DNA of 64,000 nt from Ligustrum vulgare. Its lineage: Eukaryota; Streptophyta; Magnoliopsida; Lamiales; Oleaceae. Positions 1 to 64,000 of this stretch are shown here, in pieces (positions within the stretch are counted from its first letter, which is position 1; each line of letters begins with the position of its first letter). The DNA is taken from assembly GCA_963555705.1 (NCBI GenBank), contig OY743169.1, forward strand, positions 52,314,124-52,378,123, given 5' to 3'. Position numbers and translations under genes: made by a program. The notes beneath the pieces are model-generated. The model was not told the DNA's origin and did no database searches. It saw only the letters and a list, made by a program, of their open reading frames with translations.

Positions 1-677
1 CAATACATAACATATAATTTCATTCTCCTAACCTTGAACTACACACAATAACGAAGACATAAACTCCATAGGTATAAACATCTTCTTCTCTAACCGTCGA
101 ATTGCTTGGCAAGAACATATACAACCCAACTAGCCGAACCGATGCACCTCCATACTCGGCTTCCTTCACCCCCCCCCCACACCCTCACACCATGGACGGG
201 CTATTTCCACAACCGGTAGTCACTGTGGGGAAACCTCAACCCAAACATCAACGAACCACCACCAAACTGCAATCACTGAGTCACTGCCAAACTCACAAAA
301 TCCGCCAATCTCATAGACTCAAGCACACAACTCCAACCTCAAAAACTCCATAACCGAGTCTCCACATTACACACAAGATCAAAACACTACATGGACACCC
401 AAAGTCACCCGCCACTGTCCCATTTTGAAATCACCAAACCCAAGCCTCAAACCACCATTTAAACCCTATGTTATTTTTTATTTTTTTATTTTTTTGAGAT
501 TTTGAAAACTTATTTATTCTTTCAAGTTTATGGTAAACTTTAAATTTCATTCCATTCAAGTTTTTGAATGAAATTATGTAAATTGAATTTTAATTATTTT
601 TCGCTCAATTATTATTCCAAAAGTTAGTTTGGAAGGATGACGTGAGGTTCTAGGTTACTAAAACTCGGGGCGTTACA
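1..677 (-). mobile_element. Probable gypsy-type LTR remnant (terminal part)
   Basis: Read on the minus strand, the block begins TGTAACGCCCCGAGTTTTAG at position 677. This is the typical start of many plant Ty3/gypsy LTRs. The rest is a C/A-rich stretch (about 120-450) followed by AT-rich DNA. The other end and any partner LTR lie outside the window, so family and length are open. The short reading frame at 102-353 is low-complexity and is not called a gene. Confidence 0.35.
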
Positions 678-1889
678 CATAACACACGAAATTAGGGTTC
701 CTCATTCTTTATATTCCACACATAAACTCTATGCAATTTTGGAGAGAACTAATTGGCGCATGAAGGAAAATTGAAGATCTCTACAACAAGAACATTATCC
801 GGGTGTTGAACTCCAATATATCTTGTTGTTATTTATCTTTAATCATATTTCTAGGTTAGTTTTCTTTATGTTAGGATTTTGATGAAACTTTATTTCCAAA
901 TTTTATGTTTCAATTATTGTTTAATTTAATACAATTTATGGGTAATTAAATTTACTTGTCTCTACAACTATTTGATCACTAGCGTATTCTTATGTTCGAA
1001 ATATTAGGAATGTCCTATACATGCTTTAATTTCCATAAATTCTGATAGGAGATAGAAATATATCCCATGCTTTATGTTATCTTCAAGTGTTCAAAAAACT
1101 TTAATACTTTTCTATGTGTTCATGTTCGTGTTCGTATTCGTATTTGTATACGTCATAGACATATAGTCTTGTCACACATAGAAATATGATTTAATTCTTG
1201 TTTGAATGGGAATTTTAAAAATGTAGGAACATTGATATTCAAAATCCCATGAATTGTTGTTAAGAATTTATTTCAAGCATAAATGATGAAAAATAAAGTG
1301 AATTCTTGATTCCAGCATATTTTTCTCATTAATTTCATTATTTCAAAATTGTTTATTTTTATATTTAGTTAATTCCAATTCCAAAACAAATTGATTTTCT
1401 AGTATGGTTAAAGTTGTAATCTAAAATGATAAATTGTCTTAGTCCTCGTGAAAATGATACTCAAACTCATTGTTCATTTTATTAGTTGTTCAATTCGTAC
1501 ATTTGCTGTAAGGAAAACAATGAACATTCTTTATATAGAAAAAATGATCTACTTGACATTTTTTTGAAGAAATTAAAACCCGTAAAATTGTCAAACTTTA
1601 TATATCACTACCTTGGAACTAACTTAAGACCATACATACCTTTTTTAAGTTTTCACACCATTTTCTTCTTTTCCTGTACTTCAAAACCTTGTGGCTGTAT
1701 CATGTAAATTTTCCTCCAAATCACAATTAAGAAAAGACCTATTTACATTTAATTTCTCTATAAAACCTGCTTTATACAATAAACTTTCACTACAGACCAC
1801 ATCCTTAATCCTAATAATGTTTCAACCAATATATCGTAGAAACGATAGCTAAACTCGTTATTATCGTACCGAATAAAAATAAAATTCTT
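678..1889. other. AT-rich stretch without recognisable gene
   Basis: No coding region, RNA gene or transposon end could be supported here. It is likely old retrotransposon or intergenic DNA next to the decayed Copia element that follows. Confidence 0.4.
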
Positions 1890-3411
1890 CTATTTAACAT
1901 CGAGTTTGCTTCTTGTAGTAGAATCGATGTGAATGTATGAAACACAATCAAATACCTTTAGATGTGAGAATTTTACCTCTTTATTGCTCCAAACCTTATC
2001 CGATATTTTAAAATTCACTGGTGTTGAAGGACTTCCGTTGATCAAATAAGATGCATTGGTGATTGGCTCAGCTCGGAACATATTTGTTAAACCATCATGT
2101 AATCTCATACTTCTAGCATGCTAATTCAAATTCCTATTCATCTTCTAAGCTATACCATTTTGTTGACGTGTTCCTGAAATGATTTTCTTCATCTTGATTC
2201 TATTATAGACATGGTACTTCATGAAATCATTAGCTACACACTCTCCACCATTATTTGACTGCAATCATTTAACCTTCAAATATGTCTCATTTTTAACTAT
2301 CGATTTCCATCTTTTGAATGTATTAAAGATATCATATTTGTTCTTCAAGAAATAGACTCATTTCTTTCTACTTGAGTGATCAATATTTGTCACATAATAA
2401 TTCGAACCTCTAATCAAAGTAACATTCGAAGGTTCACACACATCTGTATCAATCAAATCCAATTTCTTAGCTTTTGGATTCCTTCTGATTTTAGAGAAAC
2501 TAACCATCTTCTTCTTGCCAGAAATACAGCATTCACACAACTGTGTTAAAAAAATCTCAAACCATGTAGCTTCCTTTAGAATTAAGCACTTTTATTTCAC
2601 TCTTACTCATATGTCCTAGCCTGCTATGTGAAAAATCAGAATCGATAGTTGAATCAGTAAAAGAGTTTTGTCTCTATAATTGGAAGTGGTGTAAAGACTT
2701 TTAGATTTATTTCCTTGAGAAATTGACCCCTTCGTTACTTTCCAAGAACCAACATTGAAAGTTACATTATAACCTTCAACATCAAGTAGTCTAACTTAGA
2801 TCAGATTACACATCATTTTTATTAAGTTCTTCAGCTTATAAAATTCACCATACAGACCTATTTTACATCTTCAAATTGACATCACCATACAAACTATATC
2901 CATAGGTTCTCCGTCAGCAAGGTATACGTTTTTATAATTTCTCACAATATAGTTTACATAATTTCACGATGAGAAATGGCATGAAAAGAAGATCGTGAAT
3001 CCTTCACCCTAAGAGTCAATAGGACAATCAATCGAAAAGAGTAAAACATCATGTACATCTTCAATCACGGCATTAAACCAAATGCATCATTTTACTTTTT
3101 ATTCTAGACCTAGACTTGCTTCTACCTTTCCCCCACTTCTTTTCATTGAATTTATAATTTGAATTTTTTGCGATTTTCTCTACCACCACGTTGTGAACAA
3201 TGTTCTTCGATAGTGTCAATCGGACAAATCCCAATGCCTAACGATCAAGAAATTTCAATCGGCTTTTCTTCTAGAAGTGGTTGGTGCATTTTCTTACTGT
3301 ACAGGTAATCCTTGATCTGCATCTTCCAGAATGTGAAATTCATACGATCAAACTTACAAATTCCAACGAACATGCTTCTTCACCAGTCATTACTCTCAAT
3401 TAAGAACCGAA
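1890..3411 (-). pseudogene. Decayed Ty1/copia gag-pol remnant (minus strand)
   Basis: Two minus-strand peptides mark this as Copia polyprotein. Positions 1890-2108 encode an integrase C-terminal stretch (YLINGSPSTPVNFK, then VWSNKEVKFSHLKVFDC). Positions 2358-2540 encode the gag-pre-integrase/integrase start (CECCISGKKK, then DLIDTDVCEPSNV and YYVTNIDHSSR). The order is correct for an element transcribed right to left. The frame is broken many times, no RT or RNase H is left, and the 3' LTR is not visible to the left. The primer-binding site at 3412-3423 fixes the 5' end. This is an inactive relic into which younger elements inserted. Confidence 0.75.
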
Positions 3412-3423
3412 GCTCTGATACCA
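3412..3423 (-). other. Primer-binding site (tRNA-iMet) of the old minus-strand Copia
   Basis: The minus strand reads TGGTATCAGAGC, the standard complement of the initiator-Met tRNA 3' end. It lies seven bases from the putative LTR edge at 3430, which confirms right-to-left orientation. Confidence 0.8.
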
Positions 3424-3429
3424 ATTTTT

Positions 3430-3628
3430 TGTGAATTAGGAATCCTGATTATTTTTTATCGATAGCAATTAATATCAATAAAGAGAAAAAAATCAATCAA
3501 ATAATGCAAGATTTATAGATTTTTGCCTTAATGTGAGACAACATCATCTTTCACCATGGTATGAATTCACTATAATGAAAATATATTCTCTAATAAACCT
3601 TTTATATTTGTCCTCAAAATGACATTTA
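3430..3628 (-). mobile_element. Partial 5' LTR of the old minus-strand Copia
   Basis: The plus strand starts TGTGAATTAGG directly beside the PBS, so on the minus strand the LTR ends in CA. It holds a TATA-like stretch (about 3510-3520) and is cut at 3628 by the next element. A continuation may lie at 17835-17899, where the minus strand reads TGTTGAAATATAAAAC. That join is inferred only. Confidence 0.5.
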
Positions 3629-3799
3629 TGTTATAAATATTATACTATTTAGTGAATGACATTCATACCCTTGTAACCCTAGGAATAATTACTTTGTATA
3701 TCCCTTTCTTCTCCTATATACATGGTGCTCTAATTCTTAATAAAACACAAGTTTATTTGCCTCTTTATTTTCTTGTCTCTTTCTCTCTATTTCATAACA
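3629..3799 (+). repeat. 5' LTR of outer Copia
   Basis: 171 bp, TG...CA, containing AATAAAACACAAG and a CT-rich 3' part. It is followed directly by the PBS-like CGTTATCAGCATGA (3800-3813), a primer site used by many short-LTR plant Copia elements. Confidence 0.9.
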
Positions 3800-4626
3800 C
3801 GTTATCAGCATGATTCTCTAAAATTATTAGAAGGTAATTTTTATTTTTTTTAGTTATAATCATCTGTCATGTATATCAAAATTAATTTGATAACACATGA
3901 ATTTTTTTTAACTGCATCACGGCGAGGTCAAGCTTGTTCAATTTGGAATCTGATTCATGGAGCTTGATTTTTTTTAGTCCAAATCATTACCATTCCAAAT
4001 CAGTTACTGCATAATCCGAATCCAATTCAATTAAAAATCTGAATTCAATTCATTCCCAAATCACAACCATTCATTGGGTTGCGTTATTGTATGCTTAATT
4101 GTTGAATTTGTTGACCTATGGTCAATTTGACCTTATTGTTTTGATCATAACAAACAAGAATTTATTGTGTTACTAACAAGTGTGCTTCAAGTGTTTCATG
4201 TAATGATAAATATTCAAAGCACTCTATGTTCAAATCGTCTCTCAAAGATATAAATCAAAATTATGTGATCGAGCACATGAGACGCAAAGAAGATCATGAA
4301 AGAATTGAAGATATTCAAAGATCAAAATTGAGGTTGAAAAGCATGACATGAAGATCAAGAATTCAAGCATACAAGATTAGAGTTGATTTAACATATGTAA
4401 AGGTTTATCACTCTCAATCTTTAGCGATGAAATTCAAAGAGCTCGAAAATGATTTTTATGCATCAAGAAACTTACTTGAAAATTCATCACTTGCATAAAA
4501 TATTTTCATCTTAGTCAAGATTGTCTTTCAAATGTTATTTGATCTTAAATCATGATTATACTATGTTAAACCACTTTGAAAAATAAGTTAGAAACCTAAA
4601 AATCGAAAATTTTCATATTTTTCAAA

Positions 4627-4815
4627 AGTCAACAGAAAGTCAACGGTCAACAGTTGACTTTCGGTCAACCGAACTATTTCGGTCGACCGAAATTTTGGTC
4701 AACCGAAATATTTCGGTCAACCGAAAGTTAAACGGTAAAATTGTAACGGCTATATGGAAGATTCGGTCGACCGAAACTCCAAATTTGGTCGACCGAAACT
4801 GGCTGAACTTGAATT
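4627..4815 (+). promoter_or_regulatory. LTR enhancer-like cluster: W-boxes and GGTCGACC palindromes
   Basis: Seven W-box cores (TTGACY or its complement) lie between 4627 and 4720: AGTCAA at 4627 and 4638, GGTCAA at 4645, 4663, 4697 and 4715, and TTGACT at 4654. Three more sit at the LTR start (4111, 4120, 4127). Mixed in are TTCGGTCGACCGAA palindromes (around 4678, 4762, 4787). W-boxes are bound by WRKY factors that respond to pathogens and stress. The block ends just before the TATA box, where an enhancer would be expected. The 3' LTR copy (about 10648-10818) is 18 bp shorter because one palindromic unit is missing. Confidence 0.6.
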
Positions 4816-4823
4816 TTTTCATC

Positions 4824-4832
4824 TATAAATAG
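4824..4832 (+). promoter_or_regulatory. LTR TATA box
   Basis: TATAAATAG, the best TATA match in the LTR; the 3' LTR copy is at 10827-10835. It would place transcript start near 4855. Confidence 0.6.
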
Positions 4833-5467
4833 CCATCACATTTGCATTCAATAAGAACAACTTAGATAAGATTTTATACACACTTTCTTGTGAAAATTCA
4901 GTGTTCTTACTTAGTTTTTATTCATCTTTTTATTTTCATAAAACTTTGATTGATCTAAACTTTGTTTTATCAAATTCATCAAAGTTTTTGGAAGAAAGTT
5001 TTGTGAAGATTCTTGGTTTTATATTGTTTAAACTTCTTCAACATCTTCACACAATATTGGAATTGAAGTGTAAGTCTCTCTTTGTTCTAAACTTGTTTTA
5101 ATCTTTTAAAAGAGAGAAATTCCAATTAAGGAACTTTGATTATTTGTGCTACATTTTTCATTATCATTTGATTCATCAAAGTTCCATTGCCTAAACACTT
5201 TGAGCTTAACTTATTGTTAATTATTCAAGTGTGGCATCTCTTGGTACGTAATTTGATTCAATATTTTTAACAAGAGATTATTTGAAAAACTTTGTTTGAT
5301 TGCATCAAACTTTTCATTATCATTTGCATCAAAGTTTTTCTCTAACACTCGAGCTTAATTCATTGCTATCTATTGAAGTGTTAGCCTAACTCTCTCGGTA
5401 CTTAATTTGAGTATATCATTTGTCAAGAGAGTTATTTCAATTGTACATTCAATTCATTATATCTTGT

Positions 5468-5597
5468 GGTTTCGAGAGCCTTGTGAAAACTCGATTGTTG
5501 GTTTTCGAGAGCCTTGTCAAAACTCGATTGTTGGTTTTCGAGAGCCTTGTCAAAACTCGATTGTTGGTTTCGAGAGCCGTGTGAAAACTCGATTGTA
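5468..5597 (+). repeat. 33-bp tandem repeat in LTR, four copies
   Basis: The unit TTTTCGAGAGCCTTGTCAAA plus ACTCGATTGTTGG occurs four times (32-33 bp each), with slight variation in the first and last copies. It is repeated in the 3' LTR at 11471-11600. It lies in the transcribed part of the LTR. There are no unique spacers, so it is not CRISPR-like. Confidence 0.9.
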
Positions 5598-6015
5598 AAA
5601 GGATAGGCGCTCCTTGTTGTAAGTCGCCTAAGGATTTGGTACTCCTTGTTGTAAGTTACCAAAATAGTGGATTTGGCCTTGCTCGTGACGGAGAGCTCGG
5701 TAACGGGGGACGTAGATCACGTTGGTTGATTGAACCTCCATAAATCGCGTTTGCACTCTCTCATCCCTTTTATTTACTTACATTGCACTTACTCTATTCT
5801 ATCAATTTACATTGTGCAACGCTTTATCTTAGTGCTATACTTGCCTTATCAATTAAGTTTACACTTATATAGCACATTACATTGATAGTTTAGTTACTTG
5901 TAACACTAAGTGCTATTACTTGTACCTATTGGTTTTTAAGTGTGAGATTATTATCGAAAAAGTTTTATAAACCAATTCACCCTCCTCTTGGTTAGTTTAC
6001 TCTTGGGCTAATAAT

Positions 6016-6027
6016 TGGTATCAGAGC
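6016..6027 (+). other. Primer-binding site of the young element
   Basis: TGGTATCAGAGC, an exact match to the common initiator-Met tRNA primer site, two bases after the LTR end. Confidence 0.9.
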
Positions 6028-6067
6028 TTAGGTGCTCATTTTTAAAAGATTTTACAATCTTGAGTAA

Positions 6068-6985
6068 ATGGCTAACCATAATCTTGAGGGGCATTCTACA
6101 AATCGTCCTCCTTTCTTTGATGGTACAAATTATAATTATTGGAAAACTAGAATGATGATTTTTATTCAATCCATTGATTATAATATTTGGGATGTCATTG
6201 AATCCTGTCCTCATAAGCTTACTATGGTCATTAAGGTTGATGGAAAACCGGATCAAACTATTTTAAAACCTAGAAAGGAATATGATGAAAATGATAGGAG
6301 GAAATTGACTCTAAATGCTAGGGCCAAAAATATACTTTATTGTGCTTTGGATATTAATGAATTTAATCGTATTAGCACATGTGATTCCGCACACGATATT
6401 TGGCATGCTTTAGAAGTCACACACATGGGCACAAATAAAGTGAAAGAAACTAAGACAAATCTTTTATTTAAAGATTTTGAAAATTTCTTTATGAAGCAAG
6501 ATGAGCCCATTACTTGCATGATTACTCGCTTTACCGACATTGTCAATGGTCTTAAAGGCTTTGATCATAAATTTTCTAACGGTGAACTTGTGAGTAAAAT
6601 TCTTAGGTCTCTCTCCCAAGATTGGAATCCATTGAGGATGTTGATCGAAAACATGATAGACGTCAACACACATCCATTGGAGGAGCTTTATGGAACATTG
6701 ATGACTTATGAGCTCAACAATGCCGAAACAAAGGAGAGGACAAGAAAAGGAAAAGAAGAGGCCAAGCGCGAAATTGCTCTTAAATCATCACATGGTCACA
6801 AAAGTACCAAGTGTCGAAGCAAGAAAATATTTTTCAAAAAGAAACCTCTACAAGCCACTTGGGATGAAAGTGATGATGAGCAAGATGAAGATGATAGTCA
6901 AGATGAAATGGCCAACATGTGCTTCATGACTATTGAGGATGAGGTAAATTTCTTTTATACATCTTGGACTTTAAATTATCAATGA
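6068..6985 (+). CDS. gag: Copia Gag (UBN2-type), damaged zinc knuckle
   Basis: A 305-residue capsid-type Gag of the SIRE/Maximus kind. It starts at the first ATG after the PBS. Residues 13-27 (RPPFFDGTNYNYWKT) are the typical start, followed by the UBN2 domain (about 60-200, with SAHDIWHALEVTH and LRSLSQDWNP). Near residues 244-253 only the second half of a CCHC knuckle is left (GHKSTKC); the first CxxC pair is missing, as after an in-frame deletion. A KKPLQATWDE segment and an acidic stretch follow, then the frame ends. Gag would assemble the particle that packages element RNA. Without the knuckle RNA binding may be weak, and no pol follows. It is either a poor Gag or simply carried along. 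Confidence 0.85.
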   Translation: MANHNLEGHSTNRPPFFDGTNYNYWKTRMMIFIQSIDYNIWDVIESCPHKLTMVIKVDGKPDQTILKPRKEYDENDRRKLTLNARAKNILYCALDINEFNRISTCDSAHDIWHALEVTHMGTNKVKETKTNLLFKDFENFFMKQDEPITCMITRFTDIVNGLKGFDHKFSNGELVSKILRSLSQDWNPLRMLIENMIDVNTHPLEELYGTLMTYELNNAETKERTRKGKEEAKREIALKSSHGHKSTKCRSKKIFFKKKPLQATWDESDDEQDEDDSQDEMANMCFMTIEDEVNFFYTSWTLNYQ

Positions 6986-7159
6986 TTTAAATTTCTATGA
7001 ATCAACATTTTTGATTAAAGCATCTTGCTCTTCGTAAAAATTTCTTACATTCAAAATATATTGAGTATGAATATGAAATATGGTGCTAATATGTGGTTTA
7101 TGCATAATTGTATGTTACATGTTTTAACCGAAATCAAATAAAAATTTAAATTTTTGTAG

Positions 7160-7375
7160 ATTTCGGTCGACCGAAAGATTTTTCGGACGACCGAAAGTGT
7201 ACTTTCGGTCGAACAAGCGTTCAGCCGAAAGAGTTTCGGTCGACCAACTGTACGACCGAAACCAGACTTTCGGTCGACCATTAGTCAACCGAAAGTGTCT
7301 GCAGCTACCTGTTTTTCACTCCTGCAGAGTTTCGGTCGACCAATATATTTTCGGTCGACCGAAAGTAGCTGAAAT
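7160..7375 (+). repeat. Second array of TTTCGGTCGACCGAAA palindromes
   Basis: After gag, the palindrome family of the LTR returns at least seven times, with variants such as TTTCGGACGACCGAAAG and TTTCGGTCGACCAA. It is internal to the element, so this motif is present at three places per copy. There is no coding content. Confidence 0.8.
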
Positions 7376-7689
7376 TGGGAATTTCTTTTTATTTTCAATA
7401 TTTTCATACACAATCCCTAAATGACTTGAAATCATCTTCTTCTCTTCATAAAACTCTTGTAATACATTTCTTTGATCACTTATTTTTTGGCTTTGAGAGT
7501 GATATGATTGTTGACCAAAATTGTTTTGATATGTCGACAAAATGCATTACCCTTTAACTCATTTCATGATAACAATTACTTCATAGTCAAACATAGATAT
7601 TATTATTTCTCATGAAAGAGTACAGACTAGAGTCACACTTGAAAGGAAATACATGGAACACGCAAATGCTAAAGAGAGAAACATGGAAA

Positions 7690-7921
7690 GTCCTCAAAAT
7701 GAGAGATGTGTTTCCGGAGTAGCCGTATCCTACCACCTCTGATCTTTTGAGGAAACAAAGACAAACCTTCAAAGAGGTGTGTTTCGAGAGTAAAAATACT
7801 CCGTAATCTACCACATTTGAAGTACACACACAAGATTTAAACATTAAGGTAATCCTAGGAAATTAGAGGGGTGTCTCAAGAGTGAGTATACTCCGTACTC
7901 TACCCCCACCTATTTTAGGAT
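7690..7921 (-). other. Three related small hairpins downstream of LOG
   Basis: Below the LOG stop codon (minus strand), a unit of about 60-100 bp recurs three times. Each has a short hairpin: GAGTAAAAATACTC at about 7787, GAGTGAGTATACTC at about 7880, and an imperfect GGAGTAGCCGTATCC at about 7716. Each is followed by a TCTACCAC-like box. They would lie in the 3' untranslated part of a LOG transcript. Repeated 3' stem-loops are common in viral RNAs, but their function here is not known. No poly(A) track is seen. Confidence 0.5.
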
Positions 7922-8575
7922 TCACAAAGTCAAATTTACATTAACCGGACTCCACTTTCGCTTGACTCCCCTTCCTTGCGACCAATCTACCTTTAAACCT
8001 GCTGGATCTTGTATTGGGATATATGACTGCAGCTTATCCAGTAGTTCATCAATAGTAGGAGCAGAAATAAGGATCCTTCGGGAAAATGGAGAGATGAATC
8101 CTTGTTCCACTGCATGATCAAGAAAGGTTAACAAACCATCAAAGAAATGGTTAACATTTAATAGCCCAATAGGCTTAGTATGGAGATCTAGTTGAGCCCA
8201 GGAGGTAATATTAAAGATTTCTTCTAAGGTGCCAAAACCTCCGGGCAGGGCTATAAATGCATCAGATTCATATAACATACAAGTTATGCGTTCGTGAATA
8301 GATAAGGTTTGTACTTCATGACCTCGTGTTTTGCCTGCTATATCTGCTAAAGGGACAGGAATAACTCCAATCACCCTTACTTTCTCTGTAAGAGCATATT
8401 GGGAAACACAGCCCATCAGACCACTGCTACCTCCTCCATACACAAGATTGATACCTTTCTCCCCCAGTTTCTTTCCAAGGTCTACTGTTGTCTCAAGATA
8501 CCCAAAACCTTTCCCCACATGTGATCCACAAAATACACATACAGTTTTGATCTGTCTAAGTTTTGATCCCTCCAT
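7922..8575 (-). CDS. LOG: LOG-family cytokinin riboside 5'-monophosphate phosphoribohydrolase, intronless
   Basis: A 217-residue intact ORF, the usual LOG length (about 210-225). LOG enzymes hydrolyse cytokinin nucleotides directly to free active cytokinin plus ribose 5-phosphate in the cytosol. Visible motifs are CVFCGS (13-18), YGGGSSGLMG (46-55), an arginine in IHER (96) at the conserved active-site arginine position, and PGGFGTLEE (111-119), the PGGxGTxxE signature with catalytic glutamate. The usual GG loop before VIGVIP is replaced by residues EK. The tail has VDWSQGRGVKRKW, as in one plant LOG subgroup, so the origin is plant rather than bacterial. Plant LOG genes normally have several introns; this copy has none. 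It lies antisense to the retrotransposon, 250 bp beyond the viral-type ORF on the same strand. Expression and activity are unknown. Confidence 0.88.
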   Translation of the reverse strand: MEGSKLRQIKTVCVFCGSHVGKGFGYLETTVDLGKKLGEKGINLVYGGGSSGLMGCVSQYALTEKVRVIGVIPVPLADIAGKTRGHEVQTLSIHERITCMLYESDAFIALPGGFGTLEEIFNITSWAQLDLHTKPIGLLNVNHFFDGLLTFLDHAVEQGFISPFSRRILISAPTIDELLDKLQSYIPIQDPAGLKVDWSQGRGVKRKWSPVNVNLTL

Positions 8576-8825
8576 TTTTGAAAGAAAAGAAAGGAAAACT
8601 TACGAGAAGTTGTGATTTTGGGATGCATGAACTATGAAAACCTCTGGCTATTTAAAAACCGAAAAACCACACTATTTACGATCGTCTTTGAAAAAGGAAA
8701 GATTTACTTTTGTCAAAATCAACCTACTTTTGAATATTTTTATCGTATCGAGGTGTCACCTTTCGGCGATTTTTTTAAAACCGTTCTCAAAACTCGTGAA
8801 AGGAAAAAGTATCAAAAGATTTACC
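8576..8825 (-). other. Spacer between the viral-type ORF and LOG
   Basis: A 250-bp AT-rich gap on the minus strand between the stop of the upstream ORF and the LOG ATG. It has a pyrimidine-rich stretch just before the ATG (TTTTCCTTTCTTTTC). Plus-strand frames here overlap both genes and look like shadows. A subgenomic promoter or leader is possible but not shown. Confidence 0.4.
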
Positions 8826-9362
8826 TTATATCAAATGCTGAGTTGCCAAAACAGACTGGCAAACCGGATCTTTTGCGATTGTATTCTTGAGACTATATCG
8901 TTTTTTATCCTCGTTAAATTGAGCATATAAGGAAAGAAGTTCCCGTTGCACATATCCACTTGGGTGCGTCTCAAGAGTCAATCTAATATCATCCAAACAC
9001 TCCCTACTCAGTCCACCCTTTATGAAATCAATTTTATCATCTCGATTGTTAGATGAATATCCGACTGTTTTGCAACGAGTATCACAATTCCAACGAGCAC
9101 ATTTGTAGCAACCATTCAGCCTTTTTGCTCTTCGCTTCTTTGCAAAAGTGCTTTTACCCAAACCAGGTAGATGTTTAGGAAATGACAATGGTAATTCACC
9201 GGTTAATCGGACTTTTGCTTCTATTAACCAGCGCACGTCTTCTGGAAAGCCTTGAGCCATTAGCAACCTCAATCTTTCGAGCCTCATTCGATAAATTTTT
9301 CTCAGATCATTCATTGGAAGATTGGAATAATACTTGCGAATGCTTAAAAGGATGTTATCCAT
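8826..9362 (-). CDS. Cysteine-rich nucleic-acid-binding protein, betaflexivirus-like
   Basis: A 178-residue intact ORF. Residues 36-50 carry a FPEDVRWLIE-type helix, then KSTFAKKRRAKR (70-81), a strongly basic stretch, then a cysteine cluster C85-x2-C88-x4-C93-x3-C97, then DFIKGGLS (112-119). A basic arginine-rich run directly before a compact zinc-finger-like cluster, followed by an FI-x-x-G segment, is the layout of the small cysteine-rich proteins encoded near the 3' end of carla-, tricho- and vitivirus genomes. Those proteins bind nucleic acid and modulate infection or silencing. At 178 residues it is longer than most of them. It lies antisense to the element and in tandem with LOG. It could be an endogenous viral sequence captured from RNA. 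A host zinc-finger protein is the alternative. Confidence 0.6.
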   Translation of the reverse strand: MDNILLSIRKYYSNLPMNDLRKIYRMRLERLRLLMAQGFPEDVRWLIEAKVRLTGELPLSFPKHLPGLGKSTFAKKRRAKRLNGCYKCARWNCDTRCKTVGYSSNNRDDKIDFIKGGLSRECLDDIRLTLETHPSGYVQRELLSLYAQFNEDKKRYSLKNTIAKDPVCQSVLATQHLI

Positions 9363-9470
9363 TTTTTTGATGGATTTAACCTCTTCCCAACCGATCTATT
9401 TAAAGATGTAAAAGATCTGAGTAGTTCTTCATGATATTGATTCCTGCAAGATAATATGAAATAGAATAAT

Positions 9471-9731
9471 GAAAAGAGGGAACAAGATTTCATGCGCTGT
9501 AACTTTACTGTTAAAGGAAGATTTGATTTGCGATATCGAATATTTTTCTTGGATTTTGTACTGATATTTTTCAGTATAATAATATTCAAGGTATAAAGAA
9601 ACTGGGTAGATCCACATGCTGTTGAGTCCAGCGAGAAAGCAAGGGATAGAAAAATTGAAAAGAGGGAACCGGATTTAAATGCGCTGTAACTTTCACTATT
9701 AAAGAAAGATTTGATTTGAGATATGAGATTA
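9471..9731 (-). repeat. Pair of about 75-bp direct repeats upstream of the viral-type ORF
   Basis: Positions 9471-9545 and 9657-9731 share a unit (minus strand: AAATCAAATCTT, then GTTACAGCGCAT, then GTTCCCTCTTTTC) at roughly 80% identity, 186 bp apart. Neither copy resembles the LTR. On the minus strand the nearer copy ends about 110 bp before the ORF start. Duplicated promoter-like or leader segments are one reading. A TTATCTTGCAG sequence after the nearer copy also resembles a 3' splice site. Confidence 0.6.
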
Positions 9732-10129
9732 TACTGGAATACGTGAAACTGAATTTTGTGATATTTGGTAATTTTTCATGCTACGAATGCTTTACTAAGG
9801 GGGAATATGATTACACTCAAGATATTATACTTATGCTCATTATTATGCTTATCACACCTATGCTCATGTATAAGGGATAGATGCCACCTTTTTGCTTATG
9901 CCAAAAGGGGGAAAATATGGTGATGATTTGATTTAGCTTGAATTTGGATAATCTATATGCATGAAAATGATTAAATTATATGCTAGATTATGCATCATTG
10001 GTTTGTATAAGATAGGGGGAATATATGCTAAAATTAAACTTATCAATTATTCTTATTTCCCTATGCTCTTCAATTGCTTATATTATCATTACAAATCATC
10101 TTGTTTGTCATAATCAAAAAGGGGGAAAT
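9732..10129 (+). other. 3' internal region with several polypurine tracts
   Basis: No ORF. AAAAGGGGGAAAA (about 9904) and ATAGGGGGAAT (about 10013) precede the true tract AAAAAGGGGGAAAT at 10116-10129, next to the 3' LTR. Several upstream purine tracts are typical of SIRE/Maximus-type elements. Confidence 0.65.
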
Positions 10130-12016
10130 TGTTGACCTATGGTCAATTTGACCTTATTGTTTTGATCATAACAAACAAGAATTTATTGTGTTACTAACAA
10201 GTGTGCTTCAAGTGTTTCATGTAATGATAAATATTCAAAGCACTCTATGTTCAAATCGTCTCTCAAAGATATAAATCAAAATTATGTGATCGAGCACATG
10301 AGACGCAAAGAAGATCATGAAAGAATTGAAGATATTCAAAGATCAAAATTGAGGTTGAAAAGCATGACATGAAGATCAAGAATTCAAGCATACAAGATTA
10401 GAGTTGATTTAACATATGTAAAGGTTTATCACTCTCAATCTTTAGCGATGAAATTCAAAGAGCTCGAAAATGATTTTTATGCATCAAGAAACTTACTTGA
10501 AAATTCATCACTTGCATAAAATATTTTCATCTTAGTCAAGATTGTCTTTCAAATGTTATTTGATCTTAAATCATGATTATACTATGTTAAACCACTTTGA
10601 AAAATAAGTTAGAAACCTAAAAATCGAAAATTTTCATATTTTTCAAAAGTCAACAGAAAGTCAACGGTCAACAGTTGACTTTCGGTCAACCGAACTATTT
10701 CGGTCGACCGAAATTTTGGTCAACCGAAAGTTAAATGGTAAAATTGTAACGGCTATATGGAAGATTCGGTCGACCGAAACTCCAAATTTGGTCGACCGAA
10801 ACTGGCTGAACTTGAATTTTTTCATCTATAAATAGCCATCACATTTGCATTCAATAAGAACAACTTAGATAAGATTTTATACACACTTTCTTGTGAAAAT
10901 TCAGTGTTCTTACTTAGTTTTTATTCATCTTTTTATTTTCATAAAACTTTGATTGATCTAAACTTTGTTTTATCAAATTCATCAAAGTTTTTGGAAGAAA
11001 GTTTTGTGAAGATTCTTGGTTTTATATTGTTTAAACTTCTTCAACATCTTCACACAATATTGGAATTGAAGTGTAAGTCTCTCTTTGTTCTAAACTTGTT
11101 TTAATCTTTTAAAAGAGAGAAATTCCAATTAAGGAACTTTGATTATTTGTGCTACATTTTTCATTATCATTTGATTCATCAAAGTTCCATTGCCTAAACA
11201 CTTTGAGCTTAACTTATTGTTAATTATTCAAGTGTGGCATCTCTTGGTACGTAATTTGATTCAATATTTTTAACAAGAGATTATTTGAAAAACTTTGTTT
11301 GATTGCATCAAACTTTTCATTATCATTTGCATCAAAGTTTTTCTCTAACACTCGAGCTTAATTCATTGCTATCTATTGAAGTGTTAGCCTAACTCTCTCG
11401 GTACTTAATTTGAGTATATCATTTGTCAAGAGAGTTATTTCAATTGTACATTCAATTCATTATATCTTGTGGTTTCGAGAGCCTTGTGAAAACTCGATTG
11501 TTGGTTTTCGAGAGCCTTGTCAAAACTCGATTGTTGGTTTTCGAGAGCCTTGTCAAAACTCGATTGTTGGTTTCGAGAGCCGTGTGAAAACTCGATTGTA
11601 AAAGGATAGGCGCTCCTTGTTGTAAGTCGCCTAAGGATTTGGTACTCCTTGTTGTAAGTTACCAAAATAGTGGATTTGGCCTTGCTCGTGACGGAGAGCT
11701 CGGTAACGGGGGACGTAGATCACGTTGGTTGATTGAACCTCCATAAATCGCGTTTGCACTCTCTCATCCCTTTTATTTACTTACATTGCACTTACTCTAT
11801 TCTATCAATTTACATTGTGCAACGCTTTATCTTAGTGCTATACTTGCCTTATCAATTAAGTTTACACTTATATAGCACATTACATTGATAGTTTAGTTAC
11901 TTGTAACACTAAGTGCTATTACTTGTACCTATTGGTTTTTAAGTGTGAGATTATTATCGAAAAAGTTTTATAAACCAATTCACCCTCCTCTTGGTTAGTT
12001 TACTCTTGGGCTAACA
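10130..12016 (+). repeat. 3' LTR of the young element (1887 bp)
   Basis: TGTTGACC...GGCTAACA. Identical by eye to the 5' LTR except for loss of 18 bp in the palindrome cluster, one C-to-T change close by (AAACGG to AAATGG), and the intact CA end. Confidence 0.95.
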
Positions 12017-12164
12017 GAATTGCGTCCATATTTCCAATTGATTCTTCTATTTTTTCCAAATTTAATTAATATTTCCGAATTACATAAATTTTGTGCCATA
12101 ATTTTATGTTTAGTTGATGCGTTATTCACATATGTATTTTACATATTATGCATATTTAATGAAT

Positions 12165-12580
12165 TACGTTGTTGCTCCTGAAGTAGCACAACTGTATAAT
12201 TAATATTCCAGAAGAATATTAATATGTGTGTTTAATTTATATATTATTTTTGAATTTTTTTCATCAACTTGTTGCTCCTGACGTAGCGCAACTGTATAAT
12301 TAATATTCCAGAAGAATATTAATATGACTATTATAAATAATTTGTTGTTGCTCATGAAGTAGCGTAACAGTATATAATTAATATTCCAGAAGAATAGTAA
12401 TATGACTATCATGAATAGTTTGTTGTTACTCCTGAAGTAGTACAACTTTATAATATTAAAGAAAGATTATTATTTGCTCCAGAAGAGCATAAATTATAAT
12501 TGTCAATATTCCAGAAGAATATTTGACCTATTATTGAAGAAATAATAGAAAAATACAACATGCTCCCGAAGTAGCATATA
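12165..12580 (+). repeat. Leader repeats of outer Copia
   Basis: In the 5' untranslated leader, the box GTTGCTCCTGAAGTAGC(A/G) followed by ATTAATATTCCAGAAGAATA recurs at about 12171, 12270, 12345 and 12421, then in shorter form to 12580, with spacing of about 75-100 bp. CCAGAAGAATATT is self-complementary in part. Such leader repeats are known in plant Copia elements; a packaging role is possible. Confidence 0.75.
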
Positions 12581-12721
12581 TATCGAAGAATATGTCATAA
12601 TGTTTATCCTTGAAGGAAAACATACAACTTATGTGATGTTGATGATTTGATTTATTATGTGGTTTAATCACATTCTTCGAAATTAATTGTATTTTTTTTT
12701 ATTTATTGTGTAGTTATACAA

Positions 12722-13777
12722 ATGGCCAACATCACTAAACTCGAGTTTGTTGCACTCGACATATCTGGAAAAAATTATTTATCATGGGTCTTAGATGCTG
12801 ATATTCACCTTGTCTCGAAAGGTCTGGGAGAGACAATAAAAGAAGGAAACAAAGAATCCCTACAGGATCGTGCAAAAACACTCATATTCCTTTGTCTCCA
12901 TCTTCATGATGGATTGAAAGTTGAATATCTCACTGAGAAAGATCCACAAATTCTTTGAAAAACTTGACTGAAAGGTTTGACCATCAGAGGACTGTAGTTC
13001 TCCCCAAAGCCCGCTATGAGTGGATGCGTCTCCGTTTGCAGGATTTCAAAACGGTCAGTGAATACAATTCTGAATTGTTCAGAATAAATTCAGAATTGTT
13101 CAGAATAAGTTCTAAGTTAAACTTGTGTGCAGAAAAAATCACTGATCAAGATATGTTGGAAAAAAACTTTTTCCACTTTCCATGCCTCGAATGTGCTCCT
13201 GCAGCAGCAATATCGTGAGCGTGATTTTAAAAGGTACTCAGAACTTATATCATGTCTGCTTGTAGCTGAACAAAATAATGAATTGCTGCTGAAAAATCAT
13301 GGGTTAAGTCCAACTGGTTCTGTACCATTGCCCAAAGCAAATGGTACAGCATTTCCTGAAGTAAATGCAATATCAAGACATGAACGTGGACGTGGACGTG
13401 GACACGGACGCGGACGCGGGCGCGAACATGGACGTGGAAGAAACCATGGACAAAATTTTCAGCAAAACAATCAGCAATAAGGGAACAATTTTAAAAGGCA
13501 TAAAGCAAAAGAAAATAGCATATCAAGAAAGGAGCATGAAGAAATTTGCTTTAGATGTGGAATGAAAAGGCATTGGGTACGTACCTGTCATACGGAAAAA
13601 CATGTTATAGATCTTTATCAAAAATCAGTCAAGGGGAAAGAAAAAGTAGAGTCAAATTTCGCTGATTATGATGGTCCAATTGATGTGACTCATTTGGACG
13701 TCTCTGACTTCTTTGCTGACCCAAATGACAATATCGATCATTTAATTGGAGGCTGTATACTTGAGAATATTGATTAG
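12722..13777 (+). pseudogene. gag: Gag of outer Copia, frameshifted
   Basis: Starts MANITKLEFVALDISGKNYL, the classic Gag start of short-LTR plant Copia elements. The first frame stops at 12958; the homology continues in other frames (NLTERFDHQRTVVLPKARYEW, then FSTFHASN and SELISCLLVAEQNNELL). An arginine/glycine-rich stretch (about 13380-13450) and a complete CCHC knuckle (CFRCGMKRHWVRTC, about 13548-13589) follow. A short duplication (two to three SELFRI-type units, around 13075-13115) is visible. At least two frameshifts and stops make it nonfunctional. Confidence 0.88.
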
Positions 13778-13970
13778 TTTAATTTTCAGTATCTGAATTG
13801 TTCTTTTTCTTTGAAAGTTAGTATGAATTATGTTTTTACTTATTTTTTTAAAGTTAGAGACATTTACAATATTAAGCATTTTTTGTTGATTAAAAATGTC
13901 GCTAATTTTTTTTTTTTTTTATGAAATCAAAGTTTTAGAATATTTATTTTGTTTTGTTTATAAATTCAGG

Positions 13971-16900
13971 ATGAATGATCAGGATATCTGTTTAGTCGAT
14001 AGTGTAACTACACATATTATTCTTCAAGACAAAAAATATTTCTTGAACTTAACATTATCAGAGAATAATGTTAATACAATATCAGGTGCATCAAAAATCG
14101 TTGAAAGCTCCGGAAGAGCTTGTATTATTTTATCAAATAATACAAAAATTATATATTGACGATGCACTTTATTCTAGCAAATCCAGAAGAAATTTGCTTA
14201 GTTTTAAAGATATTCGCTGCAATGGATATCATATTGAGACGATGCATGAAAATAATGCAGAATATCTTTACATAACTTCTTTTATATCTGGCCAGAAGCA
14301 GATAAAAGAAAAACTTTTGGTACTCCCTTGTGGCATGTATTATACATCTATAAAGATGATTGAATCAAATATTATCACGAACCCGAAGTTCGTTGATCCA
14401 AAAAATTTTATACTTTGGCATGATAGACTTGGACATCCAGGAACAATAATGATGCGCCGAATAATTAACAACTCGCATGGACATCCTCTAAAGAACCAGA
14501 AGATTTTTTTACCTAATGATTATCCATGTGTTGCTTGTTCGCAAGACAAGTTGGTCATTAGACCTTCAACTACAAAAGTCAACATTGAATCTCCAACTTT
14601 CTTGGAAAGAATTCATGGAGATATATGTGGGCCAATACACCCACCATGTGGACCATTTAGATATTTTATGGTTTTAATTGATTCATCTACTAGATGGTCC
14701 CATGTTTGCCTACTTTCCACTAGGAATGTAACCTTTGCTAGACTACTTGCTCAAATTATAAAATTACAAGCTCAATTCCCTGATTACTCAATCAAGAAAA
14801 TCCGTCTTGATAATGCTGGTGATTTTAGATCACAGATATTCAATGATTATTGTATGTCAATTGAAATTGAGGTTGAACATTCAGTTGCTCATGTCCATAC
14901 ACAAAATGGATTAGCTGAGTCGTTTATCAAACGTCTACAATTAATTGCTAGACCATTACTCATGAAAACAAAACTTCCAACTTCTGCTTGGGGTCATGCC
15001 ATATTACATGCTGCATCATTGGTACGTTTAAGACCAACTGCGTATTATCAATATTCTCCTTTGCAACTTGCAATTGGTCATGCGCCTAATATTTCTCACT
15101 TACAAGTTTTTGGTTGTGCCATCAAAGTCCCAATTTCACCCCCACAACGTACCGAAATGGGTCCCCAACGAAGACTTGAAATTTATGTTGGTTTTGATTC
15201 ACCATCAATAATAAGGTATCTTGAACCTTTAATGGGTGATTTATTCACTGCACGTTTTGCAGATTGTCATTTTGACGAAATGACTTTCCCAACCTTGGGA
15301 GGAACAAAACTACATCCTGAAAAACATGGTAAAATTTCGTGGAATGAAACAACTTTGTCTCAGTTTGATCCCCACAGCAATCAATTTGAGCAAGAGGTTG
15401 GAAAAATCATTCTTTTGCAAAAAGTTGCAAATCAATTACTGGATGTATTTGTTGACACAAGAAAAGTGACAAAGTCACATATACCAGCAGAAAATATTCC
15501 TGCACAAATTGATGTCCCTGAAGGACAATCTGCTGTAGCAAATGAGTCTCAAATACGTCAGAAGCGTGGTCGACCAGTTGGTGCTAAAGACTCTGTACCT
15601 CGAAAAAGAAAAGTGCAAGAGAAAAACAGACCAAAAACTTTAGAAGAAGTAGTATTTGAAAAGATTGATCAATCGGATATTGAGAATATGGTTCTTGCAG
15701 AACCACAAGTATCAGAAAATAATGAGATTTCAATAAACTATTTAGTATCTCATAAACTATGGGAAAGAAATACTATTGTCATAGATGACATTTTCGCCTT
15801 TAATGTGGATCTTGAAATAATGAAAGATGAGGATCCTGAACCACTGTTTGTGAAAGACTGTCAGCATAGAAATGATTGGCCAAAATGGAAAAAATCCATA
15901 CAGGCGGAGTTAAATTACTTAGAGAAACGAAAAGTATTCGGACATGTAGTTCGAACACCTGAAAATGTAATCCCTGAAGGATACAAATGGATTTTTGTAA
16001 GGAAAAGGAATGAAAATAATGAGATTACAAGATACAAAGCTCGACTTGTAGCGCAAGGTTTCTCTCAAAGGCCATGAATTGATTATGAGGAAACGTATTC
16101 TCCCGTAATGGATACTATCACTTTTAGATTCTTAATTAGTTTGACTGTGTCACAAAGGCTTGATATGCGCCTTATGGATGTAGTAACTGCCTATCTATAT
16201 GGTTCACTTGATAGTGACATATACATGAAAGTCCCTGAAGGACTCAAAATTCCAGAAGCAAATAATACATGCCCGAGAACTATGTTCTCTATTAAATTGC
16301 AAAAATCATTATATGGATTGAAACAATCCGGACGCATGTGGTATAATCGCCTTAGCAAATATTTGTTGAATGAGGGTTATAAAAATGATGACATTTGCCC
16401 TTGTGTTTTCATAAAGAAAACAAATAGTGGATTTGCAATTATTGCAATATATGTGGATGATTTAAATTTGATTGGAACCCCTGAAGAGCTCAATAAAACT
16501 GCAGATTATTTAAAGAATGAATTTGAGATGAAAGATTTGGGAAAAACTAAGTTTTGTCTTGGGTTGCAAATTGAACATTTCCCAGAAGGATTATTTGTTC
16601 ATCAATCTTCTTATACAGAAAAAGTTTTAAATCGTTTTTATATGGATAAAGCACATCCATTGACATCCCCTGTGGTTGTTCGATCATTTGATGTGAAAAT
16701 AGATCCATTTCGTCCACCTGAAGATGGAGAAAAAATTATTGGTCCTGAAGTACCATATCTTAGTGCAATTGGAGTGCTAACATATCTTGCAAATTGTACT
16801 CGACATGGCATAGCTTCTTTTGTAAATCTCCTTGCAGATATAGCTCTACACCAACTCAAAGACATTGGAATGGTGTTAAACACATTTTTCGATCCCTAAA

Positions 16901-17451
16901 GGGTACTATTGATATGGGATTATTTTATTCTAAAAAATTGGGATATTTTTTAGTGGGATATGCAGATGCAGGTTATCTCTCTGATCCACATAAAGTTAAA
17001 TCGCAAACATGATATGTGTTTACACGTCGAGGAACAGCTATATCATGGAGATCCGTGAAGCAAACCTTGACAGCAACATCTTCAAATCATTCAGAAATTA
17101 TTGCAATCCATGAGGCAAATCAAGAATGTATATGGTTGAGGAACATGACCCATCATATCCAAGCATCATGCGGATTAACTTCAACTAGAGACAGCCCAAC
17201 AATTTTGTATGAAGACAATGCAATTTGTATTGCACAACTCAAATGAGGCTTCATCAAAGGAGACAGAACAAAGTATATCTCTCCAAAATTCTTCTACAAG
17301 CATGAGCTTCAGAAAACTGGGGATATTGATGTTCAACAAATTCGCTCGAGTGACAATGTAGCTAATTTATTTACAAAGGCATTGTCAACATTCACATTCA
17401 AGAAATTGGTTCATGAGATTGGAATGCGTCGACTCAAAGATTTACAGTGAT
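13971..17451 (+). pseudogene. pol: Pol of outer Copia: protease, integrase, RT, RNase H
   Basis: Domains in normal Copia order. The protease active-site motif reads DSVTTH (about 13996) instead of DSGTTH. The GAG-pre-integrase segment is WHDRLGHPG (about 14416). Integrase has GDICGP, DNAGDF in place of the usual GEF, and NGLAES for the D,D,E triad. RT shows YKARLVAQGFSQRP, then a TGA at 16075 where a glycine is normal, then DYEETYSPV and YVDDLNLIG (about 16450). RNase H has YADAGYLSDP, a stop at about 17010, SWRSVKQ, YEDNAICIAQ and a stop at 17243. The C-terminus (VANLFTKALSTFTFKKLV) ends at 17451. Several stops plus the altered protease site mean it is dead. Confidence 0.92.
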
Positions 17452-17661
17452 CAGTATCAGGGGGAGTAGCCGTATTCTTTTTCCTTTGCCCAAGTTTTGT
17501 CCCACTGGGTTTTCTTGGCAAGGTTTTGACGATGTAACATTTATTGTAATACTCCAAAATAACTGTACTATTTTTCCTTCGTTTGATTTTTTTCCATTGG
17601 GTTTTTATCAAACAAGGTTTTAATGAGGCAGATATTTTGTAATATGTCATTTAAGGGGGAG

Positions 17662-17834
17662 TGTTATAAATATTATACTATTTAGTGAATGACATTCATA
17701 CTCCTGTAACCATAGGGATAATTACTTTGCATATCCCTTTCTTCCCCTATATATATATGGGGCTCTAATTCTTAATAAAACACAAGTTTATTTGTCTCTT
17801 TATTTTCTTCTCTCTTTCTCTCTATTTCATAACA
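17662..17834 (+). repeat. 3' LTR of outer Copia
   Basis: 173 bp, TGTTATAAAT...ATAACA, preceded by the polypurine tract AAGGGGGAG (17653-17661). About a dozen differences from the 5' copy. Confidence 0.9.
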
Positions 17835-19366
17835 TCCTTTTTCACTCAAAATCAATATTTTAGAAATTACTTTTTCATTTTTTGTTTTATATTTCAACAG
17901 TATAAATATTTGAAAATAAAACTATTTAATACTAACTTCTATTTCTACAAAATATTTTACGAATTATAGATCTCTAGGGACGACTTGTCGCTATATGTTA
18001 AAAAACTGAACCTCTCTTTCCTTTTCCATTTCTCTTATTCTTCATTGTTTGTTCGTCCGCCACCAAGACTTTCAACCTCTCTCTTTCAAATCTCCCACCT
18101 TAAAGACTAAAATCAAATTTCTAGTTAAAGATCTCGTACTTCTGCCGATTCTTCGACTTCTGTTATTCATTAGATTTTTTCATCTATCTACTAGGTAAGA
18201 ATCGATCTTTTGACGCAAATAAGTGGGTAGGATGTAGTGGATTTGAATTTTGTTGATATGGCATATTTTTGTGTAATTTCGAATTTAAGGTTAATTGGGC
18301 CCATCTAAGCTGGTGACGTCTCACTTGAAATTTGTAGTGGATTAGTGGTTTATTGGGTACGTCAGAATTTCTGAAATCTAGTGTTCTTGAAAATATGGTA
18401 TAGCATTTGCAAAAATTGAAGTTTTGGATTTAGTTGCCATTAAGCTTACTTTTCTATTTAAGAAGATAAGTCTTCTGTTAATTTACGTATTTGTATTAGT
18501 ATGCATTAATTTAGATGAGTTTTTTTTTTTTTCCTCTGGACCCTATAAAGGGTAGCATTACACAGATACTAATATTTTAAGCATTATTCTGATGATTATT
18601 ACCATTCAACTTATTGAAACATATTTATTCTGCATCTTGATATATGACTTGATGTACTGTAAATATTATATGTAGTGTGGCACTTTATGTGGAAAGCCAA
18701 CATATTCCTAATGTTAAAGAACTGATAGCAGGTGAACATAAATTTTAGGATTATCTGTTCCTTCAACTCTAGAATTTACTTGATTTTGTTTGATGTCTGC
18801 CTCTAAAGTTATATAATGGTGTAAAATGCTTGGTTTGTTGCATAATTTGATTATGTTACATTGCAAGTTATGTTTAGATGGTACATCTTGTGGATTGGGG
18901 TTGATTGTAACTTAAATCAAACCTCATTCTTGTTCTGTACAGCAAATCGACGATATACTAAAGTTTCTAACCTCTCACTTAGATATTCTATTGTTTCAAA
19001 TATTGGGTTTTTCTTGAATGCCTAATGGAGATGTACTATCGTCAACTGATTTGAGATATTTTACATGTTGGAAATGTATTACTCACTTTCAAGGGCCAAA
19101 ACACGTTTTTAACATAATTAAATTATGATTCAATGTGATGTGATATTGTGATATGGGTCTTATGTTTAAGTGTGATACACAATGTGATATTATGAGGATT
19201 TAATGTATGTTATACATGGAATATTGGTAATTGGAAATTGTTTTCCTCCTATGTGTTTTCACCTTGTGTGATGGTTATGTGAGTTGCAAATCAAAATTTT
19301 TTTTTGCACATAATTCTTTTTATCTATGATCGAGTATGAGTATATTGGCACCGTATAAGTTTTTAA
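17835..19366 (+). other. Degraded transposon DNA with a 5'UTR-like exon
   Basis: 17960-18000 contains CTAGGGACGACTTGTCGCTAT, related to the subterminal sequence at 25510-25790. It is followed by a pyrimidine-rich, leader-like block (18010-18195) ending CTACTAG/GTAAGAATC, a good 5' splice site. No coding exon follows. This may be the promoter/leader end of a non-autonomous CACTA-like element running to about 25790. Confidence 0.35.
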
Positions 19367-19872
19367 GGTTGTGTTTGATAGAAAAGATGGAAAACAGATG
19401 GTAGGAAAATTTTTTCTAGGAATTGATTTACCTGAAAATTATTTTCCTGGAAAATGTTAATTAGAAGTGTTTGATTAGATTAATTTTCCAGGTGAAAAAG
19501 ATGAAAATTCTCCTTATTTTGTTGTTTGATTGATATTATTTTCCGTGGAAAATAATCAAAATTTAACTATTTAATTTTTTTTTAATTTTTCACTCATTTG
19601 TACTTGATAATAATAATGTTAATTTTTAGAAAAAAATGATCAAACGTGACGCAAAAGAATTTTTCACCTTAGGTGGAAAATATTTTCTCAACAAACAGGT
19701 AAAAAAATATTTTCAAGGCAAATGAGGTACTTGTGCTTTAAATGGTTGTACCTAAGAAAATATTTTTCAAGGCAAATTTTTCCAATCAAACACCAAAAAA
19801 AATGCAAACGATGAAAAATATTTTTCATGATTTGACATTTTCCTGACAAATGTACGTGTATCAAACACAACC
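19367..19872. mobile_element. MITE with 14-bp terminal inverted repeats
   Basis: The ends are exact inverted copies: GGTTGTGTTTGATA and TATCAAACACAACC. The 506-bp body is AT-rich and near-palindromic with no ORF. Related fragments occur at 21317-21848, 27433-27998 and 46380-46592. The flanks show no convincing duplication. A hAT or Mutator-type origin is possible. Confidence 0.7.
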
Positions 19873-21316
19873 AAAAAGATCTTTGATATTTAATATTTTC
19901 TAAATAAATATTGTGATTTTGTTGGTGATATGATTATATACTTTGACTATTAGCATGTTATACATTTTATGAAAAATTCAGTTATTCACGGTTGCACTAA
20001 ATATGGAGAATTTGATGGATTTTGTTTAAGGTGTTACCGGTGAATTTTTTTTTGAATAAATACGCCTTTTATTTGAGATGGGTCACGGGATGAATAAATC
20101 CTCAATCATTTCCTTAGATATGATACTAAAGTCATAACTTATTTTTTAGGTGTGTAGGAGCAAAATGATTTAAATTGGTTGTTCAAATTCAATATTGGTG
20201 CACTCAAGTTCGTAGTAAGGTGGAGAATATTGAAACATGTACTACTCACTTTCAAGGGTTAAAACAAGTTTGTTTGCTATTGGGCCTAAAATGGAATTTT
20301 GCCCACATAATTTGGGCACTTCTCTACATATACACTCCTTGCATTTGGATTTGGTATTCAACATAGAATTGATGGACACAAGAAAATGTGGAGGCATCTC
20401 ATTTTCTCTCCAAGACAATAGATTCGAATTCTCCTCGTCTTTGCTCTTATTTTGGTGAAGCATTTTTGGGTTAAGGGTTTGAACAAGACTTCTTGATGAG
20501 ACCTAATTGTAGTTCTCTCTTTGTTATCTCTTTTCTTGGTAATTAGAGTGATTTTACAATAGATGTAAAACACAAAAGCGGGAGTTTATTCTTGGTGAAA
20601 TTTGATTGTTGCTTGGTAGGATGTAGGATTCGCTTTTAGGAATATTTTAAGTGTTCTTAATATCAGTCTTGTCATTCGATGAACTTCTTGATGTACCTAG
20701 TAGAATTTGAGCATAAATTCAAATTTAATGGATTGCTCACAGGGGGAGTAGATGATTCTTGAATTATCAAACATCCGGGTCCTTGGATCGAAAAATTTTG
20801 GTATTTTTGCATTTACATTTTAATTATTTTTGTTTTATTGTTCAAATCGATCCAACATTAAATGCAAAATCACTTCTAAAGTGAAAATAATTGGTTCAAG
20901 AATATTGTCTTGTACTTACATTCTAAAACAAGATTGTCAAACAGAGCTGGGGATAATATTGGAATCCTGTGTAGAGATTTTAAAACTATTTGTAGACAAT
21001 TAGTTCATATGACCCATATAACTTTGTGAGTAATTGTTTTGGCTAGCAAAATTATCCATAGATGAATTAATCTAATAAAAAAAAGATGCGAGTTAGGATT
21101 TAAATTTGAGATGAAAGTTTTCTTTTGTTTCTTAAATTTGAAGTACCACTCAAGAACCAAAAACTTGATAAACCATATTAACTTATTATTATTTCTCTTC
21201 TGAAACGTAAGGATGTGATTTGATCTTTACAGTGCATCACAATATATCTTGCGTTTTCGAGGATGCTGTTGAAAAATAAAGTCATTTTATCAATACATTG
21301 ACATGTTTTAATATAA
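19873..21316. other. AT-rich stretch, no gene recognised
   Basis: Only short frames without recognisable domains. It may be interior of the surrounding DNA transposon. Confidence 0.4.
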
Positions 21317-21848
21317 GGCCCTGTTTGATTACACTCCATTTTTCATGGAAAATGAAAAATGTTTTCCAATTCTCACTTTTGATTTGTTTGTTTGACAAAA
21401 TTTTCCATGTAAAACATTTTCCGCGGACCCCACTTTTTCTTCCATTTTCCTTGATTTGGTGAAAAAGATTTTCTTTGGGTTTTGGTGGAAAAATGTTTTC
21501 CATGGTAGATGAAAAATGATTTTGGACACGTTTAATCAATTTTGTTGTTGTTAATTGACTTATTTTCTTTCCAAAAAATAACATTATCATCATCAAGTAC
21601 AAATATATTTAAAAAGTAAAAAAAAATTTTTTTTTTATTAAAATAGCAAAAAATTACTTTATTTTCCATGGAAAATAATGTCAATCAAACAACAAAAGTT
21701 GGAAAATTCCCTACTTTTTTCACCTAGAAAATTAAACCAATCAAATACATTAAACTTCTAATTCCCAGTAATTCAATTACCTAGAATTCAATTCCCTGGA
21801 ATTCATTTTCTTACCACCCAAATTCCACCCTCGCTATCAAACGGACCC
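21317..21848. mobile_element. MITE of the TTTGAT family
   Basis: Ends GGCCCTGTTTGATTACA and (reverse) GGGTCCGTTTGATAGCGA are imperfect inverted repeats. The body is rich in TTTTCCATGGAAAA palindromes. Flanks TTAATATAA and TAATAGTAA look like an eroded 8-9 bp duplication. Confidence 0.55.
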
Positions 21849-22690
21849 TAATAGTAATAAGCACGTGTCTCGCACGTCTTTTGTAAATGATGAATGACAA
21901 GGCAATATTAATAAAGAGAGCATATTTTTAAATAAAAAAATGTAAATTTATACCAAAATTTTAGTTTTGAAATTATTTATTTATATTCTTAATTAAAATA
22001 TAATTATTTTTTTCTTATGAATTAAATAATGATTTTAATAAAAATTTAAGAGTATTATTGACAAAAGAGAAAAATATCTAAATGTATTGTAGATTAAAAT
22101 AATAACTAATAATATTTAATGAAAATAAGTTAAATTTTAAATGTAATATCAAAGGTTTTTCACTCATTCACACTTTTATTGTTGTTGTCATTATTGTTGT
22201 TGTTGTTGTTGTTGTAGATGTAGATTAAATTAAATAAATGAAAAAGATAGTAACATGAGAATAATAATATGAAATTATAATACAACATTGTAAATTATTT
22301 GATAATAAATTAATTTAATACTAAATAAATGAGAAAATATAATAATATGAAATTATATCATAATTTTGTAAATTGTTAAAAAATAAAAGTAATAAATTAT
22401 TTAATGTTATTAAATAAAGGTCTAAGGATAAAATGGATATATAACTAAATATATGATTGTACCCTAAGTAATTAATTGGGAGAAGCGATTAGTGGGTATA
22501 AAAGAAAAGAAATGAGGGTAAAATCGGAATGTGAAAGATTCTTCAACATCCATACTTTCATAGTAGTGTAGATTATTTATTATTGCTAGTACATATGACC
22601 CATGTTGCTCAATCTCATTGCGGTGACTGTTCAGGCCACCCTCCGTGACTACCACATTGTAGTTTGCCGGTATTTTTTTTTTTTTTTTTA
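21849..22690. other. AT-rich DNA with a (GTT)n microsatellite
   Basis: A TTG/GTT trinucleotide run at about 22191-22216. The remainder is long AT-rich DNA without a gene. Confidence 0.6.
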
Positions 22691-23640
22691 AATTTGTAGC
22701 GCTGCATCCCAAGAAGTAGTGGCAAAATGGCGAGAAAAAACTACTTTCGATTGATTTCAATTGGAAGTATGGAACCTTACAGTCGATCGAAAATAATGTG
22801 AGAATGTTCACAGGACGATTGGGAATACAATTCGAATGAACTGCCTCTCGTGCTATTCAAGTTGGGACGACGTCCTCGAGGAGCTGTCAAGGCGGGTACG
22901 AACTGCCATCGAAGTAAGAATTATCAACATAACTGATTAATAAATATATGCACATATTTATCACCTAGAGATGAACTGATTTTTTTTCATTATAGACATA
23001 CTTTCATATTCGTGGAGATCCAAGCAAGGAGTACAAACAAGGACGTCATAACTCATAGACGATATTGATCGTTTGGCGATCGATCACTATTGAGCTTATA
23101 AAACAAAGGTGAATGAGCATTTCAGAGAACATAGGCCGATCCGTCCATATAGTGAGATCTCCGTTGAGGATAGGCGGAGATGCTTGGACTTTTCACAAGT
23201 CCAAATTTCTCGGTAAGAAGTTTTTTTTTTTTTTTTTTCTTTAATTAGCCAATTTAACATTTTAATAGTGAATATAATTAGATAACTGTGCATCTCTAAG
23301 ATCACTACTCGATTGGAGAAAAATAAGGTCAAACGAGAAAATGCTAGATATTCTTCATGCTAAGGCTCAAGAATTTTTTTAGTAACGCAATACTCTGAGG
23401 TACAAGTTAAATAATACACGTGACTACTTTAGTATTTTCATTTAATTTTGAATTGAAATTGTTGTAGAGGGACCCCGAGGAAAGGGAATGGTTGAATGAT
23501 ATGGATGCATTCAATAGATTACACTTATGCGTAGACGGGGTGATGAATGGACGAGCATGCGACAAAAAAACCACGTAAGTAAAAAATAGTCTATAAAACT
23601 TGGACTTTTTGTTTTGTTTATTGTACATTTTTTAGAGAGA
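22691..23640 (+). pseudogene. Possible remnant of a CACTA TNPA-type gene
   Basis: Exon-like patches separated by intron-like DNA with donor and acceptor sites (e.g. CATCGAAGTAAGAA; TTGTTGTAG before 23470). One frame gives an LGLFTSPNFS-like peptide (about 23180), reminiscent of the conserved F-x-S-x-x-F box of plant Ptta/En/Spm transposase genes. Frames break often and no complete domain is readable, so this is a weak call. A (GA)n run lies at 23634-23659. Confidence 0.3.
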
Positions 23641-24092
23641 GAGAGAGAGAGAGAGAGAGTCAATAGACCCAGGCTGCCTCTAGTAGCACAAAGGTGGATG
23701 ATCATGCCATCATGAAGAAGTTCCTTGGAGAATGACACAGATTCACGCGTGGAGTCGACCGGATCTTGAAGGGTAGATCTTCCTATGTCAAGAGCAACAC
23801 TACATCATCGCACACCCCATTTGGAAACACACATTCCCTTGAAGCTTCAAACTTAGAAGATTGTGGCTATTGTGTGTGGCTCGAATGCAAGCCCAAAAAC
23901 AATGGTGAGGGTTATTAAGCACCTTGTGATGAACCAAGGTACATTAGTTGATGAAATAATTAACGAGGCGCATCTAACAACGACGACCTTGGACCATCAG
24001 AGGGGTTGTTATATGTTATTTGTGAAAATGCATGGAAAACATTTAATCTATCATAATGTGAAATTTTGCTTCGTATTTGTTCGCTCTCCAAG

Positions 24093-25489
24093 TGCACCGG
24101 TCGCACAAGTAGTAAAGTGGACGTGAGTTCAAGTATCGATCCCACAGAGATTGTTGTAAATTGTATTTTAGATTACGAATCCTTAATTGGAACTAGAAAA
24201 ACTTTGATTGAGTTGGAAATTTTTGTTTTTGAAAATTAAAATAAAGATTAAACTAAAAAATTGACAAATTTGATTTTAAAACTTATGAAAATAAATGCGT
24301 TGGAATTATAAATCCATTTTGACTCTATCATCGATATTTTAACCAAATTATTTAAATACAATTCACGAGTTTTGGATTTTCGTATTTCAAACGTAGTTAA
24401 AACTCTCTTTCGGACAAGTATTAACACCTATTCCTACGCACAACCCAACTATATTTTTATGTTGAATCCGAATGTGTAAGAAATCATTAAAAGATTTGTG
24501 AATACTATAGCAGAAAATACAAAGTATAGGGGTATATTTCTATCCCATATCGGACTTTGTAGCAATTGAAGCTAGTCTAATGAATTCCTAATCTTTCGAA
24601 CTTAAGAAAACATAATCTAAAATCATACAATTAGTGATCAAGTAACTGCATAATAAGAAAAGCACGCATCAATTGCTCAAAATCTTGAATTGCATAGATT
24701 AAATAATATATTAGAATATGGAGTCAAGAAATCCAAATTTCATCACAATTAACCTAGCCTAGAAACATAATAGAAAATAAATAACAAGAGATATGGAAAG
24801 ATGTAACCCAATTCATTTCCTTGCAATTGTATCTTCAATCTTGATCTTGGCGTGGTTTGGATCCCTGGGCACTTTGACAGCGTTTTGGCATGAATTGAGC
24901 AATTTAGAACCCCTAATTTCGTGTCCCAAGCCATGTATTTATAGATGTTCTCGGAATTTAGGTTATTTGGGGAGAAAGAATACTGAATTCCACGCAAAAA
25001 GTCCAGCTGCGGCCCATAATTTCAACCATGCGACCGCACGACTCTGCATGTTATCTCCAGTCGCTGATTTTCTAGGTCATGCAACTGCACGGTGTTAAGT
25101 CATGCGATCGCACGGTTCTGCAGAAGAATGCAATTTTAATCTTTTAAAGTACTACAAGTTGGTCTCTATCTTTTAATTGCACAACGGGTCCTCCAACTTT
25201 CGATTGTTGCAATTTAGCCCCTGAACTTCTGATTTCTTCCAAATTTGATATCTTCTTCCATTTTTCAACTAATTGGCCATTTGATTAACTGCGTCAACTC
25301 TTGATTTGCACACTTTGACATTTTTATTATCCAATTGCTTGATTTTGGCTTCACCTTCATTATTTTCTCGACTTTGGGTTATTTCTGAAATATAAATAAA
25401 TACAAACAAAATAAATAGAAAATGTTCTTAAAAAAACACATAAAATCCTACTTTTAGGATAGAAATAAGTGTATAAAATACACTTATCA
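24093..25489 (-). mobile_element. Solo-LTR-like block (minus strand)
   Basis: On the minus strand it starts TGATAAGTGTATTTTATACA and ends GCGACCGGTGCA, giving TG...CA ends over about 1.4 kb. The edge contains the TGATAAGTGTA/TACACTTATCA inverted pair seen at the ends of some plant LTR elements. No internal region or second copy is visible and flanks (CCAAG, GTATT) do not match. Inside, at about 25025-25120, the box CATGC(G/A)A(C/T)(C/T)GCACG occurs three times. Confidence 0.5.
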
Positions 25490-25499
25490 GTATTAATTT

Positions 25500-25790
25500 A
25501 ATTTTTTTCTAAAAATATAGAACCTTAATGACGGAATTGCTATAGATCTAGGACCTATAGCAACGGGGTGTAAGAACGATGTGTCCCTATAACGTTGAAG
25601 TCCAAGCTATGTGTTCGAGTCTTTAGGTATAGCTAGTGTGACCTATAGGGGCGACATTCGTCATCACTATAAGTTATGGGCCATGAGTATATAGCAACGA
25701 AAGATAGGGGGTGACATTTCCTTTTCTATTGTGGAATAAGGACGACTTTTTGACCTATGGTCGCCCCTATAGATGATATTTCTAGTAGTT
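25500..25790. mobile_element. Terminal region of a CACTA-like element
   Basis: The right edge reads CTAGTAGTT, which in reverse is ACTACTAGAAATATCATC, close to the CACTACTAGAAA ends of CACTA elements. Inside are degenerate repeats of TATAGGGGCGAC and TATAGCAACG, as in CACTA subterminal regions. The matching left end is not found; it may lie near 17960, next to the nested Copia. Confidence 0.5.
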
Positions 25791-27432
25791 TCCCTTGAAG
25801 AAACCAACTTATAATCACGAAGAACTTTGTCATGCATTGAACTAGCACATAGATAATTGTGTTAATGTTGTCACAATAAGTGACTAGCGTACCTAAGATG
25901 GCGAAATTAATAAGTTGTTCGAGCATTGAATGGGATAGGAATATTTCTAGAAGCAACTTGATGCTAAAACATTGTTCTAGAAGAGCAACAAATCGGATTA
26001 TAACTAGACAACCACTTGTGAATGTCTTGTCATCCAATTTTTTCACTCAATCAACAATAGAAATGGTAAAATAATTTATCACTATTTGATTTTTTTTTTT
26101 ATATATATTTTAAGCTAGTCAAACATTGTTATTAGCGAGACAATTAAAAGTTTTGATCACTGAACTTATATCTACGTCTTCGATTGATCACTAAAGTTTA
26201 AAATGTCGAGTTTTGATAGCTAAATTTATGGGTTAATTATCCCAATAATCACTAAACTTATGTACGTGTACTCGACTGATCACTGAAGTTTAAAATGTCG
26301 AGTTTTAATTAATAACTTATCAAAATGGTGTATGTTATTCATTAACTTAACTTTCATAACAAAATTGACGACGTGACAGACGAAATGTGTACGTGGCACC
26401 CCTCAACTTTTAACCTCGACATTTTAAATTTTAGTGACCAATCGAAGATATAAACATAATTAAGTGATTTACATAGTTCAGTGCTCATTGGGACAAATAA
26501 CTCCACAATTAATTATGTCTACAATTTTTATCAACTTTTTAATTACTATTTCATGGCATCCGCCAACTTCTAAACTTTGTCGAACATGACTTTTATATGT
26601 ACCACTATTCTTATTATGCCAATGGTATGTGATCATTAAAGGTGTGTTTGATTTTATTTAAAAATAGTTTTTGTAATTTTTTAATAGTGATTTTTAGGAA
26701 AATGTGTGGCTAAAAAATAGAAAATATTTTTTTAATTTTAGTGTAATATTATTTTATTGATATATGTGTGATTAAAAAGAATAGAAAGAAAACCATTATT
26801 TTTGAAATAATGAAAAATCAAATATGGGCTAAATATTAATTTCTCAAACACCTTATAAGTGATTAAGTTTAAGCATTTGTCTCAATTTTTATTATCAAAT
26901 ATTTTTTGCTCTTGTTCTAACTAATGGAATGTCAATTTTATTAAAAATCGTGATCATGATTAGGTAAATATGATTGAAACAATAATTAAATTCTGAAAGT
27001 AATAGTTCATTTAATTAAAATTTGACATTTTATCACAAAACCCTTTTTAATAATAAATAAATAAATAAATAAATCTCAAACGTAGACTAAATGTCCTAAT
27101 TTTACCTTATGAAGATGTTGCACTCACCATTGGTTTCCAATGTGCGTCATTGTCCATCAGAGCCTCTACATCTGTGCGGTCTTTTCACAATGTGTATTGG
27201 AGCATCGAGATTGAAGATGAATTTTTATAAACATTATAATAGAATTTCTAAATGAGCATTGATGTCATGGTTAAATTATTTCGATATGATGAAAAATTTT
27301 ATGGACAGCTTTACCTTTTATTCGACTCACATGAATTTTTTGAGATTATTTAACGTTCAAATAAAGTTTTCGGAATGTGAGGTAGGTGAGGGGCATTAGT
27401 ATCATAATCTTAAAATGTTTGACATAAAAAAT
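25791..27432. other. Repeat-derived non-coding DNA
   Basis: At 26130-26480 a phrase like GATCACTGAACTTAT...GTTTAAAATGTCGAGTTTT recurs three times and also inverted, typical of non-coding DNA-transposon bodies. 26641-26834 is a short MITE-like block with TGTTTGATTTTA near one edge and AAATCAAATA near the other. A (TAAA)n run sits at about 27050-27073. No gene. Confidence 0.5.
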
Positions 27433-27998
27433 GTTGTGTTTGATTGAAAAGATAGAAAATAGAAAGTAGGTCTGACCCCTATTATTTGGGAAATAATGTG
27501 GTTTAGAATAGTGTTTTTGGAAAATGTGTTGTTAAAAAATATTTGAAAAGTAAAAAATTGCAGGCTTTACTAAAAAAGGATGGTTGGGATTGAACGTTGA
27601 ATAAATTTGATTTAAAAAAAATGGGGGTCAAACGAGGGCATAATAAGAAAATATTTTCTAGGAATTGTTTGCCTGAAAAATATTTTTCTAAAAAATGTCA
27701 ATTGAAAGCATTTGATTGGATTAATTCCTCAGGCGAAAAAGTGAGATTTTTTTAGTTTTATTGTTTGATTGACATTATTTTTCAAGGCAAATAAATCAAA
27801 ATTTAGTTATTTTAATCATTTTTTTTTTTACTCATTTGTCCTTAATAATAGTTATGTTAAATTCTTTTTACTCATTTGTCCTTAATAATAGTTATGTTAA
27901 ATTCTGGGGAAAAAATGTCAATAACAACAAAAAAAATAATCAAACGTAACGCAAGAAACTTTTCCACTTAAGGTGAAAAATATTTTCTCACCAAATAG
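27433..27998. mobile_element. MITE fragment cut by the CACTA element
   Basis: Begins GTTGTGTTTGATTGAAAAGA, like the MITE at 19367, and follows the same body until it meets the CACTA end. A 40-bp segment (ACTCATTTGTCCTTAATAAT and onward) is tandemly duplicated at about 27825-27905. Similar MITE sequence with the opposite end resumes at 46380-46592. Confidence 0.55.
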
Positions 27999-28017
27999 TA
28001 CTACAAGAAAAAAGGTC

Positions 28018-28395
28018 TTTTGCAACATGTAAACGACAACATTCGTTAATTGCATGTTACTAAAAGGGGTCTATTGCAATAATTTGTTGCATGTTGCATT
28101 TGATTTATTTATTTGAGTTTTAGCAACATTCAGCAAGTGAGTGTTGCTAAAAATAAGCTTTTGCAATCCCCAGTGCGCGTTGCCTTTAGATCAGCCTTTC
28201 ACAACACGCATTGCGCGTTGCCAAAGGCTAACCTTTGGCAACGCGCACTGCGCGTTGCGAAAGGCTGAACCGCGTTGCCAAAGGTTAGTCTTTGGCAACG
28301 CGCAATGCGTGTTGCGAAATGCTGAACTAAAGGCAACGCGCATTGCCAAAAGTTAGCCTTTGGCAACGCGCAATGCGCGTTGCAAAAGGATTTTG
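28018..28395. repeat. Left subterminal repeats of the CACTA element
   Basis: Direct and inverted copies of GCAACGCGCATTGCGCGTTGC and CCAAAGGTTAGCCTTTGG fill this block. It can fold on itself extensively. The frame at 28141-28356 is made of these repeats and is not a gene. Confidence 0.8.
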
Positions 28396-28711
28396 GGACT
28401 AAATTTTACATTTATAAAAATATTAAGACTAAATTGCAACTTATCTTTATTTTTATCCGTTCCCTTCCCTAGTCCTACATCATATCCTGTATTTATTATT
28501 ATTATTATTATTATTTATTTATTTTATATATTAAATTTCACTATCACAATCGCTTTACTATTATTTATTTTATATTATATTTTTAACTGTTAAAAAGCAA
28601 TTTCAATATTTATAGTTAGTGTGAAAATTGTATATAATACGCTTAAAAGTCCCAAATAACTCTGCAATTAATTTACAACTGGCTCGATATAAATTTCTAA
28701 TTATTCTAAGT

Positions 28712-28990
28712 CACTACTAGAAATGGAGGATTTAGAGACGGATTTTTACCAACGGATGTCATTTGTTACTATTAGTAACAGATTACCAACGAATTTTCAA
28801 CGGAATATAATAAAAAATCTTTAAGTATAAAATAAATAACGAAATTACCAACAACATATAATTGTCATTGAGATTTTGTCGTTAATCCGTGGGTAATTTT
28901 TTTTTTGTAAATATAAAAATTTACAAATGAAGACTGTGACGTACTAATCGTCGATAGTAAAATTAAAAAAAAAAAAAAATTGAAATTTAC
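28712..28990 (+). mobile_element. Start of a second, different CACTA-like terminus
   Basis: CACTACTAGAAATGGAGGAT begins a block with ACCAACGGA-type repeats in both orientations. This motif differs from the GCAACGCGC family around it. No matching right end was found, so it is an orphan terminus or truncated nested element. Confidence 0.45.
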
Positions 28991-29159
28991 CATGAATTTC
29001 TTCGATGGTAATATGTTAAATATTTATTGGTAATGTATTAAAATTTAATAAATTTAAATATAAACATTACTTGCATTACCTACAACTATTTTTTTCATTG
29101 AACTTATTAAAATTAATAAAAATAAATGGAAATGAATAACAAGACTAACTCTCTCATTT

Positions 29160-29500
29160 CAGAATTTCACTGCCCCTCCTAAAAAGTTCAATAATTTCCT
29201 CCCAATTCTTCCAAAGTTACAAAAATATTTCATTTCCCCTCTCCCAGCTCGGCACACAATTGAGATTCCCCCAAAAAATTACTCAAGACATTTTTTCGCC
29301 AAACTCTCCCCTTCCGTTGCCTTGTCCGCCGCCTCTCCCTCCGCAATCTACACTTAAAAGCTGAAAATCTGAGGCAATAGCAGCCGGGCGGTGAGCGACT
29401 GAGAAGTGAGCAGGACGATTATTTAGAGCCTGGTTGTGAGCAGTATGTATATATACGATTCTCCGAGGTCGCCGACTCGCCGGTAATCCTCTATAACTCC
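29160..29500 (+). other. Leader-like region before the transposase genes
   Basis: A pyrimidine-rich, comparatively GC-richer block with TATATATACGATTC and possible splice donors, as expected for the 5' untranslated part of a CACTA transcription unit. A similar but antisense block lies at 45440-45870 near the opposite end. Confidence 0.35.
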
Positions 29501-29937
29501 TCGTCTTTTGTTTTTAGTTGTTCGTTTTACTGATCATTGAAGTGAATAGTTGGAAAACGAAAAGGTTGTTCGCAAAGTGTTTGATGAAATTCCTGATTGA
29601 TAATCTGTTTGCATTTAAATTTTCTTATTATTAGCAGAGGAAATTTTCAAACAAAGCCTCCCTCACACGTGTCTGCGTTTGCACGGTTATGACTGTTTGG
29701 ACATTCTTTTAACTTGAAATGAATTTTTTGGACAATCTTGGAACTGATAATGCATCAGATGGTTCTGAAGCATCTTTCTGATTTGTTATAAACAGTCTTT
29801 TACTGTCTTTTGGATCATTGTTTTCACTGAAACATTAGCTACCAACTTTAAATGGAAAGTAAGCAGATTTTTCAGGTCCTACTGTTTTGCTGGAAAGTTT
29901 TTCTCTCTGCATTTGGGTCCCTTTGTTGAGAAAATTA

Positions 29938-30300
29938 TTAACCTTCCTTTGCGTCACCATAAAACCATGTTTGGATAACTTTTAAAAAGTACAAATAGCA
30001 CTTACCTAAACAGAGACAATGCTGAGGACTAAGAGGAAGAAAAACAGTGATGTCGGTAAGTCCAACATATTTCTGAGCATCAAAAATGCTTATCTCAGTG
30101 TCAATTTCTGGGGAATTCTGTTCAGGTTCTTTGGGTTTAAGATATGAGGAAAAGGATACATCTGTAAAGGTACTTTCCTCAACAACAGATCTGTAATGAA
30201 GAGAAGTATCTACAACACTAAACATTGGCCGCTGAGGGGAATTGTACTTTAGAGTACTGATTATAGTTGGTGATGAATCCATAACCGATAAAACACCCAA
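29938..30300 (-). pseudogene. Phytochrome-kinase-substrate-like gene fragment
   Basis: A 120-codon minus-strand frame containing FTDVSFSSYLKPKE (about residues 45-58) and EIDTEISIFDAQKYV (about 65-79). An SFSSYL box followed by an acidic EI-x-x-F-x-A-x-K-Y box is the layout of the N-terminal half of plant PHYTOCHROME KINASE SUBSTRATE proteins, plasma-membrane-associated phototropism and phytochrome signalling factors. After QKY the frame turns into unrelated sequence, so only the N-terminal part is present. It lies antisense to the CACTA genes, which suggests capture by the transposon. The similarity is judged from two short boxes only. Confidence 0.45.
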
Positions 30301-31201
30301 TTCTCTTTGTAGTGTATAACTGAACTTATTAATGTATAGAGTTTAAAATATAACTAAAGAGTACAGTTTCTTGGCCAGTGATTGAGTCATAGAAGCACCT
30401 TTGTTCTCATCTCATTATTGATTAAACCATGACAATGTTCTTTCAAAAAGGTTTGGCACATTAAATGTAGAATATGCACGTCCTTTTTCTTTTCCAAAAA
30501 TTTATGGCCTATTCTACTGCCAGTTAAGTTAATACACTTCTCCTTTCCTTTTTTGTTAATTTTTTCTTAACATTTACTATTCTTCTAAGAATTTCTATTG
30601 GGTTTAAGGTTTGGTGCATTTAACGTAGAATATACATGTCCCTTTACTTTTCCTAAATTTATTACCCATTCTATTGAACATAAATGTTTGGCCTGTTAAC
30701 ATACACTTCGCCTTTACTTTTTTGTTAAATTTTTCTTAGCACTTGACATTTTCTGCATGAACTGTTGATTATGTGTTTTTGTTGTTCATCATCGTCAAAG
30801 TTCATCTTCTCCAGTTCTCTATTTGCTCTACACTAATAATAAAATAGCAATAAAAAAATAATCTAAAATAATTTTTAATCATTGTTCCTTTGATGCGTAT
30901 TCAGTGTGTACATGTGGTGTGTGTGTTCTAGCGTCTTAGTTGTTGCCATGATATGTGTGGATCCTATGAATTATGTGGTTAAAATTAGGTCAAAATTAAT
31001 TGTTGACTTAGACTTGAGATTTTAATTTGATTTAATCCAAACCAAACAGGGGTTGTACTTGTTCATACTATTATAGTGTGCTTAATACGTTAATTTTAAT
31101 TTCCTTTTGAGTTAGGCCTATTTATTTATATTTATATTTATCTGGACTTGGTTTATTTGAGTGAATTATAGAATTTGATTGTATTAATTGTTTCATTACA
31201 G

Positions 31202-32901
31202 TTTGATGAGACTTTTATAGCTGCTTTGATTATAGAAAAACAATTTTTTTGCAAAAGGCTTGCTAGCTTGAGATTACCCAATGGTTATGGATCAAATATT
31301 GGAAATTGCATTTCAGTGGAAGAATGTAAGATCAGTGGTCTCAAGTCTCATGATTTTCATATATTAATGCAACAATTATTATCAGTTGCCTTAAGAGGAC
31401 TTTTACCTAAGGGACCGAGGAACTCTATTTTTAAATTGTGTTCATTTTTCAATGAGATATGCCAAGGAGTTGTTGATAGGAATAAGGTCGAAAAATTAGA
31501 AGAAGATGTTGTTGAAACATTATGGACGTTGGAAAGGTATTTTCCGCCTTCGTTTTTTGATGTAATGGTACATTTGACAATTCACCTTGGTAGAGAAATA
31601 CGTATATGTGGACCAGTACAATATCGTTGGATGTATCCATTTGAGAGGTAATCTTTATTTAAGCTATTCTCAAAAGTTAAATTCATTATCAAATTGGATT
31701 TAAATATTTTTACATTTTTTTCATTCGTATAGGTATATGAAAGTGTTAAAAGGGTATGTTATGAATCGTGCACGACCTGAAGGGTGTATAGCTGAACGGT
31801 ATATTGTTGAAGAAAATGCAATGTTCTATAGCAAATACATAAAATAAGCATCTAAAATAGGTTCCAAGCATGCACGCAATGAATAATATGAGAGTGATTT
31901 CTTAGTCGTAGGGCGTACAATTTCTAAAGGGACATCACTCGTTCTATCTGATGAGATGTTGAAAGTTGCCCATCGTTATGTGTTGCTAAACAGTGCAAAA
32001 GTTCAACCATACATAAAGTATGTTTATTAAAGATATACTTCGACAAGTTTTAACTTATTCAACCATATATTCATTTGATATATTGTTTTTACCTTAGGAT
32101 GCATATGGATGAACTCAAGAGTTTTGACAAATGACTGGAAAGAAATGAGGTTTTATTACATAAAAAGCACATTGACTCTTTTGCTGCCTGGTTGGATGAT
32201 AAGGTTCAACATATATGAAGAAAGTTATTTTCTAGTTGTGCTATTTATTATTTTACTTCTTAACATGTTTAAAATAATAACAGATTAGAGCTCAGTGTTT
32301 GATTGACAATGTTTCAAACACTTTAAAGTGGCTTGCACGTGGTCCTAGATGCCAATCCATGTCATATTCTAGTTTTGTCATAAATGGTTTTCGCTTTCAC
32401 ACTAAAGATGCTGAAAAATCTCGTCAAAATAGTGGCATTTTAGTTGAAGCAACAACCATCTGTAGATCGAGTGCAAAAGATAATGCACCACAAGTTGGGA
32501 AAGTTCATTATTATGGAGTTTTGCGCGATGCTATATTGCTTGATTACAATACATTTCACGTTCCAATATTCAAGTGTGATTGGGAAAATATCACGAATGG
32601 AATAAAAAAGGAAGATGGGTTCACTTTGGTTAACCTTAATGAAGGACACAGACAATTTGAAAATGATCCATTCATTTTAGCAACACAAGCGAAACAAGTG
32701 TTTTATTCTAGGGAGAATGAAACTTCTAGTTGGCATGTTGTTTTGCAAGCACCATCAAGAGACTTGTATGCATTACATGTGGAAGAAGATACTGATGAGC
32801 CAACTGTTCCACTAGATATATCACAGCTTGAAGACAACCATGATGATGATGATGAGAACTATGCAAGGATAGATGTCGAAGGCGTATTATGTGATACATA
32901 G
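31202..32901 (+). pseudogene. CACTA TNPD-type transposase C-terminal remnant (DUF4218/DUF4216)
   Basis: Exon 31202-31649 encodes a DUF4218 segment (ISGLKSHDFHILMQQLLSVA, then RYFPPSFFDVMVHLTIHLGR and RICGPVQYRWMYPFER) and ends at a splice donor. The next exon (from about 31733) continues YMKVLKGYVMNRARPEGCIA and hits a stop at about 31846. Further pieces (31849-32019, 32099-32203) carry an in-frame stop. Positions 32299-32901 encode DUF4216 (SMSYSSFVINGFRFHTKDAE, YGVLRDAILLDYN, then an acidic tail). These are the C-terminal parts of the En/Spm TNPD-type transposase. The catalytic N-terminal half is absent between 30300 and 31200, so the element cannot supply its own transposase. Confidence 0.85.
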
Positions 32902-33116
32902 AGTAATTTGGTAATAGTTTTAAAAGTTATCTGTTTAACCTATATTTGTACATAATGTACTTTTTATATTCCGATATTTGGAAGTTTTTACATCGTGATG
33001 AAATGTTGAATATTTAAATTTTGTTAAGATCTCTAACTTTAATTTATTTTGATGTTGCAGATTTTCATTCCAAACTTTCTAACTAGTTGAGAGTAGGAAG
33101 CTTATTATTTAATACG

Positions 33117-35160
33117 ATGGACAAAGCTGAGGTAATTGTGTTTTATTTTGCTTTTATATTTGTTGATTTTCGAAAATAAACATATTTGCATTTTGTTTTC
33201 ATGTTGCATTCTTAAAGTCAACTAAACAAGCTGCCAAGATCTCTAAACGACGAAGAGCTACTATTACTGCAGCAGCAATTCAAGAGACTAGTGAAAGAGT
33301 AAGAATTTCCAGTGAGCAAGAAAATGTTGTATCGACTCCAATAGTAAATGAGAAAAGCACGCCATCAACTGCTGAAAATGTTCCCAAAAAAAAAAAGAGG
33401 TCCAACTCAAGTGAAAATGATTACGGGAAATAATTATCAGAAGATGGATCTTGAATTCAATGAATTTGGGCAAGTGGTTGGCAATAACTCAGATAAATTT
33501 GCTAGTATAGTTGGAGCCATGGTACGAGAACATGTGCCTGTTATACTTACAGATTGGCATTCGGTGGATGAGAAGAAAAAAAAGGAACTTTGGAGTATCG
33601 TACAGGTATGATTCTTAATTGAATTTTAAGATTATTTTTTGTACAAATAAGTTGTAAAATTATATTTGTGTAAAAATACAGCAAAGGTTCAATGTGGGTG
33701 ATTGTCATAAAAAAATGACATTTCAATGTATGGGAAAGTATTGGAGGACGTACAAATGCAGACTTAGAAAACAAATTCGAGGTCGGTCAAATCTTCTTTG
33801 AATAGGACACGTACTACTAACCTTCTTAGACCAAAGAATGTTCTCTCTCAAGAAGAATGAGAAAAATTTGTTGAAGATACTCTTTCCAATAACTTTAACG
33901 TAAGTAATATTTACATACTAATGTTCATTTTTATTTAATTTTTATTGTTGTTTATAACTTTTTATTTTGTGAATAGGAAATAAGTTCCAAGTTCAGCGGA
34001 ATGAGAAATAATCAAAAGCTTCTCCACACTATGGGACGAAAGGGTTATCCACGTGTGGCTCATGAAATGGTAAAATTACAAACATATCTTTAATTTTTAC
34101 TTGAATTGTCAAATTGTCACATGCTAATACATATAATTGTTGGATTTTTATTCCAGAGGAAAAATAACCCAATATAAAAGGGAGAAGAACCAAAGTATGG
34201 ACTCAAGGACATCTAAGAAAGGATGGAACTCCAATAAATGAAGCAGTTGCCGAAACTCTGGTATGTTAGAAATCTATGTACATTCTTTTTAATAATAAAT
34301 TTACATTATTTTAGCATAAAAAGATAGAAGATTGTGCACAATCTATTTCTGATACACCGGCAGAAGATTCCATCCGAGATGATGCTGTTGCTCGAGTGTT
34401 AGGTCCTGAAAATCGTGGAAGAGTTAGGGGACTTGGATTTGGAGTTGCACCATCAAAATTTGATATACAATTTCAAAGTACAGGAAGAGTGAAAGAACTT
34501 GAGAATCAATTGCAAACTCAGTCGCAAAAACTACAGACTCAGTCAGAAGAACTACAGACTCAGTCAGAAAAATTACAAACTCAGTCAGAAAAAATGGAAT
34601 TACTAGAATAAAAGGTTGAAGCATTAATCAGGCTATGTCAACAGGTATAACAATTTACATTATATTAATATGATAACATGTTTAATGTGAACAACTTTTT
34701 AATGTTTGTGTCATTTTACAGAATATCGAAGATAGGGGTTCGCATGCGTTTACGCCTCAGGTTATTGTATTTTAAAATTTTAATTGTTTATGTTTAATAT
34801 AAATTATTATTCCAGTGTCTTAACTTCAAAAGGAATTTCTTCATTTAACTGTAAATTTGTAGTCACATCAAGGAAGTGGTGTTCAAGGAGGTACATATAT
34901 GGAGAATGCAAAGTGTCAACTCTTGCATTGGTACAAGTATGATGAGAAAGAAATTGTTGCCGAAGGGAAGATTGCAACAACAGACCCAAGTGCAAAGGTG
35001 CATCACATGCCACTTGGATGAGATTGTTGGAAGGTTTGGGTCGAAGAAGTGTACATGAGTCATTTGGCCTTATACAGACCTACAGATGAATTTCGATTGC
35101 TTAGTGAAGCCATGGGAAGTACTATTGCTTGGCCTAAAAGCTGTATTAGACTTATTTGAT
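33117..35160 (+). pseudogene. CACTA TNPA-like gene, multi-exon and broken
   Basis: Starts MDKAEV before a splice donor, then a lysine-rich exon (33215-33606; frameshifted near an A-run at about 33390). It continues VPVILTDWHSVDEKKKKELW, then QRFNVGDCHKKMTFQCMGKY (about 33681), KLLHTMGRKGYPRVAHEM (about 34020), DGTPINEAVAETL (about 34225) and GRVRGLGFGVAPSKFD (about 34418-34465). The last is the box of plant Ptta/En/Spm TNPA-type proteins, which bind subterminal repeats. A coiled coil of five LQTQS-x-K/E units follows (34507-34595, 24-bp DNA repeats), then a C-terminal exon (about 34880-35157; KCQLLHWYKY, VHHMPLG, ALYRPTDEF). Stops at about 33432, 34177 and 35021 disable it. Confidence 0.75.
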
Positions 35161-35787
35161 GAAGGTAAAACTTATTGAAAGATGAATTTCAATTTCTATT
35201 TTTGCGGATTAAGTTTTGAAATGATTTGGTTTTGATGAGTATTGATTCTAAATTATTGTTGGCGTGGAGTTGGGGATGAATTTTGGATTGATTTGATTGT
35301 AGTTTGATGATGAATGAGTTTTTAGTTTGATGTTTTAAAGTATTATGGTGGTTGTGATATCCCTCTATAGGTTGGCTAAGTCCAATTTATAGGGGAGATT
35401 CTGTCCAAATTTCTGTAAAGTTTTACAATCGAAAATAATGATAATTTTAATATTTAGTATGATTTATTTCTACATTTTTGCATTTAGTGCAGTTGGAGTC
35501 CTGATGATTGAATTTTTATAATTTCTTTGCAGGTAAAAGCCAATTTTGCAGTTCTCTCACAAGATGGTTTATCATGGGCATAGTTCAAGCTAAACTTCAG
35601 AAGCCAGAGAAGTACTCATCTTTAATGATGATTCGTGTTGAAAATGGTGATAGTAGCTCCTTTTGTATGGCTACTGGTCTGCTAGAGATATTGTTGCAAT
35701 TTAGAGGGATAGTAAATGTCAAACTTTAGATGTGCAATCAAATAGATGAAAAATCTATATTGCAGATTTTGTTTTAATGTTGGAGAA
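35161..35787 (+). other. 3' part of the CACTA transcription unit, short frame only
   Basis: Intron-like DNA then a patch at 35521-35729 starting after TTTCTTTGCAG, a good 3' splice site. Its peptide (73 codons, 35508-35729) is not recognised. It may be a last exon or non-coding tail. Confidence 0.3.
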
Positions 35788-36820
35788 CAAAGTACCGTAA
35801 TTTTTGTTAAGTAATAAAATATGTGGTATAATTTTCTTTAAAATGCTTGCATTTTATTTTGAATAGTTGATTTATTTTTATAGCACATGTGTTTCATATT
35901 TTACATATTACATATATGTTTGAGAAATTTGTTGGTTATCAGTGGAATTATCTATATTGATTTACAAAAAATTAAAAAAAAAATGTTAAAGATCAACGGC
36001 AACGTGCAATGAGTGTTGCCAAAAGTATCAATGGTAATGCGCAATGAGTGTTGCTAAAAGTATCAACGGCAACGCGCAATGAGTGTTGCCAAAAGTATCA
36101 ATGGCACCGCACAACGAGTGTTGCTAAAAGTATCAACGGAAACGTGCAATGAGTGTTTCCAAAAGTATCTACCGCAACATGCCAAGAACGTTGCTACAGG
36201 TCTACCGCAACACGCAATGAATGTTGCCAAAAGTATCAACGGCAACGCGCAATGAATGCTGCCAAAGGTCTACCGTAACGAATTGCAAATAATGAATTGC
36301 ACATTGCGTTAAACCTTTGGAAACATTCATTACGCATTATGGTAAACCTTTGGCAACGTTCATTGTGCGTTACAGTTGATACTTTTGGTAACATTAAAAG
36401 TGCGTTGCAGTTGATACTTTAGTAATGTTCTTTGCACGTTTCATTGCATTTTACAGTTGATACTTTTGGCAACATTAAAAGCGTGTTGCAGTTGATACTT
36501 TAGCAATGTTCTTTGCGCGTCATGGATGATACTTTTAGCAACTTTCATTGCTCATTGGGATTGATACTTTTGACAACACTCATTGCGCGTTGCGATTGAT
36601 ACTTTGGCAACATTCATTGCGTGTTGTCATTGATCTTTTACATTTTTTTTTTAATTTTTCCAAAATCAATATAAATAATTCCATTGATAATCAACAAATT
36701 TCTCTACTTAATATGTAAAATATGAAACACGTGCTATATAAACAAATCAACTATTCAAAATAAAGTGCAAACATTTTAAAGCAAATATATTTTAATACAA
36801 ACAAAAATCAAGGTACTTTG
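35788..36820. repeat. 1.03-kb inverted repeat built around CACTA subterminal units
   Basis: Arms of about 515 bp meet near 36304. The outer arms pair ACAAAGTACC at 35788 with GGTACTTTG at 36812, and TTTTGAATAGTTGATTT with its complement around 36750. The inner arms consist of about 8-10 units per side of GGCAACGCGCAATGAGTGTTGCCAAAAGTATCAA type, inverted across the centre. By eye the arms are roughly 85% complementary. A read-through transcript would form a very long hairpin. Confidence 0.85.
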
Positions 36821-37340
36821 TTTTTCAAAATTTATTTACAATGACATTACAAATGTTAATTAATCACTTCTAACAATGAAAGATTCATTCTTAATCGGTC
36901 CAAATGACTTCAATGCATCCAATAAACACTCTAAAACCTGTGAATCAAATAGAGTAATGATCACGTAATATGAGCCTACAAATCAATCCTACATCTACTA
37001 ATCTAGATATAAATTGCAATCACTAATGGATAGGAGCAATAAGATCGGTGGAAAATGATTATGGTTTATCAAGAGAGAAATAATTCTTTCCACTGCTACA
37101 AGCATGTTTGGCTAAGCTAAAATAAAAAGTAAAACTACTTCTTTAGAAAGTAAGAAAATACTTTTAATAAGTTTTTAACTAAAATTTAAAAAACAACATT
37201 GCAGCTAAAAGAATTGCATATTCTCATTTAGGTAAGTGTTAAAACTTGCCTGGTGACCCCTAGTCCAACATTGTGTTAAAATAGTAGCCTTATAGACATT
37301 GTTGTTTACCATATTAACCCAAGTCTCAGCAGCAGCCTTA
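36821..37340. other. AT-rich interior of the CACTA element
   Basis: No gene or repeat family could be recognised. Confidence 0.4.
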
Positions 37341-37348
37341 GGTGTTAG

Positions 37349-38086
37349 TAGATGTGTCAATCCGGGTGGTCCGGGCCGGGTCGACCCGCCAATAAAAAGC
37401 CCGGTAACGGCCCGTTTGAAAAAAAGCCCGCTCGCTACGGGTTACGGGCCGGTTACGGGTCAGCCCGCAAAATTTGAACTACAACCCAGGCCCGCCCGCT
37501 GGCCCATCCGGGTCGAGCCCATACGGGTCGCGATTTGTTCTGATTTGGCTCTTATGAATAAAGATATAGATTTTTTCATATTTATAGCAAATTTTTTTGT
37601 CAAATTTCTAAATACAAAATGATTAAAATGATAAATTCATATTTATACCATAAAATATTTACATAGAATTTAAAATTATAGTTTATGTTATATGAATTAC
37701 TTCTAAATTTGCAAATTTAAATAAAACATAAACAAATAACAATTAAGTGATAAATGTATTTTTAATTACTATTATCAAAAAATGTTACTTTTTAAGCTAT
37801 TAGGGAGAAAAAAATAAGATTTTACTTTAAAAGTTGTATTAGAGTTTCTAGAAGAAGAGAGATTTTCAATGTTACCATATTTAATAAAATAATTTATTTT
37901 TATTTTTATTTTTTTTACGGGCCAGCGGGTTAACCGCGGCCCGCGAAGGTTTGACCCGCAAAACTCGCGGTTCACAACTTCTTGACCCGTGAACCACCTG
38001 CACGGGTCACGGGTCGGCCCGCGGTCCCGGGTCAATCTGGGCCTGTTTTCACGGGTTTGGTCGGCCCGTCCGTCTTGACACCTCTA
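37349..38086. mobile_element. Non-autonomous hAT element (TAGAGGTGTCAA type)
   Basis: TIRs TAGATGTGTCAA and TTGACACCTCTA, 8-bp target duplication GGTGTTAG (37341-37348 and 38087-38094). Both ends are GC-rich inverted arrays of GGGCCGGGTCGACCCG type, with an AT-rich centre. The frames are repeat-derived. 8-bp duplication and the TIR fit hAT. Confidence 0.85.
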
Positions 38087-38190
38087 GGTGTTAGTACACT
38101 CTCCCCTCCACTCAATACACTTCTTGCCCAGAATCGATTTTTTCTTTATCAACAACATTCAAAATTCACGAAAATTTCGAGAAAATATAA

Positions 38191-39592
38191 GCCCCTGTTC
38201 TGTTTGCTGTTTTGAGGTCGTTTTCTGTTTTTATTTTCGAAAACGCTAAAAACGCGTTCTCTTTACCATTTTCGAAAATGCATTTTGGAAAACAAAAAAA
38301 AAAAATTGTACACAAAACGGAAAACGCCCGAAACATCGTTTTGGGCGTTTTGTGTGTATTTCGACAAAAAATGTCCAAAACGCGGAAAACGCGTTTTGGG
38401 ATTTTTTTTTTTTTTTTTATTTTTTTTTTATTTTTATTTTTTTTATAGAATTATCTTAACTTAGAACTAAGCTTAATATAAAGTTTTTATTTTTTTATTA
38501 TTTTTTTAGAATTATCCTAGTTTGGAACTAAGCCTAAATAAAGATTTTTTTTTTTTTTTTTTTTGAGAATTATTCTAACTTGGAACTAAGCTTAAATAAA
38601 GTTTTATTAAATTTAATATCAACATTACAAAAAAAAAATTAAGTGAGAATTCTTATTATTATATTTCAAAAAATGCACCAAACTGCATGGAATCGAAATG
38701 TACCAAACACGCAAAACTCTACTAAACAAAGCTAAATCTACCAAAAAAGAGCAAAATTTCACCAAGATGTCTAATCTAATACCAAAAGCGCGATATGTAC
38801 CAAATTGTGAGATGTTTCAAATTGTGCCCAAGAAATTTACCAAAATGCGCAAATAGCTCTAAAATTTACGAAAACAATGCCAATTGTACTGTGCTAACCA
38901 AGATGTGTGAAATGTTAAAAAATGCTTCAAAATGTACTAAAATACACTATATATACCAGAATTCACCAAAATATACAAAATGCATGATATCGACCAAAAT
39001 GCGCAAATCGTACCAGTGTGCGAATGTACCAAAATACAAGAAAACAAACCAAGTTAAATGAAATTTATCAAAATGCACAAAAATCTACTAAAATTCTAGA
39101 AATGTACCACATGAGAATTGTAGCAGGCAAGACCTATAATTAATCCTAGAAATGTGCCTGAATCAAATGTGGACTGATTACTCCACAAGGTCAAGATGAC
39201 TTTTAAATTTATTTTGTTTAATCAAACTCTGTATGAGTAATTAGAGTTACATGTATTATGTAAGTAATTTGGACTTGAATATTATGTTATTAATTTCTTA
39301 TAATATTTTTTTGGAGTTGAACATTAATGACATTATTATTTGGTCCAAAAAAAAGTTAAATAATATAGATTGTTTAATATAATTCAGAAGCAAATTCATT
39401 GAAAATAGTATAAGTTGTATTCTGCAAAATTTCAAACAGAACGTGTTTTCCAGCTTTTCATTTTCAAAAACAGTTTTCAGAAATGACAAACAGAACACGT
39501 TTTCAGCAACATTGAAAATAAAAATAAAAACAGGAAATACAAAACATTTTCCAAAATGAAAATACAAAATAAAATACAAACAGAACGCCACC
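38191..39592. mobile_element. Non-autonomous TIR element rich in AAAACG palindromes
   Basis: Left end GCCCCTGTTCTGTTTGCTGT and right end (reverse) GGTGGCGTTCTGTTTGTATT are imperfect inverted repeats. Near the ends are many TTTTCGAAAA/AACGCGTTTT palindromes. Poly-T runs and a degenerate minisatellite (38670-39115) fill the interior. No convincing duplication flanks it, so the superfamily is open. Confidence 0.55.
38670..39115 (+). repeat. Degenerate minisatellite of TACCAAAATGCGCAAA units
   Basis: About 20 diverged copies of a roughly 20-bp unit around TACCAAAATGCGCAAATNG follow one another with irregular lengths (16-30 bp). Reading frames through it show repeated xCTKM-like words and are artefacts. 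Confidence 0.6.
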
Positions 39593-39937
39593 TAATAGTT
39601 TTGGAGAAAGTTATGTACCAATAAAGTATTTCTTCATAACAACTGTGGAGGCATCTTTTCTCTCAATCAGACTCATCTGTACAAACTTTTCTTCAATAGT
39701 CATTCCCCCAGCTACACCTTTTTCCTAATTCTAACATTGAATAATATACTCTGCTTCTGCAAAAGAAGCCCACAAACACAACAACGCAAAAATTATAATG
39801 GGCATAAAAAATCTCTCCATTTTAGCCACCCTCGTCGCTTTCTGGAAATCTTTGAATTTAACCTTCATTTAATTTTATCAACCTGTTAAAGCATTCATTA
39901 ACATAAAAATTTCTTCGAATACGAGGTAAAATGGCTT

Positions 39938-40422
39938 TGTTAGAAATAGTTAGTTAGTTTGTTTAGTTTTAGTTGTTAGTTGGTTAGTTGTTAGTTTATA
40001 CTACCCCGTCCCAAAAAGATAGTCCCGCGGTTATTTTCACACGGATTAAGAAATAGTAGTTAATATAGTTAGTGTATTAAATTTTATCAATATTTTCCAT
40101 TTATACCCTTTATCCCTTATTTATTATTTTAAGTTGAGTCACTTTGTTTCCAACAAAAAATTTGAAAATGTAATAATTAAGTAGTTAATGTGCATTGTAC
40201 CAAAATACATTAAATAAGGGTACATGTGAAAATGAAAAATTTAATGCACGCTCAATATGTAAAGAAGACTATCTTTTTGGGATGGATAAAAATAGTATAC
40301 AGGACTATCTTTTTGGGACGGAGGGAGTAGTTGTTAGTTGTCAATTGGTTAGTTGTTAGTAATCAATTCTATAAAATGGGGTTATCATTCAATACAAATT
40401 TTCATTTCCATCTTTTCTAATA
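39938..40422 (+). repeat. 5' LTR of the small element, split by a MITE
   Basis: Starts TGTTAGAAATAGTTAG and ends TCTTTTCTAATA. Removing the MITE (40001-40327) and its TA duplication leaves about 156 bp matching the 3' LTR except for small repeats of TTAGTTG words. Confidence 0.85.
40001..40327. mobile_element. Stowaway-like (Tc1/mariner) MITE
   Basis: TIRs CTACCCCGTCCCAAAAAGAT and (reverse) CTCCCTCCGTCCCAAAAAGA with a TA duplication on both sides (39999-40000 and 40328-40329). CTCCCTCCGTCCC is the Stowaway signature. A second copy of the right-end motif (GACTATCTTTTTGGGATGGA) lies at 40267, just inside the terminal one. Confidence 0.92.
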
Positions 40423-40636
40423 TGGTATCAGAGCCATGTTAAATTGAAGAAAATGGCTTCCTTCTCGGATGGAATGGAAAACAAGATATCAAAATCCCAA
40501 ATTTTATTTTTTCCACAATCCTCTCTCACAGCAACAACCAAACCAGAATTGTGTGCAGTGAATGCAGGCTCACATGCATAATATGACACTTGATTGTTTG
40601 TGGCAGCAGCCATCGAAATTCTAAGCAGCAACAGCT

Positions 40637-41470
40637 ATGACTTCTTCATCAGCTGCGAAATCAAATTCTACTCTCAATCCAAATTTTCCCTCAAATTACT
40701 TCTATGTCAATTACCCCAAGTTCAGGGAATTCAATCTTTCTTCACTTAATCTCACCTTCAACCGCACAACCAAGGCTTCTTCTATATTACAATCATCACT
40801 TTTGCCCATATATCTCCACCGGCATCCTTTGCCGGACTGGCTGCCGAGGCCCTACGCAACCGTGGCTACTCCCTATTTTGCCTTAGTTTTACTTTCCCTC
40901 TCTACCACCTCCACCAACTTCTCTGGTACTCTACTAGCACCACCAGACTTTGCATTCTCCTACGCCATGGCCAAGTTCTTGAACAACCACAGCCCTCTAC
41001 TGCGCCCATCCGCATTCCTACTACTCTACCACACTCTCAAGCCGCCACTCATTTTGACGTGGCTCAGCCTGTCATCGCGTCCCAGTGGCAATGAACTTCG
41101 CACTTTTTACAACAATAACTGCCTATTCTTGTTCAAGATAGATCTGTCTCCACATGAAAAAATTCTTCATTCAAAAACAATATCAAATGTCAAGAATTTT
41201 CATTTCCCCTTTTTCTAACTGCCTCAATTGAGATCAACATTGTGTTGATTTCTCATCCTGATATGTTTCTTGAAGGGCCTGTTTCAATGCATTGTATTCT
41301 TAGGCCTTTCTCTGATATTGATCAAGATTGGGATTCCATTCAATCTCCTGTGTGCAATTCTAATCAGACACTTTCGTCCAAGAAGTTTGTGATCCATGGA
41401 GTTTCCAAAACTTTTGATGTACGTTCAGATGGGTTCATGAATGCAAGAATTTGGATTTCAATTCTCCTTG
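40637..41470 (+). pseudogene. Captured fasciclin-like arabinogalactan protein (FLA) fragment
   Basis: The 193-codon frame 40637-41218 contains a FAS1-type segment (LLAPPDFAFS, then SAFLLLYHTLKPPL and NNNCLFLFKID). Just upstream, another frame reads AEALRNRGYS, the usual domain start. After 41218 the similarity continues in a different frame (DMFLEGPVSMHCIL, then KFVIHGVSKTFDV). FAS1 domains are cell-surface adhesion modules in plant FLA proteins. Because the frame changes at least twice, this is a pseudogene. It is uninterrupted by introns and sits between the PBS and polypurine tract of the retroelement, which indicates transduction of a host transcript or genomic segment. Confidence 0.6.
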
Positions 41471-42125
41471 TTTTTCTTTTGGATTTCCATTATCGTTTCT
41501 TCTGGATGCTCATCAGAAAATTTTTAGTCATTTGGAATTTTATTTCAGTGATATCAATCTAGCTACCACTGATCATTTATTTGGGTTCATGATTCTGTCT
41601 CGAGTATGTTTGTGCATATGGTCCCAATTCCCCCAAGCACAAAAGACAGTAGCGTTTCCTGAAAATACATGCTTTTTTTTTCGAATGTTCCTATTGGATT
41701 TGCCAGATATTCTTTGCCAATATTAGGCATTTCAAGTCATTTTTCTCAATTGTTGTTAATCACCTATGTTTCTTTTTCTCATTGCATGTTAGTGGCGTTC
41801 TTAGTCTTTTATTAGCTAATTCACTCTCATTGCCAGTTAGTGGCATTCTTAGTCTTTTGTGGCTAATTTTCTCATTGCCCATTAGTGGTCTTCTTAGCCT
41901 TTTATTGACTAGTTCTCTCATTACCCATTGGTGGTTTTCTTATCCTTTTGTTGGCAATTCTGTCATTGCCCGTTGGTGGCCTCATTTTAGCTCGTGGAAA
42001 CGCTTTCTCTATATGACCATAGTTGACCTCTATTTTTCAATGTATTCATTTTGTATTTTGACCATCGTTTTACTTTTGTATTTCAAATTGGAGTTATTGT
42101 ATATAACTTCCAACTTGAGGGGGAT

Positions 42126-42282
42126 TGCTAGAAATAGTTAGTTTGTTTAGTTTTAGTTGTTAGTTTATAGTTGTTAGTTGTCAATTGGTTAGTTGTTAGT
42201 AATCCATTCTATAAAATGGGGTTATCATCATTGTAATCAACAAGTCATTCAATACAAATTTTCATTTCCATCTTTTCTAATA
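42126..42282 (+). repeat. 3' LTR of the small element
   Basis: 157 bp, TGCTAGAAATAGTTAG...TTTTCTAATA. Its second base pair after TG is changed relative to the 5' copy. It includes ATCATTGTAATCAACAAG, absent from the 5' copy. Confidence 0.85.
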
Positions 42283-42472
42283 GGCTTAACTCTTGATTAT
42301 AATGTTTAACTTGTACATATTTTTACTCTATGAAAGTTGAACATACATGTGGAGTTGGGGCTACTAATGAATAATGACCTTTTTTTTGGGGCTAAAAATT
42401 AACAAAAATCAGCAGAAGTGAGTAAAATAACCAACGAAAGCTTTAATATTTAAGTAAGAGATAAGTGTGAAC

Positions 42473-44530
42473 TGTAACAACTCGATTTATACTAGTTAAA
42501 AAATCAAGAAATTATTTAGTCAAAGTCAAATATTCAAATGGTCAAGTCAAATAAGAACTTAGATTGACCAAATAAGTTTATTAGGACTTAAATTGAAGTA
42601 AAGATTTTCATGAGGATTTAAATAAAGTAAATAATTTCTTTATGGGTTCTATTTTATAATTACAAGCATTTAAAGGACATAAATGATACAAATTAGAATT
42701 TCAAGGATTTAGTTCTCATTTGATTGAATTAAAGGATTTGGGGGCTTGACTTGCAAATAAATAATATTAATATGTTTAAAATAAAAGAAAATGGAAGGTA
42801 CTAGAGACAAAAGGGTAAGAAATCGGCAGAAAGAAAAGAAAACAAGAAAAGGAGAAAAGGAAAGGAAAGAAAGGGAAAAAGAAAAAAAGAAAAAGAGAGA
42901 GGTCGGTCGGTCGGTCAATGGATCGATTTTTGTAGAAGGAAGGAAGGAAGATACATTTCTCAAACTTGTGCTCTTGAATCTCTTCTCCAATTCCTTAAGG
43001 TAAGCAAGAGTATTAATAGTTGATGATTTGCATTTAAAGTTTTTAGGGTTTATGGATGATTGACTTAAATTTGAAGTTTAGCAAGTATTAGGTTTATTGA
43101 AGTGTATTTGAGGTAATATGCTAAAGAAATTGTCAAGAAATAGTATATGTTGATTTTTTTATGGTAAAGGGAATTAATCATGAAATGGGTTTTAGAAATT
43201 AGTATTTTGATCTTTAACTTTTGGATGATTATATATGATATTAAATACTTGATTGATGATAAATAAGTATCAAATAATGGAATTAAGTTGAATTCCTCAA
43301 TATTTAAGAGAAATTTCAGCTATGTTGGGAAATGATAATAGTTGAGTCGTTGTTGAAAATCTGTTCAAGAAGAATACTTTCAAAGTTCTAGTGTTTATGC
43401 TTTATATTTTGGAATTGATGACACTTTTCAATATTTGTGGATTTTAAAGTCATAATTATGGTTCATCTTCTTGATTAGTTTTTAAGCATTTGATCAATTA
43501 ATATATATATATTGATATTTAGTTGTTAGAATAGATCCTATGAAGGACTGTAAATAGAAAGTTAGTGAATGGAATAATAAGTTGGATAATGTCGGACGAT
43601 TGATTGATAACTATACGAAGGAAATTGAGTTATAAATGATATTAACCGATTTTTAATGGTTTGATATAGTTTATTATAATACATGAGAATTATATTTTTA
43701 TTTCAGGAGATGATGTAGAGATGAAATCAGATTTATCAGCTCGGCTAGCTTCAAGTAGATAAACTCTGTGAGTGGAGAATAAACTTAAAATATTTTTCTA
43801 CGTTATTTACACTAATTTTCTATAAGTTACAAATGATTTTTAAATTAATTGCTTATAGCATGATTTTCTAGAATAAATGTTTTATAATTAAGTTTATTTT
43901 ATCATGATGGTTCTTTTTACCATGTTTTACGAGCATGAATGTCAAGTTGAGTATGTATGATTTCAAAACCATCAGAACTACCCGATGTGGTTATCAGTTC
44001 TTGTGTTAGTGTACGGAGGGGGCCTTGAGCCCGTGTACTAGCGGATATTATTTGAGATCTTAAGACTCTGTCACGAATGAGGCCTATAGCCCGTGTTCAG
44101 AGGATCTTAAGATCCATTCTTTCGCATGGAGCCCATGTGTAAGGGTGCATATATGAGGTCTTTAGGACACACTTTTGTACCCAGAGGGACTTTGGGACGG
44201 GTACGAAGGTGCTCAGCAGTCTACGCGCGTATGACTAGATACAGATTCCAGCTTCAACAGATGATTTAGTTGGGTAGCTTTTGGTGCGTTTTCTTATATA
44301 TTATAGTTGTTCAGTTATGCCACAGATGATTATTAAATGATACTTATGATTTTTTTTTTTTTTTTTGCGGATCTAGTCCGAGCGATCGAACGCCCTAGCT
44401 ACACACTACATTCGTCCTTGTGGTGGAGGAGTGGTAATAGGGGTCGAATTGTTATACGAAGATTCCACCATCAAATGGACCTCATAAATAACCAAATGTT
44501 GCCTACTGGAGCTTGGACTATTCGTGTTAT
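42473..44530 (+). mobile_element. Gypsy-type LTR fragment
   Basis: Starts TGTAACAACTCGATTTATAC, a classic Ty3/gypsy (chromovirus) LTR start. It contains a purine-only tract (about 42825-42905) and further on a block with GAGCCCGTGT and GGGACTTTGG phrases (43980-44250), frequent in such LTRs. No PBS follows. The 3' edge is uncertain because a Mutator-like element begins at 44531. Confidence 0.6.
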
Positions 44531-45434
44531 GGTAAAATGAATAAACAACCACCGAACTTTGGAGTTGGAATTACTTACTCATCAAACTTTGAAAAGGTAA
44601 CAAACACCCACCCAACTTATGCCCACGTCAACCATCCATCACTAATACATGTCTCGTCTGTATAATCTAACAGAAAATACCACTTCACCAACGGAACTTG
44701 AGGTGGCAGTGTCTTGCACACTAATGTGAGTCCACATCACCCAATTCTCCACCTCTCACAAGACTATGTAATTGAATTAACGAGACTTTTGTTTCATAAA
44801 TTAGGGAAAAATCTCGAGATGCAAGAACTAGGGCTAAATCAATCTCCAATTCTCCTCTCTTGATCCCTTCTATCTCTTCAAAATACGTACAGATCTTTCC
44901 CAAATGTAATTACGAATGCATTTAAAAAAGTCTTAGATTTCAGATTTAGAAGCCATTTAAACCTCCTGCTGAGGTTGAGAACGGTGAATGTTTCGTGATT
45001 ATGATTTCTGCCTTCATTCTTCAATTTATGTACATCCCTTCACCCGCAATTTAGTTGAAATGCAACATTGTGTCTTTGTTGGGTTTCTTCATTCCTAGAG
45101 TAAAGGTTGTTGGGATGAGCTTGGCTGAATTGAGGAAGAATCCCTAATTTTGGTTTAATATATCGAAATTGGGATGTAGGTATTTTGACACTCTTAAAGG
45201 CGTGTTTGGTCTATGTGGATGCTGATTTGGACTTCAATAAAGTCTTCTCATGTGCCACCACGTCAGACACATTTGCCATGATGGCATTTTCTGTTCCTTT
45301 TAAGAGACGAATTCATGCTCAATGGTGGATGGCTAACAATAGGTAAAGTTTAGTTAGTGTTAATTTCCATTTTAAAGTGTGGTGAGTAAGTAGTTTCATT
45401 AGCAAAGTTTGATGAGTGTTTATTAATTTTACCC
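44531..45434. mobile_element. Mutator-like non-autonomous element with TIRs of about 110 bp
   Basis: The left end (GGTAAAATGAATAAACAACC, ACTTACTCATCAAACTTTG) and the right end reversed (GGGTAAAATTAATAAACACT, ACTTACTCACCACACTTTA) align over about 110 bp at roughly 70-75%. The centre holds leader-like sequence without an ORF. A GTGTTAT word on each side may be an eroded duplication. Confidence 0.65.
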
Positions 45435-45914
45435 GTTGGTGTTATTGTCTTCAAATACTCGAAAGACGCCCATCTCACCCAAAGAAGAGAATGCTCTTGT
45501 TGAAAGCATGCCTATAATCATGGCCAACTAATGCCAGAGGAAAAATACCAATTAAAAGAAACAAAGAACCTACTGAAAAATAGAGCCACAAATTGGGAGA
45601 AACCAAGAGGAGGGAGGCGACTAAGTGTTTAAGAGATAGAGGCGAGGGGGAGATTGGGGATGGGGAACCATTGAGGGAAGTGGTGTTGATTGTGGTCGGT
45701 GAGACTTACGGCGGAAGATGAGGCCGAGAGGAGGAAGAGGCGATTGAGAGGGGATGGAGAGAAGAGTGCCATGAGGGAGACTGGGAGAGATGAGCAAGGC
45801 TGGAAGAAGGATTCGATTTTGCGAGAGGAAGAATAGGTTTAGGTTTTAATTTTGAAATTTGTAATTTAGTCCTAAATTCTCTTCAAGTGTGTTATAAAGT
45901 CCCACAACTTTAAG
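45435..45914 (-). other. Antisense leader-like, purine-rich block
   Basis: GA-rich on the plus strand (45590-45830), so CT-rich on the minus strand, like a 5' untranslated region pointing left. No ORF is supported. Confidence 0.3.
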
Positions 45915-46354
45915 TAATGTGAAATTTTACACAACATTTTCCTGAGTGTTGCAAAAAGGTATCCTTTCGCAACATTCACTGTACGTTGCAAAAGGTACAT
46001 TTCAACAACATTCGCCTGAACGTTGCAAAAAGGTTGCGAAAGGGTACCCTTTTGCAACGTGCAATGAACGCTGCTAAAGGATACCTTTTTGCGACATGCA
46101 ATGAACATTGCAAAAAGACTTGTCTTTTGCAATGCACAATGAACCAAGTCTTTTGCAACATTCATTTGCAACGCACAATGAACGTTACAAAAGGTTAACA
46201 TTAGTAACATTCACTTGCTGAATATTGCTAAATGTCAAATAAATGAACCAATGACAACATGCAACCACTGAATGTTCGATAGACTCCTTTTAAAAACATG
46301 TAATTAACGAATGTTGCCGTTTATGTGTTGCAAAAGACCATTTTTCTTGTAGTG
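45915..46354. repeat. Right subterminal repeats and terminus of the CACTA element
   Basis: Units of TTTTGCAACGTGCAATGAACGTTGC type in both orientations up to the terminal CTTGTAGTG. Mirrors the left end at 27999-28395. Confidence 0.8.
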
Positions 46355-46379
46355 AACCGGACTGAGTTCACCCCTGGTA

Positions 46380-46592
46380 CGAATGTGTGAAAAAATAATA
46401 TTTTTTAAATTAAAATAGCTAAATTTTGCTTTACTTTTCATGAAAAATAATGTCAATCAAATAACAAAAGTTAAAAATTTTCCATTTTTTTCACCTAGAA
46501 AATAAATAAATCAAACACATTAAACATTCAATTCCCTGAAATTCATTTTCTTTCCACCCGAATTTCACTCTCGCTATCAAACACAACCTTAT
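46380..46592. mobile_element. MITE fragment flanking the CACTA right end
   Basis: AAAATAATGTCAATCAAATA...CGCTATCAAACACAACC matches the right half of the MITEs at 19367 and 21317. Together with 27433-27998 it suggests the CACTA element landed in or beside such a MITE. Confidence 0.55.
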
Positions 46593-47293
46593 ATTTAAAC
46601 ATGACAATAAAATTAGCGTTGAACCAGGCAAAACAAAGAATCTTCAACATCATAATTATTGAAGTCAATGCCTATGTTACTAAGTCAAAGGGAAATTATT
46701 TTTATAGTGAGAGTTTCTTAATATTTTAACCCTAAAGTTTCTTTAAAAACTCAGGTGCAAGTATGATTTCAATAAAATAGAATAAATAAGAAACTTCTTC
46801 TCAAAATGTTATATGTATTGAAAACGAAAACTTTGATATTTTAGAGGTTTACTTACATCCTAAATTTAATTGAAAGTGTTATAATATATATGTATTCAAA
46901 ATGAAAAACGTTGATATTTAGAGGTTTCCTTACTCCTAAATTTATCTAAAATGAGGTTTTTAATTTAATGAAGATGACACTTTTTATTTGTAAAGGTTGA
47001 ATGTTAGCCTTAGGTGCTTTCACCGTCCTTATTATTGGGATTGGTGGATGATATAAATCGAAAGCCATGCCCCAAGATGACTAGGGTTTTAGTACCATTC
47101 ACTGTACTTAAAGTGCCTAAAAAATTTGAGAACTTGTGAATATGCGAACATGAGACCTCTGCACTGCTAATGTTTGTGGATCTCCGACCTTTGTCAATTG
47201 CGATGTGCTTGGGACGACACTTTTTATTTGTAGATTGTTGAGTAAGTGGGTGTACTATAGAACCCTACATGTTACTGCTCTCATTGAATGAAT
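46593..47293. other. AT-rich stretch, no gene recognised
   Basis: Contains two similar phrases (about 46735-46880 and 46890-46950; GAAAACTTTGATATTTTAGAGGTTT-type). No coding or RNA feature. Confidence 0.4.
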
Positions 47294-47751
47294 TGTAAGG
47301 CTTCAGGTCATACATGTACATCTAAAATTAAACAAACTCAAAATCATAGCCCGAATCAACCTTGCACTTAGATAGAATCCGTGTTAAGAATTGTACCTAT
47401 GATGGATCTCATAGATCTAAAATCTGGCATATGATGTAGAAATCTTGTCACTGCCAGCTGTCCAATTGTCCAGCCTCTAACAGAAATCCACACAGGGGAG
47501 TTGAATATAGAACTCCATCTACCTTCAACTATTGGAATGGATTTGAGAGAATTGATTTTTCTCTTTGTGCTAGCAAGAGAAAAATCCTGTGCTAGAATAT
47601 TACAGAAAACAACTCTCTCTATTTCAACTAAACATAGTTCTTGTAGGTTTAATTAATACCCTAATTAGGATTAAGATAGCGGGCTTGGGTCATTCTTGTC
47701 CAACAAGTAACCCAAGTCTGGCCCAACCAATTGGGCTTGTACATTAATTCT
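47294..47751 (-). repeat. 3' LTR of minus-strand Copia
   Basis: The plus strand begins TGTAAGGCTTCAGGTCATAC. On the minus strand the LTR starts after the polypurine tract at about 47751 (TTTTTAGAATTAATGTACAA). 458 bp. Confidence 0.75.
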
Positions 47752-47764
47752 AAAAATCCCCCAC

Positions 47765-48779
47765 TTGAACAAGATTCAATTCCAGATACTCAATTCTCAC
47801 CTTTTGTGTGTTACCCATTAGGTTCCATTCATGGCAAAGACGTGTTATTATTATTCCATCTGATTGGAATAAGATGAATTGTATTTCTAATTCATCCTCG
47901 ACTCACCAAGATCGATTAATTCATGTCCCCATCCTAGATTGACATCTAACAATGTGTCAAGGAAATCCATGTGAAAGGAAAAGTCATGTGGCATGAAAAG
48001 ACCTATTTATATGTGGTTACCGTGGAAATATAATCCCTTCATCAATATAACTCAATTGGCTAAGAGATATGGATAGTATCAATCTCATTTCAACCAATTA
48101 TGTTATTCACCTCTTATCTTAGTTAATATTGTTATGACTGAAAACATCTTTTCAACTTATAACTTCACCCCGGTCGAGGAATTTACATTACATCAACTTA
48201 AGTGAGCAAAATACAGGTTATAATCTCTTACTATCCAGGAGTGATGAATCCTAATGTTTGACATACACAACTTTCATATAATTCTCACTATGCCAGTACG
48301 GCGTCATTCTGATGACTTCCTCTCAAGAGTAGCAATCCTCATATAAGATTCTATGAAGTCCTCAAGTCAAAGGACCAAATCCACAACCACACATTAGAGA
48401 TTCACCACTAACACTTGTATAGTTATGCATGTGGAATCTCTAGGCGAGTCATCCAATGCTTTATTCATCTAACAATGCATCCATGTGTTTATTCAAATGT
48501 CCCTTTATATTCTATCTTGTGAGATAAACTACTTTCTTCATAAGAAAAAAATGCAACACATGTTGTCTAATTGCAACAACAATATCCGTATCTTGTTGTT
48601 ACTTCAATTAGGGACAATTTTAGAATAAGTTATCAATGACTTGTATCTCAAAGTCACAATACCTTGTGACTTACAAGTTATTTAAACTTACTCTACGGAC
48701 TCTATTATTTAAATGATGAGTTAAACTCAATGTAATAATAGATCTTCCTTTATTGAGACAATGATAATATACGTGTTAT
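47765..48779 (-). other. 3' internal region of minus-strand Copia, no intact ORF
   Basis: AT-rich DNA between the polypurine tract and the hAT MITE. No readable domain; probably decayed pol tail or non-coding 3' region. Confidence 0.45.
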
Positions 48780-48787
48780 GCTATCCA

Positions 48788-49369
48788 TAGAGGTGGCAAA
48801 CGGTTCGAGACGCTCGTCGGCTCGTTAGCTCGGCTCGGCTCGTCAAACGGACGAGCTCGTGGGCGAGCCAAAAATTGTAGTTGAACCACGGCCGAGCAAG
48901 CTCGGCCGTGGTTCAACGAGCTCAACGAGCCGGCGAGCCGAGCGGCTCGCCGGCTCGTGTAAAAAAAAAAAAAAAAATTTAAACGTCGTTTTTTCACGTT
49001 GAAAACTAAAAAAAAAAACATTGTTTTTTTTTACTTATTAAGTTATTAATAATTTATTTAATACATAACTTATTACTTATTAATATTATACTTATATTTA
49101 TACTTATTAGTATTCAAGATTTCAAATATTTTAGCTATCGAAGATTGTCGACTAAATAAATAAACTTAAGAAGGTAAGACAATAGGGTTTTTTTTATAAA
49201 AAAAAAACGGTAAAAGAGGTTTTAAAAAAAAAAAAAAAAACCGAGCTAAACGAGCCGAGCCTAAGCTCGGCTCGTTTGACCCGAGCTCGTTGCTCGGCTC
49301 GTCAGTTTGACTAGCCGAGCATTGCGAGCCATGGGCCGAGCCGGCTCGGCTCGGCCCATGCCACCTCTA
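48788..49369. mobile_element. Non-autonomous hAT element (TAGAGGTGGCAA type)
   Basis: TIRs TAGAGGTGGCAA and ATGCCACCTCTA, 8-bp duplication GCTATCCA (48780-48787 and 49370-49377). The ends are packed with GAGCTCG/GGCTCGGCTCG words in inverted orientation. Same superfamily as 37349-38086 but a different body. Confidence 0.88.
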
Positions 49370-49488
49370 GCTATCCAACAATTGGATTTAGAGCATAACA
49401 TTGATATTCTCCCACTAGATCCAATAACTCATGTATACTATACATAATGAGTTTATGTGATAATCATATTCCTGTTGGGATAGTGGTT

Positions 49489-52380
49489 TTATAGGTGAAT
49501 CATCGATATGTAACTCTTCACATATTCAGCATTTTCAAGGTTAGTGGACATGAATTCTATTTTTGTACAATCTTCGAATGAGATAGTAGCTCCTAAATAC
49601 ATACTCAGATCATCAATGAGACCTAGTTCTCTCGCTTGCGCAATGGCTCCATTGTCGTCACAATACTCCATATCAAGATTGCTTCACAAGCACCTATGTA
49701 TTTAGTCTCGGTTATAAAGTTAGCGGTCTCCCTTGTTTGAATCATTTCAAACTGATCACACCACTACTATGAGTTAATTAACAATCATACTAAATATTTC
49801 CTTCATCATTTCCTGAACTGAAGGGTTGTATCTCTATATTTCCTTCATCATTCTCCTCATGTCTATCATATTCTTAGTGCTTCTTAAGTACTCAATAATA
49901 CAAAAATGTGTTATTCATAGTGTCGTGTTTAAGAAGATCTTATTGTCAAACAATTAAGTATCTTCTCCATATCATTCTTTCTCAATATGTGTTCTAAACT
50001 CCTTTTTTAGAAGATTAATCTCAAAACTTTTGGGATAGAATCCTATGTTGGATTCATTCATGCTAACCCGATTAGGATTTTATCTATGTACATGGATTAA
50101 GAAATCAAAACAACCTTCCAGATCTATCTCTATATATTCTAGTTCCCAAAGGGAAGGTCTTAGTTATGAAATGGAGAAATTTTAAACAATTGCACTTGCA
50201 CTTTCACTTTCAAAACTAGAGATTCAACTTCTGATCAATAATATGTCATCTACATATAATATCAGCAATATTAAACACTTCCACTAACCTTTTATATACA
50301 CACATGATTCATCTACAATTTTTGATAAAATCAAACATTTTGATTATCTTATCAAAATTAAGATTCTAGCTCCGTGATACTTGCTTTAATCCATAATTAG
50401 ACCTTTGTAGTTAGTATACTATGTTTATATGTTTAAGGTAACAAAAATCCCATAATCACAGCATGTTACTACCGCAAGTAGAATCCAAATTAATTCAGAG
50501 TAAACACATTTATAGCCTATGTGTCTTACCCATTTCAGGAGAATCAAACAAGTTCTAGAACTTGTTTTTATCTTGGATCTATGGCTTCATGTCATCTCAT
50601 TTAGTCAACACTTGACTTAGCTTCTACGTAAATATATAGGCTCATTATCCTTGATAACAATATTCAAAATCAGGAATGTATAACTTAATGGAGTATGCAT
50701 GATCCTAATATCTTTACATGGAGATAGTGCGTTCTCATTCATCACTACGTCCTGAGTAGCGTGCACATTCCAAGCATTGATCTGTGCCTCATCCAATGCA
50801 AGCACACATTCCAGCTTATTTAATAGGTTGAGTATATATGTGTAATCATGAACTCTTTAATGTTCTATTTTAACTCCCATCGTCCTCTCATAGATGAACT
50901 GTTTCTCCAAGATATTGACGAAATTCGAGATAGACTTTCGTTCTCGATAGGAACGTAAAAATAATAATATGCAACCATCTTTCAGATATCCCACAAATAT
51001 ATATATTGGACTAAGACTATAGCTTATCCAAATTTGGTATAATTCTAATAAGTATTCAAATCTTAAATCTTAACGTGAGGAAGATTACATGTTTGAAATC
51101 CATTCTTATATGGACTTTCATCAACCAATTATCATGGAACATGACAAAGTGTTCAGTGCAAAGCTCCAAAAATAGTTTTGGAGATTTTGCATGGCTTCAT
51201 CAATAATTGCAATATTTGTTTTTTCAAATTTGCCATTGTGCCGATACGTATATGAAAGGGTTATCTATGCGAAAATTATGCTCTCACAACATAATCTTGA
51301 AGACAATCATTTTAAAATATTCTTCACCTTGATCATATCTAAGTGCTTAGAATATTTTTCTCATTTTGGCCTTCTAATTTATATATGTATTATTTGAACT
51401 TTTCAAACTTCTAGATTTAAATTTCCTTATAAATAACATTGACTACCTCCAAGGTGAGATATACATATATCTCTATTAATTGAATCAATCAAGTGTCAGA
51501 TTTAATTGTGACTTCTTCTTTGCCTTATCAATATTCAGAATGTAGACTATTTGTTATTTACCTTACTTCCAAAGTATCTTATCTAAGTTAACGAATAACT
51601 ATTATTTTTAATTAAATAGGATAATCACTTCATGTTCAAACATCAAGTGGAAATGTATTTCTTCATAAGAACTATAATTAACAATTGTCTAATTTTAAAC
51701 TGAATGAAAATGCAAAGATAGGTGATAGCTTCTTAAGCTATTCAAGCAACATTTGCTTTTTTACCTACAAATAGGTATATCAAATTTTTTTGCAACTATA
51801 CTACTTATTGCTATCGTATATTATCGATATCTAATACTCGATTGGTTAAGTAGATTATTTAACCTCTATAAAATAGAAAACTAAGTAGAAGATTCAGCAA
51901 ATTTCTCACTTCTTCAGTTCGGATAAGCCTCGTAATTATGAATTTAGTGTCCTATCGTTGGCATGTTGAAGAAGAGTATTATTGATCATATCGTGTTTGA
52001 GATCAGTTCTCAAAGGACAAAGCCAATTCAAAGATTTCAGTCCAATAAACTTGTTCGGTGTCAATTACACTGCACAAGTACAAGTAATAACTCAAATTTT
52101 AAAACTCATAGAACAACAACAATAATAAATTAAAAAATAATCATGTCTTATCATGCATAAATCTATTTAATAAGGTCTTTTATTAAATCGATTGCTCCCA
52201 CTATTTTACTAGAATTAATGACCCTCAACATTAATCTCATGGAATCTTGTTAGATCACAGTAGGCTAGAACCCCGTTTGTTCTATTAGAACCTTGAGTGA
52301 CTCAACAAGTCCTAATAAAATATCCAGGTAGATACTCTTATCGAAATTGTTCGTAGTATTATCTCTCCTTAAAAATCCCA
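49489..52380 (-). pseudogene. pol: Copia pol remnant: RT and RNase H (minus strand)
   Basis: 49489-49671 gives the RNase H end (EYCDDNGAIAQARE). Around 50234-50257 the minus strand reads YVDDILLI, the RT catalytic box. At about 50285-50400 it reads YGLKQVSRS, then DESCVYKRLV. Positions 50400-52380 (upstream pol/integrase) are too decayed to read reliably. Many stops and frameshifts, so inactive. Interrupted at about 52381 by the pararetrovirus. Confidence 0.75.
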
Positions 52381-52381
52381 G

Positions 52382-52925
52382 GTCAAAGAATTTGTTCAAG
52401 CCTTAAAGTTTGATCAACACTTTTTGACTGCAACAGAAAAGGAACAGTTTGTTACCCTTGAATTACCCTCTCACTTACCAAAAGTTTGGCTATCTGAAGG
52501 TTACACTCACCTTCATTTTGGAGCTGTCTGATTTGCCTTAACCCTTCATGGGAGAAAAGGTCTTCCTACAGTTTCAAGAATTGCTCTGTTAGATACTCGA
52601 TTCTCTGAGTATCAACACGCCTGCATAGGAACTGTTGAAACTATTCTTAATACTGGAACTGTTCTAGTTACTATGTTTCCAAATTTCAATATGCCTATTT
52701 CTGATCCACAATTGCTTTCAGCCTTAAAAGTCCAAATCCAAATTGTTGGAGCCGTGCCAACATCTGTCACATATGCAGCCACTCTCCACTACCAGATGGT
52801 GTACAGAATCCAAAATCATTCCCTTGACTTTTCCCAGTCTCAAGGAACAGATAATGCTCTACTTCTTCATGTAGAGTCAGATCATGTCTCCAGTTGTACA
52901 TATGTGCATAGAAAACTTCCAATGA
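52382..52925 (+). pseudogene. Pararetrovirus movement protein, C-terminal part
   Basis: The frame reads YTHLHFGAV, a stop (TGA at about 52529), LTLHGRKGLPTVSRIALLDT, then FPNFNMPISDPQLLSALKVQ. These are boxes of the caulimovirid 30K-type movement protein, which opens plasmodesmata. The start is lost, and a frameshift near 52915 leads into the capsid region in another frame. Confidence 0.75.
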
Positions 52926-54988
52926 TGATCCTATTATTCCTACTGGATGGTATGATGATGATGATGATTGCAGCAGATATTACAAAAAATGGGATTGGGA
53001 TAATAATCCTCCCCCATCTCCACTGCCAATATCCATGTTTCATCCACCAACTAGGGAAGACTTTCCTCCCCTGGAGACATTTGAAAAGGATCACTCTACT
53101 CACTCATGGAAGATAAAAAATCCAAACACTAGAAAGTCAGATGGATCAGTGCATCCACTCTCAGCAACAGAAGCTACCTTAAATTGGCAGACAGAAAATA
53201 CAACACAACAAAATGCCTTGTTAAAAAGGATTGATCAAAGTCAACAAAGGATTGAACAGACTCTTCAACATCAGACTCAGATTCTTCTCACACCTCTTCA
53301 AGCCTGTAAACAAAGAATTGAAACTCTCCATGTAGACATAATGGCCCGTTTGCAAAATCAACTACCTTTTGACGCTCAAGAAAGAGAAATCAGAAGCTTA
53401 AAAACTCAACTTACATCTCTCAAGTCAAACTCATTAATTCCTCCCTCAACACCATACTGCCCATCTTCATCTTCTACCATTCAAATCTCCCAAACAGGAC
53501 CCTTGGTTTCCTCTACCTATGAAGGATCTACATCAACCCTTTTTACACCAGAAGAATGGGAACAAAAGAAAAAAGCTTCTATGCCTCCTAAAAAGACCAA
53601 AGTTATCCAAAGAACAAAACCTCTATCCATACAAGAACCTCCATCATCTGAGAAACAACCTCAAATAATGATGAAAAATCCTATTTCCACATTCCTCCAA
53701 CAAGCCCATACTCTTCCTATTCATACTGCCACCAACAATTCTGAAACCTCTGAGTCTGAGTCTTCTGAATCCTTTGAAGAAACATCTAGTGAGTCTGAGT
53801 CTGAGGATGAAAATCCACCTCTTTATATGGCTGACCAATAACAAACAAGTCAATCGCCAAACTCAAAGAACGAATGACCCTATTATTGAAGAAACTGAAG
53901 TGGTTGATGAGGAGATGATGGAGTCCCATATGAATAATAATTATTATTCTTCAAATGGAGCTACTCCTCCTCCACAGTGGAAATACAGGATGCGAGAAAT
54001 GAAAGCTTGGTGTACTGCCGAACTCCAAAAGCCAAACATGACCCACACAAAAATCATAAAAGCCTTCTTGGCAAGGATCACAGGATTTCTCAAAGATTGG
54101 TATGATTCAATGGGAGAATACAGACAACGCCAACTCACACAGGAGATAAACACCACAGATGCATTCATGAATGTATTATATTGGGAATTCTGTGGAAAGT
54201 CTGATCATAACAAGGAAATTTCCAGAGAAGAATTCTTCAAATTAAAGTGTTGTTCTTATAATCCAAAAGAACTTGAAAAACATTTCAAGAATGCTGCTCA
54301 GAGATACTATCTCATTGGAGGTCTAGATGATTCAAATATTAAACAAGCATATCTGGAGTCAATTTCTCAACCTCTTGGGCAAGAGACACTAAGGACCATG
54401 GAGTTAAGAGGACAACCTTTAAATGCCACTTCTTTTGGAGAAATTCATAATTGGATAATGAAAATATTGAAGAAATTGTGCAACCAAAATGCTTTCCTCA
54501 AAGATATCAATGCAACTGGAAAAAAATTGGAGAAAGCTTGTGAGAAACCTTATTTGCAAATCAAGTGTGGCAGAAGCATGAAAGATTGCGAGTGCAGAGG
54601 AAAGAAAAAATTCCATAAGAGAAGAATAAAGCTTTCCCACAGAGAAGCTTTTAAGCCTTTTCGAAGAAAGAAAAAAATTCTCAGGAGGAAGTTTACAAAA
54701 AATAAAGGAAACGGGTGTTTCATCTATCGAAAGAAGGGTCACTTTGCAAAAGCTTGTCCAAATAAAAAGGACAAGATTCTTCATCAAATTTTCACAGTCA
54801 CAAAGATCGATTATGACGATGAAGATCTTGAATCATTATTCTATAAGGAAGATGAGCAAACTCAACAAACTATCTTCACTATTGAATATGATTCTGATGA
54901 ATCCATTGACACAGAAGACACAGGAGAATGCTATGGCATGCAATTTGTTAATACAGCCTTTTTCATCCATATCAGTATCTATGATTGA
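52926..54988 (+). pseudogene. Pararetrovirus capsid region, frameshifted
   Basis: An N-terminal linker and coiled coil (53035-53841; QQRIEQTLQHQTQ, then an acidic serine-rich tail) ends in a stop. The capsid core continues in another frame (53774-54988) with KWKYRMREMKAWC-like and FLKDWYDSMGEY segments. A nucleic-acid-binding box, CFIYRKKGHFAKAC (about 54714-54756), follows, in which the second cysteine of CCHC is tyrosine. A lysine/arginine-rich region precedes it. Two frames and the lost cysteine mark it as defective. Confidence 0.78.
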
Positions 54989-56790
54989 GGTTGAAATTTT
55001 TATAGGAAAATATGAAAAGCCCATTACAGTTGCAAGGTTATTTGATACTAGTGCTGCATGTTCCATCCTGAACCCTGCCATTCTCCCTGAACATATGTGG
55101 CAAAATCATCGACAAGTTTTTCAAGCGGCAAATGGAGACAGTTTCTCAATAGAAATAATCAGCAAGCCTGTTAAAATCCAGTTTTTCCCTGAACTCGGTA
55201 TTTCCCATAAATTACTAGGTTCATCTTTGCCTAGTAAAGATATTATCCTTGCATGGGATATTATCAAACAGTTATGGGAAAAGAAGGTTATTCCTTGTCC
55301 AAATGGTCTCAGGTTCAAGTCCTATTTCCAGCCATATATCCAAATGACATCTTATTTTTCCATAACCATTCCAAACATCACTGAAACACTTATCCGAGAT
55401 TGTTGTGCAGAATCTTATTTCGATTTCCTTACTAAATGCACAGATCCCCTCTGGAAAAATTCACAATTCTTCATTTCTCTCCCTTTCAAGAAAAATGAAG
55501 GTATCAACCCTACAAAAGCTAGCCACCTTGGAATGAACCCAGAACATCTTCAACTTGCTACCAAAGAACTTGCTCAATTGCAAGAAGAAGGGTTTATGGA
55601 ACCAACAAATTCACAATGGGCATGTCAACATTTCTATGTCAATAAAAGAAGTGAACAAGTTCGAGGGAAATTGAGATTAGTCATTGACTACAAACCACTG
55701 AATGTCTTTCTTGCAGATGATAAATTCCCTCTTCCTGATCGAAAAACAATGTTTGCAAATTTATCTCGTTCAAAGATCTTTTCAAAGTTTGATCTTAAAG
55801 CAGAATTTTGGCAATTAGGAATCAAACTAAAAGAAAGGCACAAAACAGCATTTTGTATTCCTAATTATCACTACCAGTGGACAGTGATGCCTTTTGGATT
55901 AAAGACTGCTCCTTCACTCTTTCAGAAAGCAATGACAAAAATCATTGGTCCATTATTGGAAACAGCGTTGGTCCACATTGATGACATCTTATTATTTTCT
56001 AAAGATGAAGAATCCCGTGCCAATTTGCTTTCTAAGTTCACAGATATTGTTAAACAATATGGTATTATGCTTTCCCAAAAGAAAATGGTGATCAGTGTCA
56101 ATGAGGCAGATTTCTTAGGGATGCATATTAAAGATGGTCAATATTCACTCCAGCCTCATGTTGGTCAAGAACTTCTTAAATTTTCAGATGAAAATTTGTC
56201 AAAAAAGGAAGTTCAACAATTCCTTGGAGTTGTTAATTATATGGCGGACTTCATTGATCATCTTTCATCCATAACTAAACCACTACAGCTCATGCTCAAA
56301 AAAGATCCTCCTCCATGGTCATCCACTCAAACTCAGGCAGTCAAATCTATCAAACTAAAGGTGAAAGATCTCTCAGCTCTACAAATCCCTACGGACGGAA
56401 AGTGTGTCCTTCAAACAGATGCAAGCGATTGCTTTTGGGCAGCTGTCTTACTTGAAGATAAAGGAGGAAAAAGAAGAATCTGTGGATACAAAAGTGGATC
56501 ATTCACTGAACTAGAAAAGTATTACCATTCCACTTTCAAAGAGATACTGGCGGTCAAAAGAGGAATTGAGAAATTCCTGTTTCATCTCATTGGACACAAA
56601 TTCTTAGTGGAAATGGATATGTCAGCTTTTCCGAAAATGCTCGCCTTTAAAAGGAAGCAAATCCCAAACTCTTAATTACTCAGATGGGTAGAATGGTTCT
56701 CAAACTTTGAATTCGAAGTTAAACACATCAAAGGAAAACACAACCTCTTACCAGATCTTCCTTCCAGACCAAAAGTTTCCCTCATACTAC
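54744..56790 (+). pseudogene. Pararetrovirus protease, reverse transcriptase and RNase H
   Basis: A long open frame (54744-56675). The protease box is LFDTSAACSIL (about 55040), with DTS where DTG is usual. RT has LRLVIDYKPLN (about 55672), FSKFDLKAEFWQLG (about 55787), MPFGLKTAPSLFQ (about 55888) and the catalytic VHIDDILLFSK (about 55972). RNase H follows with VLQTDASDCFWAAVLLED (about 56405) and KEILAVKRGIEKF (about 56540). A stop at 56673 interrupts the C-terminal end, which continues in frame as LLRWVEWFSNFEFEVKHI and DLPSRPK. The catalytic residues of RT are intact, but the split from the upstream frame and the stop make it nonfunctional as a polyprotein. Confidence 0.9.
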
Positions 56791-57219
56791 CTTCACAAAA
56801 AATTCCAGTAATCTACATGATGGATTCAAATCAATTTTCCTTCAACAACTCTTCTCCTTTTCCTCCTGAACTCTATGAACTCATAAGATCCAAAACCCTC
56901 AAGTCCAGATCTAGAGAACTAATGTTAAAATATCAGTCCCTTGTTATAAGACAAATTGGAATTGTAACACTTGGTGGTCTTGGATCCAGATTACCCTTTC
57001 TTCACTTTATTTCGTTTTGATCCCATGCATTTAACAGTCAGATTCTCAAAAGAAACTCTTTGCTTTCTGTGGTACCTTTTGGAAAATTGGCAAATTGGAA
57101 TATCATTCAATGTCCAAACTGCTCTCGAGTCTTTCACCCGATTGCAACTTGATTTTCAGTTCGATCATTATGCAAAAAAATTTCTTGAATGCTTCCATCC
57201 AATTTCACATTGAATAAAA

Positions 57220-57786
57220 ATGTTCAAACCCTTTTCTTTTAAATTTAAAGATCTCAAAACCTCTGTACTGAATGTTTATGTGATCTTAATTTTTCAAAGA
57301 CAAGGTTATTTCACTGAGTCACATGTCTATACTCATTTCAGTAGCCTCAAGGAGTATGCAGTTCAGCCTTTCAACATGCATAAAGATTGGGAGCATAATC
57401 CAAAAAAGTTTCATAATTTCCAAAGACGCGTGGCAGAACTCAATCAGACAATTCCACCTCAAATATGGCCAGATTACTCAGATGATGCTCCATGGGAAGC
57501 TTTTCCAATTGAGTATACCCGAAAGATCCAACAAGACATCCAGGCATATCAGGATACTCATCTGCAAAGATATCCTAATTCATATACTCCAGATTATGAT
57601 TTCGCATTTGATATGCAGTATGGACAAATATACCAAGGAAGGCCTCCACAAAGTCTGGGTGAAACATCAAGGTACTCAGAGAAGACTCCAGAAGGATGCC
57701 AGCTAAGAAAAAAGCAAATGGAGATCACTGACAAATTGCTCAACAACCTGCATTATAGTATGCAGAAGGAAAAAGGCATTTTATGA
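57220..57786 (+). CDS. Pararetrovirus downstream ORF, function unknown
   Basis: A 188-codon frame after the polymerase. The first 25 or so residues may be spurious; from FTESHVYTHFSSLKEYAVQP on it looks like real coding sequence, rich in Q, Y and P (HLQRYPNSYTPDYDFAF). I do not recognise a domain. Florendovirus-like genomes carry a second ORF at this place. The frame may have begun further upstream, as 56817-57213 also has coding-like pieces in other frames. It continues in broken form (lysine/glutamate-rich) to about 58130. Confidence 0.45.
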   Translation: MFKPFSFKFKDLKTSVLNVYVILIFQRQGYFTESHVYTHFSSLKEYAVQPFNMHKDWEHNPKKFHNFQRRVAELNQTIPPQIWPDYSDDAPWEAFPIEYTRKIQQDIQAYQDTHLQRYPNSYTPDYDFAFDMQYGQIYQGRPPQSLGETSRYSEKTPEGCQLRKKQMEITDKLLNNLHYSMQKEKGIL

Positions 57787-58339
57787 AGGAAAAATTGGCC
57801 CCAGTAATATAAAAATATCATATAAACAGCTTTTAGAAAAAGAAAAAGTAAAAGCAGGAGAATCAAGCAAATCTAACCAAGAAACCAACAAAATAAACTA
57901 TCAAGATAGCCTTTTTCGGGACTCACAAGACCCATGGTCTCAAATGACTCCAGAATTGGTTATTGACTCTTAGACACTTAAAATCTTAGAAAAACAAAAG
58001 AATGGGACCATAACAAACAAATTCACCAAAATCGTCATAACACTGGATGGTTAAATCAACATGGACTACCCCTGATGCCAGAAGACTCGAAAGAAGAAGA
58101 AGACACCATGAACCTAGACGAACCATGACAAAACATCGTCTACATCTACTTTATTTAAGCTTTGCTTTATTAAAGAAAGAATCTTTCTTTATCATGTCAA
58201 ATGTCAGTCTGTAATATTATTAAAGTTGTTTGCCTATTTTGTATTTTTTCCGATCATAAAATCTTGCTTTTGTAAAAGTAATATTTTACTTTAAGAAAAA
58301 AATCGTTTGTCTGTATTATTATCAGAATCTTTCTTTTAG

Positions 58340-58500
58340 GATAAGGTTTGCGAGTCTGTAATGACGTGTGTCCACCTTGTCGCCCACACATAGGTCTTTT
58401 GTCTTCTTTTGGCTCTCCTCCCTCTATAAAAGGGGAGCTCTTCTCCATTGTAAGATCATTGAGTTTCCAGCAATAATATTAAGTGTGTTTGTTTATCATG
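58340..58500 (+). promoter_or_regulatory. Pararetrovirus intergenic promoter
   Basis: TATA box TATAAAAGGGG at 58425-58435. An AATGACGTGTG element (about 58360), containing the TGACG core of as-1-type sites, lies about 65 bp upstream. A CT-rich block precedes the TATA box. Spacing and content resemble caulimovirid pregenomic RNA promoters. Confidence 0.6.
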
Positions 58501-58550
58501 TTCTTCTAAATCTTGTCAGTTCTTCCTTAGTTTCCCAAGGTTCTAAATAG

Positions 58551-59629
58551 CATAAGTAGGAATGATATGAAGTAAGATCATAGTAGAAAATAGTATGCTT
58601 TGCAGTTGCACCTTCATGGTGATCCTCTGCATCAGAAAAATTCTTTACTGACCATTGATCCATCTGGAGTTATGATAATTTGCAGCAAATCCAAAAGTCA
58701 GGCCCTTTGTTAAGCCTATTGAGGCATTTTGTGGGCTAGAATACCGTGATTTGTTGTTAAATTGCCATCACTTTGCTTGAAAAAACTGCATCGAGGTGGA
58801 TTCTGGTTTTTCACTATAACAATGGAAGACACTTTGTATTAACCAATTAATACGAATTTAATAAATTGCTTCCAAAATTATATCCCTTTTGATTTACTCA
58901 ATAAAGGAGGTAGTTTCAGTTAAGTCCGACCCATTGTTTAGAAGAATATGATACTTCATAATGAGAAACATATCTACCAAGGAGTAGCCTTGAGTGACTC
59001 AGCAAGATGACATCGATATCAAACTCTGATTTTTCATTATAACAATGGAAAGCATAATATAATTTTAAGTGAGGGGTTTGTCTCATCATTCCTATGTATG
59101 TTAACTAACATCAACCATGCAATTAATTATATATACAATATTACTGTGGATGATTATGGACAATATCTATCTAGTCTTCTCGAGCCATGAAGAAGACTAG
59201 TTGGTCAATTCCTAGGGGATATTGCATTTGATCATCGAATGCTAAATGCAATAATCTCCATCTACAACTGCAACCTGTATCCTATACTAGTTGTCTTCTT
59301 GTGTCCAGCTGCAACCTGTATCCTATACTAGTTGGCACGTAGGCTTGTGTCAAATGGACGCGTAGGCAAATATCTACAAACTAAAGCACGCGGGCCAAAT
59401 TAATTAAATAATAGACACGCAGTCACAATTAAATAATAATAGGCTCGCAAGCCCAACCGACAAAAGTAGAATAAATTAACCATCCAGTCAATCACATGGT
59501 TCGAATCCATAACAATCCACTAAATACACATTCATCATATAAATGTATAACAATATAATATCTAACATTATATAAAAAACTTTCAAGTTTCTAGCAATTT
59601 AGGTCGTCTAAACTAATTTAGATATAATG
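58551..59629 (-). other. Copia leader/gag remnant, no readable ORF
   Basis: Resumes minus-strand Copia DNA. A 28-bp phrase (CTGCAACCTGTATCCTATAC and onward) is repeated at about 59268 and 59309. No gene can be supported. Confidence 0.4.
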
Positions 59630-60125
59630 GATCAGAACAATAATTAATTAATCAAATTAATTAACTAACTTTAGTTAGCAGGTCTTATTTAATTAAAATC
59701 ATATTTTAATCAAATACCAAATTAAAGTCCAACTCTAATTACAAAAGAGGAAAATTAAATTGACATCTTAATTGAGGATAAAACTCCTAAAATAAAATAA
59801 AATTCAATTTAGTAATTAACTAATCAAATTAATTGATTACATTAATTAACGAGTTTATTCAATTAAAATCAAATTTTAATTAAATATTAAATTAGAGTCC
59901 AACTCCAATTTCAATATTCTAGGGCTAATTGAATTTGTGATAAAATCCTAAATAAGATTTAATTAATAATCAATTAATCGAATTAACTAATTATTAAATC
60001 TAATTTTAATTAAAATCAAATTATAGTTAAATGCCAAATTAGAGTCCAAAATCTAATTCTAAAATTAGGGAAAATCAAATTAACATTTCAATTTAGGATA
60101 AAACTCCTAAATACAAAATTATATA
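59630..60125. repeat. Three tandem copies of a roughly 160-bp AT-rich unit
   Basis: Each unit runs through TTAATTAA-rich DNA, then ATTAAAATC, then AAATTAGAGTCCAACTCTAAT, then GGATAAAACTCCTAAAT. Starts lie at about 59640, 59815 and 59960, with divergence. It is in the 5' leader of the minus-strand Copia. Confidence 0.65.
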
Positions 60126-60539
60126 TTTGTTAAAATCCAATAAGTCATGAAATTTAAAATATAACTTTTGAATTAGGTCAAAATTAAAATTTGCAACCAA
60201 AGTTATAAATTGGGTCAAAACAATTTGAAAATCAAATTTAAAACTCATTTTAAAAAAACAACTAAAATCCATTTTCGAAAATTACATTTTGACCCATATT
60301 CAAAATTACATTCAGACTCGTGAATTTTGCAAATTACATGAGAGGACCTTCATTTTAAAATTACATTTTTTTACCCTATTACATAATTGAAGACAAGGGC
60401 TAACAATTTCATAAATTGCTAATGACCCCCCCCCCCTCCACCACAATAAGCCAAACACTAAAATTAAATTGCAAGAAGGGGCCTAAAATTTCATAAATTA
60501 AAAAACTGTCTGAACCTTGGTGGATCTCCTTCCCCTTCT

Positions 60540-60830
60540 TCTAATATGGACGGCGCCGGCATGAGCCTGGACTTCTCTATTCGTCGACAACCGCCGCTAT
60601 TTAAGTGTTGCAACCACGCTGCCAGTGACAGCGAGCTCCGGATGTCCTGCGAGCGCTGCATCGCACGACGATTCGCGATGCAACCTTAAGCAGCAACGAA
60701 AATCGCTGCTGCATCGAGCAGTGACCTACATTGCAGCAGCACCAGCGCTCCTTACGTCCAGCCTGAGGCGGTGTCCTCCCCTCGTCAAACACCAGATCTC
60801 CAACCGCCCATCCATGTCGTTTTCAGCGGT
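60540..60830. other. GC-rich island in an AT-rich leader
   Basis: Clearly higher GC than surroundings, with CAGCAG/GCTGC words and GCGATGCA-type inverted pairs. Short frames on both strands have no recognisable domain. It may be captured DNA within the Copia leader. Confidence 0.4.
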
Positions 60831-61024
60831 GGCTGCAACAGTTTGTAGCATCATCGGCAGTCACTTTTTCGATCCATTTTTCGACCAAAAAATTATTTTT
60901 CTCCTCTCAAATTAGATTTGAATAAGAAAATCAATTTTCTCAAAAGCTAGATAACAAGAAAAATAATTTCAAGCTTATCGAATTCATCAAAGAATTAAAC
61001 AAATTCTAACAAGTAACAAGGTAG

Positions 61025-61036
61025 GCTCTGATATTA
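61025..61036 (-). other. Primer-binding site of minus-strand Copia, mutated
   Basis: The minus strand reads TAATATCAGAGC; the consensus would be TGGTATCAGAGC, so two bases are changed (GG to AA). Confidence 0.7.
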
Positions 61037-61037
61037 C

Positions 61038-61418
61038 TGTAAGGTTTCAGGTCATACATGCACAGCTAAAATTAAACAAACTCGAAACCATAACCCGGAT
61101 CAACCTTGCATTTAGATAGAATTTGTGTTAAGAATTGTACATATGATGAATCTCGTGGATCTGAAATCTGGCACATGATGTAGAAATCTTGTCACCACCA
61201 GCTATCCAATTGTCCAGCCTCTAACAGAAATCCACACAGGGAGTTGAATCTGGAACTCCATCTACCTCCAACTATTGGAATATATTTGAGAGAATTGATT
61301 TTTCTCTTTATGTTAGCAAGAGAAAAATCATGCCCTAGAATATTACTGAAAATTAACTCTCTCTATTTCAACTAAACTTAATTCTTGTACGTTTAAGTAA
61401 TACCCCAATTAGGTTTCA
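61038..61418 (-). repeat. 5' LTR of minus-strand Copia, truncated
   Basis: Matches 47294-47672 (TGTAAGGTTTCAGGTCATAC...AATTAGG). The outer 80 bp or so present in the other LTR are missing, and unrelated DNA begins at about 61419. Confidence 0.8.
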
Positions 61419-62754
61419 TATCATTTGTGTGGGTATGGATCACTTTTCGACAAATTTGCTTTTTGGTTCGTACGTGTAGAATAGAACACTGATGTGTAAG
61501 GCACAAAATTTTTTAAGAATAGAATTATTTAATAATTTTATCAGTAATATCTTTTAACAATTTTAATAATATCGAAGGACTAAAGTGTTTTATATTTTGA
61601 CGATAAATTTATTTTGGATAAAATATTTAACTATTGATGAATATATAATTATTATATCGATATTGATCTCATTCTGTAGATAATAATCAATTAAGAGTCT
61701 TATTTCAAGTAAAAGTTGATTTGAATATAACCACATTAAGATATATTTGATTGAATGAATAGGGGTTTAAATAAAATTGTATTCATCCTTTTAGTTTCAA
61801 AAAAACATATTCTTTTTCCTTAATTTGTGTCGTGTGATACTTTAATTCAAGTGCCGTGTGATACTTAAATATTGCACAGATTTGAGAAAACCCAATTATC
61901 ACTTTCAATTGAATTAGATCTTGGCATGAAATTATACTATTTATAACTCCTAAAGCACGTTTTGGCCATATCAAATTTCAGAAAGCAAATTGACAGATTT
62001 TTGTTAAAACATAAAGCCAGTTCAATCACCACACAATATATATACTTTCTCGACTCAAAAGTTCTAGAAAAGTATTTTTAACCTGCAATTATATTTTCTT
62101 TCAAAGTTCGTATGATGTATGAAAGTATGGATTTCTCTATGTGCCAATTGAATTGTATTTTTGCTTTTTAATATTTTAAGTTTGAGTAATTTATGCGTTA
62201 TTATATGATCCGAATTAATAGTAATGATGATCTTGTGAGTAATACCAAAGAGTATTATGTAGATCTACATAAATCTGTCATAGGACGAGACCCTAAATTG
62301 AGATTGAGAATGGATATGACCTAAATTGAGAATTAGATGATCTGGTTTCTATCCCACTATGAAAGTATGTTATTGACGTAATTTACTTGCCTTTTATATT
62401 AAATTGTGGAAATAATGGCACAAAATATATACTGAGTATATTTGCATGTGCATTCCATATTTTGAAATATTTTACAGGTTAGTACGGGATCGATTGGATC
62501 TGTGGTGGAATGATGATGAGAGCGCCAAAGGGATTTCAATAAATTAAATACTTAAGTTTTTCAATATCAGTTCTATTTACCATTCCAAACATATTTATTT
62601 TATTAAATTATGTTTTAAAGATTTGGTTGTAAAGGATTTCAACCTCATGTTTGACAAAATCATTTATTTATGCTTCCGCATTTATTTGAGAGAATCAAAT
62701 TATTTTAGTAACACTTCAATGTTTATGGAGCTAAAAGGTCTGGAACGTTATAAA
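61419..62754 (+). mobile_element. 3' part of a gypsy-like LTR with PBS
   Basis: The block ends GGAACGTTATAAA, followed by TGGTATCAAAGC (62755-62766), a one-base variant of the tRNA-iMet primer site. That marks an LTR/PBS junction on the plus strand. The LTR start is not seen, probably lost with the truncated Copia edge. The frame at 62623-62811 runs across the junction and is not a gene. Confidence 0.5.
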
Positions 62755-62766
62755 TGGTATCAAAGC

Positions 62767-63180
62767 CCAAATGACAACGTAGACTTTAAAATTATTTTTC
62801 CAAGAATTTAGGGGGAAAAAATCTTGAACGTGCTGCACTATTCTCGTGAACACGGGGAGATTTACTGTTCACATGAACAGTTATTCTGGGAAGTTCTGCT
62901 GATCATGGGGCACTGGTATAAAAAAAAAAAAAGAAAAAAAAGAAAGGAATGGAAGTTGATTTTAAATTCTGATTTCAGAATTGTTTCCACTTTTTAGTTT
63001 CTAGTTTCTAAATGTCATAAATATTTGTATATAACTTAAACTTCTGAGTTGTTTCAAAAGATTTTTGAGTTTAAAGACAATTTAAAGATTTGTAAAGTTT
63101 TTAAAAGTGTTATATTATGGGGGAAAAAATCCTTGGCATGAGATGCCCATTATTCGATGACTCTCGGATTGATTTAAGAT
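62767..63180 (+). other. Start of gypsy-like internal region, no ORF
   Basis: A poly-A stretch at 62920-62945 and AT-rich DNA. No gag start recognised. Confidence 0.4.
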
Positions 63181-63588
63181 ATGTGATGTGATCCGATATT
63201 GAGATCACCAAGAACACGCGGAATTAAACGTCGGAAAGCTCTAAAATCCAATTAGTAGACGATAACAATGCAACTCCGACCTCACGACGCAAGAACTATG
63301 GGTATATTAAATCCAAAATCCGTTACGATGCGGAGATAAGAATCACAAAGGGGGAACGCCACAAAGGTTGTCAAATCCTTTGATAAGTTCAAATTTGTTC
63401 AACGAGAATAAGAAGAAAATTAAGGGAATATATCACATTCAATATCATTAATCTCAAGAATAAAAGTTGTGTTTTACAATGTTGAATGAAGCCCTATAAA
63501 TAGGCTAACAAAATAAAGCAACCAAAATAAACTAGAATTGCAAATAAACTAAACCGCCTAACATTATCTTAAATTGCGGTGCCTAAAT

Positions 63589-63893
63589 TACGGCCGTGAC
63601 TTATGAGTTTACGGCCGTAAGAAAGTTACGGATTAAAAATTAAAAACATATGTTACGACCGTGACAAATTTATATACGGCCGTAATCGACTCTCTGAATA
63701 AAAAAATAAAAACTACTAAACTTTATTTACGGCCGTGAGGATTTGGATTACGGCCGTAAGTCCTCTTCTGCATAATTTTGTGTTGATGATGTTACGGTCG
63801 TGAGATCATGGTTTACGGTCGTAATTGCCTTTTGGCACAATTTTAGCCAAGATGATTTTACGGCTGTAAAAATGGGTGTTACGGCCGTGAGAA
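63589..63893. repeat. Tandem array of ACGGCCGT palindromes
   Basis: Ten copies of TTACGG(C/T)CGT(A/G)A-like palindromes are arranged as five pairs; pairs start about every 63-75 bp (63590, 63654, 63729, 63792, 63859), members of a pair being about 20 bp apart. The first member tends to end GTGA, the second GTAA. The flanking DNA (63181-64000) is unassigned and may be part of an LTR. Confidence 0.8.
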
Positions 63894-64000
63894 TGCTTCT
63901 GCCCCAATTTCTTGTTGTTCTTTGATCCAAATCCCTAGTAACAACTTTGGTTCATCTTCCACTTTGTTATGCAACGTAAATGAGGTCTTTGCACTCGAGC

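Follow-up and report, generated by a model that had tools for sequence, protein, structure and literature searches.

An antisense cassette of NABP-like and LOG-like genes in a young, gag-only Ty1/copia retrotransposon of Ligustrum vulgare

Introduction

Why should a retrotransposon without a polymerase gene carry a gene of the cytokinin-activating kind, and what keeps that gene in place? The question is raised by a stretch of 64,000 nucleotides of Ligustrum vulgare DNA (assembly GCA_963555705.1, contig OY743169.1, positions 52,314,124 to 52,378,123 of the forward strand), referred to here as the window. A sequence-only reading of the window had drawn attention to an intronless LOG gene antisense between gag and the 3' LTR of an element, in the place of pol. 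It had proposed that the gene arrived as RNA or cDNA and was spread by the element, either altering local cytokinin through its protein or silencing host LOG genes through siRNA.

The carrier element

The gene lies within an element bounded by matching 5-bp target-site duplications, GAATT, at 4104..4108 on the left and 12017..12021 on the right. The two LTRs, which align with each other on the plus strand, are 1905 bp (5' LTR, TG...TA, 4109..6013) and 1887 bp (3' LTR, TG...CA, 10130..12016) long. They are 2 substitutions and 18 gap columns apart (K = 0.00106), which at literature substitution rates would correspond to an age of 0.04 to 0.08 Myr. Also on the plus strand are a primer-binding site read as TGGTATCAGAGC (6016..6027), which we take to be of the tRNA-Met type, a gag ORF of 305 aa and copia type (6068..6985; Retrotran_gag_2, PF14223, 1.6e-24) and a polypurine tract read as AAAAAGGGGGAAAT (10116..10129). 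No pol-sized frame is present between gag and the 3' LTR, where the longest stop-free run of the plus strand extends over 102 codons.

The LTR pair, target-site duplication, primer-binding site, polypurine tract and copia gag, together with the missing pol, are the full set of features of a non-autonomous Ty1/copia element; a Ty3/gypsy backbone was considered and failed on the copia gag (PF14223) and the primer-binding site TGGTATCAGAGC. The window element is a young, non-autonomous (gag-only) Ty1/copia element with an antisense accessory cassette of two genes.

Two further regions of the window deserve mention. A second Ty1/copia pol (integrase and RVT_2) lies near the element, at 14068-16899. 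The region 53035-56675 resembles, by eye, an endogenous caulimovirid fragment; one of its ORFs has a zinc-knuckle-like motif and matched no Pfam family, and another encodes a reverse transcriptase (PF00078, 4.7e-28) together with RNase H.

A LOG-like protein of a separate lineage

The LOG-like ORF encodes 217 aa on the minus strand (7922..8575); the complete antisense frame that the sequence-only reading had described, with its YGGGSSGLMG and PGGFGTLEE motifs, is confirmed. The protein matches the profiles PF03641 (3.2e-34) and TIGR00730 (5e-46) as well as the Arabidopsis protein At2g37210 (PDB 2a33; 1.6e-57), which we take to be LOG3. Its AlphaFold model (pLDDT 83.6) compares with 2a33 at a target TM of 0.95 and about 50% identity; LOG homology and the Rossmann fold are both present. 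The PGGxGTxxE signature occurs as PGGFGTLEE, at residue 111, and the pattern fits 108 of 121 LOG proteins of the cassette kind, window included.

Several features set these proteins apart. An Arg-Lys pair that precedes the LOG signature has a catalytic role. The Arg is kept in the window protein and followed by Ile; a Lys in this position is found in 5 of the 121 cassette-kind proteins compared with 118 of 120 canonical LOGs, so that the activity of the cassette protein may differ from the canonical one. Against the NCBIfam LOG equivalog NF058542, the window protein scores 100.6 bits, below the 300-bit cut-off. A terminal LxLxL is present in 93 of 121 cassette-kind proteins (window included), for which shuffling leads one to expect 0.28, and in none of 120 canonical ones; in 95 of the 121, a hydrophobic end of this type follows a basic pair. 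To our eyes the basic pair and LxLxL tail resemble a nuclear signal combined with an EAR repression motif; the window tail, VNLTL, is a degenerate version.

In a tree of 56 rows (40 of the 121 cassette-kind and 16 of the 120 canonical plant proteins), the two kinds split at 100/100 support; both sets were chosen by similarity, and intermediate lineages may therefore be absent from the tree. By these sequences, the cassette LOG forms a lineage of its own, apart from the canonical plant proteins in the sample. The product can be described as LOG-like in predicted fold and signature, and in view of the tree split, the LxLxL tail and the loss of the Lys it may not be a standard LOG; release of active cytokinin is possible. 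Relatives occur in other plants: 40 of the best 120 protein matches come from Reevesia pubescens, and others from Diplodiscus, Populus, Xanthoceras and Diospyros. Judging by their number, the Reevesia and other matches probably lie in elements too.

A NABP-like partner gene

Adjacent to the LOG-like gene and on the same antisense strand is a second ORF, absent from the sequence-only reading. It encodes 178 aa (8826..9362, minus strand) with a basic run and a C-x2-C-x4-C-x3-C finger, and it matches Viral_NABP (PF05515) at 1e-7 and Carla_C4 (PF01623) at 2.2e-5; its scores of 32.6 and 24.8 bits exceed the respective Pfam gathering scores of 23 and 20.9. These are nucleic-acid-binding protein families of carlaviruses and allied plant viruses.

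The protein is far from alone. With a threshold of E 0.01, a protein search recovered 249 relatives. Among the best 120 are annotated proteins from Populus, Acer, Xanthoceras, Orobanche, Striga and Hibiscus, and their clusters contain as many as 566 sequences, as expected of a repeat family. When 22 aligned members were scanned, Carla_C4 was found in 21 and Viral_NABP in 20 at E 0.01 or better. Among 121 NABP proteins, window included, 103 have the finger as C-x2-C-x4/5-C-x3-C and 103 have the basic run ahead of C-x2-C; we assume that this spacing differs from that of the carlavirus finger. A fold search with the poor NABP model (pLDDT 58) gave no match at E 0.001 or better, and a PDB search with the NABP profile returned nothing significant (best E 0.15).

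In a tree of 23 NABP rows, the Sapindaceae rows (Xanthoceras and Acer) pair, and the Orobanchaceae rows (Striga and Orobanche) fall apart, which argues that descent has not been simply vertical. The separation of the latter two, which share a plant family, could reflect old paralogues or a horizontal transfer.

Copies in the genome

The genome to which the window belongs (1.385 Gb in 51 contigs) was searched with both proteins and with gag. The best 150 of 9413 first-look candidates for LOG were scored, and all 150 match over residues 1-217, so that at least 150 loci, on 23 contigs, carry the full-length gene at 94-100% identity. Recurrence on this scale argues that the ORF is not a product of chance, and a one-off LOG insertion was rejected on the same count. 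An in-frame stop is seen in 19 of the 150 rows and none in the other 131, for loci scored by protein similarity; widespread disabling changes, which would have spoken against the sequence-only reading, are not what the copies display. That reading's picture of an intact, intronless, antisense LOG-like gene inside a very young polymerase-less element that spread it is thereby supported.

The scored loci form 119 clusters on the 23 contigs, and 15 of the clusters are tandem arrays with a spacing of 5.9-7.0 kb. The units are spaced almost identically, by about 6.05-6.13 kb, and might therefore share LTRs, at C11:7518362-7549302, C11:7690096-7708920, C8:45996943-46015774 and C2:24821575-24846671; ten scored loci lie within the two C11 arrays.

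The NABP query likewise found at least 150 loci, with a stop in about 65 of 150 rows. Of 30 copies that were read, 12 stop at codon 177, two residues short of the full length, and three are broken before that codon (a frameshift in L004, internal stops in L021 and L026). The two genes travel together: among the at least 150 LOG and at least 150 NABP loci listed, 126 of 150 scored LOG loci have NABP within 1.5 kb on the same strand, always 5' of LOG, and none has it on the other strand. The 30 best-scoring LOG loci, hereafter group A, include the window copy (L003). Read with 1.5-kb flanks, all 30 contain NABP sequence (one frameshifted) and 26 contain gag; LOG has a stop in one. At a further locus, L034, NABP is kept and LOG lost.

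Counted from gag, the share of element copies that carry LOG, a figure the sequence-only reading had called for, comes to 76 of the 129 loci listed (LOG up to 3.5 kb away and on the opposite strand), and LOG or NABP accompanies 89. Neither gene is seen among the matches listed at the remaining 40 of 129, so the cassette is not a part of every family member.

A second carrier and other settings

A group of more distant copies, group B, shows that the cassette is not tied to one element. In the loci L037-L040 and L048, LOG is 88-91% like the window LOG, and the cassette DNA is 79-84% identical in the five loci inspected; NABP in L037-L040 is 71-85% like that of the window over their pieces, while the L048 piece ends before the NABP gene. 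LOG has a stop in two of the five. In an 8-kb stretch around one locus of this group (L057), only the cassette is shared with the window element: homology covers window positions 7646-9404 at 80%, plus 9540-9594. NABP and then LOG follow each other on the minus strand, as in the window, in a different backbone. No pol was seen by eye in the short frames beside the L057 cassette; this backbone may be copia-like, and tblastn gave one weak hit (8e-4) between it and the integrase ORF of a copia element.

A third setting is provided by L002, where NABP begins about 190 bp downstream of an integrase ORF (PF00665, PF17921) on the same strand; this integrase we take to be of an Athila-like lineage. 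No LOG was found on this 3.3-kb contig. The sequence, L002:1-3330 (DAIEQH010000041.1), comes from a Nomurabacteria MAG bin and is read as plant contamination. With the window element, L057 and L002, the NABP gene stands in at least three settings. Sequence comparison identifies the cassette as a unit that has been amplified in the genome and is present in at least two unrelated backbones.

An origin of LOG from a nested Athila element was also considered and rejected: 10 of 91 Athila-like integrase loci, each taken with about 7 kb of the sequence downstream, lacked NABP. One of the ten, L048, has group B LOG and group B flanks about 6.7 kb off, on the other strand.

Outside this genome, LOG-match and NABP-match contigs of identical size and the same source (4511, 2128 and 1558 bases) were found among the best 120 rows of each search. 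This makes three same-size matches at 1250 bp or more compared with 0.19 per shifted control, after exclusion of two matches below 1250 bp that were too short for both genes; from the coincidence of size, the two genes are likely to be paired on these contigs. Five IMG/VR scans with LOG or NABP queries returned only L001, a LOG-like match of 29% identity.

A query with the Arabidopsis LOG (P0243) found at least 150 further loci in the L. vulgare genome, in a single frame, over most of the query and at about 50% identity, and none of those listed lies within 1 kb of the first 150-locus set. L037-L040 were drawn from these further loci, and L048 was met by another route. Host LOG genes with introns were not met among the best 150 loci of this query, all of which are near-full-length in a single frame.

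Edges and origin of the cassette

The sister elements L062 and L063 lack this cargo and represent the empty site, which in L063 reads ACTCATTTCATGCTAAAAATGCTTTACTAAGGGGGAAT. Since the stretch that they lack corresponds to about 7572-9773, the insert is an intronless cassette about 2.2 kb long (7572..9773, antisense to the element), an extent to which the homology of L057 also attests. A 10-bp direct repeat with one mismatch flanks it, TTTCATGATA on the left edge (7562..7571) and TTTCATGCTA on the right (9774..9783), as judged from L062 and L063. From its sequence, the repeat may be a target duplication or a microhomology used in template switching.

The edges also bear on the proposed arrival of the gene as RNA or cDNA, which would have the element capture one LOG mRNA. 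Inspection of the edge sequence revealed no poly-A tract, LOG travels with NABP and shared flanking DNA, and its lineage is separate from the canonical one (100/100 in the tree). Capture of a single LOG mRNA was therefore rejected, on account of the two genes, the shared upstream DNA and the edges without poly-A.

The position after gag has received other sequence as well. In L059, the gag of which is 99% identical to that of the window, the sequence diverges at the left edge of the cassette into hAT-transposase-like sequence; PF14372 matched L059:3525-3839 (2e-10), while no family was recognized in L059:2941-3582, the second piece scanned. The region concerned is L059:3005-3839 (contig C22, near 21837000), and a different cargo at the same edge makes the position look like a cargo bay.

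Within the cassette, a TATA-like TTTAAATAG lies on the minus strand upstream of each gene, about 34 bases ahead of the NABP ATG (9396..9404) and 73 ahead of the LOG ATG (8648..8656), as a putative promoter element. The NABP-side copy is kept in L057 together with a conserved GGGAAGAGG, and the LOG-side copy only in part. An imperfect duplication (78%; window 9400-9536 and 9585-9724) lies upstream of NABP and is possibly a promoter duplication.

Selection on the two proteins

dN/dS across copies, which the sequence-only reading had named as a check, was computed. Between groups A and B, LOG has a dN of 0.048 and a dS of 0.53, a ratio of 0.091 (30 x 5 pairs), and NABP a ratio of 0.159 (30 x 4 pairs). 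The ratios within group A are 0.12 for LOG and 0.27 for NABP, and pN/pS within group B is 0.25 and 0.21, respectively. LOG is the least divergent segment of group A (0.0087 compared with 0.014-0.044 around it), but its divergence and ratio within this group are biased because the 30 loci were picked as the best LOG scores. Copies found by other queries were compared as well: L048, met through the integrase query, has a LOG ratio of 0.117 against the window copy, and for copies selected through gag or NABP the ratios are 0.09-0.15 between groups and 0.17-0.78 for recent pairs. When the window is compared with L057, identity at the three codon positions is 0.90/0.97/0.75 in LOG and 0.92/0.89/0.66 in NABP, with 0.81 in the spacer. 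These comparisons indicate that purifying selection has maintained both proteins in the transposing lineage while single insertions decay. The genes also agree with the aORF-3R description, namely an antisense ORF before the 3' LTR that is conserved in many copies.

A passive cargo, caught by chance or by nested insertion and multiplied only with the element while its proteins go unused, is an improbable explanation. It would accommodate the hAT-transposase-like cargo at the same site in L059, the existence of cassette-less sisters, the ratios of 0.17-0.78 among recent copies and the stops in 19 of 150 LOG rows, but it is opposed by the deep dN/dS of 0.09-0.16, by the codon-position signal in both genes and by the 131 scored loci without a stop, and the dN/dS between backbones has already weakened it. 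That the cassette is a selected protein module is highly probable.

Constraint on the proteins could also be due to a benefit for the host, if copies domesticated for development or virus defence had given rise to the dispersed ones. LOG enzymes regulate meristems, and this family trait together with the strong constraint lends the idea some appeal; given that the constraint was measured between two transposing groups rather than at one fixed locus, and that no single-locus ancestor was identified, we consider it unlikely.

The third route is through RNA, with antisense or LTR-driven transcripts giving rise to siRNA against host LOG genes or the element, and with coding being incidental. Antisense dsRNA has been proposed for the antisense ORFs of LTR elements in general (excerpts of PMC7264820), but here the third codon positions are the freest, i.e. 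the constraint is on protein, and a cassette LOG with about 50% protein identity to At2g37210 is presumably too distant to share long identical stretches with host genes. The chance that RNA is what matters appears small, and silencing of host LOG genes by siRNA, as the sequence-only reading had envisaged, is unlikely given that identity and a conserved protein (dN/dS about 0.09).

A proposed mode of action

Overall, the best explanation, and a reasonably probable one, is a selected NABP-LOG module with a division of labour between its products, although the particular division outlined here is put forward tentatively. Each cassette gene would have a short promoter of its own and be transcribed antisense to the LTR transcript; such minus-strand reading is suggested by the TTTAAATAG that stands upstream of both ATGs. 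The NABP-like protein, with its basic run and Cys finger, may bind nucleic acids in the nucleus and thereby either dampen RNA silencing or reprogram the expression of host genes, a role proposed because viral cysteine-rich proteins do likewise. The LOG-like protein would raise active cytokinin, or work via its C-terminal LxLxL (EAR-like) tail, and could thereby favour dividing or meristem cells, where new insertions become inherited. Polymerase would be supplied in trans by an autonomous relative. A cytokinin activator next to a NABP-type protein would suit a module by which silencing is relaxed and cells are led to divide.

Relation to known systems

LOG-like genes in plant LTR retrotransposons have precedents. 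Steinbauerova et al. 2011 reportedly described two Athila-like elements with similarity to LOGL4. LOG (YgdH) domains occur in Ty3/gypsy consensuses of Citrus and Populus, likewise as an extra LOG-like ORF (PMC9289625, in part). The window carrier differs in being a gag-only Ty1/copia element with LOG antisense and paired with a NABP-like gene; the cassette is furthermore found in two backbones, with selection measured, and no NABP is named in the excerpts of PMC9289625. The same excerpts describe orchid Ty3/gypsy elements with an AlkB-like demethylase, a case in which an LTR element has fixed an enzyme domain also found in Betaflexiviridae, with another enzyme and in another element lineage than here.

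Antisense ORFs before the 3' LTR, present in most copies as in the window family, are known from maize Grande gene23, Retand ORF4 and RIRE2, and for gene23 a separate promoter and a product located in the nucleus are described (excerpts of PMC7264820). In contrast with these, both products of the window element belong to recognizable families, and pol is absent from the element. Extra ORFs of at least 250 codons have been recorded in 582 Ty1/copia elements (PMC6317226); both window ORFs are below that length, and neither LOG nor NABP is named in the portion of that paper drawn on here. Accessory ORFs of sunflower Tekay led to the suggestion, made in an abstract, that accessory proteins of LTR elements modulate RNA silencing (PMC11728184); unlike the window element, Tekay is Ty3/gypsy, and its ORF is at the 5' side and resembles double-stranded-RNA-binding proteins rather than viral NABP.

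On the viral side, cysteine-rich proteins suppress RNA silencing, and p12 of chrysanthemum virus B is a transcription factor that causes hyperplasia (PMC12172455, in part). The carlavirus NABP shares its Pfam families with the window protein, and a nuclear signal and zinc finger are named for it in the same excerpts. The window protein differs in being retrotransposon-borne and on a plant chromosome, and has the finger C-x2-C-x4-C-x3-C. Among the papers listed in searches of largely open-access literature, none was seen to report a retrotransposon NABP-like gene, a NABP-LOG pairing or a copia carrier; those listed for PF01623 deal with glyoxalases. The three appear to be new relative to the literature searched, whereas LOG in Ty3/gypsy elements was already known.

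Perspectives

A 2020 review describes the antisense ORFs of plant LTR elements as being of unknown origin and function, without clear protein similarities (excerpts of PMC7264820). Both antisense products of the L. vulgare element, unlike that description, have recognizable families with activities that can be tested. The family is of high copy number, the window copy is very young, and cassette-less sisters and two backbones offer natural controls. The manipulation of host hormones and silencing by retrotransposons via proteins, as viruses do, thereby becomes testable, and one may ask whether RNA viruses and retrotransposons have exchanged genes. From sequence, one may tentatively see the cassette as a virus-style virulence module, made up of a silencing suppressor or nuclear effector of viral type and a cytokinin activator with an EAR-like tail. 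It would move between unrelated element families (copia in the window, and for NABP the neighbourhood of an Athila-like pol in L002) and be selected for overriding host silencing and opening dividing tissue to transposition that is inherited. If this is true, viruses and retrotransposons would draw on one pool of host-manipulation genes.
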